Positions 1 to 41,626 of a stretch of DNA of 41,626 nucleotides are shown in pieces (position 1 is the stretch's first letter; the number at the start of each line of letters is the position of its first letter). A program made the position numbers and the translations under genes. This DNA comes from Sulfurimonas sp. Its GTDB lineage: Bacteria; Campylobacterota; Campylobacteria; Campylobacterales; Sulfurimonadaceae. The notes beneath the pieces are model-generated. The model was not told the DNA's origin. It worked only from the letters and a program-made list of their open reading frames with translations, and searched no databases. The stretch covers positions 1-41,626 of the forward strand of contig JALSLR010000078.1 in the NCBI GenBank assembly GCA_026988245.1, written 5' to 3'.

Positions 1-95
1 ATATGAAAAATATGATTAGTTTGCATCGTGGGTTGAGTCAAAGTTTGAAGTTAAATTTAGTAGATTATTATCTTGTGAATTATAAGAAAAAGTAG
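1..95 (+). CDS. C-terminal tail of an unidentified ORF at the window edge
   Basis: A reading frame is open from the left edge (first full codon at base 3) to a TAG at 93-95, giving about 30 lysine-rich residues ending in YKKK. No family is recognised. It lies head-on to the truncated GHKL gene at 116-592, and the spacer between them (96-115) contains a GC-richer TATGCACCCG. This could be the end of an insertion sequence whose terminal repeat abuts the broken gene, but that is inference. A chance open frame of this length is also quite possible. Confidence 0.25.
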   Translation, partial: MKNMISLHRGLSQSLKLNLVDYYLVNYKKK

Positions 96-115
96 AAAAT
101 TATGCACCCGTTTTT

Positions 116-592
116 TTAATTAAGTCCCAAATCAGCCTCAATCTCTCCAATAACTTTAGTATCAGCATTATCAAATTCTTTCCAATCTACTTTCCAAATA
201 TAGGCTACTTCATTATTGATTTTTCCATATTTTTCAACATCATACTTAGTAGTCATCTCACATTTGTCACCAAGTTTATCTAATGCAAAACGACCAATCC
301 CCTTTGCTCCTGCTTTTACTCTTCCCGTTTTTGTAAAATAATCATTCGCCTTATTATCAGTACCTATTGTCATCCAATGGTCTTCAATAATCTGTTGAGT
401 CATACCCTCACCAGCATCGATAATATATAAACAATCTGATTTTTGATTAAAATAAATTAATGACAAAGGGCTATCTGCATCATAACCATTCTTAACAAGT
501 TCTATTATAGCACCTTTAGACGATGCAATATTCTCACGACCAATAAGTCTTGCTGTTCTTGCTGATACTTTAAAGGGTATTTTTGCCATCAT
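116..592 (-). pseudogene. Truncated GHKL (HSP90-like) ATPase, N-terminal nucleotide-binding part only
   Basis: The 158 residues carry the GHKL ATP-binding motifs in order: an N-box with E31, N35 and D38, the G1 box D59-A-G-E-G63, and a glycine-rich GAKGIG at 95-100 that forms the ATP lid. Proteins of this type normally continue for several hundred residues with a transducer and effector region; here translation stops at 116-118 soon after the lid. The gene starts with tandem ATGs behind a purine-rich GAAGAGAT and lies 28 bases downstream of hepT, so it was probably co-transcribed with mntA-hepT. Full-length relatives include MutL/HSP90-like ATPases, some found in defence islands. The fragment could bind ATP but is unlikely to be functional. 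The break sits close to the unidentified ORF at the window edge. Confidence 0.7.
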
Positions 593-620
593 ATCTCTTC
601 ATAATAATTTTTTTCTAATT

Positions 621-1043
621 TCATACCAAATAACCAAGATGCTTATAATATGGTGTATTCAAAAACTCTTCTATTAGCTCTTTTTGTGGATTAATTAAAT
701 CAACCATTGATATAAGTGCATTTTTTAATTTTTTCAAATCCTGATGAATTACTATCCATAAAATATCTCCATCTACGCCTCTATAATCATGTGATATTTT
801 ATCTCTTAGTCCTGCTATGTCACTCCAAGACAATTCAAACTCAACTGCTTCTTTAAGATTTTTATCTATCTTTTTAGACTCTTCACCAATAGCTATAAAT
901 AAAGAGATAGTTACATTAAGTTCTTTTTGTTCATTTGCCCAGATAAAATCTACTGGATTTTCAAAATCTTTTGTATAAATCCATGCTTTTTCACAGCATT
1001 CTAACATTGTAAGGATATGGATTAAATTTTTTTCATCATACAT
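621..1043 (-). CDS. hepT: HepT-like ribonuclease toxin of a MntA/HepT module
   Basis: This is a small all-helical protein of the DUF86/HepT family. HepT toxins are HEPN-type RNases using an R-x4-H-x-Y motif, and RDKISHDY supplies it (R87, H92, Y94 counted from the longer start at 1064). The family's toxin is neutralised when its MntA partner adenylylates the motif tyrosine. I prefer the ATG at 1043: it overlaps the mntA stop in an ATGTATGA junction, typical of coupled translation, and the protein then begins MYDEKN like its relatives. The ATG at 1064 would add seven residues; neither start has a strong Shine-Dalgarno sequence. All active-site residues are present, so the toxin looks intact. 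Confidence 0.8.
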   Translation of the reverse strand: MYDEKNLIHILTMLECCEKAWIYTKDFENPVDFIWANEQKELNVTISLFIAIGEESKKIDKNLKEAVEFELSWSDIAGLRDKISHDYRGVDGDILWIVIHQDLKKLKNALISMVDLINPQKELIEEFLNTPYYKHLGYLV

Positions 1044-1338
1044 AGATAAAATCTTTTTTTGCATAGTGTTTAATAATCGGATTCATAAAATCAAGTGACA
1101 CGAAATCAACTTTAGCAACACCCAGTTCTTTTGCAAGAGTTTCACTCAGTTTTAAAAATTCTAATCCACTTTTGAGTTTGAAGTTGCTATCTCGTTTATA
1201 GAAAATATCTACATCACTTGATGGTGTTGCTTCATCGCGTGCATAACTTCCATATAATCCTAATTCACTTATTCCATAGAGTTTATACAGTTCATTTTTT
1301 TTGTTTTTGAGATAGTTTATAACTATAGATTTATTCAT
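1036..1338 (-). CDS. mntA: MntA-like nucleotidyltransferase antitoxin
   Basis: This 100-residue minimal nucleotidyltransferase has the GSx10DxD signature: G30-S31, then D42 and D44. In the MntA/HepT (type VII) toxin-antitoxin systems this enzyme adenylylates the toxin's active-site tyrosine. A GGGGTAAG Shine-Dalgarno sequence precedes the ATG, and a TATAAT -10 lies at 1367-1372 on the minus strand. The gene overlaps hepT, as is usual for the pair. The lone MNT fold could belong to another small nucleotidyltransferase, but adjacency to a DUF86 protein makes the assignment strong. Confidence 0.82.
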   Translation of the reverse strand: MNKSIVINYLKNKKNELYKLYGISELGLYGSYARDEATPSSDVDIFYKRDSNFKLKSGLEFLKLSETLAKELGVAKVDFVSLDFMNPIIKHYAKKDFIYV

Positions 1339-1366
1339 ATCTTACCCCATATTTTTAAGTGACTTA

Positions 1367-1372
1367 ATTATA
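1367..1372 (-). promoter_or_regulatory. -10 element of the mntA-hepT promoter
   Basis: A TATAAT hexamer on the minus strand lies about 30 bases before the mntA ATG. No good -35 is visible, which is common in Campylobacterota. It would serve mntA, hepT and the broken GHKL gene. Confidence 0.45.
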
Positions 1373-1458
1373 GCATATACCCTTATCAAATCATATCATC
1401 TCAATTGGACTTTGTTGGGACTTGGCTATAATTCAAAAGAAAAAAAAGAGCTATTTTG

Positions 1459-1474
1459 TCCCTATTTTTAGGGA
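1459..1474. terminator. Short hairpin in the mntA upstream gap
   Basis: TCCCTA and TAGGGA form a perfect 6-bp stem with a TTTT loop in the 220-base gap between mntA and the GGDEF relic. It could be a weak terminator or an operator-like palindrome; there is no clear T-run after it. Nothing else was recognised in this gap. Confidence 0.25.
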
Positions 1475-1559
1475 TTCTATGCAAATTATTGGGAGAGAGA
1501 TTCACACTCTATAAAAAACCTTTTTCAATTATATTTTATAGATTATATCGAAAAATAAC

Positions 1560-1969
1560 TTACAAAATATGACAAACCTTATTTCTCCCACTTTCTTTAG
1601 CTTCATACAAAGCTTCATCCGCTTTTTTTGTTAAAGTACTAAGCGTATCGCTTGTTTGATATTCGCTTACTCCAAAACTACATGTAATAATGTTCACTTC
1701 GTCAAAATGTTCCACTTCAATTATTGATCGTAAATACTCAGCAATTTTAACACTTTTTTCCATACCAACACCCTTAAGCAAAACAACAAACTCTGCACCT
1801 TCCCAACGAGCTAACACATCACTATCACGAGTATAAAACTTTATCGAAGCGCTCAATTTTATGAGTACAGCATCACCTACTAAGTGTCCATAAGTATCGT
1901 TAACTTTGGTGTTATTTTCTTAGCGTTTAAAGAAACTATCATAAAGAATAACATAATTATTTTTAACAT
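1560..1969 (-). pseudogene. Relic of a diguanylate cyclase (GGDEF) gene with an internal deletion and frameshift
   Basis: The 3' part (1560-1919) reads through the GGDEF domain, beginning KVNDTYGHLVGD and ending ALYEAKESGRNKV, but the catalytic motif is degraded to EGAEF and the frame is closed upstream by a TAA at 1920-1922. In another frame an ATG at 1969, behind a perfect AAAGGA at 1975-1980, starts a 29-residue peptide with a signal-peptide-like MLKIIMLFFMIVSLNA; it ends at 1880-1882. The simplest reading is a secreted- or membrane-sensor diguanylate cyclase that lost its sensor and the first half of its catalytic domain. Several in-frame TTG codons could still start the C-terminal piece, but it would lack the metal and substrate residues. 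Confidence 0.6.
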
Positions 1970-2014
1970 CTACATCCTTTATATAATGTTATATTCTTAC
2001 ATATTAAATATAAT

Positions 2015-2048
2015 TAAAAACTCTTCTAGTGGAGGTGATAGAGTTTTT
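2015..2048 (-). terminator. Probable terminator at the end of rpoN
   Basis: AAAACTCT and AGAGTTTT arms flank a roughly 15-base loop that overlaps the last codons of rpoN. On the minus strand the hairpin runs directly into TTTTAATTAT. The stem is A+T-rich, so this is moderate evidence only. Confidence 0.45.
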
Positions 2049-3294
2049 TTCGTTCACTTGAACCAGCTATATTTAATTGTTTTCTATATTTTGCAATTGT
2101 TCGCCTCACCATTTTTACTTTAAACTTATCTTGAATTAAATCAAGAAGCTTCATATCACTTAAAGGTTTTTCATGAGGCTCTTCTTTTACTAAACCGATT
2201 AAGTATTCTTTGATGGCAGCATTTGAGACATCTTCATCTATTGCAGTAGTAAAAAACTCTTTCATAGCAAGAACTCCCCTGTCACAAGCTATATATTTGT
2301 TTGCTATAGCCCGAGAAATTGTCGAAGGATTATGTCCAAACTCATCAGCCAAAGTTTTCAATGTAAGAGGCATGATTTGTCCCCCTGCAAAGAATTCATA
2401 TTGATATTCAACTATCATCAGACCTACTTTATAAAGGGTAGCTTTTCGCATATCTAATGCATCCACCAAAGATTTTGCTTCTTTAATCTTGGTATGGATA
2501 AATTCATGTTCAACACCATAGTTAGTATCTATCTTTATAGTTGGGTAATATGCATCATTCAATTTCACTTCTATATTTTCATCATCATTAAAGTATATCA
2601 TTAAATCTGGTATAACTTGAGCAGATTCTTCTTCGTACTCTATAGCTGGAGGATTTTTGAATGTACCTAAGACACGCATAACTTCACTAAAATTTTCTCT
2701 ATCAGAATAGCTATGAATATTTTGCAAGTCTTTTATAACACTTGTCGCTAAAGAATATGCCTCATCACTGATATCGGAACTGTCTAGTTGAAATAAAAAA
2801 CTTTCAGAGAGGTCACGGGCACCAACACCTACTGGATCCACATGCGCAAATCTAAGACGAATTTTTTCAAACTGTTCGTAGCTGATGTTTTCTTTTTGGC
2901 AAAATACATCAGTATCACCTTCATAATAACCACCCTCATCTAAATTCGACACAACAAACATAGCGATTTCTTGAGATAAGGGAGTTGGAAAAAGGGGTGC
3001 AGACAACTGCTCATCGAGAACATCATGAAGTGAACGATACTGTATAGTCAAGGCTTCTATCTGCTCTGTTCTCGAATTTGAGACCTGTCCACTTATGATT
3101 TTTCTAGGTATCTTTTTTTCAAAATTTTCTTCATAGCCAGATTCTATTTCTATCACTGGGTTTGCTTCTATAAATGGGCTCATAGCTTCACCTAAATCAC
3201 TTAAACTTGAGTGAAGTATAGGAAGCCAGTTTCGTAAAGTATTTGAGAGCTTGTGCTTCGTCTCAACTGAACTGTTTTGCCTTAATGCTGCCAT
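2026..3294 (-). CDS. rpoN: RNA polymerase sigma-54 factor RpoN
   Basis: The 422-residue protein has the core-binding domain in its middle, a helix-turn-helix region around residues 325-345 and a C-terminal RpoN box (RRTIAKYRKQ, residues 397-406) that reads the -24 promoter element. The N-terminal activator-interacting region is divergent and lacks the usual glutamine-rich stretch, as in other Campylobacterota. Sigma-54 in this group mainly drives class 2 flagellar genes (hook, basal body) with the activator FlgR; that role is family knowledge, not seen here. It is the last gene of a minus-strand run, 13 bases after lptB. The lptB-rpoN order is widely conserved. Confidence 0.95.
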   Translation of the reverse strand: MAALRQNSSVETKHKLSNTLRNWLPILHSSLSDLGEAMSPFIEANPVIEIESGYEENFEKKIPRKIISGQVSNSRTEQIEALTIQYRSLHDVLDEQLSAPLFPTPLSQEIAMFVVSNLDEGGYYEGDTDVFCQKENISYEQFEKIRLRFAHVDPVGVGARDLSESFLFQLDSSDISDEAYSLATSVIKDLQNIHSYSDRENFSEVMRVLGTFKNPPAIEYEEESAQVIPDLMIYFNDDENIEVKLNDAYYPTIKIDTNYGVEHEFIHTKIKEAKSLVDALDMRKATLYKVGLMIVEYQYEFFAGGQIMPLTLKTLADEFGHNPSTISRAIANKYIACDRGVLAMKEFFTTAIDEDVSNAAIKEYLIGLVKEEPHEKPLSDMKLLDLIQDKFKVKMVRRTIAKYRKQLNIAGSSERKKLYHLH

Positions 3295-3307
3295 ATCTCA
3301 GTAAGCC

Positions 3308-4030
3308 TTAAAGCTTATAATCCTCACCAAGATAATATGTACGCACATCAGCATTATTTGCTATCTCTTGGCTTGTTCCTGATGCTAAAAGTTCTCCAGC
3401 CTTTATAACATACGCCCTATCACATACGTCCAAGGTTTCTCTAACATTGTGATCCGTTATCAATACTCCTATTCCGTACTCGACAAGTTGATGAATAACT
3501 TTTTGAATGTCCATAACCGCTATAGGATCAACTCCAGCAAAAGGTTCATCGAGCAATAAAAATTTTGGTTTATTTACTAGGGCACGAGCAATCTCTACAC
3601 GACGACGTTCCCCTCCGCTTAAACTAATTCCTTTACGATAACGAATTGGTTCGATATTGAACATATCTAGAAGCTCCAAGATTCTTTCTTCTTGTTCCTT
3701 TGCACCTTTTATACTTACTTGAGCAGCTACCATCAAGTTATCTTCCACACTTAGGTCTTTAAAAATTGAGGCTTCTTGAGGTAAATATCCTATACCACGT
3801 AATGCTCTTTCGTGAAGAGGTTGTCCAGAAAGATTATCATCGTCAAAATAAACATCTCCATCAGTTGCTTCAACAAGCCCGCAAATCATATAAAATGTTG
3901 TTGTTTTTCCTGCTCCATTAGGTCCAAGAAGTCCTACAACCTCACCGCTTCTCACCTCTAGACTCATCCCTTTTACTATTTCTAAACTTTTAATTTTTTT
4001 CTTTAAATTTACGGCTTTTAAAATGTGCAT
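3308..4030 (-). CDS. lptB: LptB, ATPase of the lipopolysaccharide export transporter
   Basis: This 240-residue ABC ATPase has Walker [10 protein letters not shown] (36-44), the Q-loop in GYLPQE, signature LSGGE (137-141) and Walker B FLLLDEP (157-163) followed by the D-loop. LptB sits on the cytoplasmic face of the LptFG permease and powers LPS transfer to the LptA bridge. The strict length, the lack of a fused permease and the position just before rpoN identify it among ABC ATPases. It overlaps the end of tsaE by 13 bases, implying translational coupling. Confidence 0.94.
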
Positions 4031-4431
4031 ATTTCATATTCTCTTTTATTGTTTTTTATTTTTTTTATATTTATCTCTAAAACATCAAACCCAGCATCTA
4101 GTAAAATTTTTTTTAATCCATCATCACCCCATTCTACTAAGTGAAGTCCATCTTTTTCTAACTCTTCTAACATACCTAATGCTATAAAATTTTCCAAACC
4201 TTTGTTGTAGATATCATAATGAAATATATTCTTTGCGTAGCACTGCTGAATAGAGAATGTTGGGGAAGTAACTGTATCTTCAACTCCTAAATAGCTTACT
4301 ATCTCTTTTGTCAAAGTTGTCTTACCTGATGCCAAGTCTCCTCGTAGAAGTATCACACCATTAGAAAACTTTTTTAAAATATCTTCAACAATGATGCTAA
4401 GTTCATCTAAACCAAGTATTACTTTTTTCAT
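4018..4431 (-). CDS. tsaE: TsaE, ATPase of tRNA threonylcarbamoyladenosine synthesis
   Basis: The protein has 137 residues with a P-loop GDLASGKTT (31-39) and the family's TSPTFS segment near the middle, followed by HYDIYN, which fits the conserved H-x-D-x-Y motif. TsaE works with TsaB and TsaD to place the t6A modification at position 37 of ANN-decoding tRNAs, cycling the complex by ATP hydrolysis. It overlaps trpD by four bases (ATGA) and lptB by 13, so it is embedded in the run. Its length is normal. Confidence 0.9.
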
Positions 4432-5414
4432 ATTTTATTTGATATTTCTATGATTTTACGTAACTTTTCTTTCGCCTTATTACTCTTAATAGCCTCTATT
4501 GCCATCTCTAAGCCATCTTGCATATCCCGTGCCTTACCATCTACCATTAATGCTGCAGCAGTATTGATAAGGACAATATCCCTTTGAGCATCTGTAGCTA
4601 TATTATCAAATATATTTCGTAAAATATTTGCATTTTCCTTAGCATCACCACCTATTATTGCTTTAAGTGGTACTCGCCTTATCCCATACTCTTGTGGATC
4701 TATTTCAAACTCATGAACTACACCATCTCTAAGTTGCGATGCATATGTGATATCGCTAATGCTAATCTCATCCATCCCCTCTTTAGAACTCACTACCATA
4801 GTAGAAGTTGCACCATTTATACGAAGAGCTTCAGCCATTTTAGGAACAAACGCTTTATCAAATACACCAAGCAAAGATTTTTGTACATTCGCTGGATTAG
4901 TCAATGGTCCCAATATATTGAAGATTGTCTTCTCTGGTATACTTTTTCTTACAGGCATAATGAACTTCATGGCAGGATGATGATTTTGTGCAAACATAAA
5001 ACAAAAACCACTTTCTTCTAAAAGGGTAGCTGATTGTTCGATGCTAAGGTCAAGTCTCACTCCTAGGGATTCAAACATATCTGCACTACCACTTTTAGAA
5101 GTTACAGAGCGACTTCCATGTTTTGCAACACTACTCCCACAGGATGATGCTAAGAGAGATACTGTTGAAGAAATATTGAAACTTCCTATTTTATCCCCAC
5201 CTGTACCTACTACATCTAAAGACTTATCACGCAACTCTTTTGTAATTGGAAGCGCTATGGCATTTAATCGCATTACTTCAGCAGCTGCGGCAATTGACTC
5301 AGTTGAAGTTCGAGCATCAAGTGTCATGTGTAGTAAGAACTCACGCATCTCTGTATCGCTCATCTTATGTGCGAACAAACTCTCAAACTGTGCTTTACTT
5401 TCATCATAGGTCAT
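4428..5414 (-). CDS. trpD: Anthranilate phosphoribosyltransferase
   Basis: The 328 residues carry the GTGGD pyrophosphate-binding loop (70-74), the NISS segment (80-83) and KHGSRS (98-103), all diagnostic of TrpD. The enzyme joins anthranilate and PRPP, the second committed step of tryptophan synthesis. It is the stand-alone form without a TrpG fusion. No other trp gene is nearby, so the pathway genes are scattered. It starts one base after the S4-domain gene ends and shares ATGA with tsaE, so expression is probably tied to those neighbours rather than to an attenuator; no leader peptide was seen. Confidence 0.95.
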   Translation of the reverse strand: MTYDESKAQFESLFAHKMSDTEMREFLLHMTLDARTSTESIAAAAEVMRLNAIALPITKELRDKSLDVVGTGGDKIGSFNISSTVSLLASSCGSSVAKHGSRSVTSKSGSADMFESLGVRLDLSIEQSATLLEESGFCFMFAQNHHPAMKFIMPVRKSIPEKTIFNILGPLTNPANVQKSLLGVFDKAFVPKMAEALRINGATSTMVVSSKEGMDEISISDITYASQLRDGVVHEFEIDPQEYGIRRVPLKAIIGGDAKENANILRNIFDNIATDAQRDIVLINTAAALMVDGKARDMQDGLEMAIEAIKSNKAKEKLRKIIEISNKI

Positions 5415-5415
5415 A

Positions 5416-5661
5416 TTATGCTTCCTTTATATACTCATGCTGGAGTGATTTTGGTGTAGATTTTGCAGCTGGTATTTTTAAAACCTCATATTTTTTACTC
5501 TCATTAAGATAGTTAATAGTAATGATACTTCCAACTTCTACATTCTTTGAAGACTTAGCTATAACATCATTAATAAGCACAACCTGATTCGCTATCATAT
5601 CTTGTGCAACAGAACGTCTTTTTGTAATATTCACACTGTTTAAAAATTTATCTATTCTCAT
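5416..5661 (-). CDS. Small S4-domain RNA-binding protein (Hsp15-like)
   Basis: The 81-residue protein is essentially one S4 fold: MRIDKFL at the start, the basic KRR of helix 2, and a turn around VLINDVIAKSSKNVEVG. S4-only proteins such as Hsp15/RlbA and YaaA-type proteins bind rRNA or stalled ribosomal subunits. There is no pseudouridine synthase domain. It is the first gene of the run leading to trpD, tsaE, lptB and rpoN; a TATAAT at 5694-5699 (minus) is a plausible -10 for it. Confidence 0.75.
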   Translation of the reverse strand: MRIDKFLNSVNITKRRSVAQDMIANQVVLINDVIAKSSKNVEVGSIITINYLNESKKYEVLKIPAAKSTPKSLQHEYIKEA

Positions 5662-5693
5662 GGAATGTATTGTAGGGTATTAAAACTGAGAGA

Positions 5694-5699
5694 ATTATA
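5694..5699 (-). promoter_or_regulatory. -10 element ahead of the S4-trpD-tsaE-lptB-rpoN run
   Basis: TATAAT on the minus strand lies 33 bases before the S4 gene's ATG in the 81-base gap after the ygiQ-like gene. A second ATTATAAT lies about 30 bases further upstream. No clear -35 was seen. Confidence 0.4.
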
Positions 5700-5742
5700 A
5701 GAGTTGGAACAATTATTGCATTATAATAGCCCCATATTCTGT

Positions 5743-7527
5743 TTATGAGGCAAATCCACTGCAAAAACTATCCTTTTTCACAACTATTTGTTTTTGTTTT
5801 TCTTTTCTTTTTGTATCTTTTTCTACAAAAATCTTTTTACGAGTTTTAGGGTCTAATTCCGTATAGTACATTACTGCTGAGTATGTCCCTGGAGTTGGAG
5901 TAAATACCTGAGCTTGTTCTGGGTTCATTTTTAATTCATCAGTTGTAAAACGCTTAAGTTCATGCATATCTTTTTCTTCACAACCAGGATGTGCAGCTAT
6001 AAGATAGTAGGTTAAAAACTGATTCTTACCACTCTCTTTATTTAACTTATCATACATCTTTTTAAAATCAACGAGTGTTTCCTTCCCCGGTTTTCCCATT
6101 AGCTCAAGTACATGCTGTTGTGTATGCTCCGGAGCTACTTTCATCTGCCCAGATATATGATGTTCAACCATCTCTTTTAAGTAAGAGTAACCATGTTTTT
6201 TATCTGCAGTTATAAGGTCGTATCTAACACCTGATGCTACAAAGGCTTTTCTAACACCCTCCACTTCTCTTACTTTTCTCAGTAGCTTTATATTTCTTCC
6301 ATGGTCAACATGCATAACCTTACAAAGGCGCTCTGCATCCACACAGCGAATATCATCACATGTACCTTTTTTAAGTTTCTTACTACACTCATAACCATAC
6401 ATATTTGCAGTTGGTCCACCAACATCACTGATGATGCCTTTGTAGTCCTTGTACTTATTAAACTCTTTTGCTTCTTCTAAGATGTTAGCTTCAGTTCTTG
6501 TTCGAATAGTTCGGCCTTGATGCACACCAATAGCACAAAAATTACACTCACCCCAACAGCCATGATGTGTCATGATAGAAAACTTGATAGTTTCTAAACA
6601 TTTTACTTTACCTTCTTTAGCATAGTAAGGGTGTAGTTCTCTAGTAAAAGGGAGATTAGAGTTAGTGTCCATTTCAGATTCATCTAGGTAATCACACGGA
6701 GGATTTTGAATCAAATACCTCGTATCAACTCTTTGACAAAGACCATTTGCGGAGATTGGGTCATTGTTATCATAAAAGTCATCAAACAGATCTATGTATT
6801 TTTCTTTATCGTCCAAACAATCTTGATGTGAAGGAAGTTGAATAAATTCATAATTTGGCTCTTTTGAGATATAGCAAATACCTCGTATATCTTTATAATC
6901 AGTTTTCTTAGCAAGAGCAGATGTTAATTGTTCTAGTGCTATTTCACCCATACCGTATATGAGGATATCTCCCTTAGCATCAAATAAAATTGGTTTTTTC
7001 AGCTTATTTGCCCAATAATCGTAATGCGTAACACGCCTTAAACTTGCTTCAATCCCTCCAAGAACGAGAGGCACTGTACCTTTAAAGTGTTGACGAATCA
7101 AGTTACAGTACACACTTAAGGCCCTATCTGGGCGTTTATTATTTTTACCACCTGGAGTATAGTCATCAGAATTTCTAAATTTTTTCGTAGCTGTATAGTT
7201 TGAAACCATACTATCCACGCTACCACCACTTACACCCCAGTAAAGCTTTGGTTCACCAAGTCTTTTTATATCTACACCACTTGTAACATCTGGTTGACCT
7301 ATCATCCCTACTTTGTAGCCAAGTTTTTCAAGCATACGCCCAACCATCGCTACACCAATAAATGGAGAGTCTATGTATGCATCACCACTTACTAATATCA
7401 CATCACATTGAGTCCAACCTAAAGCATTCATCTCCTCTTTAGTAGTGGGTAAAAAATCTTTATTTGTAAAGGTAACTGTTTTACGATTTCTTAGAGGGTT
7501 TGATTTATCTTTATTACGTCTACTCAA
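5743..7527 (-). CDS. YgiQ family (UPF0313) radical SAM protein
   Basis: The 594-residue protein matches YgiQ: an N-terminal domain of about 300 residues with a B12-binding-like fold, then the radical SAM cysteines C324, C328 and C331 spaced CxxxCxxC within HHGCWGECNFCAIG. The conserved ISDVGGPTANMYG stretch and the C-terminal MNPEQAQVFTPTPGT segment follow. The reaction of this family is not established. The start appears to be a TTG at 7525-7527, because an in-frame stop lies 24 bases upstream and no ATG is available near it. It is divergent from the AMP-dependent ligase at 7644 and sits alone, 81 bases before the next run. Confidence 0.9.
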   Translation of the reverse strand: MSRRNKDKSNPLRNRKTVTFTNKDFLPTTKEEMNALGWTQCDVILVSGDAYIDSPFIGVAMVGRMLEKLGYKVGMIGQPDVTSGVDIKRLGEPKLYWGVSGGSVDSMVSNYTATKKFRNSDDYTPGGKNNKRPDRALSVYCNLIRQHFKGTVPLVLGGIEASLRRVTHYDYWANKLKKPILFDAKGDILIYGMGEIALEQLTSALAKKTDYKDIRGICYISKEPNYEFIQLPSHQDCLDDKEKYIDLFDDFYDNNDPISANGLCQRVDTRYLIQNPPCDYLDESEMDTNSNLPFTRELHPYYAKEGKVKCLETIKFSIMTHHGCWGECNFCAIGVHQGRTIRTRTEANILEEAKEFNKYKDYKGIISDVGGPTANMYGYECSKKLKKGTCDDIRCVDAERLCKVMHVDHGRNIKLLRKVREVEGVRKAFVASGVRYDLITADKKHGYSYLKEMVEHHISGQMKVAPEHTQQHVLELMGKPGKETLVDFKKMYDKLNKESGKNQFLTYYLIAAHPGCEEKDMHELKRFTTDELKMNPEQAQVFTPTPGTYSAVMYYTELDPKTRKKIFVEKDTKRKEKQKQIVVKKDSFCSGFAS

Positions 7528-7604
7528 AATGTTCCATTTTTCTAAGAGTTATCACTTGTTTATAATATTTACTTTATCTAAAGGATAACATCTATTTATT
7601 TATG

Positions 7605-7624
7605 TATAATAATACTAAAGTATT
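7605..7624 (+). promoter_or_regulatory. Promoter -10 and palindrome before the acyl ligase gene
   Basis: TATAAT at 7605-7610 is followed directly by AATACT-AA-AGTATT, a perfect 6-2-6 palindrome at 7611-7624. A palindrome placed at the expected transcription start resembles a repressor operator. The ATG at 7644 has only a weak AAGAG Shine-Dalgarno sequence. No regulator is encoded next to it. Confidence 0.4.
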
Positions 7625-7643
7625 CCAAAATAAAAGATAAGAG

Positions 7644-9344
7644 ATGAACACTACTACGAATTACCCTTATGAAAATTTAGATAATTACACGCTAAGTGAT
7701 TTAATTGATCGTTCTGTTTCCCTTTATGGTGAACTTGATGCTTTTGGCTTTGTAGGCGAGTATCCTATAAGTTATAATGAGTTTGGCAGTAGAATCAAAA
7801 ACTTAACAAAACTACTCATTGCCAATGGCATATCTAAAGGGGACAAGGTTGTCTTACTGAGTGAAAATATGCCAAATTGGGGAGTAGCCTACTTTGCTAT
7901 TACTTATTTTGGAGCAGTAGTTGTTCCTGTTCTTCCAGATTTTCACCCATCAGATGTACACCATATCATTAAACATTCTGAGGCAAAAGCAGTTATCGTT
8001 TCACAAAGACATCTTCCAACCATAGAAGATGATACTAATTCTGATTTAAACTTTGTAGTCAATTTAGAAAAACTAGCACTTATAGATGAACTATCAAATC
8101 AAAGCTATCTTACGCAAATAAAACAAAGCTTTACTTCTTTAGAAAAAATTTCTTTAACAAAAACTACAAAACCTCAAGAAGATGATTTGTGTGCTATCTT
8201 ATACACCTCTGGAACTACTGGTAATTCTAAAGGGGTAATGCTCTCTCATAAAAATCTCGTTACAAATGCACTCTCAACATTTTGCAAGGTAAAGATTTTA
8301 AAAACAGATATTTGGCTTTCTGTACTGCCTCTAGCCCATACATTAGAATGCACTGTTGGGCTTATTGTTCCTATTTTACATGGGTCATCTATATTTTATA
8401 TCAACAAAGCACCAACACCTAGTGTACTTTTAAAAGCATTTGACACGGTAAAACCAACGATGATGCTAAGTGTCCCTTTAATTATTGAAAAAATCTATAA
8501 AAATAAAGTTCTTGCAAAATTCAACTCCTCAGCAATTACAAGAAATCTGTATAAAATAGGTTTTTTTAGAAAAAAACTCAATAAAATAGCCGGAAAGAAA
8601 CTCCTTGAAACGTTTGGAGGGCGCATAAGATTTTTTGGCATAGGTGGGGCAGGCCTCTCTCCTATAGTAGAACAGTTTTTATTTGAAGCAGATTTTCCAT
8701 ATATTATAGGTTATGGGCTTACGGAGACATCACCGTTGATTGCTGGTGGTTCCATCTTAGGAGATAAGAAAAAAGTAAAATCTACTGGTACTGTATTTTA
8801 TGGAGTAGAGATAAAAATTAAAAATCCTGAGCCCCAAACTGGTGAAGGTGAGATACTCACTCGAGGACCTAGCGTTATGATGGGTTATTACAAAGACAAG
8901 CAACAAACTGACGAAGTAATGGAAGATGACTGGTTTTTGACTGGAGACCTAGGTCATCTAGATGAAGATGGTTATCTTTTTATAAGTGGTCGAAGTAAAA
9001 ATGTGATTATAGGCTCTGGTGGTGAAAATATATATCCTGAACAAATAGAGTCAATCATCAACAATGAGACAACAGTACTTGACTCTTTAGTAATGGAAGA
9101 TGATAATGGTAAAATTATTGCAAGAGTTCACCTTGATTTAGAGATAATTGACACCCTATTTAAAGCCTACAAAACACCAGACAAAGAGGTACACGAACTC
9201 ATCTCTAAACATTTAGAAGATATGCGAGTAGATATCAATTCTCAAATATCATCTTTCTCAAGAATTACTAAATATATACACCAAATTGAACCCTTTACAA
9301 AAACACCAACTAAAAAAATAAAACGATATCTCTACAAAGGCTAA
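7644..9344 (+). CDS. AMP-dependent long-chain acyl-CoA or acyl-ACP synthetase
   Basis: The 566-residue protein has the three ANL-superfamily motifs: the phosphate loop YTSGTTGNSKG (187-197), GYGLTETSP (356-364) and the hinge region with TGD (433-435), plus a lysine in the C-terminal PTKKIKR. It activates a carboxylic acid as an acyl-adenylate and transfers it to CoA or ACP. The long-chain fatty acid form is the best guess from length and the LPLAHTLE segment. A separate MFS-acyltransferase fusion at 35050-36873 resembles the other two parts of Aas, so this could be the acyl-ACP synthetase partner; that is inference. The FliL-like gene begins two bases after its stop. Confidence 0.85.
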   Translation: MNTTTNYPYENLDNYTLSDLIDRSVSLYGELDAFGFVGEYPISYNEFGSRIKNLTKLLIANGISKGDKVVLLSENMPNWGVAYFAITYFGAVVVPVLPDFHPSDVHHIIKHSEAKAVIVSQRHLPTIEDDTNSDLNFVVNLEKLALIDELSNQSYLTQIKQSFTSLEKISLTKTTKPQEDDLCAILYTSGTTGNSKGVMLSHKNLVTNALSTFCKVKILKTDIWLSVLPLAHTLECTVGLIVPILHGSSIFYINKAPTPSVLLKAFDTVKPTMMLSVPLIIEKIYKNKVLAKFNSSAITRNLYKIGFFRKKLNKIAGKKLLETFGGRIRFFGIGGAGLSPIVEQFLFEADFPYIIGYGLTETSPLIAGGSILGDKKKVKSTGTVFYGVEIKIKNPEPQTGEGEILTRGPSVMMGYYKDKQQTDEVMEDDWFLTGDLGHLDEDGYLFISGRSKNVIIGSGGENIYPEQIESIINNETTVLDSLVMEDDNGKIIARVHLDLEIIDTLFKAYKTPDKEVHELISKHLEDMRVDINSQISSFSRITKYIHQIEPFTKTPTKKIKRYLYKG

Positions 9345-9346
9345 GT

Positions 9347-9862
9347 ATGTCCAAAAAAACTATAAAACTACTTTCTTTTACACTAACTCTAGCAATAGTA
9401 GCTATTATAGGAATTATATCGCTCTCATCCAAAAGCTACTCTTCAAAAAAATATGATAAAAATATGTTTTCAAACAGTCCGGATGTAAAGATGACAAAAG
9501 GGAAACAAAAGTTCGCACAAACAAGACGACATGATACAAAAGTAACAATCTTAAATGACAACACAGCAAGTATGGGTGATTTTATTTTTAATTCTGGAGG
9601 CAACACCAAAATTGTCGCAAATATATCTTTAAAATTTAAAAACTCTAAAAAGGGTTGGTTTAATGGGGATGATGCTAAGCAAGAGATTATAAAAAGAGGT
9701 GTTATCCTCAGAAGTGCCATCATAGATACCATGATGGATAATCATGGACAAAAAACAAATGATGATAAAATTAAAGCGAAACTTTTAGAAAGTATTAACT
9801 ACAACCTCTCTGATGCTACTGCAACAGAGATATATTTTAATAAGTTTATAGTTCAGTATTAA
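9347..9862 (+). CDS. FliL-like membrane-anchored protein
   Basis: The 171 residues begin with a single membrane segment (about 7-27) followed by a periplasmic domain. Its second half resembles FliL: a beta strand around IVANISLKF, a helix carrying EIIKRGVILRSAIIDTM, and the closing EIYFNKFIVQY that matches FliL's typical ending. FliL surrounds the flagellar stator and tunes its activity. This copy is not in a flagellar operon but follows the acyl ligase by two bases, so it may be a FliL paralogue with a different partner. An AAAGGCTAAG overlapping the ligase stop serves as Shine-Dalgarno. It ends convergently with ppaC, overlapping it by four bases. Confidence 0.65.
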   Translation: MSKKTIKLLSFTLTLAIVAIIGIISLSSKSYSSKKYDKNMFSNSPDVKMTKGKQKFAQTRRHDTKVTILNDNTASMGDFIFNSGGNTKIVANISLKFKNSKKGWFNGDDAKQEIIKRGVILRSAIIDTMMDNHGQKTNDDKIKAKLLESINYNLSDATATEIYFNKFIVQY

Positions 9863-10776
9863 AATAAAGGTTGTAAAAAAGGAACAATTTGTTTCTTACG
9901 ACTCAACACACCATCAAGCCAAACTTGTCTATTTTGCAGTATGCATTTAAAAGCATCTTCTATTTTTGTATTATCATCACTAATTACAAGCAGTTGGGAA
10001 CCCTCTTTCATGATATCTGTCAAAAGAAGTAAAACAGAATGAAGCCCACCCTCATCTTTTAGCTTTTGCATATCTTCAAATAAAGCATCCTTTTTCTCAT
10101 CAAATACACTCAAATCAACAACTTCCAATTGTCCAATACCCACCTTGCTTTCACCCATTGAAAATTCTTTATAATCTCTTGTTGTTAACTCTCTTGGAGT
10201 AGCATTACCTACTGCAGATTTCACTATAAACATCTCCATACCAAGAACCTTATAGTCTTCGATTTCAGCGATAATAGAGAGTTCTTTAACAGCCTTTGTA
10301 TCGACTTTTGTACAGGTAGGTGATTTAAAAATCACAGTATCACTTAATATAGCGCACATCATCATGCCAGCAATGTCTTTTGGTATCTCCACATCATAAG
10401 CTTTATACATTTCATATATGACTGTATTTGAACAACCTATTGGACGAATCCAACATTCAAGTGGCGTATTCGTAGTTATATCACCTAGTTTATGATGGTC
10501 TACAATACCTAAAATAGTTGCTTCCTTAATATCTTTAGGAGCTTGCGCTAAATCTGAAAAATCTACTATATAAACTTCTTCTCCGGCATACGATGTTTTA
10601 AGCTCTGGAGTATCTGCATTAAATTTATTTAATATAAATTCTGTTTCAGGAGAGATATCTCCTTGACGAGTAGCGATACACTCTTCACCTAATTGATTTT
10701 TTAAATATGCTAAAGAGATAGCCCCTACAATAGAGTCGCTATCTGGATTTGTATGACCGAAAATATATGTTGACAT
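9859..10776 (-). CDS. ppaC: Manganese-dependent inorganic pyrophosphatase (DHH family, class II)
   Basis: The metal ligands are all visible: GHTNPDSDS (7-15), VDFSD (71-75) and VDHHKLGD with the DHH triad (93-95). The C-terminal SRKKQ binds pyrophosphate. The protein has 305 residues, the compact form without CBS or DRTGG regulatory domains. It hydrolyses pyrophosphate in the cytoplasm and pulls biosynthetic reactions forward. It follows uvrA by 37 bases on the same strand. An AAAGGC precedes the ATG. Confidence 0.93.
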   Translation of the reverse strand: MSTYIFGHTNPDSDSIVGAISLAYLKNQLGEECIATRQGDISPETEFILNKFNADTPELKTSYAGEEVYIVDFSDLAQAPKDIKEATILGIVDHHKLGDITTNTPLECWIRPIGCSNTVIYEMYKAYDVEIPKDIAGMMMCAILSDTVIFKSPTCTKVDTKAVKELSIIAEIEDYKVLGMEMFIVKSAVGNATPRELTTRDYKEFSMGESKVGIGQLEVVDLSVFDEKKDALFEDMQKLKDEGGLHSVLLLLTDIMKEGSQLLVISDDNTKIEDAFKCILQNRQVWLDGVLSRKKQIVPFLQPLF

Positions 10777-10813
10777 TTTTTGCCTTTAATTTTTTTGTAA
10801 TTATACACAAATT

Positions 10814-13639
10814 TTATTTATGTAATTGTAGTTCTTTTTTAAGATATTCGCCAGTGTAACTTCCGGTTTGCTTGTAAGTGTTAGCTAAGACCTCCGGTGA
10901 TCCCTCTGCAATGATAAGTCCACCGCCACTTCCACCTTCTGGACCCATATCTATAACCCAGTCAGCATTTTTAATCATATCAAGATTATGTTCTATAATA
11001 AGAACCGAGTTACCTAACTCTACAAAATGATGCAGTACTTTAGTAAGCCTATCTACATCTGCAAAGTGAAGCCCCGTTGTAGGTTCATCTAGTATATAAA
11101 GAGTTTGACCTGTATCTTTACGAGAGAGCTCTTTTGAGAGCTTTATTCTTTGCGCCTCGCCACCTGAAAGAGTAACAGCATTTTGACCAAGGGTGATATA
11201 CCCAAGTCCGACATCTACAAGTGTTTTCATCTTCAAATTTATCTTAGGAATTGGCTCGAAAAAAGTATATGCTTCTTCCACGCTCATAGCTAAAACATCA
11301 GCTATAGTTTTGCCTTTATATGCAACTTCCAAGGTCTGATCATTATATCTTTGACCATGACACGCATCACATTTCACCATAATATCAGGTAAGAAGTGCA
11401 TCTCTATCTTATTTTCACCCTCACCTTGACACTTTTCGCATCGACCACCCTTCACATTAAAACTGAAACGAGAGGAGGTATAACCACGAATTTGACTCTC
11501 TTTTGTTAGCGCAAACAAGTTTCTTATCTCATCCATCACTCCGGTATATGTAGCAGGATTTGAACGTGGAGTTCGACCTATTGGACTTTGGTCTAGATAT
11601 ATTACTTTGTCAACATTTTCTAGCCCTGTTATCTCAACACCCGCTACTTTATTTACTTTTCTAGCATGATTTAAAAGCTCTCTTGCTGTTGGAAGCAAGG
11701 TCTGTAACATCAAAGAACTTTTACCACTCCCACTTACACCTGTTATACATACAAAGTTATTGAGTGGTATTTTTGCATTTAAATTTTTAATATTGTTAAG
11801 TGTTACATTTTTTATCTCAATATGTTTGTCTTGCTTACGTCTATAAAAATATTCTATTTGCTTACGTCCGTAAAGATAATCTGCGGTTAAAGTTTTAGCT
11901 TTTTTCAATTTATCTAAAGTTCCACTAAAAACAACTTCTCCACCAAATTTTCCAGCATCTTCACCAATATCTACGATAAAGTCAGCATTTTCAATTGTTT
12001 CTTTATCATGCTCAACAACTATAACACTATTCCCTTTTTCTTGAAGACTTCTTAGAGTTCTTATGAGCTTTAAAGTATCTCTCTCATGCAAGCCTATACT
12101 TGGCTCATCCAACACATAAAGGACGCCTGTTAGACCACTTCCTATTTGAGAGGCTATACGAATCCGTTGGGCTTCACCACCACTTATAGTCCTAGCATCA
12201 CGACCTAAAGTGATATAACCAAGCCCTACATCAAACAAAAAGTATAGTCTTTCTCTTATTTCATTTAAAATTGGGGCAGCTATTTGCGTATCTTGTTCAT
12301 CTAGGTATTTAAAATGATCCTCATTCGCAAACCACTCATATGTTTTTGCTATTGGCATTTCTAAAAGTTCGGATATCCCTTTTTGTCCAACTCTCACAGC
12401 AAGTGATTCAAGCTTTAACCTATTAGCATTACAAACATTACAAACCTTTTCGCTCATGTAATCTGCTAACTCTTTCTCATCTTTAAACATATCATATGCT
12501 ATTTTAATGATTCCCGGCCACATTCGCTTTACTTCATGATTTTTCCAAAGAAAACTAACTTCTTCTATACCACCATGAAGAATAGCTTTTTTCTGATATT
12601 CAGGTAGCTCTGAATAAGGCACTGTGATATCTATATCATTATGCTTACAAAAGCCTTTTAAAAAGGTAAAGTAATACCCTTTGTTAAAACCATAGACAAT
12701 TTTCACGGCACCTTTTTCAACACTTAAGTCTATATCTATAACTTTTTCATGATCAAGAGCATAGCGTAAACCTAAACCATCACATTCAGAACACGCACCC
12801 TTTGGTGAATTAAATGAAAAGGAAAGTGGTTCTAACGGGTCAAAACTTATCTTGCAATCAAAACAAGCATTATGCTCTGAGTAGTGAATTGATGCATCAA
12901 TAAGGTCTAGCTCTTTATGATTGAGTATATCTATCTCTAACTCACCATAACTTTCTTTTAAAGCTTTTTCAACATCTGCTGCTATACGTTCTTTATTTTC
13001 TTCTTTGACAACAACTCTATCTATGACCACTTTTATCGTATGTTTTTTCGTTTTACTAAGTTCTATCTCTTCATCAAGGCGAACCATTACCCCATCTATC
13101 ATTGCTCGAACATAACCTTTATGGACTAGAGACTCTACAAGATCCGCATATGCACCTTTTTTTTCACGCACAAGAGGAGCCATTAAAACTAACTTTGCAC
13201 CTTCAGGTAATTTTGCTACTTCGTTGATAATATCCGATGCTGACATTTGAGATATCTCTTTATGACACTTGTGACAATGCTGAACTCCAACACGAGCATA
13301 CAGAAGTCTAAAGTAGTCATATATCTCCGTTATCGTACCTACTGTTGAACGAGGGTTTTTACTTGTAGTTTTTTGATCAATCGCGATTGCAGGAGTCAAC
13401 CCTTCTATCTTGTCAACATCAGGTTTTCCTACACGATCAAGGAACTGCCTAGCATATGATGATAGGGACTCCATATAGCGTCTTTGCCCTTCAGCATATA
13501 ATGTATCGAAGGCTAATGTAGACTTTCCACTTCCACTTATCCCTGTCATTACTACGAGTTCATTTTTTGGAATATTTAAACTAATATTTTTTAAATTGTT
13601 TTCACGTGCGCCTGTAATTTTAATAAAATCTTTTTTCAT
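10814..13639 (-). CDS. uvrA: UvrA, damage-recognition ATPase of nucleotide excision repair
   Basis: The 941-residue tandem ABC ATPase has Walker A GISGSGKST (33-41) in the first half and GVSGSGKSS in the second, two LSGGEAQRI-type signatures (SGGEAQRIRIA and SGGEAQRIKLS), and CxxC zinc modules including CxKCQ-GEGENK in the second half. UvrA scans DNA as a dimer, loads UvrB and starts removal of bulky lesions. Its length is normal. The ATG abuts the stop of the TauE/SafE permease gene with no gap, so the two are probably co-transcribed. Confidence 0.97.
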   Translation of the reverse strand: MKKDFIKITGARENNLKNISLNIPKNELVVMTGISGSGKSTLAFDTLYAEGQRRYMESLSSYARQFLDRVGKPDVDKIEGLTPAIAIDQKTTSKNPRSTVGTITEIYDYFRLLYARVGVQHCHKCHKEISQMSASDIINEVAKLPEGAKLVLMAPLVREKKGAYADLVESLVHKGYVRAMIDGVMVRLDEEIELSKTKKHTIKVVIDRVVVKEENKERIAADVEKALKESYGELEIDILNHKELDLIDASIHYSEHNACFDCKISFDPLEPLSFSFNSPKGACSECDGLGLRYALDHEKVIDIDLSVEKGAVKIVYGFNKGYYFTFLKGFCKHNDIDITVPYSELPEYQKKAILHGGIEEVSFLWKNHEVKRMWPGIIKIAYDMFKDEKELADYMSEKVCNVCNANRLKLESLAVRVGQKGISELLEMPIAKTYEWFANEDHFKYLDEQDTQIAAPILNEIRERLYFLFDVGLGYITLGRDARTISGGEAQRIRIASQIGSGLTGVLYVLDEPSIGLHERDTLKLIRTLRSLQEKGNSVIVVEHDKETIENADFIVDIGEDAGKFGGEVVFSGTLDKLKKAKTLTADYLYGRKQIEYFYRRKQDKHIEIKNVTLNNIKNLNAKIPLNNFVCITGVSGSGKSSLMLQTLLPTARELLNHARKVNKVAGVEITGLENVDKVIYLDQSPIGRTPRSNPATYTGVMDEIRNLFALTKESQIRGYTSSRFSFNVKGGRCEKCQGEGENKIEMHFLPDIMVKCDACHGQRYNDQTLEVAYKGKTIADVLAMSVEEAYTFFEPIPKINLKMKTLVDVGLGYITLGQNAVTLSGGEAQRIKLSKELSRKDTGQTLYILDEPTTGLHFADVDRLTKVLHHFVELGNSVLIIEHNLDMIKNADWVIDMGPEGGSGGGLIIAEGSPEVLANTYKQTGSYTGEYLKKELQLHK

Positions 13640-14377
13640 TTATGTAAATACCCTATATGTTAAATATGTAACTATTGATGCATAAAATACAATCAATAAC
13701 TTTCTTTGTAATAAACTTTCTACCTTATCTTTAAAGATAATACCAAAATGTACACCCACTAATGATGCTAAACCAATCAATAAACCTTTTTCAAAATCCA
13801 CATGTCCACTCATTGTATGAGATATCATCCCAGAAAATGATGAAAATACGACAAAGAATAAACCTGCTGAGATGGCACGTTTTAATTCAATATGCCAAAA
13901 TCCAACTAAGATAGGTACTAAAACAATGCTTCCGCCAACACCGATAGTCATACTCAGCAATCCAATAAATAAACCAACCATAAAAAGTTTAAAACTATTT
14001 ATCCTAACTGGCGTATCTAAAAATTTTGGTTTGAAAAATAATCTTGTTAAAGCAAATAATGCAAAAAGTAAAAATATACTTTCAAGCACAGTTGAACAGA
14101 GGTATGAAGCTAAAAATCCACTAAAAAAAGCACCGACGAAACCACCTAAGCCAATAGTTGCTATCATCTTGACATCTAAGTTACCTTTTTTGTTATTAAG
14201 ATAACTTCCATACACTGAACTAAAAACCATTTGAACGCTTGATATCCCGATAGCTTCTTTAGTTGGCAATCCTATAGCTAGAAGAATAGGAATAAGTATA
14301 GTACCCCCGCCTATGCCAAAAAAACCAGAGACAATGCCAACACTAAAACCAAGTATGACTAATTCAAACATGCCCAA
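13640..14377 (-). CDS. TauE/SafE family membrane permease
   Basis: The 245-residue protein consists almost entirely of seven or eight hydrophobic helices. It has the duplicated glycine-rich motif of the family: GFFGIGGGTILIP near residue 20 and GVGGSIVLVP near residue 145. Members export or import sulfite, sulfoacetate or other small anions; the substrate here is unknown. In a sulfur-oxidising bacterium sulfite would be a natural guess, but nothing nearby supports it. It is the first gene before uvrA and ppaC and is divergent from the CheX-like gene. Confidence 0.82.
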   Translation of the reverse strand: MGMFELVILGFSVGIVSGFFGIGGGTILIPILLAIGLPTKEAIGISSVQMVFSSVYGSYLNNKKGNLDVKMIATIGLGGFVGAFFSGFLASYLCSTVLESIFLLFALFALTRLFFKPKFLDTPVRINSFKLFMVGLFIGLLSMTIGVGGSIVLVPILVGFWHIELKRAISAGLFFVVFSSFSGMISHTMSGHVDFEKGLLIGLASLVGVHFGIIFKDKVESLLQRKLLIVFYASIVTYLTYRVFT

Positions 14378-14475
14378 CCTAAATATTTTGCGAATTATAC
14401 TAAGATACTTCTTTAAGGCAGTTGTACAATTGTATATTTAGTATTTATTTTATATTTAATTGAGATTTATTGAAG

Positions 14476-14497
14476 TATAATGTACCTCACTAAAGGA
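14476..14497 (+). promoter_or_regulatory. -10 and Shine-Dalgarno of the cheX-fliN-fliO cluster
   Basis: TATAAT at 14476-14481 and AAAGGA at 14492-14497 precede the ATG at 14503 with normal spacing. No sigma-54 (-24/-12) or FliA-type box was recognised, so housekeeping transcription is likely. Confidence 0.5.
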
Positions 14498-14502
14498 ATC
14501 TC

Positions 14503-14922
14503 ATGCTTAGTACTATTATTGAAGCTGCTCAAAACTTTTGTATTCACCAAATTCGTATTGAACACAGTATTCACGATAATATCTCCAAAACAAGAACACT
14601 TATTGCTTATATAGATATAGAACGTAGTAATGGTGACAAATATAGAGTATATCTTTCTGCTGATAAAAGCTTTATTCAAAGAGTATCTCAAATATTTCTT
14701 GAAGAAGATGAAAGCGATGAAGAGACTCTTATAGATATGGCATTAGAGACTACTAACTTAATCGTTGGAAGTGCTAAGGTACTTTCTGAAAATTCTGATA
14801 TGACATACACTATCAGTACGCCACACTTTGAAAAAATAGATATCTTTGACTTTGAATACGATGATTTAAAAGTCATACAAGTTGAAAGTGACAAACTTAC
14901 CGTAGCTATCAAGGAATTATAA
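14503..14922 (+). CDS. CheX/CheC-like chemotaxis phosphatase
   Basis: The 139-residue protein matches the CheC/CheX/FliY phosphatase fold. The catalytic ExxN motif is present as E82-T-T-N85, followed by LIVGSAKVL, the usual LxVGNxxK-like continuation. Such proteins dephosphorylate CheY-P or bind the switch. The second ExxN of CheC is absent, as in CheX. It begins a three-gene cluster with FliN and a FliO-like protein, which supports a motor-associated role. Its stop is followed immediately by the fliN ATG. Confidence 0.7.
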   Translation: MLSTIIEAAQNFCIHQIRIEHSIHDNISKTRTLIAYIDIERSNGDKYRVYLSADKSFIQRVSQIFLEEDESDEETLIDMALETTNLIVGSAKVLSENSDMTYTISTPHFEKIDIFDFEYDDLKVIQVESDKLTVAIKEL

Positions 14923-15264
14923 ATGAGTATTAAAAAAAAGCCGAAGTTTACTGAAGACATACAACACTTTAACGAAGAGGAAGAACTCTCGTGGATGGAC
15001 TACTCTGGTTTACTAGATATGGAAGTAGAATTTGTTTCAGACTTAGGTGAAACAGAACAAACAGTAGCAGAAATTTTAGAACTCCATAAAGGCTCTATCA
15101 TCGACTTAGGGAAACCAGCAGGTGAAAGTGTTGAAGCCTATGTAAATGGTCGTATTCTAGGAAAAGGTGAAGTGATGGTATATGAAAAAAATCTTGCTAT
15201 TCGTATAAATGAAGTTCTTGATTCTAGTGCTGTTCTTTACCACCTTTCAAAAGAGCGTTTATGA
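14923..15264 (+). CDS. fliN: Flagellar motor switch protein FliN
   Basis: The 113 residues comprise a charged N-terminal tail and one SpoA/FliN domain (about 30-107), with the family's pattern in IDLGKPAGESVEAYVNGR and GKGEVMVYEKNLAIRI. FliN forms the bottom of the C-ring and binds FliH and CheY-P. A second FliN-domain protein, FliY, is usual in this phylum and must lie elsewhere. The gene abuts the CheX-like gene and overlaps the FliO-like gene by four bases, indicating one transcript. Confidence 0.85.
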   Translation: MSIKKKPKFTEDIQHFNEEEELSWMDYSGLLDMEVEFVSDLGETEQTVAEILELHKGSIIDLGKPAGESVEAYVNGRILGKGEVMVYEKNLAIRINEVLDSSAVLYHLSKERL

Positions 15265-16124
15265 TTAAAGTACTTTTGCTCTTTTTACTGCCCCTTACAT
15301 TATTTGCCTCAAAAATTTTAAGCTACAATATTTATGATAGAACAGACAGAGTTGATGTTATGATAACTTTTGACACTCCCTATATAGGTGCTATAAAAAA
15401 GAGTGTAGATGATGCTAATATAATTATAAGACTACAAAACACCTCTATAGAATCAACTAAAATGAAACGGCTTTCATCAAAATTTGTAAATACTATTTCC
15501 ATTTCGTCTATATCTTCTCATGTTCAAATAGTTGCTTCTGTTCCCGAAGGTATAGATTTAATAGCATCCAAGACGTCTGATGCCTATGGCCTGAGACTAC
15601 GATTTACAAGAAAGCCACTCTCTAAACAAAGTGCAAAAACGCAAACTAAATCTGTTAACTTAAAATCACCTACCTTACTTTCAGCACTACCAACTAAAAA
15701 AGATGACAACATAACTCAAAGCTATTACATAGTCATTAGTATTTTAATTATAGGAATTATTATTTTATTTATGTTGAGAAATAAAGTTGGTCCAACTACA
15801 AACTCTTGGCTTATGGGGCAAAAAGATAAAGCAAAAAAAATTGCAAATCCTCACTTAGATGTTAGCATAAGATTTCAAAAAACTATCAATGAGCATAATT
15901 CAGTCGTTATGCTAGATTTTGCAGAACAAAGCTACCTCGTAATGATGGGTTCTAGTAATGTTCTACTCGATAGATTTACAGACAATAAACCGAGTACTCA
16001 AGAAGATTTTGAGAGCATTTTACAAGAGAAGCATCATGCCCTAGAAGACTTTTTAGAGAATCCACAAGAAGAACCTATGCAAACTTATAAAAACAAGGCC
16101 TCTAGTATATCTTATGAGGCTTAA
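15261..16124 (+). CDS. fliO: FliO-like flagellar export protein with periplasmic AMIN-like domain
   Basis: The 287-residue protein has a signal peptide (1-16), a beta-rich periplasmic domain resembling AMIN (about 20-116), one membrane helix (155-173) and a cytoplasmic FliO-like domain (about 198-240) reading RFQKTINEHNSVVMLDF and YLVMMGSSNVLL. FliO helps assemble the FliPQR export core. In Campylobacterota FliO is longer than in enterics because of this periplasmic part. The symbol rests on domain pattern and adjacency to fliN. It converges with the next gene, overlapping it by four bases. Confidence 0.68.
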   Translation: MIKVLLLFLLPLTLFASKILSYNIYDRTDRVDVMITFDTPYIGAIKKSVDDANIIIRLQNTSIESTKMKRLSSKFVNTISISSISSHVQIVASVPEGIDLIASKTSDAYGLRLRFTRKPLSKQSAKTQTKSVNLKSPTLLSALPTKKDDNITQSYYIVISILIIGIIILFMLRNKVGPTTNSWLMGQKDKAKKIANPHLDVSIRFQKTINEHNSVVMLDFAEQSYLVMMGSSNVLLDRFTDNKPSTQEDFESILQEKHHALEDFLENPQEEPMQTYKNKASSISYEA

Positions 16125-17254
16125 GTATTCTTATAGTTTGTTCGTAGTAGTTTTTTTATCGTTTTTATGTTAGTAACACTAAGTTCGTAAGTTTTATCCA
16201 TCATTTTATTAATATGAAAAACCTCCGTCACAGTAATCCCATATGGGTCTTTTTTTTCTTTTACTTGTTTATTGTCATCTGTAAAAGAGTATAAAAACAA
16301 ACTCTTTCTCGTCAATTGAATATAGTAAGTTAAAACAATTTCATCAGAATGTTTTTTCTCAATCGCTATCGTAACTCTTTGGTCCTCTTTATACTCACCT
16401 TCAATAGTAAGGATTTTCCTAGCTTCTTCTATTGACATGAATCCAATATAAAATTTATTGTATAAGTCATGATATCGTTGCACCTTTTCATTCATCAAAA
16501 AATTAAAGTCTATAATAAATTTTTTGTGTGCACGAATCGTTCTAGTTACCCAACTCATAGTATTATAATATCTAAATGGATGAAGTCTTAAACTATGAGC
16601 TTCAATCATTTTTTTAGACTTAGATTTCTGTTTTGGATTCAGTATCATACTCTTTGGATTAACAATATACTCTAAAACTTTACTTGATGAAAACTCATGA
16701 GTAAACCAAACTTTACAATAATCAGGGAACTGTTTCGTTCCAGTAGCGCCATCATTTAATATGATAAGAGCCTTCACTTCGTTATTTGGAAATATTATCT
16801 CAAGTAGCGCCTTCTTCTTTCTTAATCTTTTTCTTAGCTTCAATACATTTTTTACAAGAGTCATCTCTACAAAATATAGTTCATTTTGTTTTGTAATAAA
16901 CATAGCATCAAATTCACTTATCTCCCGACTTTTTGTTCTATAAACTATCTGCTGTTTCTCACTTATAGAGAGAGTGTTTGGAAATGATTTAAAGCGATTT
17001 TGGTGAAAACCTTTTAAAACAAACTTAGCAATGTCTCCATTAGTTTCTGCATATTTTATAAGTTTTTCATAGAGAAAGTTTTCATACACTTCCCCTTCAA
17101 AAGAGCGGTATGAACTTAAGTAGTGAGGATCCTCTTTGTCAATACCTTTTTTGATTAAGGATAAAAGGTGTTTTACATTGTATTCGTAATGTAATAAGTT
17201 ATCTGAAATGTTAGCATCATCAAGATTTCTAATATCTTTACTTATCTCTAACAT
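16121..17254 (-). CDS. Conserved protein of unknown function, possible PD-(D/E)xK nuclease fold
   Basis: No family is recognised with certainty. The 377-residue protein is soluble, with a basic segment at about 136-150 (KLRKRLRKKK). A pattern compatible with the PD-(D/E)xK fold is visible: E56 in FEGEVYE, D116 in SEFDAMFI and E130 in LYFVEMT, with threonine where lysine is usual. The C-terminal half has many aromatic and charged residues and no motif. It overlaps the dus gene by one base, the last gene of a long minus-strand run. A house-keeping nucleic-acid role is only a guess. Confidence 0.5.
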   Translation of the reverse strand: MLEISKDIRNLDDANISDNLLHYEYNVKHLLSLIKKGIDKEDPHYLSSYRSFEGEVYENFLYEKLIKYAETNGDIAKFVLKGFHQNRFKSFPNTLSISEKQQIVYRTKSREISEFDAMFITKQNELYFVEMTLVKNVLKLRKRLRKKKALLEIIFPNNEVKALIILNDGATGTKQFPDYCKVWFTHEFSSSKVLEYIVNPKSMILNPKQKSKSKKMIEAHSLRLHPFRYYNTMSWVTRTIRAHKKFIIDFNFLMNEKVQRYHDLYNKFYIGFMSIEEARKILTIEGEYKEDQRVTIAIEKKHSDEIVLTYYIQLTRKSLFLYSFTDDNKQVKEKKDPYGITVTEVFHINKMMDKTYELSVTNIKTIKKLLRTNYKNT

Positions 17255-18192
17255 TAGGCAAACTCTCCATTTTTAAAAAAGTTATCTATTATATCACGTG
17301 ATTCTTGTACATCACTCACATGATTAATAACATCTCTTATATTTGAAGCACCTCTGTAACCTTTCGAGTAAGTATGCACATGTTTTCTAAACATAGCTAC
17401 ACCATGAGCTCCATAAAATTCTACCATTTTATCAAAATGCTCCATAATGATTTCATGTTTTAAATCAAAGGAAATATCACTATTTCCCATTCGTAGTTGA
17501 TGAAATATCCATGGAGCTCCGACTGCTCCACGCCCTATCATAACTCCATCCGTTTCAGTATGTTCTATTACCCATTTTGCTTTCTCATATGAGTCTATAT
17601 CACCGTTTGCTATTACGGGAATAGAGACAGCTTTTTTTATCTCTGCAATTGCATCATAATCAACCGCAGCCTTAAACTTACCCGCGCGAGTTCTCCCATG
17701 TACTGCTAAAAAATCAGCCCCAGAATCTTCTACAATTTTAGCTATTTCTATGTGATTTTTTTTTTCAAATCCAAGTCTTATTTTTACACTTGTTTGCTTT
17801 TTATTTGAAGTTTCTTTAATAGTTTTAATAATATCACTCATAAGAGGTAGGTTTAAAAGTAGTGAACTACCGCTCCCATGACCTACAACTTTGGGAACAG
17901 GACATCCACAGTTTAAATCAATTATATCAATACCATCATATTGATTTAGTATCTCTACTGCTCCTTTAACTATATCAACATTTGACCCAGATATTTGAAC
18001 AGAATAAGGATCTTCTATAGGAGATTTTTCTAGCATATGTAAGGTTTTAGCTGAATTATGAACAAGTGCGTTTGAACTTAGCATCTCACTTACAGTAAGG
18101 TCAGCTCCAAATTTTTTAACTACACTCCGAAAAGGAAGGTCTGTAAAACCAGCTAATGGTGCAAGGACATAAACTGGTTTTTCAAATGTCAT
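17254..18192 (-). CDS. dusB: tRNA-dihydrouridine synthase (DusB-like)
   Basis: The 312-residue TIM-barrel flavoprotein has the N-terminal APLAGFTDLPFR, the catalytic-cysteine motif NCGCP (Cys97), VKIRLGF, VHGRTR and ANGDI. These bind FMN and tRNA and reduce uridines in the D-loop. The GCPVPKVVGHGSGSSLL continuation fits the DusB branch. It starts three bases after the upstream membrane-protein gene and shares one base with the following gene. Confidence 0.9.
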   Translation of the reverse strand: MTFEKPVYVLAPLAGFTDLPFRSVVKKFGADLTVSEMLSSNALVHNSAKTLHMLEKSPIEDPYSVQISGSNVDIVKGAVEILNQYDGIDIIDLNCGCPVPKVVGHGSGSSLLLNLPLMSDIIKTIKETSNKKQTSVKIRLGFEKKNHIEIAKIVEDSGADFLAVHGRTRAGKFKAAVDYDAIAEIKKAVSIPVIANGDIDSYEKAKWVIEHTETDGVMIGRGAVGAPWIFHQLRMGNSDISFDLKHEIIMEHFDKMVEFYGAHGVAMFRKHVHTYSKGYRGASNIRDVINHVSDVQESRDIIDNFFKNGEFA

Positions 18193-18195
18193 ATT

Positions 18196-19212
18196 TTATA
18201 CAAAAAGTTCTATACTAAAATTTTTACCGCAATCTTTTAGGGCACGATAAGATTTAAAGTTCAAGTACTCATTTGGTTGCGTATTTTGAAGTAGTTCGTC
18301 AGCTGGTGATATCATCTCTAAGTCAAATAAAGTATACAAATAAGCCCCTGTAGCATCTTCATTTTCTTCACTTAATGTTTCAAAGAGTTTCATTCTTTGT
18401 TCAGGAATCATACTTTTAGAAAGAATTGAAGATATTTTAATATAGTCATCAGATTGAAGTTCTAATGGTTCAAATAAAGCTATAAGGGACTCATTTGAGA
18501 TTTCTAATGTATGTTCATCTGCATTAATTCTTGCGAGTACCTTATAAAGTGCTTCTTTTGATATATGTTGCTTATAGTTTTCAATAGCGTATAAAGGGGA
18601 TGTTTCTACAAAATCAATATATACTTCTTCAAACAAAGCATCACTATATTTTCCTTTAGAGCTTAAGATATCTTCAGCACTAATATCACCATTTTTATAC
18701 ATATTTTTTTGATTTAATATTACTAATTGATTTGTTAGTTTTAAATTGAATTTTTTCAAATCTACAACTTTACCTACTTTCATATCATTAATTAAATTAA
18801 TTATTTCATTAATTTTATTATTAGCAGTATCTGGCTTCAGAGTAGGATTTGCCATAAGTACTGAATTATCCATAACCCCACCAAGAAGCTTGTACCTATC
18901 AGTTTTATATGTATGATTTCGTACTTGTTTACCTAGATATGCTTCTACAACTGCATCTATGTATTTATCAAAATCTTTATCATACTTTCTACTTTCTAAC
19001 CCACCGAGAAGTGAGTAAAACCCCATATGTAATAGACTTGCTACATATAAAACAAACAGTGGAATAACGACTAAAACAGCTATGGACATTGCTGGAAACT
19101 GAATCCCTAAGAATTCAATAGCAAAACTACCTTGTGTTACAAATGCATAAACATACCATCCAACAATCACCATAAGCAATATAGATGCTATTGTATATCT
19201 TTTTAAATACAT
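18196..19212 (-). CDS. Membrane protein of unknown function with two N-terminal helices
   Basis: Not recognised. The 338 residues start with two membrane helices (about 9-29 and 41-66), giving a large C-terminal cytoplasmic domain of about 270 residues that is rich in acidic and leucine residues and probably helical. Repeats such as LFEPLELQSDD and LFETLSEENED suggest TPR-like packing, but no clear motif emerges. It lies between a dksA-like gene and dus with gaps of 10 and 3 bases. The position suggests a Campylobacterota-specific envelope or scaffold protein. Confidence 0.6.
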   Translation of the reverse strand: MYLKRYTIASILLMVIVGWYVYAFVTQGSFAIEFLGIQFPAMSIAVLVVIPLFVLYVASLLHMGFYSLLGGLESRKYDKDFDKYIDAVVEAYLGKQVRNHTYKTDRYKLLGGVMDNSVLMANPTLKPDTANNKINEIINLINDMKVGKVVDLKKFNLKLTNQLVILNQKNMYKNGDISAEDILSSKGKYSDALFEEVYIDFVETSPLYAIENYKQHISKEALYKVLARINADEHTLEISNESLIALFEPLELQSDDYIKISSILSKSMIPEQRMKLFETLSEENEDATGAYLYTLFDLEMISPADELLQNTQPNEYLNFKSYRALKDCGKNFSIELFV

Positions 19213-19222
19213 ATATTAGACC

Positions 19223-19573
19223 TTATTTTGTTTTTTCTACTATCTCTCTACAATCAATGCAGTAAATGGCATGGGGTTTTACTTTCAAACGTTGAAAACC
19301 TATTGGATCTTCACACATTTCGCAAACACCATAATCACCATTCGATATTTTACCCAATGTTACATTAATCTCTTTTAACTCTTGATTTTGCTGAGACACA
19401 ATAGCACTTTCTATCATAGAATTATTACTATTCGAAGCATGATCAGCTTCGTCATTTAATTCTTGTCCACTTAACTGTGCTAGTTCGTTATTAACACTAT
19501 TAATATTTTTATTAATTTGATCTTTCCGACTCTCTAGAATTTCTCTAAAGTAACTTAACTCACTATCTTGCAA
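19223..19573 (-). CDS. dksA: DksA/TraR family C4 zinc-finger protein
   Basis: The 116-residue protein has an N-terminal coiled coil with the tip motif DEADHA (D41, D44, A46) and a C4 zinc finger (C84, C87, C105, C108). DksA enters the RNA polymerase secondary channel and, with ppGpp, reprogrammes transcription. The DxxDxA tip argues for a functional DksA-type regulator rather than a zinc-finger TraR fragment, although it is shorter than the 151-residue E. coli protein. It lies between rlmH and the membrane-protein gene. Confidence 0.85.
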   Translation of the reverse strand: MQDSELSYFREILESRKDQINKNINSVNNELAQLSGQELNDEADHASNSNNSMIESAIVSQQNQELKEINVTLGKISNGDYGVCEMCEDPIGFQRLKVKPHAIYCIDCREIVEKTK

Positions 19574-19588
19574 CTTTGATCCTTATAT

Positions 19589-20047
19589 TCACTTGTGATA
19601 TGGATGATTACTCAAAATCGAGAATCCTCTGTAAATTTGTTCTAAGAGAACACTCTTTACAATTTTGTGACTCATAGTAATCTTTCCTAAGCTAATAACC
19701 TTGTCACTTTTTTTTAAAAAAGTATCTTCAAAGCCATATGCTCCACCTATGAAAAATTTAATGGCAATTTTATCATTTAATAGCTTACTAAATGCATAAG
19801 AATCAATAATTTCACCATCTGGATGCAATACTACACTATAATCTTTATTAATATATGAATCTAAAACCTTAGTATAAGCCTGTTTTGAAGCAGTTGGAGA
19901 GATAGTGTGTGCTTTTGTTACATCCTTGTTAAATATTTCAATATCTTCTACTTTTGCAAAACGACTAATCATTTTTTGTAACTCTTTATAGAGGGGATCG
20001 TATATTGACTTTTCTTTTTTGGCAATACTTATTATTTGCACTTTCAA
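19589..20047 (-). CDS. rlmH: 23S rRNA pseudouridine-1915 N3-methyltransferase RlmH
   Basis: The 152-residue SPOUT methyltransferase has the SAM-binding knot in FFIGGAYGF and the closing [26 protein letters not shown], ending in the conserved NHPYHK. RlmH methylates pseudouridine 1915 in helix 69 on 70S ribosomes. Its length is typical. It overlaps the ThiE-like gene by four bases, implying coupled translation. Confidence 0.95.
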
Positions 20048-20607
20048 TCTAAAAGTCCACTGCCAATAACTTTATACCTAACATTATCGAAATTATCTCC
20101 GAGTTTTACACCGCCAATAACTCCAACATAATGCTTAGAAAGAGCAGCTATAGAATCTATACTATCTCCTAATATACCTGATATATCTTTTTTTGTAGAG
20201 GTGTTTCGGTAAGCTCCTAATCCAATATAATTGACGTCCATCTCATTAGCTTCTAAAACTTCTTTTTTATTATGCGTAGAAATTCCAAGTATTTTATCCT
20301 TGTTTATCACATTTCTCAAAATTTTCACAGCTTTGTGTATATCTTTATCGATGAGATATAAATCTTCACGTCCTACATGAACCCCATCACAAAACTCTAC
20401 AAGTTCATACTTATCATTCACTATTAAAAATCCATCAAAAAGTTTTCTTATAATGATAAGCTGTTGTTTTATAAAGGAGATATCGGAGGTTTTATTTCTA
20501 TATTGAATAATTGCAGCATCATTATCCATTGCTATTTGAACAAAGGTCTCTATACTTATTGAACGAGAATCTAATAATTCTTGATCACATAAGGCATAAA
20601 GTTGCAT
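20044..20607 (-). CDS. ThiE/TenI-like thiamine phosphate synthase family protein
   Basis: The 187-residue TIM barrel shows family landmarks: IQYRNK (pyrophosphate contact), [38 protein letters not shown] and the GVIGGV phosphate loop. ThiE joins the pyrimidine and thiazole halves of thiamine. The usual YxxxGPxxxTxTK has alanine for proline, and the protein is about 20 residues short of typical ThiE, so it could be a TenI-type paralogue. It lies 10 bases after accD and overlaps rlmH. No other thiamine gene or TPP riboswitch was seen. Confidence 0.75.
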
Positions 20608-20617
20608 CTATTTTTAC

Positions 20618-21460
20618 TTAATCAGCTTTAAAAAACTTGAGCAAATCACTCAATGTTTTCTTGAGCTCATTTCTATTTACTACCATATCAACTGCACCTT
20701 TTTCAAGTAAAAATTCTGCACGTTGGAAACCATCTGGAAGTTCTGAACCAATAGTTTGCTCTATTACCCGAGCACCAGCAAAGCCTATAAGTGCACCAGG
20801 TTCTGCGATAATGATATCACCTAAGGTTGCAAATGAAGCTGAAACACCACCCATAGTTGGATCTGTTAAAACAGAAATATATGGTAGATTATGATTCGCT
20901 AATCTTGCAAGCGCAGCGGATGCTTTACTCATTTGAAGAAGAGAAAAAGTTGACTCTTGCATTCTTGCTCCACCAGAAGCACTTAGTATAATCACACCTT
21001 GCTTTTTCTCTATCGCACGAGTGATAGCACGGACAATTTTTTCACCCTCTACTGAACCAAGACTACCACCCATAAATGCAAAATCAAATATAACTACTTG
21101 AGCTTCTATCCCATTCAAACTCATCTCTCCACTTACAACAGAAGAATAACGACCCGTTTTTTTAAAACCCTCTTCGATACGTTGTTTATATGATTTTTTA
21201 TCTACAAACTTCAGAGGATCAACAGGTCGAAGATTTTCATCAAACTCTACAAATGTTCCCTCATCTGCTAACAGCTTGATACGTTCTTTTACACCTATAC
21301 GTAGATGAAAGCCACATTTTGGACATACGTAGTTTTGATTTTCAACTTCTTTATAGTACATTAAAGAGTGACAAGACTTACACTTTACCCAATGAGCAGA
21401 AACCTCACTTTTTGTAGGTGCTTTAGCGGTGCTTCTAGAAAAAAGATTTAATAAATTCAA
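20618..21460 (-). CDS. accD: Acetyl-CoA carboxylase carboxyltransferase subunit beta
   Basis: The 280-residue protein has an N-terminal C4 zinc ribbon (C27, C30, C46, C49) and the crotonase-like carboxyltransferase domain, with SASGGARMQE and the PTMGGVSASFATLGD stretch. AccD with AccA transfers carboxylate from biotin to acetyl-CoA, the first step of fatty acid synthesis. The start is a TTG at 21458-21460 preceded by AAGGA, giving MNLLNLFSR. It heads a minus-strand run of seven genes that includes thiE-like, rlmH and dksA-like. The 252-base gap upstream holds its promoter and that of the divergent lipoprotein; nothing else was recognised there. Confidence 0.95.
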   Translation of the reverse strand: MNLLNLFSRSTAKAPTKSEVSAHWVKCKSCHSLMYYKEVENQNYVCPKCGFHLRIGVKERIKLLADEGTFVEFDENLRPVDPLKFVDKKSYKQRIEEGFKKTGRYSSVVSGEMSLNGIEAQVVIFDFAFMGGSLGSVEGEKIVRAITRAIEKKQGVIILSASGGARMQESTFSLLQMSKASAALARLANHNLPYISVLTDPTMGGVSASFATLGDIIIAEPGALIGFAGARVIEQTIGSELPDGFQRAEFLLEKGAVDMVVNRNELKKTLSDLLKFFKAD

Positions 21461-21712
21461 GACAAATCCTTAGATTAATATAATGAACGCATTCTACCCT
21501 AACTTTTATAAAATACCTCTTTCATGTTGCACGAAGTGCCAATAATAAAATTATAATAAATATAAATTGAATCATTAAATTTAATATTAAAAAAAATAAA
21601 GTGCTACTTTCATACATACAAGGTGATAAAAATGTGTGAAACTTTCTTATTTAAGAAATATACTACGAATAATTATGTTAATATCACAATAACTATTATT
21701 TAAGGAATAAGA

Positions 21713-22411
21713 ATGAAAAATAGAATGAAGTTACTAATTACAAGCTTTGCAGCTGTATTTATGATGAGTGGTTGTACTGCAATGAACTTAGGTGTTACAT
21801 TTATGGGCTTTTCTGAAAAGACACAAGAGTCATATGCAACAATGATGGATATAGTTAGTGAAACTGGTGATCCAGCTCAAGCTATGATGAAAGAATGGTT
21901 AATCACTGATACTGACATGACTGAAGAAGATGTTTTTGATGAGATGAAAGATTTAGCTGGTGAATACAACATGAGATTTGTTGGTGAGAAAAACATGTTT
22001 AGACTTTTAGATACTGAAGTTGCAAACTACAAAAAAGCTGGATATAAAGACATAATTGTTCATGCAAGAATTGCTGAATTTTGTTCATTAAGTATTGCTA
22101 AAGAGATGTTAAATCACTCTCGTTTCTATGGTGGTTTTATGCCATGTCGCGTTATCTATGTTGAGTTTGAAGATGGTAGAAGATACCTAGTATCTATGGA
22201 TATGGCACTTGCTCTTTATGGTGGAACAGATGTTAAACCAATTAACCCAGGTTTAATGGAAAAAATGGAACAAGTTAAAACTGCAATGGAAGACATTCCT
22301 ATGAAAGCTGCTGGTTATGATGAGCAAGTTGAAGCTGATAAAGCAATGGCTGCATATTATGCTGAGCACAACATCAATGAAAGACTAGTTGCTACTCCAG
22401 AAGAAGAGTAA
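21713..22411 (+). CDS. Lipoprotein with a DUF302-like domain
   Basis: The 232-residue precursor has a lipoprotein signal peptide with lipobox MSGC (Cys21). After it comes a helical stretch, then a DUF302-like region: a cysteine (FCSLSIAKEML), the FMPCRVIYVEFEDG strand and a following helix. DUF302 proteins are small envelope or cytoplasmic proteins of unknown role, frequent in sulfur oxidisers. The gene stands alone with a clear AAGGA (21702-21706) before the ATG and a hairpin terminator after it. Its regular codon use with many ATG and GAA codons hints at good expression, which is only a guess. Confidence 0.7.
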   Translation: MKNRMKLLITSFAAVFMMSGCTAMNLGVTFMGFSEKTQESYATMMDIVSETGDPAQAMMKEWLITDTDMTEEDVFDEMKDLAGEYNMRFVGEKNMFRLLDTEVANYKKAGYKDIIVHARIAEFCSLSIAKEMLNHSRFYGGFMPCRVIYVEFEDGRRYLVSMDMALALYGGTDVKPINPGLMEKMEQVKTAMEDIPMKAAGYDEQVEADKAMAAYYAEHNINERLVATPEEE

Positions 22412-22424
22412 TCTGATTCTTTAT

Positions 22425-22444
22425 TTCCCACCACTCGGTGGGAA
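22425..22444. terminator. Strong hairpin between the lipoprotein gene and gltD
   Basis: TTCCCACC and GGTGGGAA form a perfect 8-bp stem with an ACTC loop, 14 bases after the lipoprotein stop. No T-run follows on the plus strand, while ATAAAG follows on the minus strand. It probably serves both convergent genes. Confidence 0.65.
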
Positions 22445-22494
22445 TCTACATAACTCCCTTCCCCTACTAAGCAAATAATTGCACTATACTCTAT

Positions 22495-23877
22495 TTAGAG
22501 AAGTGACTTCGCTATACTTCTTGCTGCTTCACGACCATCATACGCTGCTGTCACAACTAAATCTGCACCACGATAACAATCTCCACCAGCAAAGATTCCA
22601 GAAGTAGATGTTTCATGTGTTTCTTCATCTATAATGATTTCACCCCATTTGTTTGTTTCTATTCCATTTTCAGCTAAAAAGGCAGGAACCTCTGTATCAA
22701 AACCTAAAGACATAATAATGACATCTGCACTCAATCTTGAATTAGTCCCTTTCATCTCTTCTACTTTTTGACGACCAGAATCATCTTTAGCACCAAGGGA
22801 CATTTTAATCACTTCAACAGCAACTGCCTTAGCATCATCATTTAAGATAATCTCTTTTGGAGAAGTTAAAAATGTAAAATCAACACCCTCCTCCATAGCA
22901 TTTTTGTACTCTTTTTTACTTCCTGGCATATTCTTTTCATCACGTCTGTAAAGACAGGTTACAGTTTTAGCACCTTCACGCTTTGCTGTTCTAAGACAAT
23001 CCATTGCAGTATCACCACCGCCAATAACTACAACATTTAAATCTTTAAAATCAAAACGTTTATCATAGCTATCACCAAAATTCTTCTTTTGAATATTTGT
23101 TAAATAATCCATAGCATCATATACATTCGATGCAGACTCTCCGTTTAATGAAGCTTTTTTAGCTTTCGTAGCACCTACTCCAATAAACATCGCATCATGA
23201 GAAGAAGCAATCTCTTCAAAAGTTATATCTTTACCAACGTTACAATTTAACTCTAGTGTCATTCCAGCATCGAGAAGTAAACTAACCCGTCTATCTACTA
23301 TCTTTTTATCAAGTTTAAAACCAGGGATACCATAAGTTAAAAGCCCACCAGCACGGTCTGCTCTTTCATACATAGTCACTTCTATACCAGAACGAAGAAG
23401 GTATGTTGCAGCAGATAGCCCTGCTGGACCACTACCAATAATAGCTACTTTCTTACCACTATCTAAAGTTGGAAATTCTGGTTTGTAACCTGCTTTAAAT
23501 CCAGCTTCTGTAATATGTGTTTCAACTGAGCCAATAGTGATAGCACCATGCCCATCATTGAGGGTACAGTCCCCTTCACAAAGCTTGTCATGTGGACATA
23601 CTCTTCCCATTACTTCCGGAAATGGTGATGGCTCATTTGAAAGCTTAAAAGCAAACTCTAAATCTTTCTCACTTACAGCCTTAAGCCACTGTGGTACATA
23701 GTTATGCAATGGACATTTATTTAAACAAAAAGGGTCACCACATTGTATACATCTCTCACTCTGAGTTGCTGCGTCATCTTTATCAAAAACTTCATATATT
23801 TCACTAAAGTCTTTTGTGCGTTCTACAACTAATCTTTTTTTAGCTTCTATGCGCTCTATATTTAAATATTCTTTCAT
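22495..23877 (-). CDS. gltD: Glutamate synthase small (beta) subunit
   Basis: The 460-residue protein has an N-terminal cysteine cluster (C43, C46, C51, C55) that helps bind [4Fe-4S] centres, a FAD-binding IIGSGPAGLSAA around residue 147 and an NADPH-binding VVIGGGDTAMDC around residue 275. It passes electrons from NADPH to the GltB subunit for making two glutamates from glutamine and 2-oxoglutarate. It starts two bases after gltB ends. Its length is normal. Confidence 0.95.
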   Translation of the reverse strand: MKEYLNIERIEAKKRLVVERTKDFSEIYEVFDKDDAATQSERCIQCGDPFCLNKCPLHNYVPQWLKAVSEKDLEFAFKLSNEPSPFPEVMGRVCPHDKLCEGDCTLNDGHGAITIGSVETHITEAGFKAGYKPEFPTLDSGKKVAIIGSGPAGLSAATYLLRSGIEVTMYERADRAGGLLTYGIPGFKLDKKIVDRRVSLLLDAGMTLELNCNVGKDITFEEIASSHDAMFIGVGATKAKKASLNGESASNVYDAMDYLTNIQKKNFGDSYDKRFDFKDLNVVVIGGGDTAMDCLRTAKREGAKTVTCLYRRDEKNMPGSKKEYKNAMEEGVDFTFLTSPKEIILNDDAKAVAVEVIKMSLGAKDDSGRQKVEEMKGTNSRLSADVIIMSLGFDTEVPAFLAENGIETNKWGEIIIDEETHETSTSGIFAGGDCYRGADLVVTAAYDGREAARSIAKSLL

Positions 23878-23879
23878 GA

Positions 23880-26800
23880 TTAGTCTCCATTCTCAAGGTT
23901 AAGTGGTAATTTTGTTAAGTTTTTAGGTTTTACTAACCAAAAATTTCTAACTTCTACTCTAAAGTTTTCAAGTAAATCTTTAGCTTTTTGACTACTTGTT
24001 TCAACAACATAATCTTTTAGCAATTTTTTAAGATAGTGTCTTGCTTCATCACCTTCATCAGTATCGATGCGGATAGCTTCTACAAGCTCACGGTTCACAT
24101 TTTCAACAAAGGAATGGTCTTCATCATACACAAAACTAATACCCCCAGTCATACCTGCACCAAAGTTGATACCAGTACGCCCAAGAATCACAACAACTCC
24201 ACCCGTCATATATTCACAAGCATTATCTCCTGTCCCTTCAACTATTGCAAAAGCACCTGAGTTACGAACAGCAAAACGTTCACCTACACTTCCAGAGATA
24301 TAAAGTTTACCACCAGTAGCACCGTATAAACAAGTATTTCCACCAGCCGCATATGCTTCGCCCTCATTGTCAGATGTGATAATAACCTTCCCGCCATGCA
24401 TACCTTTACAAAGGTAGTCATTTGCTACACCTCTAAGGTATATACTCACACCGGGGATAAGGAATGCTCCAAGAGCCTGCCCTGCTATACCACTAAGGTT
24501 TATCTTAATTGTATCAGCCTTAAGACCTTTATCTCCGTAGTACTGAGCAATCTCGCCAGATATTCTAGCCCCAAAACTTCTATTTATGTTTGTGATTTCA
24601 CGCTCTATTTTTATAGGATGTTCTGGATGTTCTATGGCAACTCGCGCTTCTTTAAGAACATCTATCTCAAATGCATTATCATCAAAGGGATGATTAAATT
24701 TTTGTTGATGGGTGTTGACCCCATCCTCTTTATGTAAAATTGATGAAAAATCAAATTTTTGCGCAAACTCATCATCTACAACTTTTAGCATTTGTACTTG
24801 ACCTATCATCTCTTCCATTGTTTTATATCCAAGAGAGGCCATAATAGAGCGTACATCCTCCGCTAAAAATGTAAAATAATTTATCACTTGATTTACATTT
24901 CCTTTAAAAAACTCTTCACGTAGTTTTTCGTTCTGTGTTGCGATACCTACAGAACATTTATTTACATGGCAGATACGAAGCATCTTACAACCAACTATAG
25001 TAAGGACACCTGTACCAAATGCAAAAGATTCTGCTCCTAAGAGTGCAGCTTTAACTACATCTAAACCAGTTTTTAGTCCACCATCAGCTTGAACTTCAAC
25101 AAGACCACGAAGGTTATTTGCTTTAAGTGCATTATGTGCCTCACTCAAACCTATCTCAAATGGATTTCCTGCAAATTTTATAGAGGTAAGTGGTGCTGCC
25201 CCAGTACCACCATCACCACCAGAGATGATAATTTTGTCTGCATATGCCTTTGCAACACCAGCAGCGATAGTTCCAACGCCCACAGTTGAAACAAGCTTAA
25301 CAGCTACTCGTGCATTTGGGTTCACTTGTTTCATGTCAAAGATAAGTTGTGCCAAATCTTCAATAGAGTAGATATCGTGATGCGGAGGTGGTGAGATAAG
25401 TGTAACTCCTGGGACTGTATGACGAAGCTTACCAATTAAAGCACTTACTTTATGTCCAGGAAGTTGTCCACCCTCACCTGGTTTAGCACCTTGCGCTACT
25501 TTTATCTGAATCTCCTCAGCACTTCTTAGATACGCAGGCGTTACACCAAACCTACCAGAGGCAACTTGCTTGATTTTTGATACACGATTAGTATCAAATC
25601 TTTCAGGGTCTTCTCCACCCTCACCAGAATTAGACTGAGCACCAATGGAGTTCATAGCCATTGCTATAGTTTCATGTGCCTCTGGTGAGATAGAACCTAG
25701 ACTCATTGCCGCTGAAGCAAAACGTTTAAAAATTTCTTCTTTTGATTCTACTTCAGATATATCAATTGCTTTTCTTGTAGATTTCAAATCAAAGAAATCA
25801 CGGATAAATTTAAGACCACGTCCATTTACAATTTTTCTTAATCTATCATAATCTTCTACTTTTCCTGAATCTACACATTTATGAATAGCATGTATCACAG
25901 ATGGACCAAAATCATGATGCTCAGCACCATTATAAAACTTATAAAATCCACCAATATTTAATGGGAAAATTTTGTTAAATCCACTATTTGAAAAAGCATC
26001 TTGAGAGTATTTTCTTAGACGTTGATCAATATCATCATAAGTTAGTCCGCTTAGAACACAGTGAGATGATTCAAAACAATCTTCTACTATCTGCTTATTG
26101 AGTCCCATCACATCAAATAAACCTGAGTTTCTATAAGACGCTATCGTTGCAATTCCCATTTTTGACATAATCTTTAACAGTCCACCATTTATAGCAGTAT
26201 GGACAGCTTTAAGTACCTCATGACAATCTGCTTGCATAGTCTTTGAATTCTCTAGCTGATTCATCACTGTTGAAAAGAGTAAATTAGGATAAATTGCGCT
26301 TGCACCATAACCAAGTAGTACAGCTGCAGAATGGGAGTCTACAACCTCTCCTGTTGCTGCTATCATAGAAACAAGATGACGAATTTTTGCATGAGAAAGT
26401 GCGATATTTAAACGTCCTATTGCCATTGCCATAGGAATCACTACATTTTTTTCATCAAATGATGAATCATCAAGAATAACTATTCTTATCCCTTCATTTT
26501 TAACTGCATCTATAACATTGTCTACAAGAGCAATTAAAGCATCTTCGAGTCCACTACTATATGATGTTGAAAATGTTTTATTATGATAAAAACTTTGATA
26601 GCGAGGAGATTTTTTATCACCAAATGACTTCAATACATCAAGTTTTTCACGAGTAATAATTGGTGAAATTGCCTTAAGACGATGTGCATGAGTTGGAATT
26701 TCATCTAAAATATTATGAACCTCTCCAAAACCCGTATTTAAACTCATTACAACAGACTCTCTAATAGGGTCAATTGGAGGATTTGTTACTTGAGCAAATT

Positions 26801-28319
26801 TTTGTTTGAAGTAGTCCGTAAAATTTCGTTGCTTATTTGAAAAAGCTGCAAGAGGCGTGTCATCACCCATTGACCCAACTGCTTCTTTGGAATCCTTCAT
26901 CATGGGCTCTATAACTTGTTCAATTATCTCTTGCGTTATGTTAAAATATCTTTGACGCGCTATCAAACCTTTTGACTCAAAATCACACTGGGTCATATAC
27001 TGCTCTTCAACATGTTCTTGAAGATATATCATATGTTCGTTAAGCCACTTCATGTATGGGTTTGAACTTTTTAAATAATTATTTATATCATCATTCTTAA
27101 GAATTTTTCCATATTTTAAATCTAAACCTAACATTTCACCTGATTGTAAACGCCCACGCTCTTGTATATTATCTTCGTCAATGTCTACTACACCATACTC
27201 TGATGCGATAAGAAGATTATCATCCTTAGTAATGATATATTTTGAAGGACGAAGACCATTTCTATCTAGAACACAACCAATGTAGCGACCATCTGTTACA
27301 GAAAATGCCGCTGGACCATCCCAAGCCTCAAATACAGTTGAGTGATACTCATAAAATGCACGTAACTCTGGATCCATATGTGGAGCATTTTGCCAAGCAG
27401 AAGGGATAACTGCGCGAACAGCTTTAAAAAAGTCCATTCCATTAACAATTAAAAATTCAAAAAAGTTATCTGCTGATGCACTATCAGAAGAATCAAGCTG
27501 AAGAATTGGTAAAATTCTTTGAATCTCTTCATCTGTAAATACTTCTGACTTAATAGACTCAGATTTAATTTCTACATTAAAGCGATTCCCTTCCACTGAG
27601 TTAATCTCACCATTATGTGCAACTGAACGAAATGGCTGTGCAAGTCGCCATTCAGGAAGCGTATTTGTTGAAAATCTTTGATGAAAAAGTGAAAAACTTA
27701 TTTTAAAAGAATCATCTTGTAGGTCTTTATAAAACTCTTTAATATGCGTAGGCATAACAAGACCCTTATAAGAGAGTACGGATGAGCTCATTGAAGATAT
27801 ATAAAATTCTCGATGAGAAACTAACTTATGCTCTACCTCTTTACGAGAAAGATAAAGTAAGGCATCAAATCTATCTGTCGCCATAATAGAATTTGGAATA
27901 ATGAACATCTGAACAATATTAGGGAGTGAATCCATTGCTTGATTTCCCAATGCTCTTGTATCTACTGGAACCTCACGACGAAATACTACTTTTAAATCAT
28001 TGTTAGTACATACATCTTCAAGAACATTAAGTTCCTGAGTGTCTGTAGAAAAAACTGAAGCTACTGCATACTGCTTTGGAAGTTCAACTCCATTCTGTGA
28101 AGCCACCTTACGTAAAAACTCATCTGGCATAGACAATAATAGTCCACTTCCATCACCAGTTTTTCCATCTGCTGCAACCGCACCACGATGCATCATACGC
28201 TCTAAGGCTGTAACTGCATCATCTAAAACTTTTTTACTTGCTTTATTTTTAATGTTTGCAACAAGTCCAAACCCACAGTTATCTTTGAACGAGCGTAATA
28301 AATTTTTATATTCTTTCAT
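23880..28319 (-). CDS. gltB: Glutamate synthase large (alpha) subunit
   Basis: The 1479-residue protein has the class II glutaminase domain at its N terminus, with nucleophile Cys15 in DNCGFGLVANI, so the propeptide would be 14 residues long. The central domain, the FMN-binding synthase domain and the C-terminal beta-helix with G-x-x-x-G repeats follow. The [3Fe-4S] cysteines lie in CKMLRICHVNKC. With GltD it assimilates ammonia via glutamine. A TATAAT at 28382-28387 (minus) lies about 60 bases upstream, and an AGGATA precedes the ATG. It is divergent from recO. Confidence 0.97.
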   Translation of the reverse strand: MKEYKNLLRSFKDNCGFGLVANIKNKASKKVLDDAVTALERMMHRGAVAADGKTGDGSGLLLSMPDEFLRKVASQNGVELPKQYAVASVFSTDTQELNVLEDVCTNNDLKVVFRREVPVDTRALGNQAMDSLPNIVQMFIIPNSIMATDRFDALLYLSRKEVEHKLVSHREFYISSMSSSVLSYKGLVMPTHIKEFYKDLQDDSFKISFSLFHQRFSTNTLPEWRLAQPFRSVAHNGEINSVEGNRFNVEIKSESIKSEVFTDEEIQRILPILQLDSSDSASADNFFEFLIVNGMDFFKAVRAVIPSAWQNAPHMDPELRAFYEYHSTVFEAWDGPAAFSVTDGRYIGCVLDRNGLRPSKYIITKDDNLLIASEYGVVDIDEDNIQERGRLQSGEMLGLDLKYGKILKNDDINNYLKSSNPYMKWLNEHMIYLQEHVEEQYMTQCDFESKGLIARQRYFNITQEIIEQVIEPMMKDSKEAVGSMGDDTPLAAFSNKQRNFTDYFKQKFAQVTNPPIDPIRESVVMSLNTGFGEVHNILDEIPTHAHRLKAISPIITREKLDVLKSFGDKKSPRYQSFYHNKTFSTSYSSGLEDALIALVDNVIDAVKNEGIRIVILDDSSFDEKNVVIPMAMAIGRLNIALSHAKIRHLVSMIAATGEVVDSHSAAVLLGYGASAIYPNLLFSTVMNQLENSKTMQADCHEVLKAVHTAINGGLLKIMSKMGIATIASYRNSGLFDVMGLNKQIVEDCFESSHCVLSGLTYDDIDQRLRKYSQDAFSNSGFNKIFPLNIGGFYKFYNGAEHHDFGPSVIHAIHKCVDSGKVEDYDRLRKIVNGRGLKFIRDFFDLKSTRKAIDISEVESKEEIFKRFASAAMSLGSISPEAHETIAMAMNSIGAQSNSGEGGEDPERFDTNRVSKIKQVASGRFGVTPAYLRSAEEIQIKVAQGAKPGEGGQLPGHKVSALIGKLRHTVPGVTLISPPPHHDIYSIEDLAQLIFDMKQVNPNARVAVKLVSTVGVGTIAAGVAKAYADKIIISGGDGGTGAAPLTSIKFAGNPFEIGLSEAHNALKANNLRGLVEVQADGGLKTGLDVVKAALLGAESFAFGTGVLTIVGCKMLRICHVNKCSVGIATQNEKLREEFFKGNVNQVINYFTFLAEDVRSIMASLGYKTMEEMIGQVQMLKVVDDEFAQKFDFSSILHKEDGVNTHQQKFNHPFDDNAFEIDVLKEARVAIEHPEHPIKIEREITNINRSFGARISGEIAQYYGDKGLKADTIKINLSGIAGQALGAFLIPGVSIYLRGVANDYLCKGMHGGKVIITSDNEGEAYAAGGNTCLYGATGGKLYISGSVGERFAVRNSGAFAIVEGTGDNACEYMTGGVVVILGRTGINFGAGMTGGISFVYDEDHSFVENVNRELVEAIRIDTDEGDEARHYLKKLLKDYVVETSSQKAKDLLENFRVEVRNFWLVKPKNLTKLPLNLENGD

Positions 28320-28381
28320 TAATTATCCTGTTTTAATATCTTTTTAAGGAAACTTAGTCTATTTAAAGACAAAGTGCATGT

Positions 28382-28387
28382 ATTATA
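28382..28387 (-). promoter_or_regulatory. -10 element of the gltBD promoter
   Basis: TATAAT on the minus strand in the 148-base gltB-recO gap, about 63 bases before gltB. No nitrogen-regulator site was recognised. Confidence 0.4.
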
Positions 28388-28467
28388 CTACTTAAAGGTT
28401 TAAAAAAGCATTATAAAGATAAAATTTATCTCGGTAATTTAAATAAGTGGGAAGAAAAGAAGCGAAT

Positions 28468-29085
28468 ATGCAAGGTTTTATACTTAATCTTAATAAAGTT
28501 AAAGATGAAGACTTAATAGTAACTATTTTATCAGAAGATAACTTAGATACCCTTTATAGATTCTACGGAGCTAGACATGGGGTTATTAACTTAGGTTTTA
28601 AAATAGACTACGAAAAAGAAAGTTCTGCAAAAAGTACAATTTCACGACTTAAAGATGTTATACATATAGGGTATTCATGGATAAACGATTATAAACTACT
28701 CAGACTATGGCAAGACTATGTAGCACTTTTTCATAAACATCTTAAAGACGCTCATGAGGTGGACTTATTTTACTTTACTCTTATAGAAAATGCTTCGAAA
28801 AATTGGGCTAAACAAAATCCAAAAAGAGTCGCTATTGAATCTTATGTAAAGCTTCTGGAATATGAAGGAAGACTCCATACAGAAATGGAATGCTTTTTAT
28901 GTCATGAATCAATAGATGGTGATATATCTTTAATTCGTGCATATTTACCAACTCATAAGCATTGTACCCATACCCTTAGCATCAACAAACAAGCTCTTCA
29001 AGAACTTTTTGATACTAAGTCTAGTCTCTTTTTATCTGATAAAGAGGTAGATAGGCTTTGGCATATACTTCTTGAGGGGTTATGA
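28468..29085 (+). CDS. recO: RecO, recombination mediator (Campylobacterota type)
   Basis: About 205 residues. The N-terminal MQGFILNLNKVKDEDLIVTILSE segment has the OB-fold start of RecO, and a zinc-finger-like CFLCHE...HKHC lies near residue 150 in a helical C-terminal domain. RecO with RecR loads RecA on SSB-coated DNA. The protein is shorter and more divergent than the E. coli form, as usual in this phylum. I chose the ATG at 28468 over the GTG at 28447 because it follows a purine-rich AAGAAGCGA. It converges with the methyltransferase gene and overlaps it by six bases. Confidence 0.75.
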   Translation: MQGFILNLNKVKDEDLIVTILSEDNLDTLYRFYGARHGVINLGFKIDYEKESSAKSTISRLKDVIHIGYSWINDYKLLRLWQDYVALFHKHLKDAHEVDLFYFTLIENASKNWAKQNPKRVAIESYVKLLEYEGRLHTEMECFLCHESIDGDISLIRAYLPTHKHCTHTLSINKQALQELFDTKSSLFLSDKEVDRLWHILLEGL

Positions 29086-29634
29086 TTTTTTTGCGACAAT
29101 CGTTGCTAATTTAACTCTTTCACCTAGGCGATTCGTTTCTATTTTCTCTTCATAATAGATAACATCAAGTCCTATAAAAAGATGCAATAGTTCATTTTTT
29201 CGTAAAAGATAATCTAAGTTAGTTGTAGGCATCTGAAACTCTCCATGTGCTACTATAAATGTTTCAAACACTAGCAAACCATCTTGCTTAAGTGCCTCTT
29301 TCATTTGTGATGCTAAGCGACGGTTTAAGAAGTTTATATTAACTATCAAGTCATATCTATTTGGTGTAATGTTGTAAGTATCTAAATCAGCCTCAATTTT
29401 TGACACATGTGGATGGTTTTTGATTTTATCTAGTGCATAATCAGATATATCTACAGCATCAACATCGAAACCTTTTTCACATAAAAAGTGTGTGTTTCTT
29501 CCTGTTCCACAAGCTATATCAAGAGCCTGACCCACTTTAGCGTGTTCAATGTACTTTACTAATGTTTTGTTAGCATCATCTGACATGGGTCTTGATACAT
29601 GACGTTCATTCCAACGAATTTTATCTTCTATCAT
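29080..29634 (-). CDS. Class I SAM-dependent methyltransferase
   Basis: The 184-residue protein has motif I ALDIACGTGRN near residue 40, an acidic DAVDIS at the end of strand 2 and a LIVNINFLNR strand-4 segment. It resembles TehB/UbiE-type small methyltransferases; the substrate is not evident. It starts 15 bases after nspC stops, at the end of the run containing the carboxynorspermidine genes. A polyamine link is possible but unsupported by motif. Confidence 0.8.
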   Translation of the reverse strand: MIEDKIRWNERHVSRPMSDDANKTLVKYIEHAKVGQALDIACGTGRNTHFLCEKGFDVDAVDISDYALDKIKNHPHVSKIEADLDTYNITPNRYDLIVNINFLNRRLASQMKEALKQDGLLVFETFIVAHGEFQMPTTNLDYLLRKNELLHLFIGLDVIYYEEKIETNRLGERVKLATIVAKKS

Positions 29635-30645
29635 TACTTCTCCTTCATTTTAAGAAAGTCTATTTTTATACTCTTCGTATCCAAACTCTTTTATTATTTC
29701 TTTATCACCATTCTTGCGAAGTATTACTAATGAGGGAAGTTTTATACCATTAAAAGTTGTATTTTTAACAAAGGTGTAGTGAATCTGGTCTTCAAAAATG
29801 ATGGTATCACCAATTTTCAATGGCTTTTTAAAAGAATAATCCCCCATCACATCACCAGCAAGGCAAGTATTTCCAGTTAATCTATAGGTGTATTTATATA
29901 CCCCTGCCTCTTTAGCATCACGAACTTCAGCTCTATAAGGCATGGCAAGAGTATCAGGCATATGTGCTTCTGCAGAGGTATCTAGTATAGCTATCTTCAT
30001 CCCATTATCCACTATATCAAGGACTGATGATGCTAAGTAGCCAACCTCCCAACCAACAGCTTCCCCTGGTTCTAGGTAGACTTCAACATCATATTTTTTT
30101 CTAAACTCTTTAATGATTTTTATGAGTTTATCGACATCGTAACCTTTTTTAGTTATGTGATGCCCTCCACCAAAATTTATGTATTTTAAATCTCTAAAGT
30201 ATTGAGCGAAGTTTTTCTCAAAGGATGCTAAAACCATCTCGAGTGCATCTACGTTTTGCTCACAAAGTGCGTGGAAGTTTAAGCCATCAAGAGATGAAAG
30301 AAGTTTTTCATCAAAGTTTTTAAGAGTAGTTCCTAGGCGAGAGTATATTCCGCAAGGGTTGTATATCTCTTTAGGTGCACTAGAGACTTCAGGATTGATT
30401 CTCAAAGAAATGTGCAAATCTGGATTGATATCTTTAACAATATTAAAATAGCGTTTGAGTTGTGCTGGCGAATTAAAAACTATATGGTCTGATATCTCAG
30501 CTATCTGCATCATATCTTCATCGTTAAATGCTGGAGAGTACGTATGTACCTCCTTAGCATCATCATTTTTCACAAACTCTTGTGATGCTAAAAGCGCCTC
30601 ATGAAGTCCACTGGCTGTACAACCATCAAGATAAGATGATGCTAA
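29308..30645. repeat. Densest cluster of the dispersed 9-mer TGATGCTAA
   Basis: Seven copies of TGATGCTAA or its complement TTAGCATCA lie here (29308, 29570, 29912, 30028, 30554, 30583, 30637), part of about 26 in the window. The copies at 30554 and 30583 are inverted with a 20-base spacer. They fall inside coding sequence in several reading frames, so codon preference alone does not explain them. Confidence 0.6.
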
Positions 30646-30780
30646 GGGAAAAGTTGCATACATAGCAAAACCTTTAAGAGCTAATATAACCTTAGCCCCA
30701 CTCTCCTTCCTCACTCTGTCTAATATCTTTAAATTTTTTTCTAAAAGCTCTTCTTCACATAAGTAGTATGGTGTTTTCAT
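29650..30780 (-). CDS. nspC: Carboxynorspermidine/carboxyspermidine decarboxylase
   Basis: The 376-residue alanine-racemase-fold enzyme starts TPYYLCEEELLEKNL, with the PLP lysine K36 in LALKGFAM. The GGGHHITKKGYD and EPGEAVGWEVGYLA motifs are characteristic of NspC. It decarboxylates carboxyspermidine (or the nor-form) to spermidine in the alternative polyamine pathway that replaces SpeE in this phylum. The partner dehydrogenase lies two genes upstream. It overlaps the HDOD gene by four bases. Confidence 0.92.
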   Translation of the reverse strand: MKTPYYLCEEELLEKNLKILDRVRKESGAKVILALKGFAMYATFPLASSYLDGCTASGLHEALLASQEFVKNDDAKEVHTYSPAFNDEDMMQIAEISDHIVFNSPAQLKRYFNIVKDINPDLHISLRINPEVSSAPKEIYNPCGIYSRLGTTLKNFDEKLLSSLDGLNFHALCEQNVDALEMVLASFEKNFAQYFRDLKYINFGGGHHITKKGYDVDKLIKIIKEFRKKYDVEVYLEPGEAVGWEVGYLASSVLDIVDNGMKIAILDTSAEAHMPDTLAMPYRAEVRDAKEAGVYKYTYRLTGNTCLAGDVMGDYSFKKPLKIGDTIIFEDQIHYTFVKNTTFNGIKLPSLVILRKNGDKEIIKEFGYEEYKNRLS

Positions 30781-31619
30781 CTGTTTTTTAAACTAAAAAG
30801 ATAATTTCTTTTTACACGAAGCGCTACTTCTGCAAAATAATCAGCATTTAAACCCATATCATTCACTTCTCTACAAGCAAGTAAGACTGATTTTTTTGTA
30901 AGTATATCTTTGGTATTTACAGCAGTTTTAATAACATTTAAAGTATCTAAATAACTTATCACCTTAGGAGATATATCATCTTTTTCATAGTCTATATACT
31001 TTAACACATCTACATATATTGGTTCTAGATTCCAATGCTCAAATAAAAGTCCACTTATATAATAAGAAGTAGTACCTAAAAGTGAATCTTCATATTCTGA
31101 AGTGTTTTTACATGCTTCATAGCCTTTTTTAAACTCTTTGACATAATTACTTTTTGTAATTTCTTGAGCTAATACCAGTTTTCCAGACTCCATAATCAAA
31201 GCTAAAGAGGTCAGGAACTGAGCTTGTCTTGGATCTATTTTGGAGTACCACTGCATAAGTAATGCACTTTGCAAATGACAAATGTCGTTAAAGGTAGTAG
31301 CACTAACCCCGTAAATACGAGTATTTGCTTTTATTTTTTCATGAATAGCATAATGAAGAACGAGTCCAAATATCTCTTGTGTTCCAAAAAGTGTTACCGC
31401 TTGAGATACAGAAGCTATCTGTTTTGAAAAACCGTATATTGGAGCATTTATCATTTTTAAGACATTTGCAGCTAAGAGAGCATCTGATTCTATGATTTTA
31501 ACAAGTTTAATAATATCAATATTTCCAGCGCCATTTGCATATAGCTCTTGAATTAAGAACGTAGTATTAGATAATGGTGGAAGAGATTCTATACTCTTAA
31601 CTAAACTCTCATATGTCAT
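30777..31619 (-). CDS. HDOD-domain signalling protein
   Basis: The 280-residue protein opens with LPPLSNTTFLIQEL and carries the HDOD landmarks: KIIESDALLAANVLKMINAPIYGFSKQI, then SVSQAVTLFG. HDOD proteins are degenerate HD domains acting in signalling, often with sensor or c-di-GMP output. No output domain is fused. It sits between the two carboxynorspermidine genes, 30 bases after the dehydrogenase and overlapping nspC, so it is co-transcribed with them. Confidence 0.82.
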   Translation of the reverse strand: MTYESLVKSIESLPPLSNTTFLIQELYANGAGNIDIIKLVKIIESDALLAANVLKMINAPIYGFSKQIASVSQAVTLFGTQEIFGLVLHYAIHEKIKANTRIYGVSATTFNDICHLQSALLMQWYSKIDPRQAQFLTSLALIMESGKLVLAQEITKSNYVKEFKKGYEACKNTSEYEDSLLGTTSYYISGLLFEHWNLEPIYVDVLKYIDYEKDDISPKVISYLDTLNVIKTAVNTKDILTKKSVLLACREVNDMGLNADYFAEVALRVKRNYLFSLKNR

Positions 31620-31649
31620 ACATTACTCCTAAATATTAATAATATTATA

Positions 31650-32834
31650 TCACAACTCTTTAATATGCCAAGGGAGACCTTGCTTATTTAACTCTTCCAT
31701 AAAAATATCTGGGTCAAATTCTTCCATGTTGAAAACACCCTTACCTTGCCACTTTCCTTCAAGTATTAGTTTGGCACCTATCATTGCAGGGACACCTGTT
31801 GTATATGAAACTGCTTGAGAATTTACCTCCTTAAAACACTCCTCATGATCACTTACTTGGTAAATATATATAGATTTTTTTACACCATCTTTTATACCCG
31901 TAGCAACTATCCCTATATTCGTTTTACCTTTCGTTCTAGCACCTAGAGTTGATGGGTCAGGAAGCAGAGTTGCTAAAAACTCCATTGGTACTATCTTTGT
32001 ACCATTATGTTCAATCTCTTTGATACCTAACATTCCCACATTTTCTAAACACTTCATATGTGTTAAATAACTCTCGCCAAAAGTCATAAAAAACCTAATG
32101 CGTTTTAAACCTTTTATATGCTTAACTAAGGATTCCATCTCTTCATGGTAAAGAAGATAAGAGTCTTTTTTACCTATTTGCGGATAATCCCAAATCATTT
32201 TTATCTCCATCGGTGCAGTATCTATCCACTCTCCGTTTTCCCAATACCTGCCTTTTGCAGATACTTCCCGAAGATTTATTTCAGGGTTAAAATTAGTTGC
32301 AAAAGGATATCCATGATCACCTGCGTTACAGTCTAGTATATCTATCGTCTCAATGCTGTCAAAATAATGTTTTTGGGCATAAGCACAAAAGACATTTGTA
32401 ACACCAGGGTCAAAACCGCTTCCAAGTAGTCCCATTATACCAGCCTCTTTGAACTTAGCATCACGAGCCCATTGCTCTTTATACTCAAATTTTGCTTCAT
32501 CTGGATGTTCATAGTTAGCTGTATCGAGATACGGAGTAGATGTAGCTATACAAGCATCCATGATAGTTAAGTCCTGGTACGGGAGAGCTACATTTATAAC
32601 TATATTTGCATTTACTTTTTTAATAAGTTTAATGAGAGCATTTGTGTCATCAGCATCTATAAAGGTCGTTTCTATTTTGGCATCACTTAGTTCTGCTTTT
32701 ATTTCATCACATCTCTTTTTTGTTCGTGATGCTAAGACAATAGTTCCAAAAATTTCTGCGTTTTGTACACACTTATGTACAACTACACGGCTAACTCCAC
32801 CTGCTCCTATGATTAAAGTAGTTATATCTGACAT
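31650..32834 (-). CDS. Carboxynorspermidine dehydrogenase (saccharopine dehydrogenase-like)
   Basis: The 394-residue protein starts with a Rossmann NAD(P) motif GAGGVSRVVVH (10-20) and shows GLLGSGFDPGVTNVF and LDCNAGDHGYPFATNF, typical of the LYS1/CASDH family. It condenses aspartate semialdehyde with putrescine or diaminopropane and reduces the product to carboxy(nor)spermidine. Presence of nspC downstream supports this over lysine-related saccharopine metabolism. Its start shares one base with the patatin stop (TAATG). Confidence 0.9.
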   Translation of the reverse strand: MSDITTLIIGAGGVSRVVVHKCVQNAEIFGTIVLASRTKKRCDEIKAELSDAKIETTFIDADDTNALIKLIKKVNANIVINVALPYQDLTIMDACIATSTPYLDTANYEHPDEAKFEYKEQWARDAKFKEAGIMGLLGSGFDPGVTNVFCAYAQKHYFDSIETIDILDCNAGDHGYPFATNFNPEINLREVSAKGRYWENGEWIDTAPMEIKMIWDYPQIGKKDSYLLYHEEMESLVKHIKGLKRIRFFMTFGESYLTHMKCLENVGMLGIKEIEHNGTKIVPMEFLATLLPDPSTLGARTKGKTNIGIVATGIKDGVKKSIYIYQVSDHEECFKEVNSQAVSYTTGVPAMIGAKLILEGKWQGKGVFNMEEFDPDIFMEELNKQGLPWHIKEL

Positions 32835-35053
32835 TAAAATTTTTCTCCTAAATATAAATAAAATGTTTGATTTGTTGAACCTGAATTTCCATAAGCTAAA
32901 TAAAATGGGCCCATAAAAGTATCAGCAGCAATATAAACAGAACCAGCCAAATGAATATCATCAAACCTCACTCGACTTCCATCTGCCCATGTCCCACCAC
33001 TTTCTAAAGTCATACCAGCATACATAGGTACACTTAAAGATCCAAAAAATCCACCATCTTTTAACCTATATCTATATTTTAAAGAGCCAAAAATCATATT
33101 GTTATCATATAAAGAATATTTTTTATATCCTGAAAGGTTAAACATACCACCTAAAAAAAAGCTATCTCGTATACTTAGTATTTCATTCGTTGCATCAATA
33201 GTAATACCAGATTTAAAAAAAGCAACTAAAGAGTTCTCGAGGTAAGAAAAAGGCTTTTCTATCTCAACATATGCTTGAGTAAACTTATAATCACTTCCTA
33301 AGAAGTCAAACTCCTTAGTTATGCTAACTTGTGCTTTTATCCCACTTGATGGAAAATTATAGTTATCTAAATCGTCAACTAAGGCTGAAAGATAAAAAGG
33401 TGTCGACTCATATCTTTGAATAATCTCTTGAGTGCTAATAGTGTTATTTGTGATTAATAAAATATCTGCTTCATTTTTTTCCCTAAAGTGGGACAAACCA
33501 ACTTCAAATTGATAATCCGTAGTTATATGCGCACCTAATGCCAATGTAGCACCATAATAATTTAACCGCACCTCTTGATTTACACTCTCTATAGGTATCA
33601 AGTCTATAAATTTTTCATAGGTAAGGGATGGCTTTATATAATATCTTTGCATCGCGTCAAGTGGTTGAAAAAACTCACTATGTAACTTTTGTCGCCTTCC
33701 TATTTCAAAATCATTACGAATCTCTGCACCTAATTCATTGATACTTTTATGTGTATAGCCTAACTTTATACTATAGGCAGAATGTCCGCTAAAATCATCT
33801 TCTAAATTGATAGAAAATCTTAAATCAGCAGTAGAATTCCAAGATGGTTCAGTTATGACTGTTAAGATATTTTTACCATCTTTTTTTTCTAGTGTATAGT
33901 CGACACTATCAAATAAAGTCATATTGTATAAATGAAGAAGATTTTTTCTTATTTTATCTTCATCTATCATATCACCAACTTTAAAATGTAATCTTTGTCT
34001 AATTGATTCATCACCAATAGATGTATAATTTTGAATAATAATCTCATCTATTGTTCTATAAGCTTTTGCTGGGGCTTCTCTGTATTTTTTTCTATACTCA
34101 TTATACTCTTCATCACTCAAACTTAAATATTGTAATCTTTCTTCATAAATCTCTCGAGTAGCATCATCACCACGCTTTATAATTTCAGCATATTTACTCG
34201 CATCTAATCCACCATATCCATCTAAATTTGGAGTTATTAATATATCATCTTTACTCATCAAAGATATAGAGAAGTCTGCATTTTTACGCATTAAGATATT
34301 GACAAGTTGACCTAATACTCCAAAATATGAAGTAACGTTTAAGTTTTTGTCGAAATGCTCACTCACATCAACGGCAATGATAATGTCTGCACCCATTTTC
34401 TTTGCTAGAAGAATTGGCATATTGTTACTAACTCCACCATCGATGAGAACTTTACCATCTATCTCTATAGGTTGCAATCCACCGGGAATTGCGCTTGAAG
34501 CATAGATACTCTTAGAAAGTGACCCTCCACTAAGTATCACTTCATTTCCATTTTGCATATCTGTTGCTATAGCACGAAAAGGAATTGGTAACTTATCAAA
34601 ATCTCTAATATGCTCTACATCCTGCGTTTGAGATAACATTTTAAAGAGCAAAGGTTGTCTATTTAGCATCCCTGTTGGAAGGGATACCTCATACTTATGA
34701 TTTAATCCCACTCTCATTCGGCCATTATATGTATAGTCATACTCTTTTACGCGCATTGGCGTATCTTTTCTTACAAATTCACTTCTTATGTAGCTTTCCC
34801 AGTTTGTAGTGGTTAACATCTCATCTATCTCATCAGGAGTTTTTCCAGCTGCATAGAGTCCACCTACAAAAGAGCCCATACTCGTTCCAATAATCAAGTC
34901 TATAGGAATCTTTTTTTCTTCAAGCACACGAAGAACACCAACATGAGCACCACCACGTGCACCACCACCACTAAGGACTAAGGCTATTTTTGGTCTATCT
35001 TGTGCACTTAGTATCGCTGTAAACAAAAGAGTTATTATCAAGAGTATTTTCAT
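32834..35053 (-). CDS. Patatin-like phospholipase with outer-membrane beta-barrel
   Basis: The 739-residue precursor has a signal peptide (1-17), a patatin domain with GGGARG (29-34), catalytic serine S58 in GTSMG and D205 in DGG, then a POTRA-like segment (about 335-400) and a C-terminal BamA-like barrel ending in the aromatic YLGEKF. This is the PlpD/type Vd layout: a lipase exported through or held by its own barrel. It overlaps the MFS-acyltransferase gene by four bases. The catalytic residues are complete. A role in outer-membrane phospholipid turnover is inferred. Confidence 0.88.
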   Translation of the reverse strand: MKILLIITLLFTAILSAQDRPKIALVLSGGGARGGAHVGVLRVLEEKKIPIDLIIGTSMGSFVGGLYAAGKTPDEIDEMLTTTNWESYIRSEFVRKDTPMRVKEYDYTYNGRMRVGLNHKYEVSLPTGMLNRQPLLFKMLSQTQDVEHIRDFDKLPIPFRAIATDMQNGNEVILSGGSLSKSIYASSAIPGGLQPIEIDGKVLIDGGVSNNMPILLAKKMGADIIIAVDVSEHFDKNLNVTSYFGVLGQLVNILMRKNADFSISLMSKDDILITPNLDGYGGLDASKYAEIIKRGDDATREIYEERLQYLSLSDEEYNEYRKKYREAPAKAYRTIDEIIIQNYTSIGDESIRQRLHFKVGDMIDEDKIRKNLLHLYNMTLFDSVDYTLEKKDGKNILTVITEPSWNSTADLRFSINLEDDFSGHSAYSIKLGYTHKSINELGAEIRNDFEIGRRQKLHSEFFQPLDAMQRYYIKPSLTYEKFIDLIPIESVNQEVRLNYYGATLALGAHITTDYQFEVGLSHFREKNEADILLITNNTISTQEIIQRYESTPFYLSALVDDLDNYNFPSSGIKAQVSITKEFDFLGSDYKFTQAYVEIEKPFSYLENSLVAFFKSGITIDATNEILSIRDSFFLGGMFNLSGYKKYSLYDNNMIFGSLKYRYRLKDGGFFGSLSVPMYAGMTLESGGTWADGSRVRFDDIHLAGSVYIAADTFMGPFYLAYGNSGSTNQTFYLYLGEKF

Positions 35054-36873
35054 ATATCATCCTTCATAGCTTGTATGATTTTTTGAAGTTCTTCCGCATC
35101 AGTGCTTTTGGAGATTGGATGCAAAAACCTTAGAGTGACCTCGCGTCTAGTAAAAAAAGATTTTTTTTGATTTTTTTTATATCGAGAAAAGAATGAACCA
35201 AACATTCCATCTATAAAGTAAGGGACTATCGCTCCATCATAAGAGGTATCTAACAGTTCATAACCTCGTTGAAATTTGCCAAGTTCGCCATCAGAGCTAA
35301 TCTCACCCTCCGGATAGATTGCCACCACCTTAGCATCACGTAATCTCTTCGATGCATCTTTAAAACCATCTTTAAAAGATTTAGGGGAAATGGGTATAAC
35401 CTCACCTTTTTTTAAAGTGGTTTTGAGATATTTATAGTTATATATCTCCTTATCCATCATAAAGTTTATCCGTCTTTTGATAGGGATTTGTAATATGAGC
35501 CAATCTATCCAACTCACATGGTTACCTAAAAGTAAAACACCACCAGATAAAGGAACATTTTCTAATCCAATATATCTAAACTTAAATCCCAGAGAAAAAA
35601 GCAAGTTTAATACAGTCCAAAATGTCATGATTAAGTATCGTTTCAATACCTTATACATAAGGAATATACCAACAAAACCCATCATATAAAAAAGAATCTC
35701 TCCATCCATTCCAAGGTATGCAAAAAGTGTTGTCAAGCCTAAAAAGCTTACCATGAAAATATTTTGTATAAAATTATTTCCAGCTAAGACAGTCCCTAGA
35801 TGAACATTTGGTGATAGATGCTGAATATAAGCATTTAAAGGGACAAGCATAAAAGCTGTAGAAACTCCAAATATAAAAAATAAAACTATTAAAGAGATTA
35901 TAGAACTACTTAAGGGGATTATAAATAGACTCACAGTAACTCCAAATGCTCCAATAGCTATCATTCCTGTATTTATATAGTATTTTGAAAAAGAAGATGC
36001 TATGAATGAACCAGTAACTATACCAAAGCCAGAAAGTGCCATAACGCCTTGAACATACATTGCATTTGTTATACCTAGATTGCTTTTAGCATATTCACCA
36101 AAGATAGCTAGTACTACTTGCGTTATAGACCAAAGCAAACTCAAAAAAATGATAGCTTCAAAAATCTCAGGCTTTCGTTTTATAATTTTAAGATTTTTAT
36201 ACAAATAATATCCACTAAGATATTTCCTAACATTAAACCTTTTTTTTGATTGAGCCATCATCTTATTTGGAAGCCTTGATGCTGCAAAAAATTCTATGAG
36301 CGAACCGAGTACTAAAAACCATCCAAGTGGTGCGATATGTTGTAATATCTCCTGGCTATTAGTAAACTCATCTCCAACCATAGCCTCAAAAAATGCTGAA
36401 TAAAATACAATTCCCCCAAGTATAGCTACTGTAGTTACTGCTTGAATTGCTCCATTCCCTTGAGTTATAAACTTTTCCCCTACTAATTCTTTTATGTAAC
36501 CATATTTAGCAGGAGAGTAGATAGCACTTTGTAAGGCAAGTAAAAAAGTAAATCCAAAAGCCACAAAAAACCAACCCTGATAGTAGGAAAAAGTTATAAG
36601 GAGCGTAATAATAACTCCAACAAAAGAGGCATACTTCATGATGCTGTGCTTTGCAAACTTATCCGCTAAAAAACCAGAGGGGGAAAACATCATAATGAAT
36701 GGAAAAAGAATCATCGCATTTATAATAGCTGTTAAGATAATCTGCATCTCACCATCATAAATTTTAAAAATTGTATTTTGTATTATTATCTTATGACCTA
36801 AGTCTGTAAAGGCATTTAAAAAAGCGACTAATAGATAGTTAGTAACACCTACTATGGCAAACATTTTATTCAT
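35050..36873 (-). CDS. MFS transporter fused to a PlsC-type acyltransferase (LplT-PlsC-like)
   Basis: The 607-residue protein has an N-terminal MFS domain of about 12 helices (1-400) like the lysophospholipid flippase LplT, followed by an acyltransferase with H452-x4-D457 in NHVSWID and PEGE at 521-524. This resembles Aas-type proteins without the acyl-ACP synthetase third. It would bring lysophospholipids across the inner membrane and re-acylate them. The neighbouring patatin could generate those lysolipids, a functional pairing supported by the four-base overlap. The preceding RraB-like gene abuts it directly. Confidence 0.82.
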   Translation of the reverse strand: MNKMFAIVGVTNYLLVAFLNAFTDLGHKIIIQNTIFKIYDGEMQIILTAIINAMILFPFIMMFSPSGFLADKFAKHSIMKYASFVGVIITLLITFSYYQGWFFVAFGFTFLLALQSAIYSPAKYGYIKELVGEKFITQGNGAIQAVTTVAILGGIVFYSAFFEAMVGDEFTNSQEILQHIAPLGWFLVLGSLIEFFAASRLPNKMMAQSKKRFNVRKYLSGYYLYKNLKIIKRKPEIFEAIIFLSLLWSITQVVLAIFGEYAKSNLGITNAMYVQGVMALSGFGIVTGSFIASSFSKYYINTGMIAIGAFGVTVSLFIIPLSSSIISLIVLFFIFGVSTAFMLVPLNAYIQHLSPNVHLGTVLAGNNFIQNIFMVSFLGLTTLFAYLGMDGEILFYMMGFVGIFLMYKVLKRYLIMTFWTVLNLLFSLGFKFRYIGLENVPLSGGVLLLGNHVSWIDWLILQIPIKRRINFMMDKEIYNYKYLKTTLKKGEVIPISPKSFKDGFKDASKRLRDAKVVAIYPEGEISSDGELGKFQRGYELLDTSYDGAIVPYFIDGMFGSFFSRYKKNQKKSFFTRREVTLRFLHPISKSTDAEELQKIIQAMKDDI

Positions 36874-37587
36874 CTATGGAGTACTCTCTACCAATGTTGT
36901 ACTCCACAACTCATAAAAACCATGTTCTATTTTAACTTGATCATATAACTTTTTTATAACAGAACGTAAAGTTTCTTCCTCCAAGTCATGATCTGCTATT
37001 AATGCTACTCCGTGTTCACACTCATCTGTTGATATATCATCTTTAAAACTAAAACCATCCTCACACATACTCTCTATAAACCTTTGTTTTTGAGTAGCTG
37101 TGTCAAACACAGCATAGTGTTCAACCTCCCTTGATCTCTTAGCATCATCACCCTCTTCTAGCATGAGTGTAACAATTTTTTGAGACTCCATGAAACAGTA
37201 TTCTAACTCATTTGGCATCAGGTTTGCAGTATAGAAGTCCCACTTAGTATCGCGAACTACACCCTGTTCAAACATTAGTTTACTTTCATTAAGATAGATT
37301 TTTATTTTATCTAAAAGGTTTTTAGAATTAAGTGTATAAAAGTATAACTCTACCCAACCATCTATAGAGCGTTGAGCGACATACTTCACAAGTGCATTTT
37401 GTTCTAGTGATAAGATGATAGATTCTTTCATCTCATAGAACTGTTCTATCTTTTCTTGAGTCGCTTTATCTAGGTCAAACTTGATAAATAAAGAAAATAA
37501 CCAAGGAAATTCTTTTGACATTTCGTCTATATCTAATTCAACTTCTATCACAAAGTTTTCTTCTTGGCTTTTAAAAACTTCTCTCAT
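36874..37587 (-). CDS. DUF695/RraB-domain protein
   Basis: The 237-residue protein has an N-terminal DUF695-like part (EFPWLFSLFIKFD, YFYTLNSKNLLDK, WDFYTANLMPNE) and a C-terminal RraB-like part (HYAVFDTATQKQRFIESM, DGFSFKDD, HGVALIAD). RraB binds and inhibits RNase E in enterics; Campylobacterota generally use RNase J/Y, so the target here is uncertain. It heads the minus-strand run that includes the acyltransferase and phospholipase. A TATAAT at 37615-37620 (minus) is a candidate -10. Confidence 0.7.
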   Translation of the reverse strand: MREVFKSQEENFVIEVELDIDEMSKEFPWLFSLFIKFDLDKATQEKIEQFYEMKESIILSLEQNALVKYVAQRSIDGWVELYFYTLNSKNLLDKIKIYLNESKLMFEQGVVRDTKWDFYTANLMPNELEYCFMESQKIVTLMLEEGDDAKRSREVEHYAVFDTATQKQRFIESMCEDGFSFKDDISTDECEHGVALIADHDLEEETLRSVIKKLYDQVKIEHGFYELWSTTLVESTP

Positions 37588-37614
37588 AAACTCTCTTCAT
37601 TGTATTTTTATAGG

Positions 37615-37620
37615 ATTATA
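37615..37620 (-). promoter_or_regulatory. -10 element for the minus-strand run 37587 to 29080
   Basis: TATAAT on the minus strand, 28 bases before the ATG of the RraB-like gene. The iron-box-like repeat at 37654 lies upstream of it, so both divergent promoters could share control. Confidence 0.4.
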
Positions 37621-37653
37621 GCAAATTTACTTGAAACTTTTAAATTTTTTTAG

Positions 37654-37675
37654 ATAATATTGATATTTGTTATCA
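37654..37675. promoter_or_regulatory. Iron-box-like inverted repeat upstream of the porin promoter
   Basis: GATAAT and GTTATC arms sit 10 bases apart, resembling a loose Fur box (GATAATGATAATCATTATC). Only the arms fit; the middle (ATTGATATTT) is imperfect. Confidence 0.4.
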
Positions 37676-37681
37676 TAACCA

Positions 37682-37710
37682 TTGACATTAATAATTAAAA
37701 GTGATAGAAT
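37682..37710 (+). promoter_or_regulatory. Consensus-like sigma-70 promoter of the porin gene
   Basis: TTGACA (37682-37687), a 17-base spacer and TAGAAT (37705-37710) form the best -35/-10 pair in the window. Transcription would start near 37717, immediately before the 27-bp palindrome. Confidence 0.65.
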
Positions 37711-37722
37711 TTTGCTAAATTA

Positions 37723-37749
37723 TGATTATGATAAGTCTTATCACTATCA
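37723..37749. promoter_or_regulatory. 27-bp near-perfect palindrome, probable operator (Fur-like)
   Basis: TGATTATGATAAG and CTTATCACTATCA are inverted about the T at 37736, with 11 of 13 pairs matching and a perfect 15-bp core TGATAAGTCTTATCA. The GATAA/TTATC halves and the position at the transcription start suggest repression by Fur or a similar dimeric metal regulator. The regulator is inferred. Confidence 0.55.
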
Positions 37750-37769
37750 TAACAAATAAAAGGAAAAAA

Positions 37770-38975
37770 ATGAAACTTACAAAAACAACATTAAGTATAG
37801 CAACTGCTTTGCTATTCTCTTCAAATCTTATGGCTGATGATATAGCCGATTTAAAAACAGAGATAGCTGAACTTAAAGAGCAAACACAGGCTTTGATTGA
37901 TGAGGGAGCAAATACACAAACTGGATTTAATTATACTATAGCTGATAATGAAAAATCTTATTCAGGTTTAGGTGGGGCTGCTTCTAAGGTTTACTATTCT
38001 AAATCTCCATTGAGCATTGGTGGGTATGGTGAGATGTATTACTCAAATACAAATAACGAAGATGGTACAAACCAGTCTGAGACACAGGTAAAAAGATTTA
38101 TTACATATCTTGGTTATAAATTTAGCGACAATATTATATTAAATACAGAACTTGAGTATGAAGGTGGTGGAGTCACAACAGGTGGTAGCGGAGATGAAGT
38201 AAAGGTTGAATTCATATATATAGACTTTTTAATGCATAAAAACCTCAATCTTAGAGCCGGTAACTTTTTAATCCCAATGGGTCTCACAAATCAACAACAT
38301 GAACCTACACTCTTTACAACTGTACAACGTCCAAAAACATCTTACTACATCATACCATCTACTTGGAATGAAAGTGGAGCTATGGCATATGGAAATATTA
38401 TAGATGGTGTAGAGTATAAAGTAGCAGCTATTAATGCTCTGCAACTTGATGATGCTGCAGGAGACAAATGGCTTAGAAGTGGACGTGGTGGTTCTTTTAA
38501 AGTAGTTGACCCAAAGTTAGCTACTCTTGCTAGAGTTGATTACACAGGGACAAACGGACTACTCTTAGGAGCATCTGTATATAACTCTTCAGATGTACTT
38601 ATATGGGATACGCATGTTGATTATAAACAAAATGGTGCAAGACTTTATGGTACATACGCACAAACTTCTCGTTCAAACGAAACACCAAACTCTACAAACG
38701 TAACAGAATCATTTGGAGGCTATTTAAACGCTAGTTTTGATGTTCTTTCGCTCACTTCATCAGATAATAAATTACCTTTATTTGTTCAGTATGAGTCCTA
38801 TAATCCTCAGTCCAAAAGAGCAGATGGAACGAGTAGAGATGCTACTACAGATATTTCCCTTGGTGCGAACTATTTTCCACATCCACAGGTCGTTGTAAAA
38901 GCTGACTATGTAATGTCAACTACAAATAGTATAACAGACAACATAGCAAGTGTCTCTTTAGGTTTCATTTTCTAA
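37770..38975 (+). CDS. Outer-membrane porin (Campylobacterota type)
   Basis: About 401 residues from the ATG at 37770, which is preceded by AAAAGGA (37758-37764); an upstream in-frame ATG at 37722 lies inside the palindrome and is rejected. There is a signal peptide (MKLTKTTLSIATALLFSSNLMA), a short coiled-coil segment (DIADLKTEIAELKEQ) that may tether it to the cell wall, and a beta-barrel of alternating strands ending in the terminal phenylalanine of SLGFIF. The substrate is unknown; a metal complex is suggested by the operator and neighbours. A strong terminator follows. Confidence 0.85.
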   Translation: MKLTKTTLSIATALLFSSNLMADDIADLKTEIAELKEQTQALIDEGANTQTGFNYTIADNEKSYSGLGGAASKVYYSKSPLSIGGYGEMYYSNTNNEDGTNQSETQVKRFITYLGYKFSDNIILNTELEYEGGGVTTGGSGDEVKVEFIYIDFLMHKNLNLRAGNFLIPMGLTNQQHEPTLFTTVQRPKTSYYIIPSTWNESGAMAYGNIIDGVEYKVAAINALQLDDAAGDKWLRSGRGGSFKVVDPKLATLARVDYTGTNGLLLGASVYNSSDVLIWDTHVDYKQNGARLYGTYAQTSRSNETPNSTNVTESFGGYLNASFDVLSLTSSDNKLPLFVQYESYNPQSKRADGTSRDATTDISLGANYFPHPQVVVKADYVMSTTNSITDNIASVSLGFIF

Positions 38976-38987
38976 ATAAAGTAAAAC

Positions 38988-39019
38988 ACTTCTTGCATAA
39001 TTAATTCTATGCAAGAAGT
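38988..39019 (+). terminator. Strong hairpin terminator after the porin, related to IS ends
   Basis: ACTTCTTGCAT and ATGCAAGAAGT form a perfect 11-bp stem around a 10-base loop, followed by TTATTTTATTTTT. Its left arm plus two bases (ACTTCTTGCATAA) is identical to 41503-41515, the end of the IS element at the right edge. Confidence 0.8.
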
Positions 39020-39036
39020 TTATTTTATTTTTATAG

Positions 39037-39042
39037 TATAAT
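39037..39042 (+). promoter_or_regulatory. -10 element for the FMN-binding protein gene
   Basis: TATAAT lies 24 bases before the ATG at 39066, in a TAGTATAATCC context just after the porin terminator. No -35 is evident. Confidence 0.45.
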
Positions 39043-39065
39043 CCAAAAAAAATGAAAGAAAAAAC

Positions 39066-39590
39066 ATGTTAAAAAAACTTATTATTCTCTCTATACTCTA
39101 CACTCTTTCCCCTGCACAGATACTAATATCTCCTATTGATGCTATGCAAAATACTTATTCAAAAAGTGCAAAGATACAAAAAAGAAATGTCATTCTGACA
39201 AAAGAAAAAGCAAACAAGGTACAAAAAAAAGCCAAGGCAAAACTAAAAAGTAAAATTTTTAAGTATTTCATAGCTAAGCAAGAGGGTGAAATCCTTGGCT
39301 ATGGTATCCTAGTAAGTAGAAAAGTACGCTCAAACAACGCTGTAACAATGTACCTCATAGATACACAAGGTATCATCAAAAGCATTGAAGTAATAGCCTT
39401 TAACGAACCATTAGAGTTTATGGCTTCAGAAAAATGGATAAGTCAGTTTGACAATACTCCTAGTGAGAAGAAACTAAAAGTTGGACGAGATATAGTCACG
39501 ATAACAGGGGCTACATTAACCGCCCAAAGCTTAGTCGATGCTTCACGCATAGCATCTGCCTTTTATGAAGTTATCTTAAAGGATAAGTAG
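39066..39590 (+). CDS. Periplasmic FMN-binding domain protein with flavinylation motif
   Basis: The 174-residue precursor has a signal peptide (about 1-18), a basic helical linker rich in KAKAK (45-64) and an FMN-bind domain. The covalent flavinylation motif TGAT lies at 147-150 in ITGATLTAQSL; in NqrC/RnfG and related proteins the last threonine receives FMN from ApbE through a phosphodiester bond. The domain is short, like stand-alone periplasmic flavin carriers. It is followed immediately by two small membrane proteins and, convergently, by ApbE, so all parts needed for maturation are local. Confidence 0.83.
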   Translation: MLKKLIILSILYTLSPAQILISPIDAMQNTYSKSAKIQKRNVILTKEKANKVQKKAKAKLKSKIFKYFIAKQEGEILGYGILVSRKVRSNNAVTMYLIDTQGIIKSIEVIAFNEPLEFMASEKWISQFDNTPSEKKLKVGRDIVTITGATLTAQSLVDASRIASAFYEVILKDK

Positions 39591-40061
39591 TTGCGTTTTA
39601 CACTTGTAAAAAATCTTAAAAAAGATGCAGATATGAGCACTATACTCAAAGGTTTGCTTTTTTTTATATTTAGCTATCTTATCGCGGATTTCTTTGTAAA
39701 GTATTTTACCATAGGACTTCTTCCAGATACTCTTATACTCTCTCTGTATGGGAATGAAGAGGAATATATAGACCCTATGAGTGTATCTTCATTTTTAGAG
39801 TTTTGGCATGTTGAGATATTTTTCATCATGATGATTTTATTGACTTTAAGTGCTATTTACATTAGAACAGTTAGTAATGTTAAAAACTATAAATTTGCTT
39901 TAAACCTTGTAATGATTTCCTCGCTCATCTCTTTAGTCACACTCCCTTTAGCATTTTATATATCTAGTCATTTTGTGTATATTTACTTTATTACATATAT
40001 CCTTTGGCACCTTGGAGCACTACAAATGACACTGAGAAGTTTATGGAAACTGTATGCATAA
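39591..40061 (+). CDS. Small four-helix membrane protein, first of a tandem pair
   Basis: Not a recognised family. The 156 residues form four membrane helices (about 18-38, 71-92, 101-121, 124-147) with a loop between the first two that contains YGNEEEYIDPMSVSSFL. Histidines H73 (start of helix 2) and H127 and H140 (helix 4) could be haem ligands. The start is TTG at 39591, directly after the previous stop, supported by AAAGGA at 39578-39583; a later ATG at 39633 lacks a ribosome site. It shares the GNExxYxxP loop pattern with the next protein. A b-type cytochrome linking the quinone pool to the FMN protein is inference. Confidence 0.7.
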   Translation: MRFTLVKNLKKDADMSTILKGLLFFIFSYLIADFFVKYFTIGLLPDTLILSLYGNEEEYIDPMSVSSFLEFWHVEIFFIMMILLTLSAIYIRTVSNVKNYKFALNLVMISSLISLVTLPLAFYISSHFVYIYFITYILWHLGALQMTLRSLWKLYA

Positions 40062-40515
40062 TAGCTATAAATTAGCCATCATCTATTTTATATTTTTTTC
40101 TCTACTATTATTAATAAGTGCATTCATGTTATTTGAATATAAACTTGGCTTTGATGCTAAGAGCATAAGCCATTACTATCTTGGAAATGAACTTACTTAT
40201 ACACAACCAAAAACAATAAGTGGCTTACTAAAAGTTGTTTATCCACATATTTTTTCTATCGGTTTATTGGGCATGGTCCTACTCCACTTTATCTATTTTA
40301 CATCTTTTAGACGCACTAAGATGTTTAAATACCTTATCGTAGGGGCTTATACTACATTTTTCGTTGAGATAGTTTCACCTTTTTTCTTGCTGTTAGATAT
40401 CAAGGTTTTTGCTACTATCAAACTGATATCATTTATTCTAATGTTTATCCTTTTTATCTCTATGTTTTGGATCATACTTCACTCTATCGTAACTCAAAAA
40501 AACCAGCAGGTTTGA
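40054..40515 (+). CDS. Small four-helix membrane protein, second of a tandem pair
   Basis: The 153 residues form four membrane helices (about 7-27, 62-83, 91-113, 119-146). The loop after helix 1 reads LGNELTYTQPKTISGLL, aligning with the previous protein at G-N-E, Y, P and S, which suggests an old duplication. Histidines H65 and H77 lie in helix 2 and H143 in helix 4. The ATG lies in an 8-base overlap (ATGCATAA) with the preceding gene. The 3' end overlaps the convergent apbE gene by 32 bases. Function unknown; see the flavin-module finding. Confidence 0.7.
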   Translation: MHNSYKLAIIYFIFFSLLLLISAFMLFEYKLGFDAKSISHYYLGNELTYTQPKTISGLLKVVYPHIFSIGLLGMVLLHFIYFTSFRRTKMFKYLIVGAYTTFFVEIVSPFFLLLDIKVFATIKLISFILMFILFISMFWIILHSIVTQKNQQV

Positions 40516-41395
40516 CGAGCGTTTTTTTATCTACTTCTACTACAATATAACCAACATTAAGCTTATCTAAAAATGCGTATGCTTTTTCCTTTGGCATCAC
40601 TGAAACAGCTGTTGCGTAGGCATCAAGTGCTGAACTTTTCATATCACTTACTAATGTTATGGAAGCAAAGTTTTGTTGCGCTTGTTTTGTTTTTGGATTT
40701 ATGAGATGGTTATGTTTTTTATCTTTTACATATCTACGGTAGTTCCCACTCGTTGTAATACCTAAATTTTGATTTTTAGTTTGAAAGCTTAGCATCATAC
40801 TCTCTGAAAAAGGGTCTTGAACATCTATATGGCAAGAGTTATGACATCTGATATCTCCACTTGCACTTATAATAGCCTCATGAACATTTTTAGATAAAAG
40901 GTACTCACTTACCTTATCAATGCCAAAACCCTTTCCTATTCCACCGAGATCAATTTTTATGCCTTTGCTTAAAATTGCTTCCTTTTGCCTGATAATTAAT
41001 CCCTCAAAACTTACTTTAGCATCAGCCAACTCTTTGTTACTTGGAATACTTTCATTCACTCCGAAGCGATATAAATCTTTTGTAATAGTACCTATAGTGA
41101 TGTTAAAGTATTCATCACTTTCTTGATAGTATCTTTTAGATAATGTTAAAGCTTCAAAACTTAAGTTATCCAAATTAACTTTTTTATTTTTATTTAACAT
41201 AGAGATAATAGAATTATTTTTATAACTAGAAAGGGAGGCATCAATTTTTTTCATGATGCTAAAAGCATTTTCAATATACTTTTCATTTTTAAGATTTACT
41301 TTGATTGTAACTATAGTAGCCATAATCACTTGCATGCGAGTAACTACCTCTGCATTTAAATACGTAGATACTATCAAGATTAAAAATAATTTCAT
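40484..41395 (-). CDS. apbE: ApbE, FAD:protein FMN transferase
   Basis: The 303-residue protein has an N-terminal signal peptide (about 1-15) without a lipobox, then DLGGIGKGFGIDKV, SASGD, TTSGNYRRY, HLINPKT and the metal-binding DAYATAVSVM near the C terminus. ApbE moves FMN from FAD onto a threonine of target proteins in the periplasm. The obvious substrate is the TGAT protein at 39066-39590. It is transcribed toward that operon, overlapping the last membrane-protein gene, so antisense interference is possible. Confidence 0.92.
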   Translation of the reverse strand: MKLFLILIVSTYLNAEVVTRMQVIMATIVTIKVNLKNEKYIENAFSIMKKIDASLSSYKNNSIISMLNKNKKVNLDNLSFEALTLSKRYYQESDEYFNITIGTITKDLYRFGVNESIPSNKELADAKVSFEGLIIRQKEAILSKGIKIDLGGIGKGFGIDKVSEYLLSKNVHEAIISASGDIRCHNSCHIDVQDPFSESMMLSFQTKNQNLGITTSGNYRRYVKDKKHNHLINPKTKQAQQNFASITLVSDMKSSALDAYATAVSVMPKEKAYAFLDKLNVGYIVVEVDKKTLVKPAGFFELR

Positions 41396-41464
41396 ATAAG
41401 CTCCACTTTAATTCTTTTAAACTCAATTATAACTAAGATAAGGTAAAATAGTTTATACGTAAGA

Positions 41465-41500
41465 AAAGGAAATTTTAGTGAATAATAAAATTTTATTAAT
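41465..41500 (+). pseudogene. Start of a probable response-regulator gene, cut by an IS element
   Basis: AAAGGA at 41465-41470 precedes a GTG at 41478 that starts MNNKILLID, the first beta strand of receiver domains, which continues with acidic residues in intact genes. The frame then enters the IS end at about 41501 and closes at 41553-41555. The nine-residue match is short, so the identity is inferred from this opening and the good ribosome site. Confidence 0.45.
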
Positions 41501-41626
41501 AGACTTCTTGCATAACCCCTTAATCCACCTGAAAACCTCTATCAAAATTGATTAAAGCACAAATGAGATTAAATCTCAAACCAAATCGTTTTCTACGGTT
41601 ACGATATTTATGAGCAACTATTTTAA
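41501..41626 (-). mobile_element. End of an IS5-type insertion sequence
   Basis: The last 126 bases read as the outer end of an IS: a terminal-repeat-like GACTTCTTGCATAA from about 41502, then the transposase stop five bases further in. The rest of the element lies beyond the window. Confidence 0.75.
41520..41626 (-). CDS. C-terminal part of an IS5-family transposase
   Basis: On the minus strand a frame open to the window edge reads HKYRNRRKRFGLRFNLICAL and ends with a TAA at 41520-41522. The YRNRRxRFGLRFNLI pattern is the characteristic C terminus of IS4/IS5-type DDE transposases, close to the last catalytic helix. The remainder is outside the window. Confidence 0.8.
   Translation of the reverse strand, partial: KIVAHKYRNRRKRFGLRFNLICALINFDRGFQVD

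Follow-up and report, generated by a model that had tools for sequence, protein, structure and literature searches.

A conserved porin, flavoprotein and paired membrane protein module of Sulfurimonas, predicted to be a Fur-controlled periplasmic ferric reductase

Analysis of a 41,626-nucleotide stretch of Sulfurimonas sp. DNA (contig JALSLR010000078.1; here the window) identified a conserved module consisting of an outer-membrane porin, an exported FMN_bind protein, two paralogous four-helix membrane proteins (MP1 and MP2) and ApbE. That this module is real and a variant of flavinylation-based electron transfer is well supported. We further consider it probable that it functions as a periplasmic ferric reductase made under iron scarcity, behind two Fur-box-like sites. 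More tentatively, we propose that membrane proteins of the PF27139 type may constitute a new class of transmembrane b-type cytochromes feeding flavinylated proteins, which in Campylobacterota might have become a heterodimer through the split of an H-x-H heme-ligand motif between two genes and, together with its own porin, might form a Fur-controlled, siderophore-free assimilatory ferric reductase, the single-gene form being kept in Bacteroidota, methanotrophs, and others.

Gene content and conservation of the module

An earlier note made from the sequence alone had proposed a porin, an FMN_bind protein with a TGAT motif (Thr150), MP1, MP2, and apbE, all of which were recovered in place. The features of the locus are as follows.

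37661..37675, no strand: upstream Fur-box-like 7-1-7 palindrome TGATATTTGTTATCA, 12/14, with counterparts 5' of the porin in relatives
37682..37710, + strand: sigma-70-like promoter, TTGACA-17-TAGAAT, its -10 element preceded by TG, 11/12 bases
37729..37743, no strand: downstream Fur-box-like 7-1-7 palindrome TGATAAGTCTTATCA, 12/14, 68 bp from the first
37770..38975, + strand: Porin_O_P-type outer-membrane porin with signal peptide (longer reading frame from 37722), conserved beside FMN_bind
38988..39019, no strand: terminator-like hairpin between the porin and FMN genes, its arms shared with an insertion-sequence-like end
39066..39590, + strand: exported FMN_bind protein, RnfG-like, with flavinylation motif TGAT (Thr150), export being judged from the N-terminal sequence only
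39591..40061, + strand: MP1, four-helix membrane protein with TTG start and invariant H73 and H140 (alignment, AlphaFold model)
40054..40515, + strand: MP2, paralogous four-helix membrane protein with invariant H65 and H78, overlapping MP1 by 8 bp
40484..41395, - strand: convergent gene for ApbE, an FAD:protein FMN transferase; close to the MP pair in 36/38 genomes

The porin belongs to the Porin_O_P family (PF07396; 22.0 bits against a cut-off of 20.9) and likely starts at the ATG at 37770, which follows AAAGGAAA, rather than at 37722. The FMN protein, which is the sole FMN_bind match in the genome, scores 22 bits, at the family cut-off of 22, and Gly148, Ala149, and Thr150, the last of which ends the TGAT motif, are invariant across 21 aligned FMN proteins. 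It thereby has the S/T-G-A-T motif and, by its N-terminal sequence, the export that typify the FMN_bind proteins of flavinylated electron transfer systems. ApbE scores 191.9 bits against a cut-off of 25.6; its gene is convergent and therefore lies outside the transcript of the others. The 67-base stretch at the hairpin between the porin and FMN genes has a folding energy of -21.2 kcal/mol (z -7.3), and this hairpin (from 38988) might break the coupling between the porin and FMN genes, which counts against our preferred explanation. A multiheme cytochrome of the kind that accompanies the porin in MtrAB-type conduits was sought among the six window proteins scanned, and no cytochrome family scored above its cut-off.

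In a sample of 397 Campylobacterota genomes, 38 encode full-length MPs, which are adjoined by FMN_bind in 38/38, with apbE nearby, as in flavinylated systems, in 36/38 and the porin in 34/38. The earlier note had held that its proposal would fall if the MPs occurred mostly without FMN_bind or apbE neighbors; the counts in Campylobacterota are the opposite. A ribBA-type gene is present in 32 of the 64 named loci and in 30 of these lies within 300 bp of apbE on the same strand. Two observations on distribution weigh against the preferred explanation: of 32 genomes listed from the same genus, 12 are devoid of the module, and apbE occurs in only 3 of the 11 non-Campylobacterota loci, which were chosen by their FMN motif. 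An alignment scan of genome contigs recovered 75 loci; a single-sequence pattern scan of genome contigs gave no match. L025 and L026, two MP matches of low score that contain internal stops, were rejected as chance, and the larger regions around them (L031 and L032) contained no module gene.

The paired membrane proteins

The AlphaFold models of MP1 and MP2 each display four long helices (mean pLDDT of 90.5 and 92.1, respectively), and profile comparison with hhalign relates the two with a probability of 95.1% (E 3.4e-8), indicating that they are paralogues. The models bear out the four helices described in the earlier note, and the profile comparison the paralogy. H73 and H140 are invariant in the MP1 alignment (22 sequences), as are H65 and H78, which are 13 residues apart, in that of MP2 (23 sequences). 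Comparison with single-copy-type relatives, which have both histidines of an H-x-H motif, revealed that MP1 keeps the first and MP2 the second, each protein having one further near-invariant histidine; the near-invariant histidines of both kinds sit inside predicted membrane helices. A distant relative, whose gene adjoins that of an EB_dh protein, has a CxxCH motif in the loop preceding the H-I-H helix.

Searches with MP1 and MP2 retrieved no Pfam family up to an E value of 1 and a single chance-level NCBIfam match (MP1, E 0.1). No match was found at the level of family models to the described membrane classes NapH, MsrQ, PepSY, DsbD, NQR/RNF-like, and DUF4405. Membership in DUF4405 was also rejected by profile, given the lack of a PF14358 match and probabilities of 0.5 and 1.1% against 11 Campylobacterota DUF4405 sequences. 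Foldseek searches of the PDB and VIA-align produced no significant or informative match for MP1 or MP2, to a known cytochrome or otherwise; a missing fold match is no evidence for a new fold. The missing cytochrome fold match and the missing profile relationship to DUF4405 count against the preferred explanation. Relatives have already been clustered by Pfam as PF27139, an assignment precomputed on 119 of the 120 relatives listed from one search and on those listed from another; among the proteins given to our own Pfam scan, those of the window together with P0001, P0021, and P0077, none matched PF27139. The PF27139-type family comprises at least 4024 matches in the second of these searches.

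Regulatory sites, proposed mechanism, and alternatives

Both palindromes at the porin promoter score 12/14 against TGATAATNATTATCA, and they flank the TTGACA-17-TAGAAT element, one on either side. Promoter-like sites are no more numerous in the region than in shuffled sequence. Genome-wide, TGATAATNATTATCA sites are likewise not above chance (47 places with at most two mismatches versus 41 for the backwards control); because the single-genome count does not stand out from the control, only conservation was used as evidence, and it is their conservation across relatives that makes the palindromes significant. A site of at least 12/14 is present in 48 of 51 named porin upstream regions and in 0 of 264 other genes of the same loci (of 293 control genes, 29 had such a site, all 29 sharing the porin's own upstream region). 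Two non-overlapping sites 5' of the porin are seen in 29/51 at 12/14 and in 44/51 at 11/14, the commonest spacing in relatives being 68 bp, as in the window. Porin upstream sequence totalling 18.8 kb contains 83 sites, versus 12 in 639.5 kb elsewhere; two of these 12 lie about 80 bp 5' of the FMN gene in loci where no porin was detected (L181 and L188). Sites of 12/14 were absent from the apbE (0/54) and ribBA-type (0/12) upstream regions scored. Outside Campylobacterota, none of the seven porin upstream regions scored reached 12/14, which counts against the preferred explanation.

Four sites in the genome have a single mismatch, three upstream of genes and one inside a long reading frame. By their look, we take the genes 3' of these sites to encode a rubrerythrin-like protein, a small protein with an exported-looking start, and an ABC-binding-protein-like protein. 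FeoB is encoded in all 23 module genomes tested, and the same motif lies within 700 bp upstream of 14 of the 28 feoB genes in module genomes, including that of this genome; the 14 without such a site again count against the preferred explanation. The 7-1-7 motif agrees with the Fur box as read as 7-1-7 repeats in the relevant part of PMC11353095. The earlier note had suggested from the porin-promoter palindromes that the signal might be iron or another metal; because the double site is conserved and the motif is also found 5' of feoB in the same genome, this can be sharpened to iron and Fur. Judged by sequence, the porin promoter appears to have the conserved Fur box expected of a Fur-regulon member.

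We infer heme binding, flavinylation, iron as the substrate, and a path from quinol to FMN in the following scheme. Iron-loaded Fur would occupy the two operators bracketing the porin promoter and be released upon iron starvation, whereupon small ferric complexes could enter the periplasm via the porin. MP1 and MP2 are predicted to form an obligate heterodimer holding heme b and fed by the quinol pool, with one heme perhaps lying between H73 of MP1 and H65 of MP2, close to the periplasmic side, and another possibly involving H140 and H78. Seen directly for this step are four histidines that are invariant or nearly so and the division of the H-x-H motif between the two proteins; from this split we predict that neither MP1 nor MP2 alone should bind the full heme set. 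Electrons would then pass to FMN attached by ApbE to Thr150, and the flavin would reduce Fe(III) to Fe(II), which might cross the inner membrane via FeoB.

The same components could instead act as an outlet for electrons, respiratory or extracellular and repressed by iron: quinol electrons would leave through the FMN protein and the MP pair for terminal acceptors, be these multiheme cytochromes, minerals, or a porin-admitted compound, and iron control would reflect only the timing of need. This we regard as unlikely. It is favored by one locus (L226), in which FMN-MP-MP is followed by NapC/NirT and multiheme cytochromes; as this locus is also devoid of the porin and the site, the core can serve something besides iron uptake. 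The same neighborhood speaks for a redox role of the FMN-MP core. A pentaheme cytochrome is likewise encoded directly 3' of MP2 in four named loci and a homologue in five more (9/64), but the other 55, extending at most about 6 kb on each side, have no such homologue. Further, the Fur-like site is conserved in 48/51 scored loci, and in a locus of the single-copy MP type (L199) FMN-MP is followed by FeoB, both of which argue against an outlet.

It is quite improbable, in our estimate, that the MPs are not cytochromes at all, their histidines binding Fe(II) or another metal, or the proteins only anchoring the FMN protein while electrons come from elsewhere. The failure to match any known cytochrome family or fold would fit such a role; the near-invariant intramembrane histidines with their 13-residue spacing in MP2, the CxxCH-bearing relative, and the FMN_bind neighbor in every one of the 38 genomes argue against it. 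Control by another Fur-family regulator with a different metal, such as manganese or zinc, that would define the system has in its favor the two Fur-family proteins of the genome and the occurrence of mntP (manganese efflux) in 8 of the 64 named Campylobacterota loci and in an Archangium locus. Yet the motif's sharing with feoB and its agreement with the published Fur box make this very improbable.

Were the ferric reductase reading true, it would explain what a large protein family does and reveal an iron acquisition route for Sulfurimonas-type Campylobacterota. Flavin-linked ferric reduction has been reported in Campylobacter jejuni, its mechanism being described as unknown in the pertinent part of PMC6041382; the module offers a concrete candidate gene set for this activity in environmental relatives.

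Relationship to known systems

The FMN protein profile matches RnfG chains of the Rnf complex (E 4.4e-8), but with the NCBIfam rnfG model the protein reaches 23 bits where the cut-off is 102, and no other Rnf subunit was found among the six window proteins scanned. The Caulobacter CC_3059-CC_3063 cluster (transporter, DUF2271, DUF4198, ApbE, and flavoprotein, as named in PMC3751524) differs, judging by these listed names, in both its flavin-carrying domain and its membrane proteins. A counterpart on the porin side is psp of Geobacter metallireducens and Desulfuromonas, described in PMC545781 as weakly similar to PF07396, preceded by two tandem FUR boxes, and proposed to act in iron transport. 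The porin of the module similarly stands behind two Fur-box-like sites, whereas the passage on psp in that source mentions no FMN or membrane partner.

On the membrane side, MP1 and MP2 resemble the DUF4405/FezC heme b cytochromes in their small size, their membrane location, and a histidine pair spaced by 13-14 residues. In FezC, the heme sites are proposed to arise by homodimerization (PMC11334425, in its section on this protein), whereas in the module each chain has four helices and the histidines are divided between two genes, with no profile relationship to the 11 Campylobacterota DUF4405 sequences, FezC not being among them. Overall, the module is most reminiscent of the flavinylation-based extracytosolic systems, with which, as outlined in PMC8238504 and PMC11334425, it shares an exported FMN_bind protein with an S/T-G-A-T motif, an apbE neighbor, a presumed electron-supplying membrane protein, and links to iron. 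It departs from them in that MP1 and MP2 are paired paralogues with no Pfam family and not DUF4405 by profile, and in its dedicated porin, a word absent from the main texts of both surveys. If our reading is correct, the module would add to these systems a class of membrane electron donors beyond those listed in the main texts of the two surveys.

Gene content and conservation of the module

The window corresponds to contig C78 of a 2.19-Mb draft genome, and its plus strand codes, in order, for a porin of the Porin_O_P family, an exported FMN_bind protein with a TGAT motif at Thr150 and two small membrane proteins, MP1 and MP2, which are paralogues; apbE is convergent to these four genes. MP1 begins with a TTG codon immediately 3' of the FMN stop, at the same start position as in its relatives, and MP2 overlaps it by 8 bp. 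The FMN_bind match is the only one recovered in a profile scan of the genome, and the protein matches the RnfG chain with an E value of 4.4e-8.

37661-37675 and 37729-37743, two Fur-box-like 7-1-7 palindromes flanking the porin promoter
38988-39019, hairpin between the porin and FMN genes, built from a 12-mer present 10 times in the genome
39591-40061, plus strand, MP1
40054-40515, plus strand, MP2

ApbE has two matches in the genome, the second adjoining a DUF3570 protein. This second flavinylation locus (L033, G000:C89, 612-4786) codes for a thioredoxin-like protein, DUF3570 and ApbE, as well as for a protein with a match to our profile of the module porin and none to any Pfam family. Several genomic copies of the hairpin 12-mer lie near contig ends, and another is found at the window end (41503-41626), beside a reading frame resembling what we take to be a transposase C terminus. 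What seems to be the end of an insertion sequence lies about 105 bp upstream of apbE, the position of a ribBA-type gene in many relatives.

Searched with an aligned set of the small membrane proteins, 48 of 397 Campylobacterota genomes gave a match, which in 10 was only partial and lay in reading frames some 240 residues long. The neighborhoods of all 38 genomes with full-length proteins (23 plus 15) were examined with profiles built here: FMN_bind adjoins the membrane proteins and a second membrane protein is present in all 38, apbE is nearby in 36 (absent from L047 and L227), and a porin accompanies the pair in 34 (absent from L037, L223, L226 and L231). Conversely, these 397 genomes contain 36 FMN_bind rows, 29 of which adjoin the pair by coordinates and 7 of which do not. 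The porin, FMN_bind protein, MP1, MP2 and ApbE thus form a conserved module.

A second scan, which covered named genomes and used the FMN motif for selection, yielded 75 loci, 64 of which were counted as Campylobacterota from their titles (L142 and L152, titled only "bacterium," were counted in by similarity and L199 was counted out). The named loci and the genome set are not independent because several genomes are common to both and one genome appears twice (L128 and L190). Among the 64, a membrane protein occurs in 62, two in 61, a porin in 55, apbE in 54 and a pentaheme cytochrome in 9; the three that lack one or both of these membrane proteins (L128, L148 and L187) stop shortly past the FMN gene. 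A ribBA-type gene, identified once by Pfam and otherwise by similarity to that instance, is found in 32 and lies within 300 bp of apbE on the same strand in 30 of these. The manganese efflux gene mntP, present in 8 of the 64, recurs at the module (L030, L040, L140, L143, L144, L149, L155, L156, L159, L167, L191, L225, L228, L232 and L233; by Pfam for L040 and L191 and by similarity for the others), even in a myxobacterial locus; it may balance manganese during iron shortage.

Predicted Fur control of the porin promoter

The two palindromes are 68 bp apart, the commonest spacing of two nonoverlapping sites in the named porin upstream regions. Of the 51 such regions scored, 48 contain a site that matches in 12 or more of its 14 bases, and two nonoverlapping sites occur in 29 at 12/14 and in 44 at 11/14. 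Of 293 control genes from the same loci, each 200 residues or longer, 29 also scored, all of which have the porin's own upstream region in common, and none of the remaining 264 did. Site density is 83 in 18.8 kb of porin upstream sequence versus 12 in the other 639.5 kb. Each of the 23 module genomes tested possesses feoB, and a site of at least 12/14 lies within 700 bp of 14 of 28 feoB genes, including that of this genome (C108:25377), the other 14 being without one. The published Escherichia coli Fur box GATAATGATAATCATTATC has been read as two overlapping 7-1-7 repeats, and one such site alone serves at a feoAB1 operator (PMC11353095). Taken together, the conserved porin sites, the feoB sites and this reading of the box make Fur control of the porin promoter likely. 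In L050 (10471-12212), the porin and FMN genes are divergent, and the Fur-like sites upstream of the porin lie between both.

Histidine partition and a possible electron path

AlphaFold models of MP1 and MP2 each display four long helices, and fold searches with them returned no informative match. Outside the phylum, in 11 loci chosen by the FMN motif, FMN_bind is accompanied by one such membrane protein in 9 (Methylococcales, Archangium, Nitrospiraceae, Bacteroidota and one unplaced) and by two in none; the single-copy protein matches both the MP1 and MP2 profiles. In the single-copy group (n = 128; 8 with context examined plus the best 120 of 4,024 matches by sequence alone), the second helix bears an H-x-H motif (99% and 100%). 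MP1-type proteins (n = 142; 22 plus the best 120 of 258 matches) keep the first histidine (100%) and not the second, and their fourth helix carries H140 (99%). MP2 (n = 23) keeps the second in 100% and lacks the first; its H78 is found in 100%, and also in 24% of the single-copy group. Because the motif is so cleanly divided, this pattern suggests that the two chains jointly complete one site, most simply a heme between H73 of MP1 and H65 of MP2.

Several variant loci hint at electron transfer by the core. An MP-like protein of 235 aa, from a different family of the same order, has a CxxCH in the loop preceding the H-I-H helix (L236, 5958-7741; L237, 4701-6489); it adjoins an EB_dh protein (identified by Pfam in L236), with a response regulator-like gene beside the EB_dh gene. 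In L226 (4374-10501), FMN_bind and two membrane proteins, without a porin, precede NapC/NirT and multiheme cytochromes, possibly an extracellular electron transfer version of the module. A pentaheme cytochrome lies directly 3' of the pair in four named loci, and in L199 (209-3451) the genes for FMN_bind, one membrane protein and FeoB are consecutive. We propose that electrons from quinol would pass to the putative hemes of the MP1-MP2 pair, then to FMN predicted to be attached to the RnfG-like protein and finally to Fe(III) presumably let in by the porin, with the resulting Fe(II) being taken in by FeoB.

Relation to known systems

The membrane partners described in two flavinylation surveys include NapH-, MsrQ-, PepSY-, DsbD- and NQR/RNF-like proteins and DUF4405, and the word "porin" is absent from their main texts (PMC8238504 and PMC11334425). 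MP1 and MP2 matched none of these classes in Pfam and NCBIfam searches. In profile comparisons, they were also unrelated to DUF4405. Their relatives are already clustered in Pfam as PF27139, an accession that we found mentioned in no publication in a literature search reaching few subscription journals. A search of similar reach through the flavinylation, porin and Fur literature, judged by titles and abstract openings, found no description of the module layout. An analysis of deltaproteobacteria described two FUR boxes in tandem ahead of a porin gene, psp, in Geobacter metallireducens and Desulfuromonas (PMC545781), a locus that may be of a similar type. The module is therefore best regarded as a variant of the known flavinylation-based electron transfer systems whose layout these searches found nowhere described, and its membrane component may represent a new class.
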